Source of the DNA: a virus
IMG/VR virus record: IMGVR_UViG_3300047496_000090
Location: 1-43,189 of that record
Strand: one strand, 5' to 3'
DNA length: 43,189 nt
Every line of letters starts with the position of its first letter. Position 1 is the stretch's first letter. Positions 1-43,189 of this stretch are shown piece after piece. The translations under genes and the position numbers were made by a program. Below the pieces are notes generated by a model. It was not told the DNA's origin. It searched no databases and saw only the letters and a program-made list of their open reading frames with translations.

Positions 1-127
1 CTGCGTCTTACGATCTTCTTCAGCGCGATCGTCGGCCTCTTTCTGTGCTTGAGCTTGTATAATTTTGTCCTGAGCAGCTTTCTCAATGCGATCGGCCTCT
101 AGTTTGGCATCGTCGATTATTTTTTTT
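1..127. repeat. Direct terminal repeat, left copy (127 bp)
   Basis: Bases 1-127 are identical to 43063-43189. The repeat lies inside one reading frame (the coiled-coil gene) that continues correctly across the joint. This is what a circular, or circularly permuted, genome looks like when an assembler leaves a k-mer-length overlap at the contig ends. A length of exactly 127 is a common assembler k value, so I read it as an assembly overlap and not a biological terminal repeat. Confidence 0.95.
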
Positions 128-750
128 GCTGCAAGTTCTGCATCGTATTTCTTCTGTGCCTCAGCTTGAATACGTCGCTCCTCGTGAGCCTTTGCAGCCG
201 CCTCAATCCTATTTCTCTCCGCAACTCGGGCAGCTTCCTCAACCTGCGCAAGACGCTCCTTGTCAGCGATGGCGGCTTCTCGAGCGCAGACTTCCGCCAT
301 ATCGCGGTCGAGCTTCTCGGCTTTCTTGGTATTGAGATAGGTGATGAATTCATCGTTGTCCATATCGAGAAGAAAATCATCTTCTGGCCTGTATTCAATG
401 AGACCATTAAGTTGCTCTCTGCGCATCGGCAGTAAAGCCTTCCGCGCTTCGCGGACCTTAATCTGTGCAGCCTGATCCTCGAGCTCCTTGAGGCGGTCTT
501 CCTCCGGTCCGATGATTGAGAGTAGTTCCTTTTCCTTGGTGATTACGTCTTTCTGGTACTTGAGGGCGTCTGCTCGGAGCTCCTTGCCGCGCTTCTCGAT
601 CGTTATGCGAGCATCGCGCAGATGCATGCGACTCTCCTTCACAAGCGCGATCTGCTTGTCGTCAGAGAGGTCTTGTGCGGTGATTGCCGAGGTGATGGCG
701 ATCATCGAATGTAGTTGAGAAACAGTTGGATCAAATTCGATTATTTCCAT
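1..750 (-). CDS. Coiled-coil phage protein, N-terminal part (gene wraps to the right end)
   Basis: The frame opens with ATG at 750-748 (MEIIEFDPTVSQLHSM), stays open to base 1 and continues at 43062 down to a TAG at 42930-42928, giving a 294-residue protein. Residues 40-250 are almost entirely Glu, Lys, Arg, Ala and Gln in heptad-like order, a long helical coiled coil. The segment TIEKRGKELRADALKYQKD resembles the DUF1351-type coiled-coil proteins that sit beside recombination nucleases and SSBs in phage replication modules. The RecB-like nuclease lies just upstream on the same strand. A role in recombination or replication is inferred from context only; no catalytic motif is visible. Confidence 0.85.
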   Translation of the reverse strand, partial: MEIIEFDPTVSQLHSMIAITSAITAQDLSDDKQIALVKESRMHLRDARITIEKRGKELRADALKYQKDVITKEKELLSIIGPEEDRLKELEDQAAQIKVREARKALLPMRREQLNGLIEYRPEDDFLLDMDNDEFITYLNTKKAEKLDRDMAEVCAREAAIADKERLAQVEEAARVAERNRIEAAAKAHEERRIQAEAQKKYDAELAAKKIIDDAKLEADRIEKAAQDKIIQAQAQKEADDRAEEDRKTQ

Positions 751-799
751 ATATTTATTTTCTTCCTCATAGATAACCTTTTTCAATTATTTAATAATT

Positions 800-960
800 G
801 AGATTGGCTGGGAGTATGGGGCGAGGATTTGCGAGGACTTTGATACCTCGATGCAGAGAACGTCTGGTCACCTCGCATATTCAGTCCTCCCAACGACGAA
901 CCGGACTGAACTACGTCATAGCGTCTACCAATTCCGCCACCCATACTCCAAACCAATCTC
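800..960 (-). ncRNA. tRNA-Leu-like, strongly closed structured RNA
   Basis: On the minus strand the element is closed by two perfect helices: 953-960 with 800-807 (8 bp) and 940-949 with 811-820 (10 bp). Just inside, reading leftward from 939, the sequence TGGCGGAATTGGTAGACGC matches the 8/9 linker and D-arm of bacterial tRNA-Leu, and the helix below it can serve as a 7-bp acceptor stem. The rest is not a normal tRNA. Two interleaved helices (ATGACG with CGTCGT, and TTCAGTCC with GGACTGAA) could form an H-type pseudoknot. A long arm (GCGAGG with CCTCGC, CGAGG with CCTCG) replaces the T-arm. It lies between a candidate promoter and the coiled-coil gene, so it may be a 5' UTR element or a degenerate tRNA. 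The remaining bases of the 751-1077 gap show no gene. Confidence 0.55.
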
Positions 961-1047
961 AGTAGATGAAACTCCGCTCACGATGATCCCCGTGTTGGTC
1001 CCATAAGGCACCGAGAAGTCGCTTACGCGGAATTCCATCTATCAGAG

Positions 1048-1075
1048 AGTATAGTACATTGCAAACGGCACGCAA
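1048..1075 (-). promoter_or_regulatory. Sigma70-like promoter, leftward
   Basis: On the minus strand TTGCGT (1075-1070) is followed after 16 nt by TATACT (1053-1048), with TG two bases upstream of TAC as in an extended -10. It sits just after the stop codon of the 72-residue gene and fires toward the structured RNA and the coiled-coil gene. A DnaA-type nonamer lies 19 nt upstream of the -35. Confidence 0.5.
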
Positions 1076-1077
1076 GG

Positions 1078-1296
1078 TTATTTCTTCGCAGGTGTGTGGA
1101 TAACTTTAGAAAAATAATCCTCTCTAAATTGATTGATTTTATTTCTTGTATCTTTGGATAACTTTTGATTAGCCTTCCGCTTTGCGACGCTCTTCTTCTG
1201 GATTTGCGCGTAGTATTCCTTCGTGCGCGGGGACTTCTCGTGGGATAGCTTCGCTATCTTCGAGAAGTGCTTGCTGATGATTTCTTTTTCGTTCAT
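1078..1296 (-). CDS. Small basic protein, 72 aa, coupled to the nuclease gene
   Basis: ATG at 1296-1294 overlaps the TGA of the upstream nuclease gene as ATGA, which fixes the start and implies translational coupling. The protein begins MNEKEIISKHFSKIAKLS and is rich in Lys, Arg and Ser, with no membrane segment or recognisable domain. Its position directly after a RecB-like nuclease suggests an accessory role in the same recombination step, but I do not recognise the family. A longer frame extends upstream to 1356; it would overlap the nuclease gene and is less likely. Confidence 0.7.
   Translation of the reverse strand: MNEKEIISKHFSKIAKLSHEKSPRTKEYYAQIQKKSVAKRKANQKLSKDTRNKINQFREDYFSKVIHTPAKK
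1095..1103 (-). promoter_or_regulatory. DnaA-box nonamer TTATCCACA
   Basis: Exact TTATCCACA on the minus strand, overlapping the 3' end of the 72-residue gene and followed by CACCTGCGAAGAA. It belongs to the set of six exact copies in this genome, and it lies upstream of the leftward promoter at 1075-1048. Confidence 0.5.
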
Positions 1297-1937
1297 ATAT
1301 TTTTTAAATAATTCTCGTAATCCGCACTGATCTCGTGCCCCGCCTGCACGATCCACATCCTTGCACGCAACCGTTCCGAGTCATCAACTATCGTCGGAAA
1401 GGTCTTGACCTCGCCCGTAAGCTGCGGCAGCTCGAGAGGAACTTCGTATACCTTGCCGCCAACTTTCACTTGGTCGGTATGCTTGATCATACGGGTGATC
1501 AGCCACAATAATTTACACTCGTCCTGCACAGCTCCATATTTTTCCTTTATAACCATCGAATATACTTTGAGCTGCATATGCTCAGAAACTGTTTTAGCAG
1601 TCCATGCAGGTTTTCCTTCTTTCCATTCAGCACTCTTGTACTCCAGAAAATGTGGCACTCCATCGAGTGACAATGAATCAATATATGAGAGAACAGGGAT
1701 TCCTTCTATCTCGACAGTAAATCCTTTGTCTCTTATTGGAAGTTTTGGAATATGCGCGACCAGTGGGTTTTCAGGATCATCCATGAGCATCGTTGCAATT
1801 TCTTTCCCATACTCCTGTTGAACATTTGAAGCGCCAGGAGCGTTCAAGTAATAGCGTGATCTATATGCAGCTTTACTGCTATTCCATAACGAAGCCTGCG
1901 AATAAGAAATATAGGATTTAGGTAATATTAGATTCAT
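1293..1937 (-). CDS. PD-(D/E)XK exonuclease, RecB/Cas4-like
   Basis: This 214-residue protein shows the RecB-family nuclease layout: an N-terminal helix (ISYSQASLWNSSKAAYR), then a core with Asp in SYIDSLSLDG, the E-x-K signature in FLEYKSAEWKEG, and the downstream Q-xxx-Y motif (HMQLKVYSMVI, about residue 120). Such nucleases resect DNA ends for single-strand annealing in phage recombination modules. It is coupled by ATGA overlaps to both the HNH gene upstream and the 72-residue gene downstream. The 5'-to-3' exonuclease role follows from the family and was not shown here. Confidence 0.8.
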   Translation of the reverse strand: MNLILPKSYISYSQASLWNSSKAAYRSRYYLNAPGASNVQQEYGKEIATMLMDDPENPLVAHIPKLPIRDKGFTVEIEGIPVLSYIDSLSLDGVPHFLEYKSAEWKEGKPAWTAKTVSEHMQLKVYSMVIKEKYGAVQDECKLLWLITRMIKHTDQVKVGGKVYEVPLELPQLTGEVKTFPTIVDDSERLRARMWIVQAGHEISADYENYLKNI

Positions 1938-2686
1938 ATTTTCATTCTATAACTTGCTCCATAAGTATCAGTCTTTCGGTGACAGGGGACACACAATGTC
2001 CGTCCGTTGTTCAAAGCAAAACGTAGTTCAGGATAGTGTGCAAAAGGTTTGATGTGGTCTGCATGCTTATCGCCCCCTCTCTGCCCGCATAAGACACAAG
2101 TATAATTATCTCTTTCAAAGACAGACTTGCGCCAGAGTTTGTATTCTACAGATCCCCGAATTGCTTTATTGACAGGTGTTCTACCGTCTATCCACAAGCT
2201 ACTCTTTTCTCCTCTGCGTCTCTTATTAGATTCAATAATCTTTTCTATTATTTCCCTAGGTCTAGTTTTTCCATACGTAGGGCTATTTTTGCCAGAATAT
2301 TTTCCTTTTCTTTTTTCACTTATTTTATTACGAGTTTCAATGGAAACATTATGACCCATAAGAGATTTGCTTAACTTTGCTCGCGTCTCAATAGACATGG
2401 GATGTATTGGTTTTTTTCCTTTTTTTGCATTACTAATCTTCTGTCGCGTATCTGATGTAACAACATGCCCTTTATGTGCTTCACCAATCTTATGACGAGT
2501 TTCCAATGAAAATACTCGTCTTTTTCTTGCTTCCTTTAATTTTTGACGAGTCTCTTCTGACACATGTCTTCCTTTACTACTTTCACTCATTTTCTTAAGA
2601 GTTTCACGAGAAAAAATACGACGAGCATTAGATTCTCTTATTTTTTGTTTATGTTCCTCCGATATATGCCAGCCTTTCTTTCTCAT
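1934..2686 (-). CDS. HNH homing-type endonuclease with repeated NUMOD3 motifs
   Basis: A 250-residue protein. Residues 5-150 are a string of short basic repeats of the type SxETRxKxSxxxKG (about seven copies), the NUMOD3 DNA-binding motif of homing endonucleases. The C-terminus is a full HNH domain: CVLC and CVPC zinc ligands, ADHIKP with the general-base His, the NNGRTLC segment and a final CHRKT. It is free-standing, not inside an intron, and its stop overlaps the nuclease start (ATGA). It therefore looks like a selfish gene that has settled at the head of the nuclease operon. It resembles the HNH proteins at 9792-10496 and 20258-20908. Confidence 0.9.
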   Translation of the reverse strand: MRKKGWHISEEHKQKIRESNARRIFSRETLKKMSESSKGRHVSEETRQKLKEARKRRVFSLETRHKIGEAHKGHVVTSDTRQKISNAKKGKKPIHPMSIETRAKLSKSLMGHNVSIETRNKISEKRKGKYSGKNSPTYGKTRPREIIEKIIESNKRRRGEKSSLWIDGRTPVNKAIRGSVEYKLWRKSVFERDNYTCVLCGQRGGDKHADHIKPFAHYPELRFALNNGRTLCVPCHRKTDTYGASYRMKI

Positions 2687-2706
2687 GTTATCCCCAACTC
2701 TACCAC

Positions 2707-2734
2707 TTGCTTTGCAAGCCGCAAGCTATATACT
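2707..2734 (+). promoter_or_regulatory. Sigma70-like promoter, rightward, for the SSB-like gene
   Basis: TTGCTT (2707-2712), a 16-nt spacer and TATACT (2729-2734). The spacing and -10 are the same as in the leftward promoter at 1075-1048. It lies in the 122-bp divergent gap between the HNH gene (leftward) and the SSB-like gene (ATG 2809). A near DnaA box (TTATCCCCA, 2688-2696) lies just upstream. Confidence 0.5.
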
Positions 2735-2808
2735 GTTGATAACTTACTCGCTCACCCGAATAGGTTATTAGCAAGGCGATACATTAAGTCGTCATAAAAG
2801 TAACGAAT

Positions 2809-3375
2809 ATGGTAAAAGCATACGACAAAGGAGGTGACGCATTCGTACCGTGCCCGACTGGTAATCACGTCGGACGCGTGTGCGAGATAGTATTTATTGG
2901 AACGGTCCACAGCGAGTTCAAAGGAGTCGCCAAGGACGCCCCGCAGGTCAAGATAGGATTCGAAATCCCATCTGAACTGCGTGAGGACGGACTTCCGTAT
3001 GTGGTCTCAACAATGCCGATCACGCTCTCGATGAACAAGAAGGCTCACTTCCGCAAACTCGTGCAGGGAGTCGTGCAGCTCACGCCGGAGACCGAGAAGG
3101 AGTTCGATGTGGATCAGCTCATGGGACAAACCTGCCTCGTGAACATCATCCACTCGCCAAGCAAGAAGGATGCGAGCATCATCTACGCGAATATCGCAGG
3201 CACAAGCCCGCTCATCAAGGGGATGGAAGTCTCCGCAGCCATCACGCCAGCATTCTCCTTCGACGTGAATACGTCTCCGATGGAGGATCTCGATAAGCTC
3301 CCAGAGTTCATCCAGAATCTCGTAAAGAGTACTCCTGAGTACGCAGCGCGTGTTAGTAACGGATTGCCAATGTAA
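2809..3375 (+). CDS. Probable phage ssDNA-binding (OB-fold-like) protein
   Basis: A 188-residue acidic protein. The pattern of a short N-terminal strand (GNHVGRVCEIVFIG), a middle block (VKIGFEIPSELREDG) and LMGQTCLVNIIHSPSKK resembles a widespread phage family often annotated as single-stranded-DNA-binding. The first gene of a short divergent rightward operon facing the recombination nuclease, it would fit as the SSB protecting replication intermediates. The start is the first ATG after the promoter. No Shine-Dalgarno site precedes it (context aaaagtaacgaatATG). The assignment is by recalled resemblance; a structure prediction should show an OB fold. Confidence 0.6.
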   Translation: MVKAYDKGGDAFVPCPTGNHVGRVCEIVFIGTVHSEFKGVAKDAPQVKIGFEIPSELREDGLPYVVSTMPITLSMNKKAHFRKLVQGVVQLTPETEKEFDVDQLMGQTCLVNIIHSPSKKDASIIYANIAGTSPLIKGMEVSAAITPAFSFDVNTSPMEDLDKLPEFIQNLVKSTPEYAARVSNGLPM

Positions 3376-3394
3376 TAAATAATCAAATAAAAAT

Positions 3395-3619
3395 ATGCCA
3401 ACAGAACCAACGCCAAGTGTGGGGCGCATAGTACATTACAAGACTCGTGGATCAGCAGATGGAGTATTTCCACCTACTAACTTCGCAGCAATCATCACAG
3501 GAGTTAAAGATGATATTACTGTTGATTTGGTGACATTTGGCCCTTCGGGGATGAGATTCGAAACGAATGTCGCACAAGGTGATTTGGGGGGAGAATGGAA
3601 CTGGCCAGCTCGGGTCTAG
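3395..3619 (+). CDS. Small conserved phage protein, 74 aa, function unknown
   Basis: The protein starts MPTEPTPSVGRIVHYKTRG and ends GGEWNWPARV. This arrangement (VGRIVHY near the N-terminus, a beta-rich middle, a terminal G-x-WxWP) recurs in small phage proteins of unknown function. It follows the SSB-like gene by 19 nt and shares its promoter and terminator. No SD is visible (aaataaaaatATG). Confidence 0.75.
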   Translation: MPTEPTPSVGRIVHYKTRGSADGVFPPTNFAAIITGVKDDITVDLVTFGPSGMRFETNVAQGDLGGEWNWPARV

Positions 3620-3641
3620 TTTATAAATTAGCCGGTGAGGG

Positions 3642-4022
3642 CTAGGGATAGATGCGCGTGCCTATGGCACGCGCTCTTTCTTTTGAGAGGCTCTTCTCGC
3701 TGCTGGTGTATTTTTCAGTCACGAATACGCGGATGGGGATTTCGTAGATTTCAGTCTCATGCGGCAGGAAGTAGATAGCGATGAAAAGCCCCGTAGCATT
3801 CTTGAGTACGAATCCATCGAACGGCTTCTGTCCGATTCCTGTATCCGGCAGCTTGTGGCCGAATACTTCTTCTGATTGCAGTACGAACCTCTCCTGATGC
3901 GGGGCGAGTGCCGAGAATGATATACGGTTACTACGGGTGAACTTGGCTTCCCACGCGATGCTGTTCACAGCATTTGCTTCGTAGTACTTAGTGATGTCGG
4001 AATAGTAGCTACTTTCTGTCAT
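3642..4022 (-). CDS. RecU-like Holliday-junction resolvase / PD-(D/E)XK nuclease
   Basis: A 126-residue protein with WEAKFTRSNRISFSALAPHQ (residues 24-43). This parallels the EAKxT...SF....HQ catalytic block of RecU-type resolvases: E-x-K active site followed by a conserved His-Gln. DGFVLKNATGLFIAIYF follows, as expected for the next core strands. Resolvases process branched replication intermediates before packaging. It is the last gene of the leftward replication operon and its start lies inside the zinc-finger gene upstream (14-nt overlap). Family membership is inferred from motifs; the length is shorter than cellular RecU but usual for phage versions. Confidence 0.7.
   Translation of the reverse strand: MTESSYYSDITKYYEANAVNSIAWEAKFTRSNRISFSALAPHQERFVLQSEEVFGHKLPDTGIGQKPFDGFVLKNATGLFIAIYFLPHETEIYEIPIRVFVTEKYTSSEKSLSKERARAIGTRIYP
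3654..3684 (+). terminator. Rho-independent terminator of the SSB operon
   Basis: A perfect 9-bp stem (3654-3662 with 3666-3674) with a TAT loop is followed by the T-rich run TCTTTCTTTT. It ends the rightward operon 35 bp after its last stop codon and lies within the 3' end of the convergent RecU-like gene. Confidence 0.8.
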
Positions 4023-4152
4023 GGAATGGAAACGTACCCTGATGCTTCTCCCGCATATGCGCGATGAGCTGATCCATCGTGCCGACAGTTGCGCCGCAAA
4101 TGACGCAGCGCTTGGGTTGGTAATTATTCTTGGATTTTTTTGAGATTGACAT
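4009..4152 (-). CDS. 47-aa C2H2 zinc-finger protein
   Basis: ATG at 4152-4150, TAG at 4011-4009. Residues 16-37 form a textbook C2H2 finger with spacing C-x2-C-x12-H-x4-H (CVICGATVGTMDQ then LIAHMREKH), preceded by a basic tail (SKKSKNNYQPKR). A single finger of this kind could bind DNA or a partner protein. It overlaps the RecU-like gene by 14 nt and lies downstream of a 51-residue gene in the replication operon. Function unknown, but the motif makes it a credible gene despite its size. Confidence 0.75.
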   Translation of the reverse strand: MSISKKSKNNYQPKRCVICGATVGTMDQLIAHMREKHQGTFPFHDRK

Positions 4153-4279
4153 ATTCTTCGTTTACCCTGTCTAAAGCGATTTGTAATTCTACGAATGGCA
4201 GACCGAAAAGTCTTTTACATCCTTTTTGAGCATAGAATATATTCTCTATAATTTTCGTCACTTCTTCTTTTGTATCCAT
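4124..4279 (-). CDS. Small helical protein, 51 aa, downstream of the helicase
   Basis: Begins MDTKEEVTKIIENIFYAQKG with ATG at 4279, one base after the TGA of the helicase gene; its end overlaps the zinc-finger start. Predicted mostly helical, with no recognisable domain. A frame extending further upstream to 4345 overlaps the helicase and is less likely. I infer co-translation with the helicase from the spacing. Confidence 0.65.
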   Translation of the reverse strand: MDTKEEVTKIIENIFYAQKGCKRLFGLPFVELQIALDRVNEEYVNLKKIQE

Positions 4280-4280
4280 A

Positions 4281-5477
4281 TCATTGTATCTTCTGCCTAA
4301 ATAATAATCTCCCGTGGAACCCATCGACCTTCGAAGTCCGAACATCCCAGAGCCCGCGATTGAGGAAGACTTCGAACGATTCGATCGGCCCTATTTCCTT
4401 GCAGGAGCCTGTGAGATCGATGACGGTGCAGTGAGTCTTCCCCGGTGCGATACGGGATCCACGACCGAGCATCTGAGCGTAGAGTATCGGTGAGCGAACG
4501 GGACGCAGCAGGATGATGCAGTCAAGTTCCGGCAGGTCGAAGCCGGTCGTAAGGCATCCGACATTGAAGACAGTCTGCACCTCACCACTTTTGAATTCCT
4601 CAATAATCTTCGCACGTGTCTTCTTATCTGAGTCACCAAGGACAAAGCGTGAGCCTTTCACGATTTCTGAAAGACGCTTTGCCTGTCCGGTCTCGCTACA
4701 GAATATAAGCACATGCTTATATCTGCGCTGCGCCTCCGCAATCGTATTGAGAATCTGCGCTTCCATACCGATCACCATCTGACTATAGGACGAGAGATTG
4801 AAGTCGCTGTGTGAAATATTCACCGGAATTGACTCGTATGGGACAAGCGGCTCGTTGATATATTCTAAAGGACAAAGAAATCCGTCTTGGACAAGTTCCG
4901 CATGCGACTTTACATAGAGTATCCGTTTCCAGAACGACTCACGAGAGCCCTTCAGAAGCATCCTATTGATCATCTTAATGCCAGTAGCGGCGTAGAGCTC
5001 GTTGCCAACCTTCTCGTAGACGGTCTCGAGGCGAAACATCGTTGCTGTCATCCCGATTACCTTCGGAGACCCTATAGCCTTCAGGAAGCTCGTATACATC
5101 GATCCAAGCGCTTTTGGATTCACCTGATGGCACTCATCAATGATGACGAGCTTCGTGTCCCTGAAGAGCTCAGGATGCTTATAAACGCTTTGAATCGTGG
5201 CGATGGTAAAGGTATTGATCTCCATCTTGAGGAACGATGCACTGTAGATGCCGATTTCGGACTCTGGCACAACTGCTGCGAGCTTATCCCTATTCTGTAA
5301 GAGTAGTTCGCGCGATGGCACTAGTATCAGAACAGGTCTGCGCAGCATTGCAGACGCCGCAATCAAGTGGCTCTTGCCGGCGCCTGTGGGTAGCACCACG
5401 ATCGAATTGCCCGGCGTATCGATATCACATGTGATCGCTTCGAGGGCTTCTTCTTGGTATTTTCTTAGGTATGCCAT
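4281..5477 (-). CDS. SF2 DNA helicase (DEAD/DECH-type)
   Basis: About 398 residues from MAYLRKYQEEAL. Motifs in order: a Q-like start, Walker A PTGAGKS (about 32), DECH box VIIDECHQ (about 118), motif III MTATM (about 147), motif IV VLIFCSE, motif V TTGFDLPELD and motif VI QMLGRGSR. This is the full ATPase core of RadD/SSL2-like SF2 helicases, which remodel or unwind branched DNA. An upstream ATG at 5501 in the same frame would add eight residues. ATG 5477 overlaps the HNH-like gene by 13 nt. It lies between the primase-helicase and the resolvase, so a replication or recombination role is likely. Confidence 0.9.
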   Translation of the reverse strand: MAYLRKYQEEALEAITCDIDTPGNSIVVLPTGAGKSHLIAASAMLRRPVLILVPSRELLLQNRDKLAAVVPESEIGIYSASFLKMEINTFTIATIQSVYKHPELFRDTKLVIIDECHQVNPKALGSMYTSFLKAIGSPKVIGMTATMFRLETVYEKVGNELYAATGIKMINRMLLKGSRESFWKRILYVKSHAELVQDGFLCPLEYINEPLVPYESIPVNISHSDFNLSSYSQMVIGMEAQILNTIAEAQRRYKHVLIFCSETGQAKRLSEIVKGSRFVLGDSDKKTRAKIIEEFKSGEVQTVFNVGCLTTGFDLPELDCIILLRPVRSPILYAQMLGRGSRIAPGKTHCTVIDLTGSCKEIGPIESFEVFLNRGLWDVRTSKVDGFHGRLLFRQKIQ

Positions 5478-6010
5478 GTAAGAGATTTTTTCACACTCCA
5501 TTTGTAGTAAGTAATTCTCATCCAGAGAGTTGTATATTTTATTCCAAGTGACTCAGCCCATTGTTTAATTGTTTTTCTTTCACCTTTATAAGTTATAAAT
5601 ATATTTGATCTTTTATTATTAGCCTGATCTTTTATTGAAGCCCATATACAATTTGAAGGTGTGTATCCCCTATTAAAATTTTTACGTTCTATAGTCATTC
5701 CTTTCGGTCGTTTTCCCATATCTTTAAGAAAGTTTTCGAATTTCATCCATCTTTTGCAAACAGATATTCCCCTACCTCCATAAAGGTAATAATTTTGCAT
5801 ATTTTTATTAGAACATCTGGACTTGATACCTAGCCATACATTATGTGTAGGAGTGTGAGACATTCCGTGTGTAGTTGCTTTAAATATTCTTGCACAAGAT
5901 TTTGAACAAAACTTTCTGGCCTTCCATGGAGATGAAAGTTTCCCCTTTAAATTCCTCTTACGCTCAAAAATACACCTGCAATTTTTACATACCTTTTCTT
6001 GTTTTATCAT
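5465..6010 (-). CDS. HNH/AP2-type endonuclease-like protein with zinc-ribbon start
   Basis: A 181-residue protein. The N-terminus has a CxxC...CxxxC metal site (CKNC, residues 9-12, and CSKSC). The middle carries the block HGMSHTPTHNVW...YYLYGGRGISVCKRW and the segment YTPSNCIWASIKDQANNKRS, which I recognise from phage proteins usually annotated as HNH or AP2-like homing endonucleases. The C-terminal third (IKQWAESLGIKYTTLWMRI) looks like a helix-turn-helix. It sits between the primase and helicase genes with no matching function in replication, so insertion as a selfish element is plausible. The local sequence is more AT-rich than its neighbours. Confidence 0.75.
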   Translation of the reverse strand: MIKQEKVCKNCRCIFERKRNLKGKLSSPWKARKFCSKSCARIFKATTHGMSHTPTHNVWLGIKSRCSNKNMQNYYLYGGRGISVCKRWMKFENFLKDMGKRPKGMTIERKNFNRGYTPSNCIWASIKDQANNKRSNIFITYKGERKTIKQWAESLGIKYTTLWMRITYYKWSVKKSLTWHT

Positions 6011-6031
6011 ATTGTTAGTATATCACATAAT

Positions 6032-8152
6032 TCATACTATCTTAGCCTCCTCGAACTCACTCATAAGCGGACTCTGATCGTCATCTGAAACCTTGATGCT
6101 GACATTGCGCCAGCCGCGTTGTCGCTTGCCGCCGCTGACACCCACGAGCCCTTCAGCGATGTAGGTGACGTAGAATGGAAGTTTTTTTCCAAGCATACTC
6201 ATTGTCTCTGCGGACAACTCGTTTTCGGCGCAGAAATTCATATATGCGCCGTATAAATCTTCTTTTGTCATTTCAGCTCCAAGATCTTGACTAATCGCTT
6301 CTGCTGCGAACATAGCGATGGAGCTGCCTGATCGCATCATTTCACGCTTGGTATCCATAGCATCCTTCCCATATGAGAACTTGCCCTGCTCGAGCAGGCG
6401 GTCCAACCCGCGCATAGCGAGATTGAAAAGGCCGCTTCGCTCTTCTTCAGTCGTGAGAGTCTTTATAAAATTCGGTATCTTGTTTTCAATAGTCTGTTCA
6501 AATCGGATAACCATCCATCTATTGAAATAAGCATCGTCATCAAAATCCTTCACATCAGGAATACGATTACAGGCAAATGTAAGCTTAGAAAAATTATTGA
6601 ACGAGAACTGATTTCCGAATTTGTACTCGCCGGATATTGAACCATTGCCCGTAGCAATCTTAAAGTTTCCGGTATCGGAAATGTCCTTCGCCGATAGCTC
6701 GTCAACGAGATTGCCATGCTTCTCGAACATGTGCGCTGCAGCGAACTTATCTCCCGTCATCTTCTGAAGCGAAACGGCTGAAATATTCGACTTACCAAGC
6801 AGATAGTCGATGACCTCAAGAAGAGTTGTCTTCCCGGTATCGCCATCTCCGACAAAGATTATCGCCTTTTTAAACTGATAGTTGCGTAGAAAATAGTACC
6901 CCATCCATTCCTCAACAACAGCACGCTGTTCAGTCTCGAGTACCTGGTCAAAAAAGTCAGATGTTCGCGGACATGTTGCATTTGGATCAAATATGATTGG
7001 AAACTGAAAGGTAAATCGGTAAGCAGGATCATGCGGCAACAGCGTTCTCGCCATACGATCGTATACTCCGTTTTTAAGAGGTATCAAATCCAAGCTCGCA
7101 CTTGCGAATACGGAACGCGGGTGCATGGTCATATCGCATATCTTGTGATACGTCTCCATCTTCGCGCTCTTAGTGACAAGGGGGCCGAGGATGCGCTGTA
7201 TCTCAGGGAAGATTATTTCATTCTCCGCTAGGATATACATACCGCTCTGATATACATATATCTCACGCTCCTTTTCTCCGATTGTTATCACATCATACTT
7301 ACTTACGATGTACTGAGCGATGCGATACGTTCCCTCGGCCTTATTTTTGATGAATGATGCGCGAAGCGCGTTCTCTTCCTCATCTTGATCATCACCCCCC
7401 GACTCTTGCACTCGCTTCGCACGTTCGCGCCCTACAATTGAATTAAACGTCGCCAATAGCTCATCATGCGGCAGCGGCGGCTTGTACGTGGCGTTTATCT
7501 TCTCAATCGCTGGCAACACGTCGCTATGCCATTTCTTTTCAGGCTGCGCGAGAAGCAGTTGTCCGATGATTGAAGCTAGATTATCGTTGCGACCGCCTTC
7601 TCCGGCTCCTACAGTATCAGCAAGCGTTTTCTTAGGCTTCGATGAGGGAAACATTTGTGACGGAAATTCAGCAAGCGGAATATTACGGGATATTGCATAC
7701 GTTCCACCCTGAATCTTCCCGTCTTTCTCATACGAAGTAACCGATGGAGGGGCGACCACGAACCCCCCATCATTGCGCATATCGAGATGCGGATATTGCG
7801 GATATGCACCGGCAGAAATAGTGAGACCTGGAGCATATTTATAATACAAATGTGTTCCACCGTTACCAGTAGCAATAGTAAGCGTTGGAGGAAATGTATC
7901 GGGACTGATAGCCCCCAGCTTATACGCGTCGATATCGATTACAGTAACTCCTGATACTTTTCCGGTTACTATGCCAATATTGGCATTCGGCCACATCTCC
8001 CACCATTGGAGTATCTGATCTTCATCAGCTGCCTTCTCCTGGTATTGCTTCCACGAAGATATGCGCGGACGCTTATCATTACCGATTGGAATCACTGAGT
8101 AACCCGCAGCCATCAATCGAAAGGCTTCAGCGCGTAGCGGATTATCGTTCAT
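6032..8152 (-). CDS. Primase-helicase: Prim-Pol domain plus SF3/D5-like helicase
   Basis: 706 residues. The N-terminal ~170 are a bifunctional primase-polymerase domain: YSVIPIGNDKRP, the catalytic VIDID pair, GGTHLYY and DGGFVVAPPS. The central part carries a D5_N-like region. The C-terminal half is an SF3 helicase with Walker A GDGDTGKTT, a downstream acidic LVDELSA, and FACNRIPDVKDFDDD as motif C. Such proteins prime and unwind DNA at phage and plasmid origins; the strand would then be extended by a host polymerase, since none is encoded here. The start overlaps the preceding gene as ATGA. It is the main replication protein of this genome. Confidence 0.92.
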   Translation of the reverse strand: MNDNPLRAEAFRLMAAGYSVIPIGNDKRPRISSWKQYQEKAADEDQILQWWEMWPNANIGIVTGKVSGVTVIDIDAYKLGAISPDTFPPTLTIATGNGGTHLYYKYAPGLTISAGAYPQYPHLDMRNDGGFVVAPPSVTSYEKDGKIQGGTYAISRNIPLAEFPSQMFPSSKPKKTLADTVGAGEGGRNDNLASIIGQLLLAQPEKKWHSDVLPAIEKINATYKPPLPHDELLATFNSIVGRERAKRVQESGGDDQDEEENALRASFIKNKAEGTYRIAQYIVSKYDVITIGEKEREIYVYQSGMYILAENEIIFPEIQRILGPLVTKSAKMETYHKICDMTMHPRSVFASASLDLIPLKNGVYDRMARTLLPHDPAYRFTFQFPIIFDPNATCPRTSDFFDQVLETEQRAVVEEWMGYYFLRNYQFKKAIIFVGDGDTGKTTLLEVIDYLLGKSNISAVSLQKMTGDKFAAAHMFEKHGNLVDELSAKDISDTGNFKIATGNGSISGEYKFGNQFSFNNFSKLTFACNRIPDVKDFDDDAYFNRWMVIRFEQTIENKIPNFIKTLTTEEERSGLFNLAMRGLDRLLEQGKFSYGKDAMDTKREMMRSGSSIAMFAAEAISQDLGAEMTKEDLYGAYMNFCAENELSAETMSMLGKKLPFYVTYIAEGLVGVSGGKRQRGWRNVSIKVSDDDQSPLMSEFEEAKIV

Positions 8153-8370
8153 AGTGTTTCGAACAACCTATTAAAATCCTCAGCGGTATTGTCACGATAG
8201 TGCTGCGCTCTCGAATATGGTGCAGCAATGAACCGCAACGTACCCGTTGACATCCACACATCTATTATCGACACGCCTTTCGTAAATCTGATAAAACTGG
8301 CATCAGGCTGTCGCTCGGCGATATACCATCCGTTATCCTCGGCGATTTCTATTATAGTGACCATGTTCAT
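8149..8370 (-). CDS. Small early protein, 73 aa
   Basis: Begins MNMVTIIEIAEDNGWYIAER at 8370. Its ATG overlaps the TGA of the 46-residue gene (ATGA) and its own stop overlaps the primase start (ATGA), giving a tightly coupled string. The sequence looks like a small alpha/beta fold with two Trp-containing strands. I do not recognise the family. A longer frame back to 8445 would overlap the neighbour and is not preferred. Confidence 0.7.
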   Translation of the reverse strand: MNMVTIIEIAEDNGWYIAERQPDASFIRFTKGVSIIDVWMSTGTLRFIAAPYSRAQHYRDNTAEDFNRLFETL

Positions 8371-8507
8371 ACCTTTCTCAATAAAGCCTGTATTAAATAA
8401 CGCAAAGCTATAAATATATTTTTGTCTTCGCCAACATATACCCAAACATCACCAAACCAGATTGCTTGCCACCCGAGTCCCTCCCTTCTGATTTTGAATC
8501 GATTCAT
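8367..8507 (-). CDS. Small early protein, 46 aa
   Basis: MNRFKIRREGLGWQAIWFGD, ATG at 8507, two bases after the stop of the leaderless mini-ORF. A second, longer reading to a TTG at 8588 would start only two bases after the -10 element, so it cannot be transcribed intact. The protein resembles the next one in pattern (a W-rich strand then a helix). Function unknown. Confidence 0.6.
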   Translation of the reverse strand: MNRFKIRREGLGWQAIWFGDVWVYVGEDKNIFIALRYLIQALLRKV

Positions 8508-8509
8508 AC

Positions 8510-8584
8510 TCACGCGTTCAAAAGACCCTCCATCGCCGGACAGAGGGTCGTTACAATTCGCGAGTAATGGGTCCGGCGAGACAT
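8510..8584 (-). CDS. Leaderless 24-aa mini-ORF opening the early operon
   Basis: ATG at 8584 lies exactly 6 nt after the -10 hexamer TATAGT (8596-8591), so transcription should start at or next to the A of ATG. It encodes MSRRTHYSRIVTTLCPAMEG plus four residues and stops two bases before the next ATG (TGAgtATG). The same 6-nt spacing is seen at three late-gene starts. It may be a leader peptide or only a ribosome-loading site; no coding signature can be judged at this length. Confidence 0.45.
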   Translation of the reverse strand: MSRRTHYSRIVTTLCPAMEGLLNA

Positions 8585-8590
8585 TCAAGT

Positions 8591-8636
8591 ACTATACACC
8601 TTCATCGCAGGTTCATTCTTACGCAGGTGGGGATAA
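8591..8636 (-). promoter_or_regulatory. Early leftward promoter with tandem ACCTGCG boxes
   Basis: Reading leftward: near-DnaA box TTATCCCCA (8636-8628), ACCTGCG, TAAGAATGA, a second ACCTGCG, then TATAGT (8596-8591) and ATG 6 nt later. The same tandem box precedes the late promoter at 12440. No good -35 is present at standard spacing, so a regulator bound to the boxes could recruit polymerase. That is inference. Confidence 0.55.
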
Positions 8637-8670
8637 CATGTGGGAGGAGAGTCACCGACCATAAGGGCAG

Positions 8671-8693
8671 AAAGGAGGGTAACCCTCCTTTTT
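8671..8693 (+). terminator. Perfect hairpin with T-run (terminator-like)
   Basis: AAAGGAGGG (8671-8679), loop TAA, CCCTCCTTT (8683-8691) with five Ts at 8689-8693. No rightward gene precedes it, so it may stop antisense transcription or a small RNA from the control region. On the other strand the T-run is only three bases. Confidence 0.5.
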
Positions 8694-8900
8694 CTAGCAA
8701 AGGAAAATAATGCTGGAAATCATTTTGAAAATACTTTCTGCAGCCAAAATGGAAGCCGGGCGTATGCCGAAAAAAATCTGGGGGCATTTTTGAAAACCGG
8801 AAAATGGTTTTGGAGGGGGTGTGGGGATGTTCATTATCACACCACATGATAATAAATATGCAATAGGTCGCACAATATGTGCCGTTGTTGCACGCAAAAA
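8694..8900. other. Gene-poor control region between the two leftward operons
   Basis: I see no convincing gene between 8585 and 8989; short frames on both strands lack conserved features. The stretch holds a 21-bp dyad (ATTATCA 8833-8839, TGATAAT 8847-8853), two near-copies of CATTTTTGAAAA, and GCAATAGGTCGCACAA (8860-8875), which recurs with one change at 12077-12092. With the boxes at 8616-8650 it looks like a diverged copy of the 11.97-12.11 kb region. Confidence 0.5.
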
Positions 8901-8955
8901 GCCGCATATAGTCGTTACACGTTCGCTAGTAAAAGCGTGCGTAACTATATGCGGC
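8901..8955 (-). terminator. Long hairpin terminator of the 11.3-9.0 kb leftward cassette
   Basis: An 11-bp outer stem (8901-8911 with 8945-8955) continues through inner helices TTAC/GTAA, ACG/CGT and CGCT/AGCG. On the minus strand it is followed at once by TTTTTGCG. It lies 35 bp downstream of the last leftward gene of the cassette. Confidence 0.75.
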
Positions 8956-8989
8956 TGTGCGTTCGCCTGATCGGCTTTCGCTTTGCCTT

Positions 8990-9154
8990 TTATTTTGTCT
9001 GTATCTCTTTACCCTCCTGATCGTATAGCCTGCCGTGCAGTAAGCTTATGCGAGTTATGCGGCGGTTGCCTTCGGTTATGTCGATGTCGATTGCATCGTC
9101 TGAGGTGAGCGTGACGCGCTTGCGGCCGTTGTCGGCGATTATAGCGTACTTCAT
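8990..9154 (-). CDS. Small protein, 54 aa, last gene of the leftward cassette
   Basis: MKYAIIADNGRKRVTLTSDD at the start, ATG 9154, one base after the upstream TAG. It is beta-rich with an acidic middle (AIDIDITEG), soluble, with no known domain. A much longer frame to 9343 overlaps the upstream gene and is rejected. The terminator hairpin follows directly. Confidence 0.65.
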   Translation of the reverse strand: MKYAIIADNGRKRVTLTSDDAIDIDITEGNRRITRISLLHGRLYDQEGKEIQTK

Positions 9155-9155
9155 A

Positions 9156-9422
9156 CTAATCAGTGATTCTATAATGATCCCATACCTGATCCCAGTCGAT
9201 CTGCGCCTCGTTGTACGACGATTCACTCCTGATATTAGTACTCGACAGTAATGCATTCGCCTTGTACCTGAATTGTGAAAGCGTATTGCTCTCAACAGCA
9301 AACGATATAATTTTGTTGTATATATCCGAGCCGTCATTATCAAAGTGAAGTACCGCGAGCCATGTAGAGCGATTTATATACCCCTGATAATTATTATCGG
9401 GGATGATGATTCCTTTTGTCAT
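9156..9422 (-). CDS. Small protein, 88 aa, unknown
   Basis: Begins MTKGIIIPDNNYQGYINRST and ends DWDQVWDHYRITD. The start is preceded by AATAgCCT, close to the AATAAACCT context seen before three starts near 41 kb. Residues suggest a compact alpha/beta protein without membrane segment. It forms a tight pair with the 54-residue gene. Confidence 0.65.
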   Translation of the reverse strand: MTKGIIIPDNNYQGYINRSTWLAVLHFDNDGSDIYNKIISFAVESNTLSQFRYKANALLSSTNIRSESSYNEAQIDWDQVWDHYRITD

Positions 9423-9531
9423 AGGCTATTTATTTTTCAATGAGCAGGCAAGTAACTAGCATGTTACCTGCGCGGATGCTAAGTGATCCGCATAGCACGC
9501 ACTACAGGATGTAATGCGGGCTAGCGATGCA

Positions 9532-9783
9532 CTAGGCTTCAGATGTCACGTGCTCATTACCGCATGAGCAAATGCACTTTACTTCGGGATATTCCGGTAC
9601 TCCAGCGGCTTCTAATAGTTCCACGTCCCCTGCTTCGATGTACTGCGCGAGGCTTTGCAATTCTGCAAGCTCGCTGTAGCTTATGCGTTCTGCGCGGAGT
9701 TCGGTGCGTAGATATTCGAGGCGTTCGGTTGCGTTGATTTTGTTTGTCATATTGATCTGGTCTTTTGTGAGTGTTGTTTGCAT
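9532..9783 (-). CDS. Conserved small phage protein (RLEYLRTELRAERISY family), 83 aa
   Basis: The core ERLEYLRTELRAERISYSEL then AELQSLAQYIEAGDVELLEA matches a small protein that I recall as common in phages of many hosts, function unknown; it is helical and acidic. The start may be ATG 9783 or the internal ATG 9750 (MTNKINATERLEYL), where the conserved part begins. A CxC plus C pattern (CICSCGNEH) closes the protein and may bind metal. Confidence 0.75.
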   Translation of the reverse strand: MQTTLTKDQINMTNKINATERLEYLRTELRAERISYSELAELQSLAQYIEAGDVELLEAAGVPEYPEVKCICSCGNEHVTSEA

Positions 9784-9791
9784 ATTATTTT

Positions 9792-10496
9792 TTAGTTAGA
9801 TTTTTTTAATCGAGCCTTTATACCGAAATTTGAAGTTTTTTTATGGCAATCAAGACATAACGTGCGACCATTTTTAATATCGAATCTAAGTTTTGGATAG
9901 TGCGCCCATTCCTTGATGTGATCTGCATTTAGTATGACGGCATTACCCTTTCCACTTCGAGAACCACATTCTTGGCAAGTATAATTATCACGCTCCCATA
10001 CTGCTTTGCGCCATTGTCTTGCCTTGAATGAATTTCGCAATCGACGATTCTTTGATGTCTTACCGCCTTGCCAATTCCAATGATTTTTTCCCATGATTGC
10101 GCGTGAGCGTTTTAGAATATTGGCTTTCGTATGAATCTTTGCAATTATCTCATCATGACGATTTGCCCACATTTTTTTGAATGAAGCAGTAGCCTTCGCG
10201 CGTACAGCAGGATTACTCATCGGATTATTGATGTAATTTCGTGCTGAAGTTCTGCATGACATAGAGCAATATTTACGATTCGGCTTATTGAATGTTCCGT
10301 CCCTTGCGATAATTTCTCCATTGCATTTTTGGCATATACCTACTACTTTTGGATACTTTCGCCTACCGTCATGAGTATGCTTATCAGCGCACTCATGTGA
10401 GCAATATCGTACGCGAGATAATAGAGACTTTTGAACATAGAATGATTTTTGACAATGAGCACATTCGATACTTGAACCAGTTTTGTGATTAGCCAT
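9792..10496 (-). CDS. HNH endonuclease with two N-terminal zinc sites
   Basis: A 234-residue protein. Two CxxC...CxxxC units (CAHC with CSHEC, CQKC with CSMSC) precede a basic linker, then a complete HNH domain: CQEC, NADHIKEWAHYPKLRF, NGRTLCLDCHKKT. The domain is close to those of the HNH proteins at 1934-2686 and 20258-20908, so the three likely share an origin. It lies between a transglycosylase-like gene and a small phage gene and is free-standing. Probable homing-type nuclease. Confidence 0.88.
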   Translation of the reverse strand: MANHKTGSSIECAHCQKSFYVQKSLLSRVRYCSHECADKHTHDGRRKYPKVVGICQKCNGEIIARDGTFNKPNRKYCSMSCRTSARNYINNPMSNPAVRAKATASFKKMWANRHDEIIAKIHTKANILKRSRAIMGKNHWNWQGGKTSKNRRLRNSFKARQWRKAVWERDNYTCQECGSRSGKGNAVILNADHIKEWAHYPKLRFDIKNGRTLCLDCHKKTSNFGIKARLKKSN

Positions 10497-10526
10497 ACCA
10501 ACTAGTATAGCATGTTAGATATAGGT

Positions 10527-11069
10527 CTATCGCTTCCAACAAAAACCGCTCGTACCATCCCATGGGGCAGTCCCTTGTTGGTCGATCAGCCACTCTGCCA
10601 TCGCGCGATTTCCAGCCTCAGTGTAGAGATTCCATCCGTGTTTTCCTGCAACCTTTCCCCAAATATCGACATTAATTCCATACTTACCAATGTCAACAGT
10701 TCCTGCATAATCACCCTTCATGTTGACATGTTTTACTACCTGGCCATTCTTATCGAATTGTTTTGCAGTTCCTTCCTTTCCATTTCCGCTTTCACAATCT
10801 CCAATACGAGAAAGTACTGGGTATAAATCTTTCGGTGTAATTGATTGTGCGTTGGCGATCGGTGCAATGTATGACATGGTCGTTCCTTGTGCGTAGGCGA
10901 TGCCAAACTTGAGAGAGCCGAGCATAAGCCATGCTATAAGAGCCAAAATGCCACCTACACGCAACGTACGCTTGAGATGGTACACAAAGCGTCGATAGAA
11001 GCGCTGGAAGGCGTTTAGGCGGTTATAGCGACCTGTAATGTCACGACCGAGATACGTAATTTTAGCCAT
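10527..11069 (-). CDS. Membrane-anchored lytic transglycosylase/lysozyme-like protein
   Basis: 180 residues. A basic N-terminal 35 residues is followed by one hydrophobic segment (GGILALIAWLMLGSLKFGIAY, about residues 39-59), then a periplasmic-type domain with LSRIGDCESGNG (catalytic Glu expected in CES), DIGKYGINVDIWGK and a C-terminal AEWLIDQQGTAPWDG. The CESG...DxGxxxIN...PW order is that of SLT-like muramidases common in Parcubacteria. Here it is part of the leftward, non-late cassette, so a role in DNA entry or host cell-wall remodelling is as likely as lysis. A second enzyme of this type is at 38226-38795. Confidence 0.75.
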   Translation of the reverse strand: MAKITYLGRDITGRYNRLNAFQRFYRRFVYHLKRTLRVGGILALIAWLMLGSLKFGIAYAQGTTMSYIAPIANAQSITPKDLYPVLSRIGDCESGNGKEGTAKQFDKNGQVVKHVNMKGDYAGTVDIGKYGINVDIWGKVAGKHGWNLYTEAGNRAMAEWLIDQQGTAPWDGTSGFCWKR

Positions 11070-11070
11070 A

Positions 11071-11256
11071 TTATGCAGTGATGAATGAGTAAAGAATAAA
11101 GGAAACGAGGAAGACGCATGCGAATATGATCATTCCTGCCAATACTTTCATAATCATTTCTGTAGCTATCTCGAATGGTGCAGGAGTCTGCACGATCGAT
11201 GGTTGATTGCATTCGCAGTCGGCGGGATGCTCGAATTTGTTGACGTTGAAATTCAT
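11071..11256 (-). CDS. Small membrane protein, 61 aa
   Basis: Begins MNFNVNKFEHPADCECNQPS, with one C-terminal hydrophobic helix (MKVLAGMIIFACVFLVSFI). It ends one base before the transglycosylase-like gene, so the two are probably made together, and the membrane protein could partner it. First gene after the promoter at 11349-11321. Unknown family. Confidence 0.7.
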   Translation of the reverse strand: MNFNVNKFEHPADCECNQPSIVQTPAPFEIATEMIMKVLAGMIIFACVFLVSFILYSFITA

Positions 11257-11320
11257 AAGAGAGTTTGATTTTTAGCTGTTTTCAATGGTGCTTTTAATCT
11301 GTCTCGACCTTGTGTGAATG

Positions 11321-11349
11321 ATTGTAGCGTACCGCACGCAATTATGCAA
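11321..11349 (-). promoter_or_regulatory. Sigma70-like promoter of the leftward cassette
   Basis: On the minus strand TTGCAT (11349-11344), exactly 17 nt, TACAAT (11326-11321). It lies about 65 bp upstream of the first ATG (11256). The spacer contains TTGCGTGCGGT, nearly identical to TTGCGTGCCGT at the 1075 promoter. Confidence 0.6.
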
Positions 11350-11365
11350 GCGTGGATAGTAGAAG

Positions 11366-11374
11366 TTATCCACA
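11366..11374 (+). promoter_or_regulatory. DnaA-box nonamer TTATCCACA
   Basis: Exact nonamer on the plus strand in the gap between the EndoVII-like gene and the leftward promoter, with TATAATTATACT 14 nt downstream. One of six exact copies in the genome. Confidence 0.5.
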
Positions 11375-11398
11375 GATTTATTTTGGGATATAATTATA

Positions 11399-11722
11399 CT
11401 ATTTTGTCAAGTAATGGGACATTTTAGAGGCTATTAGCGCATCTTCTTTTATAAGTGTCACAGCAGTCTTACATGATCGACATAACAGCCCTCTAACTTC
11501 GCCAGTATCAGTATTCATATCAACGGAAAGCGAAAGCCCGTCAGAGCGTCCCCATTTATCGCGCGGCGGATTGCCGCATATAGCACACAAGCCGCCCTGC
11601 TTATTTTCAAGTGACTCGAAAAGCTCAATATTAATTCCATATAGTTGTTTCAGATTGCGGGCGCGAGTTGTGAAATACTTTTGCTTTTCTGATAATTCCC
11701 CCCAATTCGGTTCGGTATTCAT
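11399..11722 (-). CDS. Endonuclease VII-like protein, probably inactive
   Basis: 107 residues matching the recombination endonuclease VII family: LKQLYGINIELFESLENKQG, CAICG, and VDMNTDTGEVRGLLCRSCK. The family normally reads VDHDHxTGxVRGLLCxxCN. Here the catalytic DH is DM and the terminal CN is CK, so the metal-nuclease centre is damaged while the fold and zinc Cys pairs remain. It may have become a DNA-binding protein. A -10 TACAAT ends 9 nt upstream of the ATG. Confidence 0.75.
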   Translation of the reverse strand: MNTEPNWGELSEKQKYFTTRARNLKQLYGINIELFESLENKQGGLCAICGNPPRDKWGRSDGLSLSVDMNTDTGEVRGLLCRSCKTAVTLIKEDALIASKMSHYLTK

Positions 11723-11731
11723 AATTTAATT

Positions 11732-11737
11732 ATTGTA
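11732..11737 (-). promoter_or_regulatory. -10 element close to the EndoVII-like start
   Basis: TACAAT on the minus strand, nine bases before ATG 11722, implying a leader of about 0-3 nt. The -35 is not convincing in this AT-rich stretch. Confidence 0.4.
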
Positions 11738-12081
11738 ACATATATAAATTGTTTTTATTATCAAATGATACAGATGATACAGAAAAAAATTTATGTACTA
11801 GAATAAGTATAAATATATATATTATATTATATTTTTTTTCCGTGATAAAAAAATAAGTGTATCTTTTGTATCATGTTTTTTACGATTTTTCCCCATTTTG
11901 GCTGATAAATAAACGATATTTTTTCTTTTTGTTGGTAAATTATCGGCAGGTGAGAAAGGAAACGATATTTTTATTCTTCGCAGGTTGATAAGGTGGGAGG
12001 AGTCGGACAAAAATTTTTCTCCGTTGTTGCCGACTTTCGCCCGTTTTATCGCATAGCACCATAAGTCTGAGTAATTGCAAT

Positions 12082-12109
12082 ACGTCGCACAACAACGATT
12101 GTGCGACGT
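12082..12109. repeat. Perfect 11-bp inverted repeat (hairpin)
   Basis: ACGTCGCACAA (12082-12092), 6-nt loop, TTGTGCGACGT (12099-12109). No T-run follows, so it is not an ordinary terminator. The left arm is shared with 8860-8875 (GCAATAGGTCGCACAA). Could be an operator, an origin hairpin or a small RNA. Confidence 0.6.
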
Positions 12110-12398
12110 TGTACTATATGATGGCTATGTTGAGCCATTTAATAAGCATGCCTTATTTCAACCAAAGGTTATTTTACTTTTGTTTGTGATTGCGACACAT
12201 ATAATAGTTTGTGTAAAGAGGCGGGGGGTGGGTCGATACCCGAATCAGCGGAATCGGCAAACAGAAAATGCCCCTAGCAATCAGCGCGACCAAAAATGAC
12301 TACCTGCCGAATCCTGTCCGGCTGTTGGCGGCTTATAGCCGAATCCTGCCGACTTCTGGGTCCTTTTTGTAAAAAGTATGTAAAAGTGATGTATAAAG

Positions 12399-12445
12399 TT
12401 ATCCACAAAAAAATTCTTTACCTGCGTAATGACCTGCGATACAAT
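12399..12445 (+). promoter_or_regulatory. Late rightward promoter: DnaA box, tandem ACCTGCG boxes, leaderless start
   Basis: TTATCCACA (12399-12407), then TTTACC (12417-12422), a 17-nt spacer containing ACCTGCG-TAATG-ACCTGCG, and TACAAT (12440-12445), with ATG exactly 6 nt later. The tandem ACCTGCG pair is shared with the early leftward promoter at 8591-8636. It drives the first late gene. Confidence 0.65.
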
Positions 12446-12451
12446 CAGCCT

Positions 12452-12658
12452 ATGTCAGAGAAGAACGTAGCAGCCCGTAAAGCGTATTGGGCTTCAATGA
12501 CCGAGGAGGAGCGATCAGCGAAGATGCGTGCCCTAGCCACTGGCCGTCAGAAGAAGATGACGTTCAAGCAGAAGCGTGACCACGCATTGAAGATGGTTGC
12601 AGCACGTAAGGCAAAGCCGCGCACTAAACTTTTCAAGCCCGTTATTCCTGTGATATAG
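12452..12658 (+). CDS. Small basic protein, 68 aa, first late gene
   Basis: MSEKNVAARKAYWASMTEEE is followed by a strongly basic half (MTFKQKRDHALKMVAARKAK). The expected transcription start coincides with the ATG, so the mRNA is leaderless. A longer upstream frame to 12296 runs through the promoter and is rejected. The charge suggests a nucleic-acid-binding protein; MTEEERSAKMRAL resembles short helical motifs of phage and plasmid basic proteins. Function unknown. Confidence 0.7.
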   Translation: MSEKNVAARKAYWASMTEEERSAKMRALATGRQKKMTFKQKRDHALKMVAARKAKPRTKLFKPVIPVI

Positions 12659-12659
12659 T
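12654..12659 (+). promoter_or_regulatory. -10 element for a leaderless start
   Basis: TATAGT overlapping the upstream stop codon, six bases before ATG 12666. The -35 at 17-nt spacing (TTTCAA) is weak. Confidence 0.4.
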
Positions 12660-12665
12660 ATTTCT

Positions 12666-12824
12666 ATGGCAATAGGAAAAACAGCATCAAAAACAGTGAC
12701 TTTGAATAATACGCCAGCTATGACGGCTACTAAGACGGTCGAACTTGTAGTCGTCAATGACCAGTTGGTAGTTGATCGTAATGATATTCACCCAGGAGTT
12801 AATAGCGCAACGAACAAGAACTAA
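12666..12824 (+). CDS. Small late protein, 52 aa
   Basis: Open from ATG 12666 to TAA 12822-12824: MAIGKTASKTVTLNNTPAMT at the start, ending in a polar tail (PGVNSATNKN). Six bases separate a TATAGT box from the ATG. Two bases (gt) separate its stop from the next ATG, the usual spacing in this operon. No recognisable domain. Confidence 0.6.
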   Translation: MAIGKTASKTVTLNNTPAMTATKTVELVVVNDQLVVDRNDIHPGVNSATNKN

Positions 12825-12826
12825 GT

Positions 12827-13006
12827 ATGGCAGGCAAATGGATCGCAGGTGCTACGAAGAACAAAGGTGCGCTTCATCGCGCACTCGGCGTCCCGACTGG
12901 CACGAAGATTCCCGCTAAGAAGCTAGCGAAAGCAGCAGCAAGCAAGAGCCCGACGCTGCGTAAGGAGGCATCATTAGCAAAGACATTAAAAGGTTTTAAG
13001 AAATAA
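12827..13006 (+). CDS. Small conserved basic phage protein, 59 aa
   Basis: Begins MAGKWIAGATKNKGALHRAL; a Lys/Ala-rich C-terminus includes LRKEASLAKTLKGFKK. Small proteins with this KWIAGATKxxGAL start and a terminal LAKTLKGF are, from memory, frequent just upstream of terminase genes; their function is unknown. Strong positive charge suggests DNA contact or a virion-associated peptide. No SD (aagtATG). Confidence 0.75.
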   Translation: MAGKWIAGATKNKGALHRALGVPTGTKIPAKKLAKAAASKSPTLRKEASLAKTLKGFKK

Positions 13007-13010
13007 TATT

Positions 13011-13160
13011 ATGATTTCAGTTTCGATCAGAAAGGTACAGGGAGGTTTTGTGGTTGATACATACAAGGATATCAATGGCGGTATTAGTACGGATAGCACA
13101 CTTATCTTCGTCACTTTTGCAGAATTACAAACGTTCTTAACGACAACATTCGCAGAATAA
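13011..13160 (+). CDS. Small late protein, 49 aa
   Basis: MISVSIRKVQGGFVVDTYKD at the start, TAA at 13158-13160. Alternating hydrophobic pattern suggests a small beta-rich protein. Four bases after the upstream stop and four before the next ATG. Unrecognised. Confidence 0.6.
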   Translation: MISVSIRKVQGGFVVDTYKDINGGISTDSTLIFVTFAELQTFLTTTFAE

Positions 13161-13164
13161 TCAT

Positions 13165-13329
13165 ATGGAAAACATCGATACACTCATCGCATCAGCACAG
13201 TCAGTCGTAGATGGTCTTAATGCCATCAAAAATGCCCCACAACCAACAGCAACCCCTGTTACCGTCACAGAGGTCAAAGTAGAGGAGTCAGATGGCTCTG
13301 AGCAGATTGTAGGCGGCAATAACGCGTAG
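13165..13329 (+). CDS. Small acidic late protein, 54 aa
   Basis: MENIDTLIASAQSVVDGLNA then a Pro/Thr/Val linker and an acidic tail (EVKVEESDGSEQ). One helix plus a disordered tail. Its TAG is separated by one base from the next ATG. Unrecognised; by position and size it may be a virion or assembly accessory. Confidence 0.6.
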   Translation: MENIDTLIASAQSVVDGLNAIKNAPQPTATPVTVTEVKVEESDGSEQIVGGNNA

Positions 13330-13330
13330 T

Positions 13331-13522
13331 ATGGACAACACATCACCACTAGGAGATTGCGTAGTTTGCACCGGAACAGAAGTCGTCGAGAACGGTGTAT
13401 GCCGCAACTGTGGAGCTAAGGCAGGTCAGCCTACGGGCGTCTTCGCTTACGTTCCTTTCACTGATGTTCCCGCTCCAGTCACCGAGGATATTGCTCCGGT
13501 TACTCAGAATCAAATCGTATAA
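13331..13522 (+). CDS. Zinc-ribbon protein, 63 aa
   Basis: Two CxxC pairs (CVVC at residues 10-13, CRNC at about 24-27) form a compact zinc ribbon. A Pro/Val/Thr-rich tail follows (DVPAPVTEDIAPVTQNQIV). It lies in the string of tiny genes before the terminase. The family is not recognised; a structural metal site is the only supported feature. Confidence 0.7.
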   Translation: MDNTSPLGDCVVCTGTEVVENGVCRNCGAKAGQPTGVFAYVPFTDVPAPVTEDIAPVTQNQIV

Positions 13523-13526
13523 AAAT

Positions 13527-13661
13527 ATGTCAGGAGTACACAATCTAGTCGAAGCTGAAAATAAGGGTCTGAAGCAGCCAACTAACGATGATCTCCGTGA
13601 GGAGGGCGTCGGATCAGCTGCTAAGGATGCACAAATGGATCGTAAGGAGGGTGATAAGTAG
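13527..13661 (+). CDS. Small hydrophilic late protein, 44 aa
   Basis: MSGVHNLVEAENKGLKQPTN start, ending MDRKEGDK. Charged and without hydrophobic core, probably disordered or a short helix. Preceded by the usual stop-to-start gap (TAAaaATATG type) and no SD. Unknown. Confidence 0.55.
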   Translation: MSGVHNLVEAENKGLKQPTNDDLREEGVGSAAKDAQMDRKEGDK

Positions 13662-13667
13662 TTCTCT

Positions 13668-14009
13668 ATGGCGGAGTCCGCCCCCACTGTCATGGCGAAT
13701 CATAATCTCGAAAAACTCGAGCGTGCTCTCAAGTGGGAGAGGGCTGCCATCAATAAGAAGGTTAATAATCTTCTCCTTGAGAAAGCGGAAATCATAACCG
13801 AGACCCTTATCGACATCGGACTCAGCGAACGTAATCCGAACGTCCTCAACTCACTCCTCGACAGGGCGTTCGGGAAAGCGGCGCAAGCGGTCGTCCACGA
13901 GGGCAACCCCGATAAGCCGATCGTCTTCATGCCGGCGGTCCTCATGGAGAAGTACCAAATCCAGCAGGCGGAGTACACGCACATTGATGATGAAAAAGAA
14001 ATCACTTAA
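13668..14009 (+). CDS. Probable small terminase-like protein, 113 aa
   Basis: Helical protein with a KxERALKWERAAINKK segment, then LLDRAFGKAAQAVVHEGNPD and a short C-terminal tail. The LLxRxFGKa block followed by a polar stretch is typical of small phage proteins placed before TerL, several of which are small terminases that recognise the packaging site. The start could be 13668 or the internal ATG 13692. Position two genes before TerL is the main support; it lacks an obvious helix-turn-helix. Confidence 0.5.
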   Translation: MAESAPTVMANHNLEKLERALKWERAAINKKVNNLLLEKAEIITETLIDIGLSERNPNVLNSLLDRAFGKAAQAVVHEGNPDKPIVFMPAVLMEKYQIQQAEYTHIDDEKEIT

Positions 14010-14184
14010 CGTCACAGGTAATGATTTGATTATATATATCGAGTCAATACTTGATTTATCAAAATCATTGGATAAGTCCCAGAAAGATGAATTGCGAGAT
14101 ATATTCGTATCTATCTTGGTTCTTTTGGTGAGTCTTAAAAAAAGTAGTAATCTTGGTACCTTTCGGAGCCCATTCATTAGATGA
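13987..14184 (+). CDS. Small helical protein, 65 aa, bridging to TerL
   Basis: Begins MMKKKSLNVTGNDLIIYIES. It overlaps the end of the small-terminase candidate by 23 nt and its TGA overlaps the TerL ATG (ATGA). The centre contains a hydrophobic helix (IFVSILVLLVSL) that could be amphipathic or weakly membrane-active. Such overlapping small ORFs between TerS and TerL are usual in phages; function unknown. Confidence 0.6.
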   Translation: MMKKKSLNVTGNDLIIYIESILDLSKSLDKSQKDELRDIFVSILVLLVSLKKSSNLGTFRSPFIR

Positions 14185-15434
14185 ACTTCCACCCCGGCCA
14201 GGAGCAGATCGCGTCCGATCGACACCGCTTCCGTGTCGCACGCTGCGGGCGCCGCTTTGGGAAGACCTTCCTAGCAGCGTGGGAGATCTATGCAGCAGCA
14301 ATAGCTAAGGATGGCAATAGGGTGCCGTACTATGCGCCAACGAGAGATGACGCCCGCGATATTCTCTGGCGCCAGATGAAAGAGGTATGCAGAGAGTCGA
14401 TCATCGGGGATCCAAATGAATCCCGCCTCGAGATCAATGTTCGAACCCTCGATGGCGGATCGGCACTTATCGTACTTAACGGATGGGAAGCGCTCCAGGA
14501 TCGTGGTAAAGGAGTTGGTGTACGCAATACCTTCGTGGTGCTCGATGAGGTTTCGAAATACACGAACTTCGAATACGGCTGGCAGGAAATCCTGCGCCCG
14601 ACTCTGATCGACACTCAAGGCGGGGCGCTTTTTATATCGACGACGAATGGATTCAACCATTTCTATGATCTGAGTAACAAGGAACTCAACGACCCTGATT
14701 TCAAGTCATTCCACTTTACCTCATACGACAATCCACATCTCGCTATAGAGGAAATCGAGAAGATAAAGTCCGAGATGACGGAGGATCGCGCTGCGCAGGA
14801 GATCTACGCGGAATTCAGGAAGAAGGAGGGGCTCGTGTATAAGGAATTCAATCGCGCCTTCCATGTCACTAACGACAAGCCTGACTTCGTAGTTGAGACG
14901 CTCGGAGGGGTTGACCCCGGCTTCACGCATCCTGCAGCGATCGTCACAATCAAGAAGGACAATGAGAGTGTCTACTGGATAACGGATGAGTTCCTGCAGA
15001 CGCAGCGGACGGAAGCTGAGCTTGTTGAATATGTTGCGCTTCAAAGGTTTAACAAGGTCTACCCGGATCCTGAGAATGCATCGCTCATCGAGGCGCTCAA
15101 GAAACGCTCGGTCAACGTGCGTACGGTCAACAAAGGGAAGGGCTCTATCATCGCGGGAATCAATACGATGCATGAGCTTCTGAAGCAGAATCGAATACGT
15201 ATCAATGCAAAGTGCATCAACACGATTCAGGCGTTCGAGATGTACTCATACAAGGAGACGAAGGGGGATAAGACGCCAGACGAGCTTCCTGCACATGAGT
15301 TCTCAGATATGCTCGATGCAATACGCTATGTCGTGATGAGTGATGCTGCTTCACAATTCTCTTCTGGTCCGAAGGTACACTATTCGAATAATAGGCAGTT
15401 CGGTCGTATGAACACCATTCCGAAGTTTGATTAA
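14181..15434 (+). CDS. terL: Large terminase subunit
   Basis: 417 residues with the two terminase domains. The ATPase has the deviant Walker A ARCGRRFGKT (about 20-29), Walker B with catalytic Glu NTFVVLDEVSK (about 116-126) and coupling motif FISTTNG. The nuclease has GGVDPGFTHPAAIV (first Asp), a middle acidic stretch, and HEFSDMLDAIRYVV (last Asp). It drives ATP-dependent packaging of DNA into proheads and cuts the concatemer. Coupled to the 65-residue gene by ATGA. Length and motifs are normal for the family. Confidence 0.95.
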   Translation: MNFHPGQEQIASDRHRFRVARCGRRFGKTFLAAWEIYAAAIAKDGNRVPYYAPTRDDARDILWRQMKEVCRESIIGDPNESRLEINVRTLDGGSALIVLNGWEALQDRGKGVGVRNTFVVLDEVSKYTNFEYGWQEILRPTLIDTQGGALFISTTNGFNHFYDLSNKELNDPDFKSFHFTSYDNPHLAIEEIEKIKSEMTEDRAAQEIYAEFRKKEGLVYKEFNRAFHVTNDKPDFVVETLGGVDPGFTHPAAIVTIKKDNESVYWITDEFLQTQRTEAELVEYVALQRFNKVYPDPENASLIEALKKRSVNVRTVNKGKGSIIAGINTMHELLKQNRIRINAKCINTIQAFEMYSYKETKGDKTPDELPAHEFSDMLDAIRYVVMSDAASQFSSGPKVHYSNNRQFGRMNTIPKFD

Positions 15435-15443
15435 AATTCATGT

Positions 15444-15449
15444 TACAAT
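15444..15449 (+). promoter_or_regulatory. -10 element for a leaderless portal mRNA
   Basis: TACAAT, then exactly six bases (tttgat), then ATG 15456. Same hexamer and spacing as the late promoter at 12440. No strong -35. Suggests a separate, leaderless transcript for the portal gene. Confidence 0.45.
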
Positions 15450-15455
15450 TTTGAT

Positions 15456-17522
15456 ATGTCAATCATCACCGATAAGGTAAATGCAAAAACGGGACGCTAC
15501 GTCAAAGACAGCGCAAAGGTGATATCAGCGGATCCTAAGAAATCAAAACCATCGGCTTATGCCCCTGATGAATATGAAAAGCAATGTCGAGCTGAGTTCC
15601 TGACGGACTTCCGCAACGGCTGGCAGACGATGCATACCCCTCGTCCTGAGTTCAATGACTACAGCCTCTATCAACGCCACATCGTTGACATGCTCGCATT
15701 CAACTCTTACCAGGAGAACGATGCACAGCCGATGATGGAGGACCGTCTCGGAGGCTGGCGCTCGCGTGCGATGCGTCCGCTCCAACGAAATAAGAGTATC
15801 TCGATCGCGGCGCACATGACTGCGCGCCAGCTCGTGCCGAAAGTCTTTGCATACAACGAGACTGATGACGAGCAGGAAGATAGCGCAAAAGTCATGGCAT
15901 ATCTCGTTGATTGGGCTCGAGAGCAGGCTAACTATCCATTCATGGCGCTCTATCGAACGATTGCGAGCCTCTATAGTCCCATCTCATGGGGGTATACGGA
16001 ATACGCACAGGTCTATCGACAAGTAAAAGATACGAAGGTAGATGGAAAGTGGACCTATAAGCAGGTGCTCGATGAAGAAGCCTCGGGTCACAGTCATACA
16101 CCAGCTTCGACTGATCAAGTTTTCTTCCCTAACTTCTATGAACGTGATCCGCAGAAGCAGGATTTTATAATCTATCGTCGAATCATTTCGTTTGATCAAT
16201 TTCAGACTAAGTATCCAGTTTCGAAGTATCCGAATGCGATCCATGTAAGCCCTGGAGTCATTGTAACGATGGATGATGCAAACTCTGGCTTCTATCAGGT
16301 TGTGGACTCGCACATGCGCCAGTATGAGGTTGAAGAGGTCATACGATGGAGGAAATCGACCGACTCGAAGGAGGTGATGGTCAATGGAATCCTTATTACG
16401 GAACCATATGCGGAAAATCCACGTGCTGACCATCAGTACCCTTGGGATTGTTTCTACTATCTTCCGATCAACGAACGCTGCATCGCTGGTAAGTCGCTCG
16501 TCTTCGCCCTCGGACCTGAGTCGTCGCTTTTGAATACGCAGTATCAGATGGTAAACGATGCGAACTTCTTGAATCTCTTCCCGCCAACTATCACATCTGG
16601 CTCAGACAAGGCAGGAGTGGACGTAATCGTACCTGGTCTCAACCTTGCCTTCGCTGAAAAGGATGTGACGGTGAATGCGCTTCGAACCTCAACTGATAAC
16701 TCCATTCGAACAGCGATGGATGTGATGCAGAATGTTGAGAAATCACTCTCTGAATCTTCACAGGATCCTATTCAGCAAGGTCAAAGTAATCCAACACCGA
16801 GTACTGCCTACGAAATTTCACGTATCGAGCAGAATGCAGCGACCGTACTCGGGCTTACGATGAAATTCATGGCGAATGCGCATGTGATACCGTATGGAAA
16901 GCTTCTCCTGTCGGATATTCTTCAGTATCAGACGATCGCAGATGCTGCAAAGATCACGGGAAATGGCGGTCTTGTCTACAAAACCTTCTACGTTAAGGAG
17001 CCAGGGCAATCAGGTAAGAAGAATAAAATCAATTTCGATGCCAACATGCCAGACACGATGACTCCTGACATGAAACTGCAGATGTCTTACAAGCTTCTCA
17101 TCGCGCAGGGCGGACTGAAGGCTGATACGACGCTCTGGAATGTAAATCCCGTCTTGTTCAGGGGATATAAGTACATTTTTACGATGGATAGTGACGTTCT
17201 AAACCCAAGGTCCGCTGATCTGACTCGTGCATACGACCTTGAAACCTATGATCGTGCAATCAATAGCCCGGTAGCTGATCAAGAGGCACTTTATAAAGAT
17301 CTTCTCATGGGAAGTAACCCAAAAACTGCCCGAGACCCTGATGCATACGTCACACAACAGCCACCAGCGACTCCGGGCGTAGTAAATCAGGTTTCTCCAG
17401 GAGGGCTTGGAGCATCGGCTCCAGGAGTTCCTACGCCAACACCAACCCCGCAAAAAGGAAGCGTTGCCAAGCCAAATCCGCCAATCGTGAACCACTTGGC
17501 GCCGAATATACCGACGAAGTAA
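15456..17522 (+). CDS. Portal protein
   Basis: 688 residues directly after TerL. The large size, the early MLAFNSYQENDAQPMMEDRL, the helix-rich middle and a long C-terminal disordered tail rich in Pro (GVPTPTPTPQKG) fit podovirus-type portals. The segment SLLNTQYQMVNDANFLNLFP resembles the portal core helix region. Portals form the dodecameric ring at the head vertex through which DNA is packed and ejected. Identification rests on size, position and recalled resemblance, not on a single motif. Confidence 0.85.
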   Translation: MSIITDKVNAKTGRYVKDSAKVISADPKKSKPSAYAPDEYEKQCRAEFLTDFRNGWQTMHTPRPEFNDYSLYQRHIVDMLAFNSYQENDAQPMMEDRLGGWRSRAMRPLQRNKSISIAAHMTARQLVPKVFAYNETDDEQEDSAKVMAYLVDWAREQANYPFMALYRTIASLYSPISWGYTEYAQVYRQVKDTKVDGKWTYKQVLDEEASGHSHTPASTDQVFFPNFYERDPQKQDFIIYRRIISFDQFQTKYPVSKYPNAIHVSPGVIVTMDDANSGFYQVVDSHMRQYEVEEVIRWRKSTDSKEVMVNGILITEPYAENPRADHQYPWDCFYYLPINERCIAGKSLVFALGPESSLLNTQYQMVNDANFLNLFPPTITSGSDKAGVDVIVPGLNLAFAEKDVTVNALRTSTDNSIRTAMDVMQNVEKSLSESSQDPIQQGQSNPTPSTAYEISRIEQNAATVLGLTMKFMANAHVIPYGKLLLSDILQYQTIADAAKITGNGGLVYKTFYVKEPGQSGKKNKINFDANMPDTMTPDMKLQMSYKLLIAQGGLKADTTLWNVNPVLFRGYKYIFTMDSDVLNPRSADLTRAYDLETYDRAINSPVADQEALYKDLLMGSNPKTARDPDAYVTQQPPATPGVVNQVSPGGLGASAPGVPTPTPTPQKGSVAKPNPPIVNHLAPNIPTK

Positions 17523-17523
17523 A

Positions 17524-17532
17524 TGTGGATAA
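17524..17532 (-). promoter_or_regulatory. DnaA-box nonamer TTATCCACA (minus strand)
   Basis: Exact nonamer in the 48-bp gap between the portal stop and the next ATG, immediately after the stop codon. One of six exact copies; it lies 25 nt upstream of the TATAGT box at 17558. Confidence 0.5.
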
Positions 17533-17557
17533 CATAACTTGCGATAAAATATTGTGA

Positions 17558-17563
17558 TATAGT
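17558..17563 (+). promoter_or_regulatory. -10 element for a leaderless start
   Basis: TATAGT, seven bases (ctgggat), then ATG 17571. The preceding gap also has TTGCGATAAAAT. Consistent with a leaderless transcript. Confidence 0.45.
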
Positions 17564-17570
17564 CTGGGAT

Positions 17571-17933
17571 ATGCCAATTCAACGATTATTGCCGCAACAG
17601 TGGATGCATGTCTCCAAGGAGATACGCGATTATTTAGCATTGATGTGGAAGGTACCGCAATCCGGTATCACCGAGGTTCGTGATCAAGAAATTATTACTG
17701 ATGGTCATACTTATGAGGATCTTGCGGTGATCACACTCGATCGTATGTGCGACTATATCGGCTCGGAGGAGTCGTTCGCCCGCGCGTGGGAGGTGACTGT
17801 AGCAAAAGCGCACTCAGAGTTACATCCACCCGTTGGAATCATCCGTAAAAATGTTGAGGATGCGGAAATTCCTGAAGATATTGAAATTGAGGAACCTAAA
17901 AAGCGCGGCCGTCCCGCCAAACAACATGAATAA
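17571..17933 (+). CDS. Late protein with AT-hook-like tail, 120 aa
   Basis: Begins MPIQRLLPQQWMHVSKEIRD. A globular N-terminal ~90 residues (helical, DYLALMW...) is followed by an acidic linker (EDAEIPEDIEIEEP) and a terminal KKRGRPAKQHE, the GRP core of an AT-hook. Because it lies between portal and scaffold, it may be a head-completion or DNA-associated virion protein. The AT-hook is a short motif and could be chance. Confidence 0.7.
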   Translation: MPIQRLLPQQWMHVSKEIRDYLALMWKVPQSGITEVRDQEIITDGHTYEDLAVITLDRMCDYIGSEESFARAWEVTVAKAHSELHPPVGIIRKNVEDAEIPEDIEIEEPKKRGRPAKQHE

Positions 17934-18342
17934 GAAACGAATTCCAAAGTCAAAAGATGAGCTCAAGAAGCAGATGGAGCATTCCGCGAAGATCGAGCGA
18001 CAGAAGAAGCTTGCTCGTATTATCTTCCCTATGCTGCAGTCGCAGAAGACTATCTATGATGCTCAGACAGCAGTGAATGCTGTTGCAGGGTTTATCAAGA
18101 GCGGAATTGCACTCAAAATGATCGAGCTTAAGGTCAAGGACGTTGAATTCGACCTTTCAAAAGAAAAGAACGGCGTAATCAAGGATGCAATGCTTGAAAT
18201 CCATGCTCACTTGATGGATGAGACAGCTGATGAAGCAGCTGCTCTATTGGAGCGCTTCGGTAATGGTCTTGGGCAGTTTGCATCATCTGAGTATATGAAA
18301 AATCCGATGAGCAGCATCGATATCGATAAATTTATTGCATGA
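17926..18342 (+). CDS. Late helical protein, 138 aa
   Basis: Begins MNKKRIPKSKDELKKQMEHS, overlapping the previous gene by 8 nt. Charged N-terminus, then helices (SQKTIYDAQTAVNAVAGFIK, MIELKVKDVEFDLSKEKNG). An earlier in-frame start at 17833 lies deep in the neighbour and is unlikely. It is probably a head-assembly or virion accessory protein; no family recognised. Confidence 0.7.
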   Translation: MNKKRIPKSKDELKKQMEHSAKIERQKKLARIIFPMLQSQKTIYDAQTAVNAVAGFIKSGIALKMIELKVKDVEFDLSKEKNGVIKDAMLEIHAHLMDETADEAAALLERFGNGLGQFASSEYMKNPMSSIDIDKFIA

Positions 18343-18575
18343 ACACCCTTCAAAAGTGCATAGATGAGCTCAAAAAGGAACAGCCTGATATTCGATACAT
18401 CCTCGGAATGCTCGAGACGTATTTGGAGCTTTCTGGAGGAAATATAAAGCCGCCAGTTTCATTAGGTTATTTTGATTCCACAAAAATGGAGACTAAACCA
18501 ATTATTCCTGCTGACGAAGAAGTAACCGATATACAACGCGCATATGACACCGGACGAGTTGGAAAAGTTACCTAA
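18339..18575 (+). CDS. Late small protein, 78 aa
   Basis: MNTLQKCIDELKKEQPDIRY at the start; its ATG overlaps the upstream TGA (ATGA) and its end overlaps the next gene by 32 nt. An N-terminal helix-turn-helix-like pair (IRYILGMLETYLEL) then a polar tail. Unrecognised. Confidence 0.65.
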   Translation: MNTLQKCIDELKKEQPDIRYILGMLETYLELSGGNIKPPVSLGYFDSTKMETKPIIPADEEVTDIQRAYDTGRVGKVT

Positions 18576-18855
18576 TTTCGCTGATATCCAAGCGAGAATT
18601 TTTTCTGACGCCAAAGGAAAAATAACTATTGGCGGTGTCGAATTAAAACCAGAGGTCCGTGACTTGTTGAAAGAGCAGGCAAAATATATAGACCGGAGCG
18701 ATATCTGGGATATCCTGAGCGCTTCGATTGCGAATGAGGCTATAAATCTTGCTCTTATCCAGAGTCAAGATTTCGACCATGTGCAATTCGCTAAAGCGCT
18801 CTGGCACTGGTCTACCTTCATGCGAAACGTAATCCTAAAACTCTCGAAGGATTAG
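18544..18855 (+). CDS. Late small protein, 103 aa
   Basis: Starts MTPDELEKLPNFADIQARIF and ends with two helices (NEAINLALIQSQDFDHVQFA, FMRNVILKLSKD). Overlaps the previous gene. Its TAG is followed directly by the DnaA-box pair. Function unknown; it is the last gene before the capsid cluster. Confidence 0.65.
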   Translation: MTPDELEKLPNFADIQARIFSDAKGKITIGGVELKPEVRDLLKEQAKYIDRSDIWDILSASIANEAINLALIQSQDFDHVQFAKALWHWSTFMRNVILKLSKD

Positions 18856-18907
18856 TTATCCACATATCCACAGAGTTATCCACACTTTCTTAATCGAGTG
18901 ATATACT
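18856..18907 (+). promoter_or_regulatory. Promoter of the capsid cluster with two DnaA boxes
   Basis: Two exact TTATCCACA nonamers at 18856-18864 and 18876-18884 (20-bp period, same helical face), followed 17 nt later by TATACT (18902-18907). The second box overlaps the expected -35 position, so a protein bound there could activate or block polymerase. Confidence 0.55.
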
Positions 18908-18913
18908 TTAGAT

Positions 18914-19089
18914 ATCTATCCTGGGGGATGGAGTGGGTGGTTCTGACCACTCGTGGATTTCCCCAGAGGTCTACGAATGGTCAAAGCCCCTCAAATGGCC
19001 TAGGCGGTCGAAGCCTCGCAACAGCGGAACGACTTTAAATACTAAAAGGTGATCGCATCCCGCTGAAAGGCAAAGCGATTTAAAACAAA
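18914..19089 (+). ncRNA. Structured 5' leader of the scaffold/capsid operon
   Basis: About 175 nt between the predicted start and ATG 19090 with no SD. Helices visible: CTGGGG with CCCCAG enclosing GAGTGG with CCACTC near the 5' end; AGGC with GCCT; AGCGG (19023-19027) with CCGCT (19060-19064); and GATCGC (19051-19056) with GCGATT (19075-19080). The last two interleave, so they form an H-type pseudoknot ending ten bases before the start codon. This could be a translation-control element for abundant capsid proteins. A 36-codon frame from ATG 18925 is present but unsupported. Confidence 0.5.
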
Positions 19090-19563
19090 ATGGCTGAAGA
19101 AATTGCGAAGGTTGACGAGGTAGTGGTAATCGATCCGATTACCGAGAAGGACAAGCAGATTGCGAAGCTCTCCGAAGATCTAGGGAATTACAAGAATGTA
19201 GCTCTCAAGCGCCTAGGAAAGCTTCCTGGAGATGCTGATTTCGTTGCTGGAGTTGATGAAAAGACTGGTTTGACTGTAGAGGAAACCGTAAGGAAGACTC
19301 TCATCGAACAGAATTTGATAAAGACCGAAGAAGAGCGAAATGCAGAAATCTCAAAGCTTGTTCGTGAAAACTCCGAACTCAAAATCGCTATTAAAAATCG
19401 GCCAGAGGGTGGTATCGGCGGCGAATCAGGAGGTAATACTGAAGTAAAGGATAATGTTTTTTCAGCCGCTCAGATTGAAGCTTTAAAGCAAAGGGCTCTA
19501 CGCATAGGTGCTGATCCTGAAAAATTCATTGAAAAAGCTAAAGAAAACCTTTTGAAACGCTAA
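19090..19563 (+). CDS. Probable capsid scaffold protein, 157 aa
   Basis: Acidic, highly helical: MAEEIAKVDEVVVIDPITEK, a coiled-coil-like DKQIAKLSEDLGNYKNVALK, a second charged helix (EEERNAEISKLVRENSELKI), a Gly-rich hinge (GGIGGESGG) and a short C-terminal helix (EKFIEKAKENLLKR). A coiled coil with a small basic end domain, placed just before decoration and major capsid genes, is the normal form of a scaffold that guides prohead assembly and then leaves. Position and composition are the evidence. Confidence 0.8.
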   Translation: MAEEIAKVDEVVVIDPITEKDKQIAKLSEDLGNYKNVALKRLGKLPGDADFVAGVDEKTGLTVEETVRKTLIEQNLIKTEEERNAEISKLVRENSELKIAIKNRPEGGIGGESGGNTEVKDNVFSAAQIEALKQRALRIGADPEKFIEKAKENLLKR

Positions 19564-19585
19564 TTTATAAGTTAGCACAATAAAC

Positions 19586-20077
19586 ATGGCAAAAGGAGAC
19601 ATAATGCCCTTTGAGAATTCAAATTCCTCAAAAATGGGCGGTTCTATCAAGGCATACGTTGCTTCGGGAACGACTGCTTCGATCAATGCTGGTGAGCCTG
19701 TTCAGAAGCTTGCAGGCGCCGCTGGCGCTTCTCAGCAACCGAACAACGGTCCTACTACGACTATCCGTATCATGGGTGTTGCTGCGTCTAACTCGAATGA
19801 GACCGCTTCGGTTTCAGGTACAGTAGATGTCATCACTCCTGCTCCGGGTCAAATCTGGATGATCACGCCGAAGGTTGCAGCAACCTGGAATACTCAGGCT
19901 AAGTACAACGCACTCATCGGTTCTCGCGTTCTCATCGACCTTACTACGGGTGTATACACACTCTTGGCAGCTGACGGAGCCGGTAACGGCTGCATCGTCG
20001 AGTACCTCGATATCGTGAAGTACCCAGGCATGGTCGCATTTTCGTGGTCCCCGCTCTGCGATTACCGCAACGTCTAA
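19586..20077 (+). CDS. Probable head decoration protein, 163 aa
   Basis: Begins MAKGDIMPFENSNSSKMGGS and is beta-rich with many Ser, Thr, Gly and Ala. The segment GTVDVITPAPGQIWMITPKV looks like part of a small barrel. Located between scaffold and major capsid, as head-stabilising decoration proteins are. An ATG at 19604 (MPFENS) is an alternative start. The context before the start is AT-rich without an SD. Confidence 0.7.
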   Translation: MAKGDIMPFENSNSSKMGGSIKAYVASGTTASINAGEPVQKLAGAAGASQQPNNGPTTTIRIMGVAASNSNETASVSGTVDVITPAPGQIWMITPKVAATWNTQAKYNALIGSRVLIDLTTGVYTLLAADGAGNGCIVEYLDIVKYPGMVAFSWSPLCDYRNV

Positions 20078-20092
20078 TCCAATCTTTGCTCT

Positions 20093-20122
20093 TTGACACA
20101 ATCTGGGATCTGGGGGTTAAAA
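20093..20122 (+). promoter_or_regulatory. Candidate promoter of the major capsid gene
   Basis: Consensus -35 TTGACA (20093-20098), 18 nt, then TTAAAA (20117-20122), a weak -10. It would give a short leader ending at the hairpin in front of ATG 20141. Confidence 0.4.
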
Positions 20123-20140
20123 ATTAGAATTACTCTAATT
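20122..20140 (+). promoter_or_regulatory. Hairpin abutting the capsid start codon
   Basis: AATTAGA (20122-20128), loop ATTAC, TCTAATT (20134-20140), immediately followed by ATG. No SD is present. A 7-bp A/T-rich stem at the 5' end could stabilise the mRNA or gate initiation. Confidence 0.45.
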
Positions 20141-20184
20141 ATGTTTACTGAGACACAGAATTTTAGTCTTGTCCAGACGGAGCT
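20141..20184 (+). CDS. Major capsid protein, exon 1
   Basis: Encodes MFTETQNFSLVQTE plus the first two bases of a Leu codon; the frame hits a stop four bases further, inside the intron. Joined to exon 2 at 21080 it reads VQTEL-DEVFRQNYEASLPP, which is the expected N-terminal continuation of gpT-like capsid proteins. The exon end CGGAGCT (20178-20184) pairs with the intron guide at 20195-20201, with a terminal U:G wobble at the splice site. Confidence 0.85.
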
Positions 20185-21079
20185 TAACTAATCGGGTTCC
20201 GACGGAAGTGTTCTTTGAAAACTTGATAAGTAGAGATAGCAATAGTATGATGAGTATATGGTTAATACATATGACATCTGCTCTTGTGGATTAAAAAAAC
20301 AGAAGAGAAGTCCGAGATGTCGTAAATGTTTCCTTGGTGACAAGGAGTCTTTTACAAAACATTTTAAGCGAATAGGATTTCAACCTAACTATATTCCATG
20401 GAACAAAGGATCTAAAGGTCTGACTCATTGGTCTCCCGAGCTTCGAGAAAAGAAACGTCTTTTTATCGAGAAAAATGGAGGTCCGATGAGAGGGAAAAAA
20501 CACTCCATGGAAGCACGAATGAGAACTAGTCGTGCATTGTTAGGTGAGAAGGCACCAAATTGGAAGGGAGGTATCACTATACTGAATACTCTTAGACGAC
20601 ATTCTATCGAGCATAGAGAATGGAGAGAAAAAATATTCAAACGAGATGATTACACCTGTCAAGTTTGTCTTTCGCGCGGTAAAAGATTAGAGGCACATCA
20701 TATAAGACCGTGGAGAGAAAATAAAGACCTTCAATATGATGTCGAAAATGGAATCACACTTTGCGTTCCGTGTCATCGACCAACCACAAACAAAGAAAAT
20801 CTTCTCATAGAATTTTTCCAAAAACTACTTATCATGAACACTTCCAAAAATCGGGTGAACTCAGGGAACCTCTCAGAAGAAATGAAAGAACTTCTAAGAC
20901 AATCCTGAGCCAAGCTAAAGGTTAAAATCTTTAGAAGGTGCAACGACTAGATGGTGAACCTCGAAAGAGAACATAATCCATCCACGAGCGCCCGACATTC
21001 GAAAGAATGAAGATATAGTCTGAACATTGTAGTGATACGATGAATAAGGAGATAAAGAACTTCTTTGAGTAACAAAAAG
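20185..21079 (+). mobile_element. Group I self-splicing intron in the major capsid gene
   Basis: The group I features can be read directly. P1: 20178-20184 with 20195-20201, ending in the canonical U:G. P10: CGA (21080-21082) with TCG (20192-20194). P6-like stem CTAAAG/CTTTAG just after the ORF. P7: GACTA (20945-20949, in GCAACGACTAGA) with TAGTC (21016-21020, in AAGATATAGTCTGAAC). P8: CATTC-GAAA-GAATG with a GNRA tetraloop (20996-21009) lies between the P7 strands, as it should. The last intron base is G (21079). The intron restores the capsid frame on removal and contains an HNH homing-endonuclease gene. A 3' site at 21098 would also keep frame, but lacks P10. Confidence 0.92.
20258..20908 (+). 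CDS. Intron-encoded HNH homing endonuclease, 216 aa
   Basis: Starts MVNTYDICSCGLKKQKRSPR with a zinc site (CSC and CRKC). A NUMOD-like basic block (MRGKKHSMEARMRTSRALLG) is followed by a full HNH domain: CQVC, EAHHIRPWRENKDLQYDV, NGITLCVPCHRPT. It lies in a peripheral loop upstream of P6/P7, the usual place for homing ORFs, leaving the ribozyme core free. It would cut intron-less capsid genes and so spread the intron. Related to the HNH proteins at 1934-2686 and 9792-10496. Confidence 0.9.
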   Translation: MVNTYDICSCGLKKQKRSPRCRKCFLGDKESFTKHFKRIGFQPNYIPWNKGSKGLTHWSPELREKKRLFIEKNGGPMRGKKHSMEARMRTSRALLGEKAPNWKGGITILNTLRRHSIEHREWREKIFKRDDYTCQVCLSRGKRLEAHHIRPWRENKDLQYDVENGITLCVPCHRPTTNKENLLIEFFQKLLIMNTSKNRVNSGNLSEEMKELLRQS

Positions 21080-21998
21080 CGACGAAGTCTTTCGTCAGAA
21101 CTATGAAGCTTCGCTTCCTCCGTCCTACGCGACGGCGATGACAGCGGATATCTTCAAGGTCACTGACACGACTCATGCGGCGTACATCGGTACGATCCAC
21201 AAGGGTCCGGGTCTCTTCTCGAAAATCGGCGAGGTTCAGGCAGTCCCATCTTATGTCGCGAAGGTCGCAAATAAGTGGACTGTTACCATCGCTGACTTCG
21301 CCGAAGGGATCGAAGTCTCGAAGAATCTCTTCGACGACGATATTCATGGTGAATGGCAGTCACAGGTTGCGGATTTAGCAATCATGGCCCGCCGTACCCA
21401 GGACTACAACGCCTTCAAGTTGTTCCGTGGCGCGTTTACGACCACGCTTACCGCTGACGGCGCTGCATTCATCGGCTCCCACAACCTTGTTGGTGGTGGA
21501 ACTACGAACAATCAGATCGTCACAGCTGACATCACTGGTGCTTCCTCGACCGCACTCAACACTTCCGCTTTCAACGTCGCTATGCGCCGTCTTGCTGAAA
21601 TGAAGTCGCAGGCAGGTGTTCCGTTGCAGTGCGTTGGTGACACGCTCTTGGTCCCGCCTGGCATCTACGTCACGGCTCGCCAGATCGCAGTTAGTGCCTT
21701 GGTGCCTGAGAACGGCAACAACGCAGTCAACGTCTTCTCGATGGATTACGCGGTAAAGGTCTACCAATCGGTATTCCTCGGTACTTCGTATGACTCGACA
21801 GGATCTGACACCGCTTGGTTCTTGCTTGACTCACGTCGTCATGCTGTCCGTCGCTTCGTCCGCCAAGGTGTGCAGACCGCACTTCGTGACTGGACAATGA
21901 GCAACAACCGTACGTACTACTACCAGGCGAACTTCCGCGAGGAGGTCTTCGTACCTGACTACATCGGTGTAGTTGGCGCTAAAGGAGATACTACTTAA
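21080..21998 (+). CDS. Major capsid protein, exon 2
   Basis: 919 nt; with exon 1 the spliced protein is 320 residues. It contains MTADIFKVTDTTHAAYIGTI, KVANKWTVTIADFAEGIEVS, the DDDIHGEW loop, RTQDYNAFKLFRGAFTTTLT, LLVPPGIYVTARQI and the C-terminal NRTYYYQANFREEVFVPDYI. This order is that of Mu gpT-type HK97-fold capsid proteins. Without splicing, the first in-frame ATG is 21138, which would drop about 34 N-terminal residues. Confidence 0.92.
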
Positions 21999-22023
21999 TT
22001 ACTATCGTTAATCGTAACCATCT

Positions 22024-22359
22024 ATGTCAAATACAAAACTGACTATAGGAGTCTTGGTTGCGATAGTAATCGCAATCGGAGGATACTTCTTCCCGTCTTC
22101 AGGTAACTCATTCGGAGCTGCTTCACCAACTGATGTCCAGGCAACCAACTATAATGAGTTGACTGCTAATGCTCTCACGGTGAATACGACGAATACGGCT
22201 ACATCTACTGCATCCGTTGGATGCGTCCAGACATACGCCACGTCTACAGCTACGCCTATCCACCTCGAATACAGCACAACTACGGTCCTCGCATCTTATA
22301 ACCTCGGAACTGTCGCAAGTGGCGGCGTTGCGTGGCGCTATGGTGCTTGTCCAATCTAG
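22024..22359 (+). CDS. Signal-anchored, Thr/Ala-rich protein, 111 aa
   Basis: The N-terminus MSNTKLTIGVLVAIVIAIGG is a clear Sec-type signal or signal anchor. After FFPSSGNSFGAASPTDVQ the protein is rich in Thr, Asn and Ala with two Cys (SVGCVQTY, GACPI) that could form a disulfide. This is odd for a gene between the major capsid and tail genes. The style resembles secreted Parcubacteria proteins. It may be displayed on the host surface or be a virion decoration. Function unknown. Confidence 0.7.
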   Translation: MSNTKLTIGVLVAIVIAIGGYFFPSSGNSFGAASPTDVQATNYNELTANALTVNTTNTATSTASVGCVQTYATSTATPIHLEYSTTTVLASYNLGTVASGGVAWRYGACPI

Positions 22360-22369
22360 TTCATCCATT

Positions 22370-22395
22370 CAGCTCCTGAGCGCACGCGGGAGCTG
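22370..22395. repeat. 7-bp hairpin in the gap after the signal-anchored gene
   Basis: CAGCTCC (22370-22376) pairs with GGAGCTG (22389-22395) around a 12-nt loop; no T-run follows. Possible mRNA processing or stability element between two late genes. Confidence 0.4.
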
Positions 22396-22426
22396 GAGTG
22401 GGTAAATTAAAAATAAAACTTCAATT

Positions 22427-22690
22427 ATGGGAAATGATTCAAATCCAAAGGCACTCGCAGGATCGACAACCACCACTCTGGGGTCGCAATTCTTGATGGG
22501 GATGACAATCGGAGCAACACTTACCGGAACAATAACGGTAAAAGAAGGTACGAATACTATTGTAGTCTTTGCCATCGGAACACCGGCTGGTGATTACCTC
22601 AACGTTCCAAACGGTGTTCGTTACAGCGCACTCTCATTTGTACTTTCTGCGGGTGATGCGGCCGCAGTATTCACTAAGTTCACTGGTTAA
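22427..22690 (+). CDS. Small beta-rich virion protein, 87 aa
   Basis: MGNDSNPKALAGSTTTTLGS at the start, then GATLTGTITVKEGTNTIVVF and a C-terminal LSAGDAAAVFTKFTG. Short strands with Gly/Thr turns, as in decoration or small structural proteins. No signal peptide. Its position between capsid and adaptor genes supports a virion role. Confidence 0.65.
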   Translation: MGNDSNPKALAGSTTTTLGSQFLMGMTIGATLTGTITVKEGTNTIVVFAIGTPAGDYLNVPNGVRYSALSFVLSAGDAAAVFTKFTG

Positions 22691-22697
22691 AACCTCT

Positions 22698-23918
22698 ATG
22701 TACAGCATAACCAATTTGCTGACTGACCTCGGGTCGGTGATCCATGGTACGAAGACTAATAAGATACCGAATCTCTACGGTCATATCAGTCGCGCTGCTC
22801 GCCAGGTAATGCTCGATGTAGATGCGAAGGAGACACAACGGATTTTGCAACTCGCGCAGGTATTCAACAGTGTTTATGACTACGTTTGCCCGGCAGATCT
22901 TAAGGGTGACAGAATAATCGATCTACGCCCCCAGGCTGGACGCCTTCCATCGCAAGTATTCACTCAGGGGTATTCGATGGATTTTGACCGCTGGAAGGGT
23001 GTAAGTATCAACGACAAGATAATCACGCAATGGAATACCGGTGTGAAGACGCTTCGCATCGAAGCACCAACTCTCACCTCTCCGATAGTGCTGTGCGACA
23101 CCTCCACTCTCACTGGCTGGAGTGCAACTACAGGAGCTCAGAATCTTTCTTTGGATACGACAAATAATGTTGCAGGTGGTGGTGATATTCAATTTGATCT
23201 CGCCGCTGGCTCTGGATCAGGTTCAATTCAGATTTCGACTCTCTCTCCTATAAATCTGACTACGAATGTAAACATTGATACTCTTTTCTTCTGGGTATAT
23301 CTTCCTACAGGATCATCAATAACGTCACTGACTCTTCGTTGGGGATCTGATATTACGGCAAATTATTACACCGCTACAGCGACCACCAACCAACAGGGAT
23401 CTGCCTTCGTAAATGGATGGAACTTGATTTCCCTGCCGTGGGTATCTGCTACAAAAGTAGGCACACCAGTTGTGACTGCTTTTGATTCGGTGCAGCTTAT
23501 AGTCAACTACAACTCAGCTCTTCAAACTGGATTAAAGTTCTGTAATCTGACTTCGAACACTGGATACATCTTCGAACTTCAATATTACTCGAAGTATATG
23601 TTCCGCGATCCAACTACAAATGCATTTCAAGAGACAGTAGTGGATTCGACTGATAATAATAAACTCCTCAATCTCGACACTGACAGCTATAACTTGATGT
23701 TCAATAAGACGGCATATTTCATTGCCCAAGCTCTTCAAGGAGCGGATGCGACCTATGACGCAGTCTTCTGGGACTCCGAATACGATAATGCGCTTAAGCG
23801 ATATCGTGCATTAAATCCTGCCGAGGCAATTCTCAAGTCATCTTCCTACTACACGATGCCTCGCGGCAGCAATGGTTTTAGAAGCTGGAATGGTCCAAAT
23901 ACTAATAATACTGGTTGA
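22698..23918 (+). CDS. Adaptor-like head-tail protein with inserted jelly-roll domain, 406 aa
   Basis: ATG 22698, eight bases after the previous stop. Residues 1-105 (YSITNLLTDLGSVIHGTKTN...) and residues 310-406 (DTDSYNLMFNKTAYFIAQAL...) look like the two halves of a helical head-tail connector. The middle (about 125-300) is a beta-rich, Ser/Thr-rich domain (TLTGWSATTGAQNLSLDTTN, FVNGWNLISLPWVSATKVGT) that resembles a carbohydrate-binding jelly roll. So it may be a connector carrying a surface-exposed sugar-binding insert. Inferred from pattern and place. Confidence 0.6.
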   Translation: MYSITNLLTDLGSVIHGTKTNKIPNLYGHISRAARQVMLDVDAKETQRILQLAQVFNSVYDYVCPADLKGDRIIDLRPQAGRLPSQVFTQGYSMDFDRWKGVSINDKIITQWNTGVKTLRIEAPTLTSPIVLCDTSTLTGWSATTGAQNLSLDTTNNVAGGGDIQFDLAAGSGSGSIQISTLSPINLTTNVNIDTLFFWVYLPTGSSITSLTLRWGSDITANYYTATATTNQQGSAFVNGWNLISLPWVSATKVGTPVVTAFDSVQLIVNYNSALQTGLKFCNLTSNTGYIFELQYYSKYMFRDPTTNAFQETVVDSTDNNKLLNLDTDSYNLMFNKTAYFIAQALQGADATYDAVFWDSEYDNALKRYRALNPAEAILKSSSYYTMPRGSNGFRSWNGPNTNNTG

Positions 23919-23920
23919 TT

Positions 23921-26098
23921 ATGGTGATGCCCGACAAGATGCCGAATAAGAAGTCGATGAATAAGGCTGGGGAATATTCATTGATTCCTAAATTCTTGGG
24001 CTATACATCACGCGGCGACCCTACGAAGGAACCTGTTGGTACCTTAGTGTCCCCGTCTCAGAATGTAGTCATAAAGACCACAGGACGTGTTGCAGCAGTC
24101 GCTGGGTACGTCCTCGATGGGGTAGGATCGTCTGTTATAGATTCTGGCATCCTATCCAACTACGATTTCACCAACTTCAAGGGCGATGTCCGAAATCTTC
24201 GCGCAGGATTTCTTACGACTGCGGGAAATGACGGAAAGCTCCAGTATCGTTATGGGCCTACAAGCACTTGGATTAATCTACAGACCGGCCTCACTAATGT
24301 ACGAATGTGCTATACATCTTTTTCTGATACGACAAACCTCGTAAAGCTCGTCTTATGGGTCAACGGTCTCAATCAAATAAATGCTTGGAACGGCGCGGTG
24401 ACAACTTTTGCGTCAGCTACGAACTCAACTGGTTTCATTTCCGTACTAAATCCGGCTCCAACCGCTGGCGGCACAGGTTATGTTGTTGGTGATATTCTTA
24501 CGATTACTGGTGGAACCGCTACTGCAATCGTTTCTACAGTCTCGAGCGGGGTCATTACTGCAGTTTCTTTAGTTACTACGGGTAGCGGTTATACGAGCGG
24601 CACCGGAAAGGCTACAACAGGCGGTACTGGCACTGGAGCAACATTAAATATTACGACAGTAGTCAATAATAGTATTGTAAATCAAAGTTCGCTTACGTGG
24701 GCACAGCAGGGATTTACGCAATCTGGAGGCAGCGTGGTGATAAGCGGTACTAATTACACCTATACAGCAATGGTAGGTAACACACTTGTGGGAATAGGCA
24801 CTGACCCGACCATCCCTGGCTACGCAGCGGGAGTAGTAATTCATCAGGCGGTTGTGGTTACGCAGCTTTCATCAATGACCGCCATTCTAGCGACGCTTGG
24901 ACCTACTGTAATCGGTTGTGGCCGAAATAATCAGGTTTATATCGGTGCCAGTAACTCGATAAATCTCTATATTTCAAAAGTAAATACATACACTGATTAT
25001 TCGTTCACTACGCCAGTGCGCGTTGCTGGAGAAGGTTTCTTGATTCCGCTTGATGCTCCTCCGGTCAAATTCATCCCGCAAGAAGTAAACGGTTCTGGTG
25101 ATTTGGCCTACGATATGTACGTTGCTGAGGGAACAGACTCGTGGGGCGTCGTGCGCTCTACTCTTTCCTCAGATCTTTCGAAGGAAACGCTTCAATTCAT
25201 ACGTTTGAAGGTCGCTCCACTGCAAGGTGCAAGGTCTGAACGGCTGGTGACTAAAATGAAGAACAATATTATGTACGTTGGCAATGATAATGTTGCTAAC
25301 TTCTTCGGTATTTTTTCATATCAGTATGTGCCCGCAATTGTTGATTTTTCATACCCCATCATCGATGACATGAATAGTTACGATTTTACGGACGCATCTA
25401 TCTTCTATCATAAGAACTACGCCTATGTAGCAATTCCAAAGGCAGGAGTTGTGCGCATCTATAACATGACCGATCAGACGGGGCAGTATACGAGCTTCAC
25501 GCGCGATATGGAAGACGTTACGAAGCAGCCTTGGTTCTGGGAGGCTCCAGTCACTTATCCAATAGCAGGATTTTACGTAGTCAACGGACAGCTTTATGGG
25601 CATTCATATACTACGTCTGAAAGTTATCAACTCTTTACTGGACAATCCCTGAATTCTCAAGATATCGATACTAACGCCACCTTTTGTTTCGATGATAAGG
25701 GAGATAGGACGCAATCGAAGGGCTCGGACGAAATTTACATCGAAGGTTACATACAACAAAACACCGTACTAAACGTAGGGGTCAGCGGTGATCTTGATTC
25801 ATTCATGAGTACTCAAAATGTCTCTGTCGATGGAAGTGACAACTCCATTGTCGCTTATGGTTCCGGGGCTCATTCATTAGGTAAGAATCCTCTTGGGTCA
25901 CAGCCGCTCGGAGGCGCCCAGACCTCTACTTCGACGCGCCCCGCATGGTTTCATGTGTTCAAAACCTATAATGAGACTCCTTTCTATCTCGAGCAGATAT
26001 CCTTTGCTACGAAGGGAGTTGACTTAGGTTGGGAGCTCATCACATTTGGTACGAACGCCGAGTTTACCACAGAAGGCAACGACGATATCACTCAATAA
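23921..26098 (+). CDS. Large tail/hub protein with Gly-rich repeat, 725 aa
   Basis: Start ATG 23921 (or 23927), two bases after the upstream TGA. SPSQNVVIKTTGRVAAVAGY near the N-terminus resembles podovirus-type tail hub or nozzle proteins. Around residues 175-245 there is a GTGYVVGDILTITGG and GSGYTSGTGKATTGGTGTGA pair of the GTGYxxGD type common in phage tail proteins. The rest is beta-rich. Likely part of the short tail. No catalytic motif visible. Confidence 0.65.
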   Translation: MVMPDKMPNKKSMNKAGEYSLIPKFLGYTSRGDPTKEPVGTLVSPSQNVVIKTTGRVAAVAGYVLDGVGSSVIDSGILSNYDFTNFKGDVRNLRAGFLTTAGNDGKLQYRYGPTSTWINLQTGLTNVRMCYTSFSDTTNLVKLVLWVNGLNQINAWNGAVTTFASATNSTGFISVLNPAPTAGGTGYVVGDILTITGGTATAIVSTVSSGVITAVSLVTTGSGYTSGTGKATTGGTGTGATLNITTVVNNSIVNQSSLTWAQQGFTQSGGSVVISGTNYTYTAMVGNTLVGIGTDPTIPGYAAGVVIHQAVVVTQLSSMTAILATLGPTVIGCGRNNQVYIGASNSINLYISKVNTYTDYSFTTPVRVAGEGFLIPLDAPPVKFIPQEVNGSGDLAYDMYVAEGTDSWGVVRSTLSSDLSKETLQFIRLKVAPLQGARSERLVTKMKNNIMYVGNDNVANFFGIFSYQYVPAIVDFSYPIIDDMNSYDFTDASIFYHKNYAYVAIPKAGVVRIYNMTDQTGQYTSFTRDMEDVTKQPWFWEAPVTYPIAGFYVVNGQLYGHSYTTSESYQLFTGQSLNSQDIDTNATFCFDDKGDRTQSKGSDEIYIEGYIQQNTVLNVGVSGDLDSFMSTQNVSVDGSDNSIVAYGSGAHSLGKNPLGSQPLGGAQTSTSTRPAWFHVFKTYNETPFYLEQISFATKGVDLGWELITFGTNAEFTTEGNDDITQ

Positions 26099-26130
26099 TC
26101 ATGGTATTATTCATATAAACCTCATCAAGT

Positions 26131-27465
26131 ATGTCACTTAAATACGTACAAGCATTGACTCTCTACCAGGCAGGGTCTGGAAATATTATAGGAGCTACGA
26201 CTGTGGTGCTTACTTCCCTTACGGATATCTACGGTAACGCGATTACGTCAATGACCCCCTTTGGTGCAAAGGGATACATCACTTTAGAGCCTGATACGAC
26301 GAATGAGGAGGGAGCTACGTTCACGGGTATAACCGTAAATGCTAATGGGACGGTTTCTCTCACAGGAATATCAACCATACTTGCGCAGAGTCCTTACACG
26401 GAAAGTTCGGGTCTTGTTCGCCAGCATTCAGGAGGCACTAAAGTCGTCATCACTGATAATGTAGCCTTTTGGAATACCTTTGCAAACCTCAATAATGCAA
26501 ATACTTTCACTATTCTTCCTCAGTCTGCAGCGACACCATCAAATGCTACAGATTTTGCTACTAAAGCATATGCCGATGGACTTGCTCTTGCGTCTGCCGT
26601 CGCAGCGACTCCAACGACAGTGGGATATTCCAAGTTGTCTGCAACTTCAGGGACACCAACTGCTCCTGTAGTCATAGAGACGAACGACCCTCGTGTTAAT
26701 AATTATGCGGTAGATACCGGATCAGCGAATGCATATGCTATTGCACTCACCACTGCACCTGCTTCATATGTTGCAGGACAGAAATACATATTTAAGGCGA
26801 CTAATACAAATACCCTCACCAGTACGTTGAATGTGAATTCATTAGGAGTCAAGACGATACAAAGGGGAGGATCAGCTCTTGGGGCGGGAGATATTATCAC
26901 CGGACAGATATATGAGGTTGAATATGACGGCACGAACATGCAATTAATTTCTGCGGTAAATTCAACACCATCGGGGACTGTCAATATGTTCGCGGGGGCG
27001 TCCGCTCCTACGGGCTGGCTTCTGTGTGATGGAACATCCTATCTTCAAGCTACATATCCGGTCTTATTCGCAATCATCGGAACAACTTACGGATCAGCAG
27101 ATGGTACACACTTCAACGTCCCCGATATGCGCGGACGCGTGCCGGTTGGTGTAGGAACTGGCACAGGCGGCGGAGCTTCCGGCACCGGACTCCCAGTGGG
27201 CGGGTCAGCACTCACGGCAGTCGCTCGCGCGGGATGGAAGGGGGAGGAGACACACGTTCTTACTGAGGGAGAGCTAGCGGCACATACTCACTCAGGAACG
27301 TACCAAGGTGGTGGTTATGGTGGCGGTGGCGCATCAGGGGTTCTTGGCGGCAACGGAAATCTGAACGCCTCTCCGATAACACAGAGCGTCCCGTCTGACG
27401 GTAGCAATACTCCACACAACAACGTCCAGCCAATAATGGGTGTGAACTTCATCATCAAAACTTAG
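26131..27465 (+). CDS. Tail fibre with phage tail collar domain, 444 aa
   Basis: The C-terminal third is a tail collar domain: GTVNMFAGASAPTGWLLCDG, then FNVPDMRGRVPVGVGTG and a His-containing tip (LAAHTHSGTYQGGG). The N-terminal part (TDFATKAYADGLALASAVAA) includes the short AxKAYAD repeat used as a trimer base in fibres. Collar-domain fibres bind host surface structures. It follows the tail hub gene by 32 bp. Confidence 0.85.
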   Translation: MSLKYVQALTLYQAGSGNIIGATTVVLTSLTDIYGNAITSMTPFGAKGYITLEPDTTNEEGATFTGITVNANGTVSLTGISTILAQSPYTESSGLVRQHSGGTKVVITDNVAFWNTFANLNNANTFTILPQSAATPSNATDFATKAYADGLALASAVAATPTTVGYSKLSATSGTPTAPVVIETNDPRVNNYAVDTGSANAYAIALTTAPASYVAGQKYIFKATNTNTLTSTLNVNSLGVKTIQRGGSALGAGDIITGQIYEVEYDGTNMQLISAVNSTPSGTVNMFAGASAPTGWLLCDGTSYLQATYPVLFAIIGTTYGSADGTHFNVPDMRGRVPVGVGTGTGGGASGTGLPVGGSALTAVARAGWKGEETHVLTEGELAAHTHSGTYQGGGYGGGGASGVLGGNGNLNASPITQSVPSDGSNTPHNNVQPIMGVNFIIKT

Positions 27466-27466
27466 T

Positions 27467-29668
27467 ATGGCAACCGCTTTAACAGCCTCAACAGCCCCAG
27501 GAATCCCAGGCGCAGCGCCTGTAGTTGCTCTTCCTAATAACGGCGGTGCTGCTCCGACAACTCCTGCGGCAGTTCCCACATCTGCCCCTACTGGGACAAC
27601 TCCGACATCAGCGCCAGCTGCGACTCCTACAGCCGTGGTCTCGAGCGCTCCTGCTGCCAACCAGGTCAATAATGTAATCAAGCCTGCAATGCAGCAGGGT
27701 CAGACTGCTATTGCGACTCAGAACGCGAATACTGCAGCGTCTGTTGCCGCAAATCCATACAGCCTCCAGCCAGGAGAAACAACCCAGGCTTACAACGCAC
27801 GTATAGCTGCTTATAACGCTTCTAAGGCACCAGCTCCTGCAGCGACTCCAACTCCAGAACAGCAGATCGCTGATACGCCAGATTCCGGTAACCAGTGGTA
27901 TTACGATTCGCAGGGCAATAAAATCCAGGCGCCCGTGGGACAAACGCCAACAGGTTATTCTTCTACGAATCCTACGATTGCTCCCACAACTGCAGTAGTT
28001 TCTACTGCGGTAGATTCCGTTGGTAATACTTATACGCAATATGCAGACGGCACTTATGGCAAGACCAATGCACTCGGAGTCTATCAAGGCGTAGCGCAGC
28101 AGTCAGACTTTACGAATGCCCAGCAGGGGCAAAGCCTACTCAATTCAATCAATCAGGTTGCCAATGGAACTTATCCGCTTACTGCTAATCAGCAAGCTCA
28201 GGTAAGCGGTATCCAGGCACAGTTTCAGGCTCTTATTGCAACTCAGGAGACTGCAAATGAAAATCTCACAGGAGCCACTACTGTTGCCGAGAATCTATAT
28301 GGCATGGGAAGCTCTCTTACTGGTCTCGGTGAGATCAAGGGAACTGTTGACTCAGGTATCGCTAAGATTGCTGATCTCAACTCAAAGATGAATAGCGCGA
28401 TTGCGACGATGGAATCTGGTTTCCAGACTGATGATATGAATATGCTGAAGTCCGCGTATGATATTTATTCCACTGCAGTAAAGGATAAGCAGACCGAGAT
28501 CGATAATCTCCAGGCTGCGGCATCTAAAGCTCTTCAGGATGCGCAGGATAATGAGCGTGCAAATCAAACGCTGGCACTTACGAAGATGATGGATGACAAT
28601 ACGATTTCTTATCAGGCTAAGGAACAGGCGCTCGCTCAATCCACTCTCGATGAGAAGACGAAGGATGACCTGCAGACACAACAGCTCGAGAAGCTTAAGT
28701 ATCAGCTCGATGTGAGGAAGGAGGGATTTGCCGAGAATCAGGCAGCAGCTGCGGCGGCTGGTTCAAGCGCCGGAAATGATTTACCAGCAGTATCGATGAC
28801 GGCTTCAGGAACTCCTGATCCAGCCGCCCAAGCACAACTCCTTAATTCGCTTCCTGGAGGTCCGAATGGCGACCTCGCGACACAAGTTAAAGGCCTTGCG
28901 AACTACACGCTTTCTCCGACTGACTTCACGGTTCGAACCCTCAAAGGATCGACGCAGATTTCTCGTGATCAGATGGTTGCACTCGCACAGAAGTACGATC
29001 CTTCTTACGACGATAAACAGTATTCGACTCGTCAGGCATTCCTTAAGAATCTTGATGGTGGTGGCGTTCTAAACCAGAAGACTATCGCGCTCAATACTGC
29101 ATCTTCCCACCTTGCAACACTAGCAAGTTCCATATCAAAACTTGGTAACGTAAATTTCAATCCTTTTGGTCTGGTAAATGGAGTCAAGAATGCTGTTGGT
29201 GGAGCATTAGGTACTATTCCTTCCTCCGGGGCGAAACTGACAGTGGGAGCTGTTACAGGCGAACTCGCAACCGCATTCAAACAAGCAGGGGCCACCGATG
29301 CTGAAATCAAATCTCTCGGAACTATCGATACGAACTCATCGCCAGCGCAAATTCAATCATACATAACTGCTTCGACCGATCTTATGTCAGGAAAGCTTCA
29401 GGCTGTTACTGACGCTTATACTTCAACAATGGGTAAGGCGCCTGATTCCCCGTTATTGAGTCCGAGTGCTCAGACGGCTCTTTCAAATCTTAAGAATGAG
29501 GGGTATCAGATTGATGTGCCTGGAGTTCAATACACCGATAAGGACGCATACGTGAAAAACGATCCTGACGCACAGGCAAATATGCAGGCAGCGACGCAGC
29601 AGCTTCAGGCCGCTGGTCTTCCATTAACACCGGAGAATATTCTTCAACTTGCACAATCTCAACAATAA
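27467..29668 (+). CDS. Large internal-virion-like protein A, 733 aa
   Basis: Residues 1-140 are low-complexity Ala/Pro/Thr (disordered). About 215-430 is a long helical, coiled-coil-like region (NLQAAASKALQDAQDNERAN, QQLEKLKYQLDVRKEGFAEN). The C-terminus (DLMSGKLQAVTDAYTSTMGK, QALSN-type helices) is globular. Together with the next gene it has the size and position of the internal or ejection proteins of podoviruses. No enzymatic motif seen. One base separates it from the collar fibre stop. Confidence 0.6.
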   Translation: MATALTASTAPGIPGAAPVVALPNNGGAAPTTPAAVPTSAPTGTTPTSAPAATPTAVVSSAPAANQVNNVIKPAMQQGQTAIATQNANTAASVAANPYSLQPGETTQAYNARIAAYNASKAPAPAATPTPEQQIADTPDSGNQWYYDSQGNKIQAPVGQTPTGYSSTNPTIAPTTAVVSTAVDSVGNTYTQYADGTYGKTNALGVYQGVAQQSDFTNAQQGQSLLNSINQVANGTYPLTANQQAQVSGIQAQFQALIATQETANENLTGATTVAENLYGMGSSLTGLGEIKGTVDSGIAKIADLNSKMNSAIATMESGFQTDDMNMLKSAYDIYSTAVKDKQTEIDNLQAAASKALQDAQDNERANQTLALTKMMDDNTISYQAKEQALAQSTLDEKTKDDLQTQQLEKLKYQLDVRKEGFAENQAAAAAAGSSAGNDLPAVSMTASGTPDPAAQAQLLNSLPGGPNGDLATQVKGLANYTLSPTDFTVRTLKGSTQISRDQMVALAQKYDPSYDDKQYSTRQAFLKNLDGGGVLNQKTIALNTASSHLATLASSISKLGNVNFNPFGLVNGVKNAVGGALGTIPSSGAKLTVGAVTGELATAFKQAGATDAEIKSLGTIDTNSSPAQIQSYITASTDLMSGKLQAVTDAYTSTMGKAPDSPLLSPSAQTALSNLKNEGYQIDVPGVQYTDKDAYVKNDPDAQANMQAATQQLQAAGLPLTPENILQLAQSQQ

Positions 29669-29669
29669 T

Positions 29670-31895
29670 ATGTTAACACCTGCACAAATAGCACAAGCAA
29701 AACAAACCGCGTCCCTCGGAGGTGTTTCTACTCCATCTTCTGGGATGACTCCTGAACAGGCCAGTGCGTGGATCGGCGGTACAAGTACTAATGCTTCAGC
29801 CGCAACTCCTGTTCAGCCGAACCCTGTCGTACAGGGAGTCGAGAACTTCGTAGGGGATACTGTCTCAAATGCTAAGAATGCTATCACCAATGCGGGTACT
29901 TCAATTGTAAATGATGCTCAAACTGAGGGAGCGAAAGCTTCTGCAGCTACCAATCCTTTGGAAAAGGTTGGTGATACTGCTCTCGGTATATCTCATGTCG
30001 CCGGAGATCTTACAGGAGGCGTAGGGGGTGTCGTAACAGCTCCTATAACTACGAGCATTAAAAATATATCTGACCTGATAAGCAATAGTCCGGTAGTGCA
30101 GAAAATCGCTACGGAGCTTCCTGATTTCACCCAGAAGCTTCAAGCTATAACACAGGCTCATCCAGAACTTACTCATACGCTCTCTGATCTCTTCAACGTA
30201 GGGAGTTCTGTAATCGCGCCAGAAGCTGCTGATACGAAGGTTCCGATATTATCTGATCCTGTTGATAAGGCATTTGTTGCTACTGCAAAAGCCTCTAAAG
30301 GTGCATTAGATGCTACTACCGATAGTATTTCTGCTTTAGGTAATTCTGCTCTTGATACTGCTAAAAATGTTGCTGGCGCCGCAAAGGATGCAGTTACCCC
30401 TGATCCTGACACCTCGTTCGAGAATAATCTCAATAAAGCATTCCCCCCGAATAAGAAAGAAATTCAGCTCGGCGATCAGCGTACGGCTGCTGCTAAGACT
30501 GCCTTCCAGGATATTATTGCGAACAAGGATACGAACGGGATTACCGATGAAAATGGCGATGCAAAGGATCCTAAGAACTATACATTCCAAGATACGATGA
30601 ATGCTCAAGACGCTCGTATGCCGCAGATTTATAAGGACTACACAAGCAAGCTTGAGGGAATCGATAAGAGTAAGTTTGATAGCTCTATTACGGGAACTGT
30701 CGTAGACACCATGAACGATCTGGATTCTAAGATAGATAAAGAGAATTCAGTCCCTGACCGCCAAGCGATGATCGGACTTAAGAAGGAGCTCGGCGGTTTG
30801 CGCGACACGTCTCCTCAAGGTATGCAGGATTATCTCCAGAAACTTGGTCAACGTACACGTACTGCTCCGGGCGCTCCACTCACTCAGGAACAGATACAGA
30901 CTGCCAATCTTGCTGGTAAAATTAAGGAGGGGCTCGATAAGGCGGTTACTGATACGGGCGACACTGGGTATGCAGCTGGCCGTAAATTGTATGCAGCGCA
31001 CAAGACTATGCAAGATGCGTTCGTCCGTGGTGCGTTGAAAGAATTAAAGGCAACCCCTGGTCTCGTCGATAAGCTTACGACGGTAGGCATGACTGGCGAA
31101 GGAATCCAGTTCCTATTGACGCATAATCCTGCGTCGCTTGTTGCGGTGGCGGGTATGAAGGGCGCCAATAAGTTCATCGATTATATTCGTTCGCCCGGAC
31201 GGGCGCTCGGGAAGCTCTACAAAATATCAGACAGCCAAGCAAGTAAGCCAAGCTTATTGAGTCCGGAAGCTACGACTAAAATTGCCACTAATTCAAGCAA
31301 TATCATACCGGACAGTGTACAACCTGCGGAAAAACTTGCAAGTCCCGATGGTAAGCCGAGTATTCTAGAGCAGAAGCCGGATGTGGGCGTAGGGATGTCG
31401 ATGGGAGATATAACTAAAAAACTTAATGGCCAAGACAAAGAACTTCTCCAAAAATATATTGACAATGTGCGTCTGCCAGCGGAGGCTGAAGATCATTCAA
31501 TATTGTCTAAGGCAGAGGAATCTGACTTATTTAAGATGAACGAACTTCTTGGAATAAAACCAGAGACATCAGCGCAAGATGTGGCTAATAAATATGAAAA
31601 AATACTTTCAAATAATTCTGCGCCATCATTATCAAATGTTAAGCAGCAAGTATCAACGTCAGGACATGATTATGATGGAATGATAAAGGCGGGGAGCATC
31701 CCAAAAAATGCAATATTCAAAGCTGGTGAGGTATTGCAGTCAAATATAGCTGACCATGTTGCAAGCGATATTGCGGCCAAGCTTGATCAATTCAAGAAGG
31801 GGCTTGGAGCTAAATATCTAAAAACTGTAAATATGTCCTTACCTACTGTGAATATTCTTCAACAACATGCGTATAAATTATTAGAAAATATTTAA
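29670..31895 (+). CDS. Large internal-virion-like protein B, 741 aa
   Basis: ATG 29670, one base after the previous TAA. The N-terminus resembles gene A's style (MLTPAQIAQAKQTASLGGVS, Ala/Thr-rich), with helices and repeats of the form AKNVAGAAKDAVTPDP. A middle domain (KKEIQLGDQRTAAAKTAFQD ... GIDKSKFDSSITGTVVDTMN) and a C-terminal helical part follow. Likely an ejection or internal virion protein. Codon usage turns more AT-rich in the last 600 bp, which may mark a separately acquired end. Confidence 0.6.
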   Translation: MLTPAQIAQAKQTASLGGVSTPSSGMTPEQASAWIGGTSTNASAATPVQPNPVVQGVENFVGDTVSNAKNAITNAGTSIVNDAQTEGAKASAATNPLEKVGDTALGISHVAGDLTGGVGGVVTAPITTSIKNISDLISNSPVVQKIATELPDFTQKLQAITQAHPELTHTLSDLFNVGSSVIAPEAADTKVPILSDPVDKAFVATAKASKGALDATTDSISALGNSALDTAKNVAGAAKDAVTPDPDTSFENNLNKAFPPNKKEIQLGDQRTAAAKTAFQDIIANKDTNGITDENGDAKDPKNYTFQDTMNAQDARMPQIYKDYTSKLEGIDKSKFDSSITGTVVDTMNDLDSKIDKENSVPDRQAMIGLKKELGGLRDTSPQGMQDYLQKLGQRTRTAPGAPLTQEQIQTANLAGKIKEGLDKAVTDTGDTGYAAGRKLYAAHKTMQDAFVRGALKELKATPGLVDKLTTVGMTGEGIQFLLTHNPASLVAVAGMKGANKFIDYIRSPGRALGKLYKISDSQASKPSLLSPEATTKIATNSSNIIPDSVQPAEKLASPDGKPSILEQKPDVGVGMSMGDITKKLNGQDKELLQKYIDNVRLPAEAEDHSILSKAEESDLFKMNELLGIKPETSAQDVANKYEKILSNNSAPSLSNVKQQVSTSGHDYDGMIKAGSIPKNAIFKAGEVLQSNIADHVASDIAAKLDQFKKGLGAKYLKTVNMSLPTVNILQQHAYKLLENI

Positions 31896-31899
31896 TCTT

Positions 31900-32079
31900 A
31901 TGTTAAAACCCGGCCTCTCCAACATGAATAGCAACTACAAGGAACTCATGACCAACATCGAGTCTGAGGGGCGACGTAAGGCTATCGCCACGCTGATGAA
32001 GAAGCACAATATAACCTTCGAGGAAGCCCAGCATCGCCAGGCACTTAGAATAATTCAATCAAAAGCCCGTCAAAAATAA
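31900..32079 (+). CDS. Small helical late protein, 59 aa
   Basis: MLKPGLSNMNSNYKELMTNI, then a helix with ATLMKKHNITFEEAQHRQAL. Open from ATG 31900 to TAA 32077-32079; an internal ATG at 31924 is possible. Its stop is one base before the next ATG. The HNITFEEAQ turn looks like a small helical-bundle unit. Unrecognised. Confidence 0.6.
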   Translation: MLKPGLSNMNSNYKELMTNIESEGRRKAIATLMKKHNITFEEAQHRQALRIIQSKARQK

Positions 32080-32080
32080 C

Positions 32081-32752
32081 ATGTCAACCCAATCTGAACG
32101 CCTACAAAAGCTCCGAGAACTCCGCGATCCTATGCTTACGATGAATCGTATGCTGACTGAGCGTGCAATGGCGGAAGCCGTAGGAAAGATGGAACTCGTT
32201 AAGGGTGATAAAGGAGATAAGGGAGATCCAGGTAAGGATGGTAAGGACGGCCGTTCAATTATAGGATCTCAAGGTCCGCAAGGTATACCGGGTAAAAATG
32301 GTCGTGACGCTATTGGTAGGGATGGAAAGGATGGTAGGGATGGAAAGGATGGTAGGGATGGAAAGGATGGTATATCCCCAAATCAGGAGCTGATTATTAA
32401 GGCCGTGTTGGATGAACTTACCTCAGGTAATACATTGAGACCTGATCATATACAGGGACTTGGATATGACATCAATAGTTTGCATGATCTCATTAAGTTC
32501 CTTAAAGCGGGCGGCTTCCGAGGCGGGGGCAGTTCATCTTCCGGAGGTGCCAGTTCTAGCCCACAAACCCCCTCGGGCACCGTAAATGGCACCAACAACA
32601 CCTTCACTGCCTCTTCTGCTCCTACCATTGTCTTCACAGAAGGCGGACAATTTACGAACGGTTTCGGTGTTACAATTACAGGGTCTGGCTCTGCATACAC
32701 AATCGTATTCGCAGCAGGTTTATCACCACAGCAGTGGGTCTACTATATTTAA
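32081..32752 (+). CDS. Collagen-like fibre protein, 223 aa
   Basis: An N-terminal helix (ERLQKLRELRDPMLTMNRML) is followed by about 18 Gly-X-Y triplets (residues ~43-105, GDKGDKGDPGKDGKDGR type), a helical neck (HDLIKFLKAGGF), a Gly/Ser hinge and a C-terminal beta domain (TVNGTNNTFTASSAPTIVFT). Collagen-like triple helices form rigid stalks in phage fibres; the end domain may bind the host or the next fibre protein. The triplets include an exact 18-bp DNA tandem repeat. Confidence 0.85.
   Translation: MSTQSERLQKLRELRDPMLTMNRMLTERAMAEAVGKMELVKGDKGDKGDPGKDGKDGRSIIGSQGPQGIPGKNGRDAIGRDGKDGRDGKDGRDGKDGISPNQELIIKAVLDELTSGNTLRPDHIQGLGYDINSLHDLIKFLKAGGFRGGGSSSSGGASSSPQTPSGTVNGTNNTFTASSAPTIVFTEGGQFTNGFGVTITGSGSAYTIVFAAGLSPQQWVYYI
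32315..32368 (+). repeat. Three exact tandem copies of an 18-bp unit
   Basis: GGTAGGGATGGAAAGGAT three times (32315-32332, 32333-32350, 32351-32368), coding GRDGKD triplets of the collagen-like stalk. Exact repetition at the DNA level suggests recent slippage and a length-variable fibre. Confidence 0.9.
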
Positions 32753-32755
32753 CTT

Positions 32756-35700
32756 ATGAAAAGATTCTTAATCATCCTCGCAGCTCTCCTATTCTTACCC
32801 GCAACTGCTCTTGCTGTGACAGTAGGCTGGACGTACAACTCTGCGACTAATAACATCCAACCCTACCCGAGCATCTCGACAACAGCGAGCACCTCGGTTC
32901 TCTCTGCTACGACGTTCTGCCTTACAGGAGATACATGCCGTACCACATGGCCTTCAGGCGGTTCTTCAGCATCTTCTACCCTTCTTATAGACAACAACAC
33001 CTTCTCCGGCACCAACATCTTCAGCAAAGCTCTCACGCTTTCCGGCACAACAGGTACGACGACCATCGCCGCCGGCCAAGGCTTCACGGTTGGTAGCTCG
33101 CAGTTCGTAGTGCAGCAGGGAAGCGGGAATGTCGGAGTCGGAACAAGCTCACCGTTTACCAAGTTTGCAGTAGGCGGGAATGCCTATATAGGAGGATCAA
33201 TCACTTCAACCGGCGCAATTACGGCCTTTGCTGACAGTACGAGTATCCCGGAACTCTCGATCGGAACGGGTGGTATTTCAGGTAACTTCATGTCATTTTC
33301 CGGCGGACGCGCGATGTTCGGATATAATCCTGCCGTCGTCGGTCCTGACTTGGGAGAAGCGTTGATAAATGCCGGTACCAGCAAAGGTATCCAATTCATG
33401 GTGAGTGGCACCAGTAATACGTTTGTCACCGGTACCAATGCAATGGAAATAAACAATAACGGCAACGTCGGCATCGGCACCACCACCCCCGGCTCGCTCC
33501 TTACCGTCCAAGGAACACTCAATCTTGCTAACAGCTCAACAGGCGCGCCAGTGACTTTCAGTTCAGGTAGTACCGGATTCCTTACGGTCACCTCACAAGG
33601 TTCGCAGACATTCAATGCTGCCAATGGTAATAGTATTGTTTTTGATCAGAGTAGTAGTCCGGTTTTGAGTATTGCAAATGGCGGCAACGTCGGCATCGGC
33701 ACCACGACTCCTGGTTCGATCCTCAGCATACAAAGCTCGACGGCATTGATTGGCCTTTACGACACTTCTTCAAACTCCAATGACACTGTCAGTAATGCTG
33801 GTGGGTTTTTGGTTTTCAATACAGGTGCAGGCAATAGTATTTTGTTCGAGCAGGCTGGATCTGAAATCGGTCGTTTCAATATTAATCATTATTTCGGTAT
33901 CGGCACCACGACTCCCGGCTCTCTCCTCTCCCTCAACAACATAGCGAATTTCACCACAGCGACCAGCACCTTCTACGGCAACGGACTCAATCTTACTGCC
34001 GGCTGCTTCGCCATCGGCGGCAACTGTCTTTCCCTCTCTTCCCTCGGCGGTATCGTGCCCATTTCAGGAGGCGGTACGGGAACTACGACAGGAGGCGTCA
34101 CCAACGCACTCGAATATTACGATGGTACGAAACTGACCAACGGTCCCGCTACAATTATTCCTACCCTTACGGGCGTCGTACCAACATTCCAAAACAATCA
34201 GACCTATGCCGGTATTCTCAGACTCGGCGACTCGTTCAACAACTTCCTCAGCAATGCGTCATTCGAGTTTTGGCTAAACGGCACTTCGGTCGCACCGAAC
34301 GCCTGGACGACGCAAGGAAGCCTTACCGTCGCTCGTTCAGCAGCTGGGAATGCGACAACAGGACAATACTCCGTGGTCCTGAATACGACCGCATCAGACG
34401 ATAAGATATACCAGGATTTCACTGCTACCAGCTCAGTCCCTTACACGCTCTCATTGTGGGTAGCACGCACGTCAGGAACAGGCAACGCAAGCCTCATCGC
34501 TCAGGAGGAAGGCGGTAGCTTTACCGAATACGTCAATGTATCCTGCCCTACGGCTGCGACATTCTCACTCTGTATGGCGACATTCACCAAGCCCGCTGAC
34601 GGTGTGAACACTGTCCGCTTCAAGTTCGCGTCGGAATCGAATACCGCGACAACATGGCAGATAGACGAGGCCATGCTCCAAGAGGGAGACCACCTAGCGA
34701 CAGCTTTTCTGCCTGCGTATATCGACGATACCAATTCACAGAGTATCTACGGCGCAAAAACATTCTTCTCTACCACTACGGCTGCGGGCATAAATCTCAC
34801 GAGCGGATGCTTCTCAATCGCTGGCACCTGTATAGGGTCAGGATCTGTTACTAGTGTTAGTGCCACATACCCCTTGTCTTCAACAGGTGGTGCAACTCCG
34901 GTAATCTCGTCGGCCACGAGCTCCGCATCCTCGGCTGGTGTCTTGTCCGCTGCAGATTGGACAACATTCAATAACAAGCAGTCTGCAATATCTCTCACAA
35001 CAACAGGGACTGGAGCAGCAACTTTCGTAAGTAACGTACTCAATATTCCGACACCAATAATTCCTGCCGCTGCAAATCCAACTGGTAGCATCGGTCTCAC
35101 AGCAGTCAATGGTTCAGCTACCACCTTCATGCGCTCTGACGGAGCTCCAGCACTCTCGCAGGCGATTGTTCCAACATGGACTGGTCTACATACCTTTACG
35201 GCAGGTTGGCTCTCAACAGCCTCTTCAACGGTTATAGGTAATTTTACCGTGTCAGCTTCTACCACTACGCTCAACTCAACACTTATGGTTGCCACTTCAT
35301 CTCCAGTAGCATTCCAGGTATGCGATATATTTGGAACATGCGGAGTCACGGTTAACACTGCCTCAACGACAGGACCTATATTCACCGTGGCAGCCACGAC
35401 ATCGACGAATACGAACCTCATCACGCTGTTCTCGGTAGACCAGTACGGGCATCTCATGGCATCCAGTACTCCGGCGAAGCCGACGGTGTCATCCTGCGGG
35501 ACAGGTACCCCAGTGGTCACCACAGGCTCCAGCGATACGGTCGGAAGCGTCACGACGGGAACGGGAGCTCCGACGGCCTGCACCATCACCTACGGTTCTC
35601 CGCTCCAGTTCGCCGCCATTCCTTTCGTGACCGATACCAGCGGCACGGTGACTGCAATAGACGTGACTTCCTACTCTACGACTGGATTCACCATGACATT

Positions 35701-35764
35701 CGCGGCGGGACTTACTAGTATAAAAATAGGATGGTTCACCATCCAAGGCGCGGCAAGCCTCTAG
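32756..35764 (+). CDS. Giant fibre/surface protein with signal peptide and NVGIGTTTPGS repeats, 1002 aa
   Basis: The N-terminus MKRFLIILAALLFLPATALA is a typical Sec signal peptide with an AxA site. Four units of the type NVGIGTTTPGSLLTVQG lie around residues 122-415, a motif of trimeric fibres and of large Parcubacteria surface proteins. Residues ~495-660 look like a jelly-roll (CBM4/9-like) module (NASFEFWLNGTSVAPNAWTT, TTWQIDEAMLQEGD). Further on, TFMRSDGAPALSQAIVPTWT is a common tail-fibre spacer, followed by a C-terminal head. Likely receptor-binding fibre; the signal peptide is unusual for one. Confidence 0.8.
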   Translation: MKRFLIILAALLFLPATALAVTVGWTYNSATNNIQPYPSISTTASTSVLSATTFCLTGDTCRTTWPSGGSSASSTLLIDNNTFSGTNIFSKALTLSGTTGTTTIAAGQGFTVGSSQFVVQQGSGNVGVGTSSPFTKFAVGGNAYIGGSITSTGAITAFADSTSIPELSIGTGGISGNFMSFSGGRAMFGYNPAVVGPDLGEALINAGTSKGIQFMVSGTSNTFVTGTNAMEINNNGNVGIGTTTPGSLLTVQGTLNLANSSTGAPVTFSSGSTGFLTVTSQGSQTFNAANGNSIVFDQSSSPVLSIANGGNVGIGTTTPGSILSIQSSTALIGLYDTSSNSNDTVSNAGGFLVFNTGAGNSILFEQAGSEIGRFNINHYFGIGTTTPGSLLSLNNIANFTTATSTFYGNGLNLTAGCFAIGGNCLSLSSLGGIVPISGGGTGTTTGGVTNALEYYDGTKLTNGPATIIPTLTGVVPTFQNNQTYAGILRLGDSFNNFLSNASFEFWLNGTSVAPNAWTTQGSLTVARSAAGNATTGQYSVVLNTTASDDKIYQDFTATSSVPYTLSLWVARTSGTGNASLIAQEEGGSFTEYVNVSCPTAATFSLCMATFTKPADGVNTVRFKFASESNTATTWQIDEAMLQEGDHLATAFLPAYIDDTNSQSIYGAKTFFSTTTAAGINLTSGCFSIAGTCIGSGSVTSVSATYPLSSTGGATPVISSATSSASSAGVLSAADWTTFNNKQSAISLTTTGTGAATFVSNVLNIPTPIIPAAANPTGSIGLTAVNGSATTFMRSDGAPALSQAIVPTWTGLHTFTAGWLSTASSTVIGNFTVSASTTTLNSTLMVATSSPVAFQVCDIFGTCGVTVNTASTTGPIFTVAATTSTNTNLITLFSVDQYGHLMASSTPAKPTVSSCGTGTPVVTTGSSDTVGSVTTGTGAPTACTITYGSPLQFAAIPFVTDTSGTVTAIDVTSYSTTGFTMTFAAGLTSIKIGWFTIQGAASL

Positions 35765-35765
35765 T

Positions 35766-36614
35766 ATGAGAAATATCTTCTACAGATTCACAGCAGTAGC
35801 GTTGAGTGTCATCATCACAGCGGGCATCTTCTATTTCAACGTCCCTGAGGCTTACGCGACCACGACGACTTTCACCACATCGGGAACATGGACTGCTCCT
35901 GCTGGTGTCACTTCAGTACAAGTAAACGCATGGGGAGCGGGAGGGGGTACAAATGCCAATGTCACTGGACTCAGTTGTGGTAGTGGCGGTGGCGGCGGTG
36001 GCGGATATTCTGGACTCAATTCATTTTCTGTCACTCCGGGCAACATGTATGTAGTCACCGTAGGTATCGGCGGAGTCGCTGCGGCAAAAAATGTCAGCGT
36101 CGGACCGGCAGGCGGAGATTCTATGTTCTCTGCTTCATCGACATTGCTTGCAAAAGGGGGGCTTGGTGGATTTAATGCATGTAATGGCGGCTTCGGTACT
36201 GGGGGCACAGCAGCATCGGGAGTAGGAGACGTTAAGTATTCAGGTGGTGATGGGGGTGTGACTGGGAACTCTAGCGACAACTCTGAAGGCGGCGGCGGTG
36301 GTGGTGGTGCCGGGACAACTGCAAATGGTGGAAAGGGTGGAAGTGGGTCAACGGACTTTCCTCCACTGGGAGGCACGGGAGGTTCTATCGGCGGGGGGGC
36401 GGGCGGCCAAGGTGACACTGGTTCAAATAGTAACCAGAGTGGATTTTCTAATGGTGGAGGAGCAGGCGGCACAGCATATGGAAATACTGTACCAGGGCAG
36501 TCAGGAGCACGCGGTGAAGTAGATATTACTTATACAGTCGCTCAAGTCCTAGGACCTGCCACTGTCACCGTCAAAGCCCCTCTTATTATAAGAAAAAGTA
36601 CAATAATCAAATAA
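35766..36614 (+). CDS. Secreted glycine-rich fibre-tip protein, 282 aa
   Basis: Signal-peptide-like start (RFTAVALSVIITAGIFYFNV, cleavage near AYA), then TFTTSGTWTAPAGVTSVQVN, the entry to a Gly-rich fibre-tip domain. Residues 55-250 contain many poly-Gly loops (GGGGGGG), as in polyglycine-sandwich fibre tips that bind receptors. The C-terminus is basic (KAPLIIRKSTIIK). It follows the giant fibre by one base, so it probably forms the adhesin tip for it. Confidence 0.75.
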   Translation: MRNIFYRFTAVALSVIITAGIFYFNVPEAYATTTTFTTSGTWTAPAGVTSVQVNAWGAGGGTNANVTGLSCGSGGGGGGGYSGLNSFSVTPGNMYVVTVGIGGVAAAKNVSVGPAGGDSMFSASSTLLAKGGLGGFNACNGGFGTGGTAASGVGDVKYSGGDGGVTGNSSDNSEGGGGGGGAGTTANGGKGGSGSTDFPPLGGTGGSIGGGAGGQGDTGSNSNQSGFSNGGGAGGTAYGNTVPGQSGARGEVDITYTVAQVLGPATVTVKAPLIIRKSTIIK

Positions 36615-36618
36615 TTCT

Positions 36619-36933
36619 ATGGATACACCAACGATTCAGTCAGTGGCAGCAGATGGGTCAGTCACGCTCGTACCCGCTCCGATAACGACTTCGATTGACG
36701 AGCTGACCCAGAACGTAGCGGACACTCAGACAGGCGTCAACAATTGCCAGAGCGATGTCGATTCCCTCACTAAACGGCTCTCAGATGCCCAGAATACCCT
36801 TACGACGGCCCAAGCATCATTAAGCGCTGCTCAGGCGCTCCTTACGGCGGCACAGCCGATGATGGAAGCTGCAATCGCTGCCGCTCCTACCGCGACACCG
36901 ATTCAAGCAGGACAAGAAGACATACAATCCTGA
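36619..36933 (+). CDS. Small coiled-coil late protein, 104 aa
   Basis: MDTPTIQSVAADGSVTLVPA, then a long helix with heptads (SDVDSLTKRLSDAQNTLTTA, QASLSAAQALLTAAQPMMEA). It resembles small chaperone-like or fibre-associated coiled coils. No membrane segment. Placed between the fibre tip and the lysis block. Confidence 0.65.
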   Translation: MDTPTIQSVAADGSVTLVPAPITTSIDELTQNVADTQTGVNNCQSDVDSLTKRLSDAQNTLTTAQASLSAAQALLTAAQPMMEAAIAAAPTATPIQAGQEDIQS

Positions 36934-36934
36934 T

Positions 36935-37015
36935 ATGAATTTTTGCCACTCACACGAATGTACTATAGATTTCTGCTCCCTTTATTGGAGCAATCCTCAC
37001 TTCTTCCATGTCTGA
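36935..37015 (+). CDS. Possible Cys/His-rich 26-aa peptide
   Basis: ATG 36935 to TGA 37013-37015 encodes MNFCHSHECTIDFCSLYWSN plus six residues: three Cys and four His. The frame overlaps the next ATG by 8 nt as usual in this operon. The same stretch also contains TTGCCA...TATAGA and a GCTCC/GGAGC hairpin, so it may instead be regulatory. Weakly supported. Confidence 0.25.
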   Translation: MNFCHSHECTIDFCSLYWSNPHFFHV

Positions 37016-37367
37016 TGAAACGAAAGTAGCCTCTGAGGCTGCAACCGCAGAATCAATCAACGCCACAGCAGTGGCAGCCGAGGCTCTGCAAAAAGCACAG
37101 GAAGCCCAGATGCTCGCTGTAGTGACTAAGGCTTTCGAGGCTACTTTCAATATCACGGATAACAACGGTCAGAGAAGGTTCCTCGACGTCACCCGTGTCC
37201 CTTTGATATGCCAGAGTATAGTGGGAATCAGCCAGAAACTAGAGAGTATAGAAGAAAACATGGTCACTAAAGAAGTCTTCTGGCCTGTTAAGGTATTGGT
37301 TTACGGATTCGTCGGACTCAGTATGACTGCGATTGTCGGAGCCCTCTTCGCACTCGTGATAAAATAA
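37008..37367 (+). CDS. Holin-like membrane protein (XhlA-like layout), 119 aa
   Basis: A helical, charged N-terminus (ETKVASEAATAESINATAVA) is followed by NGQRRFLDVTRVPLICQSIV and a coiled-coil stretch (GISQKLESIEENMVTKEVFW). One C-terminal membrane helix (VYGFVGLSMTAIVGALFALV) precedes a short IK tail. This resembles XhlA-type haemolysin/holin accessory proteins. It opens the lysis block just before the protease. Confidence 0.65.
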   Translation: MSDETKVASEAATAESINATAVAAEALQKAQEAQMLAVVTKAFEATFNITDNNGQRRFLDVTRVPLICQSIVGISQKLESIEENMVTKEVFWPVKVLVYGFVGLSMTAIVGALFALVIK

Positions 37368-37371
37368 AGAT

Positions 37372-38229
37372 ATGAAAGTTCCAATTAGCAGAATGGGCAG
37401 GTATCACCGACATGTAGGACAGCTTTCCCATCACAAGACATTCGGGACTGCACTCGTATTTCCTGCAACTCTGGGACGTACACCACAATACATCCAAGAT
37501 CAGCAGAATACCGACTACTGCACAGCTTTCGCACGTACCGCTGCCGCCTCCTATCTTCTCAACCGTCAGATGAGCGTGGAGTACCAAACTGCTAAGGAAG
37601 GGGAATTGAACAATACTCCTATCTATAATGGGACTACACCCAATATCGCAGACGGAGTAGGCCCTAATTACGGTTACCTGCCCGAAGAACAGTCACCCCT
37701 GCACTTTGCTACCGATGGATGGATAAAGCCCGCTGTATGGCAGAATTACCCCCCTACGCTCGATGGACAAGCCATCGTAAACGCTCAAGGGCAGCCTTTT
37801 GATGTGTGGTGCGATTATGACTCAATCAAGGGGGCATTGATGCAAGGAAAAGACGATAACGCCGTAGTAGTTGCCAATGGTTTTTGGTACCAGGAGTGGC
37901 AGAATTCTGTAAACGGAATCGTCCCCGTGCCTACGAGCGCTCCTATAACCCGCCACAGCTACGATTTTATCGACTGGAAGACAATAAACGGCACCGAATA
38001 CCTCGTAGCCCAGCTTTCTCAGGGCACTTCATTCGGAGACAACGGACTTATATACATGTCCCGTGACGTTATAAACGCAGCATGGGCCAACCCTGTGTTC
38101 AATGGGATAGGTTGTTCTATCACGAGAAAAGGCACTGGAGCGACTCCTGTACAGATACAACTATCAGCTATGAAGAAAGCAGTTCAATACCTCGGGGAAT
38201 TATTAACCTTAATGGGGGCTAAAATATGA
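37372..38229 (+). CDS. Papain-like (C1-type) cysteine protease, 285 aa
   Basis: The catalytic Cys lies in IQDQQNTDYCTAFARTAAAS (Gln oxyanion residue and Cys about residues 44-51). The His is in ITRHSYDFIDWKTING and the third residue probably in LSQGTSFGDNGLIYMSRDVI, where papains have NSWG...WGxxGY. A middle stretch (DYDSIKGALMQGKDDNAVVV) is also papain-like. There is no signal peptide. As the first enzyme of a lysis block it may cut peptide cross-links or host surface proteins. Papain-like lysis proteins are unusual among well-studied phages. Confidence 0.8.
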   Translation: MKVPISRMGRYHRHVGQLSHHKTFGTALVFPATLGRTPQYIQDQQNTDYCTAFARTAAASYLLNRQMSVEYQTAKEGELNNTPIYNGTTPNIADGVGPNYGYLPEEQSPLHFATDGWIKPAVWQNYPPTLDGQAIVNAQGQPFDVWCDYDSIKGALMQGKDDNAVVVANGFWYQEWQNSVNGIVPVPTSAPITRHSYDFIDWKTINGTEYLVAQLSQGTSFGDNGLIYMSRDVINAAWANPVFNGIGCSITRKGTGATPVQIQLSAMKKAVQYLGELLTLMGAKI

Positions 38230-38795
38230 ACCAGTGGTTATTCGACACTCTAGAGGCTTTCATCGCTACCCTCGTCAAAACCCGTGATACACTTTTACTA
38301 AGGAAGCCAGCGGAAGCTGTAGCATTACCAATTAGCGTAACAACTATGCCAGAAAATAATGTAGACACCCTCGTACCATGGACAGGTAAAGAGAATTGCC
38401 GTCACAACGTGCGTGTACTGTGTGATTTAGAAGGTTTGACCGTAGCTCAGAAAGAGGACATGTCTTCTACGGTGAATTGCGAGAGTGGATACAATCCAAA
38501 TATCTGCAATCTTAATTTCACGGATGGAACAACTGCTGAATGTCTATATCCTGATATACAGTCAGCAATCGCCTCTCATGTAGCGCAGGGCAAAAAAGTA
38601 GCATCAATTGATTATGGAATCGCCCAGATCAATGACTACTACCATATCGGAGAAGGTAAGGACTTCAGCTCGGCCGAAGCAGTAATACAAAACCCTGAAC
38701 CCGTCATCCGCTGGATGGCGAAACAGTGGATCGCAGGGAACGGTCGATTGTGGGTATGCAAACTTAGAAATATGAATGTAAACTATTCCTCATAA
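38226..38795 (+). CDS. Lytic transglycosylase/lysozyme-like endolysin, 189 aa
   Basis: Overlaps the protease by 4 nt (ATGA). A short N-terminal linker is followed by MSSTVNCESGYNPNICNLNF (catalytic Glu in CES) and KKVASIDYGIAQINDYYHIG, the Glu...GxxQIN pair of SLT-type muramidases, then EPVIRWMAKQWIAGNG. Several Cys may form disulfides. No signal peptide, so release would depend on the holin candidates beside it. Confidence 0.8.
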   Translation: MNQWLFDTLEAFIATLVKTRDTLLLRKPAEAVALPISVTTMPENNVDTLVPWTGKENCRHNVRVLCDLEGLTVAQKEDMSSTVNCESGYNPNICNLNFTDGTTAECLYPDIQSAIASHVAQGKKVASIDYGIAQINDYYHIGEGKDFSSAEAVIQNPEPVIRWMAKQWIAGNGRLWVCKLRNMNVNYSS

Positions 38796-38796
38796 T

Positions 38797-39000
38797 ATGA
38801 ACTTCAATTGGTCACTCTTCAAGTCACGCCTCTTCTGGTCAGCCGCAGTACTTGGTCTTTACAACTGCCTCATAGTCGCAGGCACGTTCTATGTATCACC
38901 ATACCTGACGGATGTGATAAACATACTCGGCTTCATCCTCATTACTTACCTGCACGTAAATCCTAGCCAGCAGTACAATACTGGCTCAATAAAAAAATAG
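38797..39000 (+). CDS. Holin candidate with two membrane helices, 67 aa
   Basis: MNFNWSLFKSRLFWSAAVLG then helix 1 (LYNCLIVAGTFYVSPYL) and helix 2 (VINILGFILITYLHV), with a basic tail (GSIKK). Small size, two helices and placement right after the endolysin are the usual marks of a holin that opens the inner membrane. Confidence 0.75.
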   Translation: MNFNWSLFKSRLFWSAAVLGLYNCLIVAGTFYVSPYLTDVINILGFILITYLHVNPSQQYNTGSIKK

Positions 39001-39001
39001 T

Positions 39002-39076
39002 ATGCCCATTCTTCTCTGGCTCCTCGGAGTCCCGTTATCACTTATTATTATCCTCTATCTTCTGCACGTAATATAA
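39002..39076 (+). CDS. 24-aa single-helix membrane peptide
   Basis: MPILLWLLGVPLSLIIILYL plus LHVI, almost entirely hydrophobic. One base after the holin stop, three before the next ATG. May be a lysis accessory or antiholin. Confidence 0.55.
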   Translation: MPILLWLLGVPLSLIIILYLLHVI

Positions 39077-39079
39077 AAT

Positions 39080-39250
39080 ATGTGGCCTACAATAATTAAG
39101 ATAGTGCTCGCGATTGTCGCCATCATAGTCACATCGGTATATCTTGCTCCACTTCTCGTATCATTATTCCCTCCATTCGGAGTATTGATCCTGATATTGA
39201 TATATATCGGTATCGTCTACTGGCTTCTTGCAGGCCCGAATCTGTTTTAG
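39080..39250 (+). CDS. Small two-helix membrane protein, 56 aa
   Basis: MWPTIIKIVLAIVAIIVTSV is helix 1, then APLLVSLFPPFG and helix 2 (VLILILIYIGIVYWLL). A second holin-like protein; three adjacent small membrane genes suggest a holin/antiholin set. Last gene of the late operon. Confidence 0.6.
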   Translation: MWPTIIKIVLAIVAIIVTSVYLAPLLVSLFPPFGVLILILIYIGIVYWLLAGPNLF

Positions 39251-39275
39251 AATAATCGGTTAGTTGTCCGTGAAA

Positions 39276-39342
39276 GCGGGCACGACAGGGGAATCCGCTA
39301 CGAAACTGGCGGATCTTCCTGTATACTATGGAAAGAGCCCGC
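39276..39342 (+). ncRNA. Structured RNA at the end of the late operon
   Basis: GCGGGC (39276-39281) pairs with GCCCGC (39337-39342), ACAGG (39285-39289) with CCTGT (39318-39322), and TCCGC (39294-39298) with GCGGA (39309-39313), giving nested helices of 67 nt. A frame from TTG 39264 covers the same DNA but has no start signal. It lies 33 bp before the terminator; it may be a 3' UTR element or small RNA. Confidence 0.4.
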
Positions 39343-39374
39343 CTTCTCTCTCGCGATTGAAGTCAGGCTGCACC

Positions 39375-39404
39375 AAGACTCCTCTGTTTACCAGGAGTCT
39401 TTTT
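39375..39404 (+). terminator. Late-operon terminator
   Basis: AAGACTCCT (39375-39383) and AGGAGTCTT (39393-39401), 9-bp stem, 9-nt loop, followed by Ts to 39404. It separates the late operon from convergent leftward genes. Confidence 0.85.
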
Positions 39405-39407
39405 GCA

Positions 39408-39512
39408 TTAAAGGCGTGCAATCAGATATATCAATCCTGCAAACCACAGGAGAGAAGCGAAGAATACTCCTAACCACATGCATAACTCGAATATATTCCT
39501 GTGAGGGTCCAT
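39408..39512 (-). CDS. Small membrane protein, 34 aa
   Basis: MDPHRNIFELCMWLGVFFAS, then a single helix (LLWFAGLIYLIARL). Ends next to the convergent late terminator. Possible but small; a 22-codon frame in another register (39538-39470) overlaps it. Confidence 0.4.
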   Translation of the reverse strand: MDPHRNIFELCMWLGVFFASLLWFAGLIYLIARL

Positions 39513-39551
39513 ATCAAAAGTATAGCAGCCACTTTCATGGCTGCATTTTAA

Positions 39552-39635
39552 TCACATAAAGTGATGCGTTGCTGCGAATATGAGCAACAGTGTTCCGAAT
39601 ATCATCCCAAGTCCTACTTTTACTTCGTATACCAT
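39552..39635 (-). CDS. Small membrane protein with SD, 27 aa
   Basis: MVYEVKVGLGMIFGTLLLIF, one helix. Preceded on the minus strand by AGGAG with 6-7 nt spacing, one of the few true Shine-Dalgarno sites in this genome, which supports it as real. Confidence 0.5.
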   Translation of the reverse strand: MVYEVKVGLGMIFGTLLLIFAATHHFM

Positions 39636-39644
39636 CTGATTCTC

Positions 39645-39833
39645 CTATTGATAGATCTTATACGTAGTCACTACGGGAGCTTCGTATGTCTCAAAGCTTC
39701 CATTGATCTGCGCCTGTATATCCTTGTAGTTCTCAATGCACGCCGTTGAACAGAAATCGTGATGCTTATATTTCTTGTTCGATGAACGATTGTACTTGAT
39801 GCCACAGTAGTTACATCTGCAATTCAAGACCAT
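39645..39833 (-). CDS. Zinc-ribbon protein, 62 aa
   Basis: MVLNCRCNYCGIKYNRSSNK, with CxC, CxxC and FCSTAC giving two possible zinc sites. It is preceded by GGGAGG four to five bases before ATG, a strong SD. It resembles small zinc-finger phage proteins with a KxKHHDFCSxxC turn. Function unknown. Confidence 0.7.
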   Translation of the reverse strand: MVLNCRCNYCGIKYNRSSNKKYKHHDFCSTACIENYKDIQAQINGSFETYEAPVVTTYKIYQ

Positions 39834-39879
39834 TTCAACCTCCCTTATCTTAAGGAATTATAGCACTTTATATAGTTAT

Positions 39880-40107
39880 TTATGATAAGTCTTTGTGCGC
39901 GTGGTAATACTTACTATCTCGAATTTTCTTCTTTTCATATAGGACCGGATTATTCATTCGGCGCTCATTTGTTATACGAGTAAGGCAAGTCTTGCAGTAA
40001 GAGCGGGGATAGTATGTACCAGTCTTTTTATGTATGTAGAATCGAAACTCGCTTAGAGACTTCATTACGAGACACCTCTTGCATCGTTTCAATTCCTCCA
40101 TATTCAT
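39880..40107 (-). CDS. Zinc-finger protein, 75 aa
   Basis: MNMEELKRCKRCLVMKSLSE then YPRSYCKTCLTRITNERRMN: two CxxC pairs around a K-S-x-x-F-R segment. This is the pattern of small zinc proteins resembling HNH zinc cores, but no HNH residues are present. Its ATG overlaps the upstream stop (ATGA). Confidence 0.7.
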   Translation of the reverse strand: MNMEELKRCKRCLVMKSLSEFRFYIHKKTGTYYPRSYCKTCLTRITNERRMNNPVLYEKKKIRDSKYYHAHKDLS

Positions 40108-40682
40108 TCTGATTTACCTGATTCGATAATCCATGAAAGCAATTCCTCATTAGTGACCATTTTCTTGTCAGTTATTCGGTCTTCATTGAGCCACTGGCGC
40201 ATCAATCCAATCTTACTAATTACTCGTTCCCTTTCCTCACGGATTCCTTGTTCTTTACCATCTTCTAAGCATTGGACACAGCACTCATTTTCACCTGAAT
40301 GTCTCTCCTCACGGCCTTGTTCAATAAGCATCAATGACTTGGCCTTTCCCCATGCACTTTTCTCAAACGCTTCTTCGATGTCCTCCTCACGAGTACGGGA
40401 GATTACTTCGTTGAGCTTGGAGCGAAGATATTTAGTTAAGGCAACAGTATTCTGAATGTTCTCATTGCCATAAATAGGTTCTTTTGGATTGTATCGTGGT
40501 GCAAAGGAAGGGTGGTTCACAAATTCAGTAATAGCTTCTTCAACCAAGTCATCAGTGGCGGGGGTATGACATTCACATTGAGGATAACCACATACCTCAT
40601 ATGGGTCTCCATCCCATACTTTTACTTCAACACAATCTGGACAGCACCTCGTAGTCTTATTGTCTTGTGATTCGAGAGTCAT
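40104..40682 (-). CDS. Cys-rich early protein, 192 aa
   Basis: From MTLESQDNKTTRCCPDCVEV (ATG 40682, ATGA overlap with the membrane gene upstream; ATG 40688 is an alternative). CCPDC, CGYPQCECH and a later CCVQC offer several metal sites; the rest is helical and charged (EEAITEFVNH, EERERVISKIGLMRQWLNED). No known domain. Its coupling implies it is made with the 43-residue membrane protein. Confidence 0.6.
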   Translation of the reverse strand: MTLESQDNKTTRCCPDCVEVKVWDGDPYEVCGYPQCECHTPATDDLVEEAITEFVNHPSFAPRYNPKEPIYGNENIQNTVALTKYLRSKLNEVISRTREEDIEEAFEKSAWGKAKSLMLIEQGREERHSGENECCVQCLEDGKEQGIREERERVISKIGLMRQWLNEDRITDKKMVTNEELLSWIIESGKSE

Positions 40683-40810
40683 AGCCATGCAATGATAGCT
40701 ATTATTGCCCATCCTGCGCCGATAGCATGACTGCTATATATCCATGCCCAGCAGCTTACGAAAGCAAGTCCGACTACGATAATTGCCTTGGCAACGTGTT
40801 TTTCGTTCAT
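40679..40810 (-). CDS. Small membrane protein, 43 aa
   Basis: MNEKHVAKAIIVVGLAFVSC, then WAWIYSSHAIGAGWAIIAII: two hydrophobic stretches. Its ATG (40810) overlaps the upstream stop as ATGA and its stop overlaps the next gene, so it belongs to the same translational chain. Confidence 0.6.
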   Translation of the reverse strand: MNEKHVAKAIIVVGLAFVSCWAWIYSSHAIGAGWAIIAIIAWL

Positions 40811-41070
40811 AACTCCTCAATGTGCTTAGTAATCGATACTCGTAATGTATTACCCCAGTACTCAGGACTTGTCTCTCTATTCACGCTTGGGTCGTGCTCA
40901 TCAATAAGAGCCAGTGCCGCCTCAAGCGCCTCCCGAGCTGCTTCTTTCCTCTGTTGTGAGATGAAGTCTTCAAACCACTCATTACCAGATTCAAGCACTT
41001 CGTCGGGGAATATACCTTCATACGCCTTTTTGTATTGCTTCCTAAAATCATCGCGCCATTCTTCTGTCAT
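40807..41070 (-). CDS. Early helical protein, 87 aa
   Basis: MTEEWRDDFRKQYKKAYEGI, then ISQQRKEAAREALEAALALI. I chose ATG 41070, not 41094, because it is preceded by the AATAAACCT context shared with two nearby genes and follows the upstream stop. Highly charged helical protein; many phages carry similar small EEAxREALEAA proteins of unknown role. Confidence 0.7.
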   Translation of the reverse strand: MTEEWRDDFRKQYKKAYEGIFPDEVLESGNEWFEDFISQQRKEAAREALEAALALIDEHDPSVNRETSPEYWGNTLRVSITKHIEEL

Positions 41071-41077
41071 AGGTTTA

Positions 41078-41197
41078 TTAGAAATTAGTTCCATAATAAA
41101 AATTGATAACTTCTATATCATTGAATAGAAGCGACGTGAATAAGAAGAAGGGCAGAAGAGGTAAAAGTAAAATCGCACGTATTATTTTCCATATCAT
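41078..41197 (-). CDS. Small membrane protein, 39 aa
   Basis: MIWKIIRAILLLPLLPFFLF, one strong helix, then a polar tail. The start has the shared AATAAACCT-ATGA context; it ends 7 bases before the next ATG. Not recognised. Confidence 0.55.
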   Translation of the reverse strand: MIWKIIRAILLLPLLPFFLFTSLLFNDIEVINFYYGTNF

Positions 41198-41201
41198 AGG
41201 T

Positions 41202-41375
41202 TTATTTGTCAGATTTAGCTACTAATTTCTTTGGAAGAGAGTAGGTGATGGTACACGGTACGACGATGTCGCATAACTTTGATGAGTTTTTCACCGCATC
41301 CTTCTCATTCTCATATATCTCGAAGTTTTTCTTCTTTGAGGCGCAACAAATTGAAATCCATGCTTTCTTCTTCAT
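41202..41375 (-). CDS. Small early protein, 57 aa
   Basis: MKKKAWISICCASKKKNFEI, then YENEKDAVKNSSKLCDIVVP. Same AATAAACCT-ATGA start context, three Cys in the first half. Predicted small alpha/beta protein. Unknown. Confidence 0.6.
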   Translation of the reverse strand: MKKKAWISICCASKKKNFEIYENEKDAVKNSSKLCDIVVPCTITYSLPKKLVAKSDK

Positions 41376-41398
41376 AGGTTTATTTATTAGTGATTAAG

Positions 41399-41424
41399 GG
41401 ACGGACACCACAGAATGTCCGTCC
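41399..41424. repeat. 9-bp hairpin between early genes
   Basis: GGACGGACA (41399-41407) with TGTCCGTCC (41416-41424), 8-nt loop. On the minus strand it is followed by CTTAATC, not a T-run. May attenuate or protect the early transcript. Confidence 0.5.
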
Positions 41425-41431
41425 TATGCGA

Positions 41432-41653
41432 CTAATGAGCTAATAAGGTAAGGTACATAAATTTAAGATATGCCGGAATGAATCCTTTTACATAGCGCCA
41501 TTTACTCCAGTTAAATTCCCCTGTGTGGCCTTCTCCGAATAGAAACCACTCTTGGTACTCATTCCAGTCCCCCATCACATAATGCTGGGATTTTCTAACG
41601 AAGAATTTATGTGCGCTATATATCTTCTTTAGGTTGGATTCACGTTGAGTCAT
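41432..41653 (-). CDS. Early protein, 73 aa
   Basis: MTQRESNLKKIYSAHKFFVR, then WNEYQEWFLFGEGHTGEFNW and a C-terminal hydrophobic helix (IPAYLKFMYLTLLAH). ATG 41653 follows the upstream stop by seven bases; a longer frame to 41716 would overlap that gene. Unknown. Confidence 0.6.
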   Translation of the reverse strand: MTQRESNLKKIYSAHKFFVRKSQHYVMGDWNEYQEWFLFGEGHTGEFNWSKWRYVKGFIPAYLKFMYLTLLAH

Positions 41654-41660
41654 ATTATTT

Positions 41661-41858
41661 TCATAGTTCAAGGCCGCGTCTATTTCCAATCGGTGTTGAA
41701 TTTTCAAAACAACCACGATTAATTCCTTCTGTGAGTACTATTCCAAGTCTTACTATTGCGCCATTCATAGCAAGCTGTTCAGCGTCACTAAGTTGGCGGT
41801 ATTGCTTATTAAGCATTAGGCTCAAAAGCATTTTTATATCTTCAATGTCATTTTTCAT
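41661..41858 (-). CDS. Early protein, 65 aa
   Basis: MKNDIEDIKMLLSLMLNKQY, then RQLSDAEQLAMNGAIVRLGI. Helical, soluble, no known domain. Its stop lies seven bases before the next start. Confidence 0.6.
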   Translation of the reverse strand: MKNDIEDIKMLLSLMLNKQYRQLSDAEQLAMNGAIVRLGIVLTEGINRGCFENSTPIGNRRGLEL

Positions 41859-41882
41859 ATAATCATTAAGTACATAGAAGGG

Positions 41883-42032
41883 TTAGTAAGCGTTATTGAG
41901 TTTTTCTTGTTTTATCGCGATTCGTACACAATCCTTGCAAAGGTCATATATCTCTCCACGGGAAATAACCATTGTTGTTGCTTTGTTAGGGCATTTAGTA
42001 TCGCCGTATTTCGCCTCGCAGTCTTCCCTCAT
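41883..42032 (-). CDS. Small Cys-containing early protein, 49 aa
   Basis: MREDCEAKYGDTKCPNKATT, then ISRGEIYDLCKDCVRIAIKQ. Cys at 5, 14, 36 and 39 could bind one zinc. Its ATG overlaps the upstream TGA (ATGA). Unknown. Confidence 0.6.
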   Translation of the reverse strand: MREDCEAKYGDTKCPNKATTMVISRGEIYDLCKDCVRIAIKQEKLNNAY

Positions 42033-42370
42033 ACAGTCTTTTCTAAAGGAATAAAGGTAACGTGATCGCTTATTTCATTAGCGGCTATGAGTGCTTCTTT
42101 GAGGATCTCTACAGCCTTCTTAGCCTCTTTTCTTGACGAGAAAGCGTTGCCGAAAGCTATCCTGCTTTGGTGTTTGACCGAGGATACTATCAGGGACTTT
42201 TGAATTTCTCCGCGCGAGTTCACGAACCAGCATCTATCTTCTTTGAAGACCTCGCCATCCAAGATTATATATTCCTTGTCTGACCATACGCCTTTCCGGT
42301 ATATCTCTTTTTTCAGTTGATCGACATCGACCTTTACTTTCACTCTCTCCCGTATCGCGATAGGTTGCAT
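42029..42370 (-). CDS. Early protein, 113 aa
   Basis: MQPIAIRERVKVKVDVDQLK, then EYIILDGEVFKEDRCWFVNS and a C-terminal helix (SSRKEAKKAVEILKEALIAA). ATG 42370 follows the upstream TAG by one base; a longer frame to 42418 overlaps the neighbour. Alpha/beta, unknown. Confidence 0.6.
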   Translation of the reverse strand: MQPIAIRERVKVKVDVDQLKKEIYRKGVWSDKEYIILDGEVFKEDRCWFVNSRGEIQKSLIVSSVKHQSRIAFGNAFSSRKEAKKAVEILKEALIAANEISDHVTFIPLEKTV

Positions 42371-42371
42371 A

Positions 42372-42506
42372 CTAAATAAATCTAACCTGAGGATGATAAT
42401 ACTGATTATTCTCATCAATATGCTGAGAACGCGAGGCGTTACGCACCATGGATACTTCTATCTCAAGCTGCCTGATCCATTCAGGAGTCATGTACGGATA
42501 ATTCAT
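42372..42506 (-). CDS. Small early protein, 44 aa
   Basis: MNYPYMTPEWIRQLEIEVSM, polar C-terminus. The ATG overlaps the upstream TGA (ATGA), supporting its reality. Unknown. Confidence 0.5.
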   Translation of the reverse strand: MNYPYMTPEWIRQLEIEVSMVRNASRSQHIDENNQYYHPQVRFI

Positions 42507-42667
42507 ACTGATGCCTTATCAGCTCCGTAGAACTTCTCGACATCTGCGCGAGCCATCTCGGTTAGCTTATAAAGCTTGATACTGCCGTTTGCGATAGTCG
42601 CGGCGATAGGATGACCGTCTTGAATATGGAGTATCACGTTGCTTTGGATTGAAGTTATATCTGGCAT
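42503..42667 (-). CDS. Small early protein, 54 aa
   Basis: MPDITSIQSNVILHIQDGHP then LTEMARADVEKFYGADKASV. Two bases after the upstream TAA region (TAAcATG). Small alpha/beta protein, unknown. Confidence 0.55.
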   Translation of the reverse strand: MPDITSIQSNVILHIQDGHPIAATIANGSIKLYKLTEMARADVEKFYGADKASV

Positions 42668-42668
42668 G

Positions 42669-42926
42669 TTATTTTTCAATTAGTTTCTTTGCGGTTAATA
42701 GTCTAAGCTCGTTCAAAACTTGGGTAGTCAGGAGGTCATTTGCAACAATCTTAGCCTTTAATTTGTTGTACATGTCGTCTTCGAGACGCTTAAGTACCTT
42801 GTTTCTTATGTCACCCATCGCTTCGTAAAGCCAATGATCTAAGGTAACTTTAGCTAAAGTAAAGTTGGCCTCATACGTATAACCAGGACTATCTTTTCTT
42901 CTGAAGAAACGACTTACGAAATCCAT
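42669..42926 (-). CDS. Early protein, 85 aa
   Basis: MDFVSRFFRRKDSPGYTYEA, then GDIRNKVLKRLEDDMYNKLK and LNELRLLTAKKLIEK. Helical, basic. It follows the coiled-coil gene by one base, so it belongs to the same transcript. Unknown. Confidence 0.65.
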   Translation of the reverse strand: MDFVSRFFRRKDSPGYTYEANFTLAKVTLDHWLYEAMGDIRNKVLKRLEDDMYNKLKAKIVANDLLTTQVLNELRLLTAKKLIEK

Positions 42927-42927
42927 A

Positions 42928-43189
42928 CTATTTCAAGAATGTTCCTACATGTTTAAACGCACCGACGAAGCCTCCATTGTCCTTGAATACCCAGAGCTCT
43001 TTATCGTCCTCGGTGTAGCCGATCTCCTTGAGCCAGGCCTGGTATTTAATACTCGCTTCCTGCTGCGTCTTACGATCTTCTTCAGCGCGATCGTCGGCCT
43101 CTTTCTGTGCTTGAGCTTGTATAATTTTGTCCTGAGCAGCTTTCTCAATGCGATCGGCCTCTAGTTTGGCATCGTCGATTATTTTTTTT
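42928..43189 (-). CDS. Coiled-coil phage protein, C-terminal part (continues at base 750-1)
   Basis: Continuation of the gene at the left edge. After the junction it adds the end of the coiled coil and a small C-terminal domain (YQAWLKEIGYTEDDKELWVF, then GGFVGAFKHVGTFLK) to a TAG at 42930-42928. Bases 43063-43189 duplicate 1-127 and should be counted once. Confidence 0.85.
   Translation of the reverse strand, partial: KKIIDDAKLEADRIEKAAQDKIIQAQAQKEADDRAEEDRKTQQEASIKYQAWLKEIGYTEDDKELWVFKDNGGFVGAFKHVGTFLK
43063..43189. repeat. Direct terminal repeat, right copy (127 bp)
   Basis: Identical to 1-127; see the left copy. Shows that the sequence is circularly closed. Confidence 0.95.

Follow-up and report, generated by a model that had tools for sequence, protein, structure and literature searches.

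The window analysed here, positions 1–43,189 of IMG/VR virus record IMGVR_UViG_3300047496_000090, contains a major capsid gene of the Mu gpT-like type that is split, 44 nt past its ATG, by an 895-nt group I intron (window positions 20185–21079; Table 1). Joining positions 20141–20184 (44 nt) to 21080–21998 yields 963 nt in a single frame of 320 residues with no internal stop, as the first-pass annotation had proposed from the letters alone. Its identification of the product as a major capsid protein was borne out by both Pfam and PHROG, and the spliced protein scored 55.7 bits against PF10124, well above the family cut-off of 20.1.

Table 1. Features of the interrupted capsid gene, in window positions.
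Feature	Position	Strand	Evidence or remark
Exon 1 (codons 1–14 and two bases of codon 15)	20141..20184	+	L002, L003 and L004 share the start
P1: exon CGGAGCU with internal guide GGUUCCG	20178..20201	+	Sequence, minimum-energy fold, L046
Group I intron, subgroup IA features (P7.1/P7.2)	20185..21079	+	RF00028, independent model R1, covariation in relatives
P2 5' strands (20204–20213, 20224–20233)	20204..20233	+	Two perfect 10-bp helices in the fold
HNH endonuclease ORF, 216 aa, in the P2 loop	20258..20908	+	Pfam HNH 1.6e-9; PHROG HNH endonuclease 4.3e-20
Ribozyme core P3–P8, including P7	20847..21022	+	Model R1, 151.1 bits, E 1.2e-40
P7 5' strand GACUA	20945..20949	+	Pairs with 21016–21020; both strands invariant in relatives
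P7.1 (20950–20954 with 20978–20982) and P7.2 (20960–20962 with 20967–20969)	20950..20982	+	Fold, relatives
P8 with GAAA tetraloop	20996..21009	+	Fold: 20996–21000 with 21005–21009
P7 3' strand UAGUC	21016..21020	+	Partner of 20945–20949
Exon 2 of the major capsid gene	21080..21998	+	Spliced protein: Pfam Mu-like_gpT 6.6e-15, PHROG major head 5.3e-12

An Rfam covariance-model search confirmed the group I assignment made in the annotation: RF00028 matched positions 20805–21042 over the full model length at 79.7 bits against a gathering score of 50 (E 8.8e-19), and this was the sole Rfam match anywhere in the window. The splice signals are those of a group I intron. P1 pairs 20178–20184 with 20195–20201 and places a U·G wobble (20184:20195) at the 5' splice site, P10 pairs UCG 20192–20194 with CGA 21080–21082, and the final intron base is G 21079. 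In sequence and fold alike, these elements, P7 and the GNRA-capped P8 lay where the annotation had put them. An alternative 5' splice site after 20185, with a possible U·G to 20194, was rejected because the frame would then require the intron to end at C21080.

Unconstrained free-energy folding of the intron recovered P1, P2, P3, P4, P5, P6a, P7.1, P7.2, P8 and P9, and the fold of the region was 6 s.d. more stable than dinucleotide shuffles. In this fold the two P2 helices pair 20204–20213 with 20836–20845 and 20224–20233 with 20825–20834. The conserved P3–P8 core of group I introns, with its P7 pseudoknot, is present. Covariation was counted in eight related cores from other phage contigs: a structural alignment that included the window misplaced its longer P5, and the window was therefore left out and kept as an independent test. 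Among the eight, 97.8% of 325 cells were standard pairs and 19 of 41 pairs had changed on both sides; the covariation score was 0.440 against 0.156 for shuffled alignments (as high in 0 of 500 shuffles), and a one-column shift of the partners lowered pairing to 42–45%. Double changes occurred in four of the five P7.1 pairs and one of the three P7.2 pairs; P7 is invariant in the relatives and is therefore conserved but lies outside what covariation can test. A covariance model built from these eight introns, R1, found the window core (Table 1), and it also readily found several related introns that Rfam misses at its gathering threshold. Subgroup IA introns are marked by P7.1 and P7.2 between the P7 5' strand and the P3 3' strand. 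Both helices are present in the window intron, which we place at the IA level, with IA1 and IA2 unseparated.

The HNH ORF, which the annotation had located in a peripheral loop, lies in L2, closed by the two P2 helices. Its C-terminal part overlaps P2 3', P3 5', P4 and P5; the end of the ORF thus runs through core helices, and enzyme and ribozyme share sequence. The Pfam HNH match exceeds its cut-off, and NUMOD3, a common but non-obligatory companion of HNH homing endonucleases, reached 17.7 bits against a cut-off of 20.4. The HNH protein of another intron in the clade, at coding nt 29 of contig L032, resembles that of the window through the C-terminus, including the core-encoded part; the shared stretch NRVNS is encoded by P3. 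Searching for proteins closely related to the window enzyme gave a single weak match, and no close relative was found at nt 44 in another phage, the intron of contig L046 at that site having no ORF. Two free-standing HNH ORFs with NUMOD3 lie elsewhere in the window, at 1934–2686 and 9792–10496 (- strand; NUMOD3 of the second below cut-off), and their HNH domains are 40–46% identical to that of the intron enzyme.

The junction is conserved in relatives that lack the intron. Contigs L002, L003 and L004 encode the start MFTExQNFS(L/I)VQTEL, are 81%, 83–90% and 52% identical to the window capsid, respectively, and are all uninterrupted at the nt-44 site. The annotation's claim depended on such relatives reading on through VQTEL-DEVFRQNYE, and these three do, with QNFS(L/I)VQTELD continuous in each. 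At the DNA level, the spliced window sequence GAGCT^CGACGAAGTC corresponds to GAACTCGATGAAGTG in L003.

We consider it very likely that a mobile IA-type group I intron splits the gpT-like major capsid gene of this uncultured tailed phage, splices out of its transcript and spreads by HNH-driven homing. From the anatomy, the restored frame, the conserved junction, the covariation in relatives, the shared insertion site and the intact HNH motif, we infer a splicing intron and an active enzyme that cuts at the capsid site. The transcript would fold into a ribozyme, guanosine would attack after U20184, and the exons would be joined at 20184/21080, after which ribosomes could read the 320-residue capsid protein. 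The HNH protein encoded in the P2 loop would cut or nick the intron-less capsid genes of related phages in the same cell, close to the insertion site, and repair would copy the intron into the cut gene. Few phage proteins are made in greater quantity than the capsid protein, and splicing should therefore be very efficient.

An unlikely alternative is that the intron still splices and is inherited vertically, with the HNH gene a dead or non-homing passenger. An intron without an enzyme is viable, since L046 carries an ORF-less intron after exactly the base used in the window, coding nt 44. This reading is opposed by the state of the gene itself, with its HNH motif and cysteine pairs intact, its frame open and its HNH-family scores between 1e-9 and 1e-20, and by the existence of close relatives (81–90% capsid identity) without the intron. 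It is far less probable that the intron is inactive, exon 1 a relic and the capsid translated from Met 21138, even though that codon opens a 286-residue frame. The annotation's prediction that gene callers would start the capsid at 21138 was supported. Strongly conserved positions fall within the first 33 residues of the intron-less relatives, all core helices are intact, and no purine run resembling a ribosome-binding site was found before 21138. Codons 1–14 differ from those of L003 by six bases, all synonymous, and this speaks for continued translation of exon 1. Least credible, with a negligible probability, is an assembly chimera that fused an intron to a capsid gene: the arrangement comes from one metagenome contig, but the intron's guide fits exon 1 and its P10 strand fits exon 2, and L046 shares both the site and the paired sequences CGGAGCU and GGUUCCG.

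A DNA pattern derived from the core retrieved 51 contigs from IMG/VR, R1 identified 72 cores among those newly fetched, and interrupted gpT-like genes of this phage clade were located with a capsid profile. Twelve related introns interrupt these genes in nine contigs (the window, L003, L021, L022, L023, L026, L032, L046 and L056). Exons could be joined in eight of the nine, each giving an open frame; L022 ends within its intron and was placed by shared exon sequence. In window coding coordinates the introns occupy seven sites: nt 29 (L032), 44 (window, L046), 53 (L032), 300 (L026, L046), 303 (L003, L056), 308 (L021, L022, L023) and 312 (L026). The sites form two tight clusters, nt 29–53 (24 nt) and nt 300–312 (12 nt); clustering this tight arose in 10 of one million random placements, a figure to be read with the sites not being independent events. 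Among the 320 positions ranked by conservation, the nt 300–312 sites rank 4–27 and the N-terminal sites, less extreme, 19–78. The former are among the most conserved stretches of the capsid, which fits enzymes that recognise conserved coding sequence. Seven sites for one intron family suggest that the capsid gene is a favoured target.

In two of the contigs the gene carries a pair of introns separated by a very short exon. The L026 capsid gene (L026:1117-2636) holds two introns, at nt 300 and nt 312, each containing a separate HNH ORF, and the exon between them is 12 nt long (1898–1909, GACAATATGCAT, residues DNMH). Eight of the 12 bases pair with GUGCAUAU, the second intron's guide. The ORF of the first intron precedes its apparent guide GUCGAAG, which suggests that it lies in the P1 loop. 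A 24-nt exon separates the introns at nt 29 and 53 of the L032 gene (L032:3331-5453), the second of which is only 231 nt long and lacks an ORF. The ORF-less intron that shares the window site (L046:5550-5815) measures 266 nt; its frame and P10 (AUCU with AGAU) require a last base A where G is usual, which may be a sequencing error, decay or a real exception.

The enzymes differ in kind and placement. The window and L032 have an HNH ORF upstream of the core, and L003 has an endonuclease-VII-like HNH downstream of it, as does L006, which belongs to another capsid family. In a tree of the cores, the nt-303 introns pair together (0.91), two of the three nt-308 introns pair (0.97) with the third, L022, apart, and the N-terminal introns group weakly (0.73–0.77). 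Homing to a specific site, with a jump to a new one now and then, would give such a grouping, but support is low at many nodes of the tree.

Introns of this family also interrupt or flank genes of other major head families, namely PHROG 9953 (L006, L041), 267 (L060), 1328 (L038) and 10 (L037, L029, L068), and further related introns occur at genes for DNA polymerase, a DnaB-like helicase or terminase (L053, L054, L027). Host genes were assigned for a sample of the introns, and the list is one of occurrences rather than a rate. A possible, though doubtful, wider reading is that one intron family has repeatedly colonised major capsid genes of unrelated families at a few highly conserved spots with different enzymes, because cutting the capsid gene of a rival would both spread the intron and block the rival's virions. 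Were this so, phages would be actively fighting over the gpT-like gene of this clade, which holds stacked introns and exons down to 12 nt.

Introns in phage structural genes are indeed known, as the annotation stated; its expectation that a capsid insertion would be notable is weakened by published capsid introns with homing endonucleases (PMC3706429, PMC7886860), and novelty is reduced because those of LittleE and crAss-like phages were already described. Mycobacteriophage LittleE has a capsid-gene group I intron with a homing endonuclease, for which spliced RNA and protein were shown (PMC3706429). It resembles the window in its major capsid location, its length of ~820 bp, its homing endonuclease ORF, and the U before and G at the end of the intron; however, its ORF is LAGLIDADG-related and on the opposite strand, its capsid is HK97-like and its host actinobacterial (PMC3706429), whereas the window has a same-strand HNH ORF overlapping the core and a gpT-like capsid. 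In crAss-like phages, group I introns split the capsid gene, once into five pieces (PMC7886860). The Delta/Zeta members resemble the window clade in being uncultured phages with several introns per capsid gene, but belong to another phage and capsid family, and the likeness drawn here leaves insertion positions and ribozyme family aside (PMC7886860). In phage PhiPA3, the intron-encoded HNH enzyme gp210 cuts an essential gene of a co-infecting rival and blocks its virion assembly (PMC11620839). As in the window, a group I intron-encoded HNH enzyme sits in a conserved essential phage gene, but the gp210 target is an RNA polymerase gene (PMC11620839). The window enzyme may likewise cut a rival's gene and block its virion assembly. 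IA-type introns of Staphylococcus Romulus/Remus-like and Enterocloster phages match at 80–81% over only ~50 nt of the core, and their host genes and enzymes differ.

The annotation's suggestion of a probable Patescibacteria phage was not upheld: scans with capsid and portal alignments across 84,980 bacterial and archaeal genomes found no Patescibacteria relative and a single relative overall, on a contig whose assignment to a Bacteroidia bin could be an artefact. Capsid genes serve as standard markers for discovering viruses, and a 44-nt first exon or internal exons of 12 or 24 nt will escape gene callers, leaving the marker truncated or split. With about a dozen alleles that lack an intron, and with seven insertion sites in a single gene, the clade would allow homing, site choice and phage–phage interference to be tested by direct comparison.

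Several contigs carry dense arrays of cores. L029:3034-7694 has six group I cores in 4.7 kb around its major head gene, and L040, L052 and L068 have four or five each. At L028:377-2226, a related core (55.6 bits) lies with two HNH ORFs nearby in a gene that is capsid-like by eye and had no PHROG match at 1e-5. A related intron without a large ORF occupies L027:2132-2303 (- strand), near the 3' end of a terminase-like gene.
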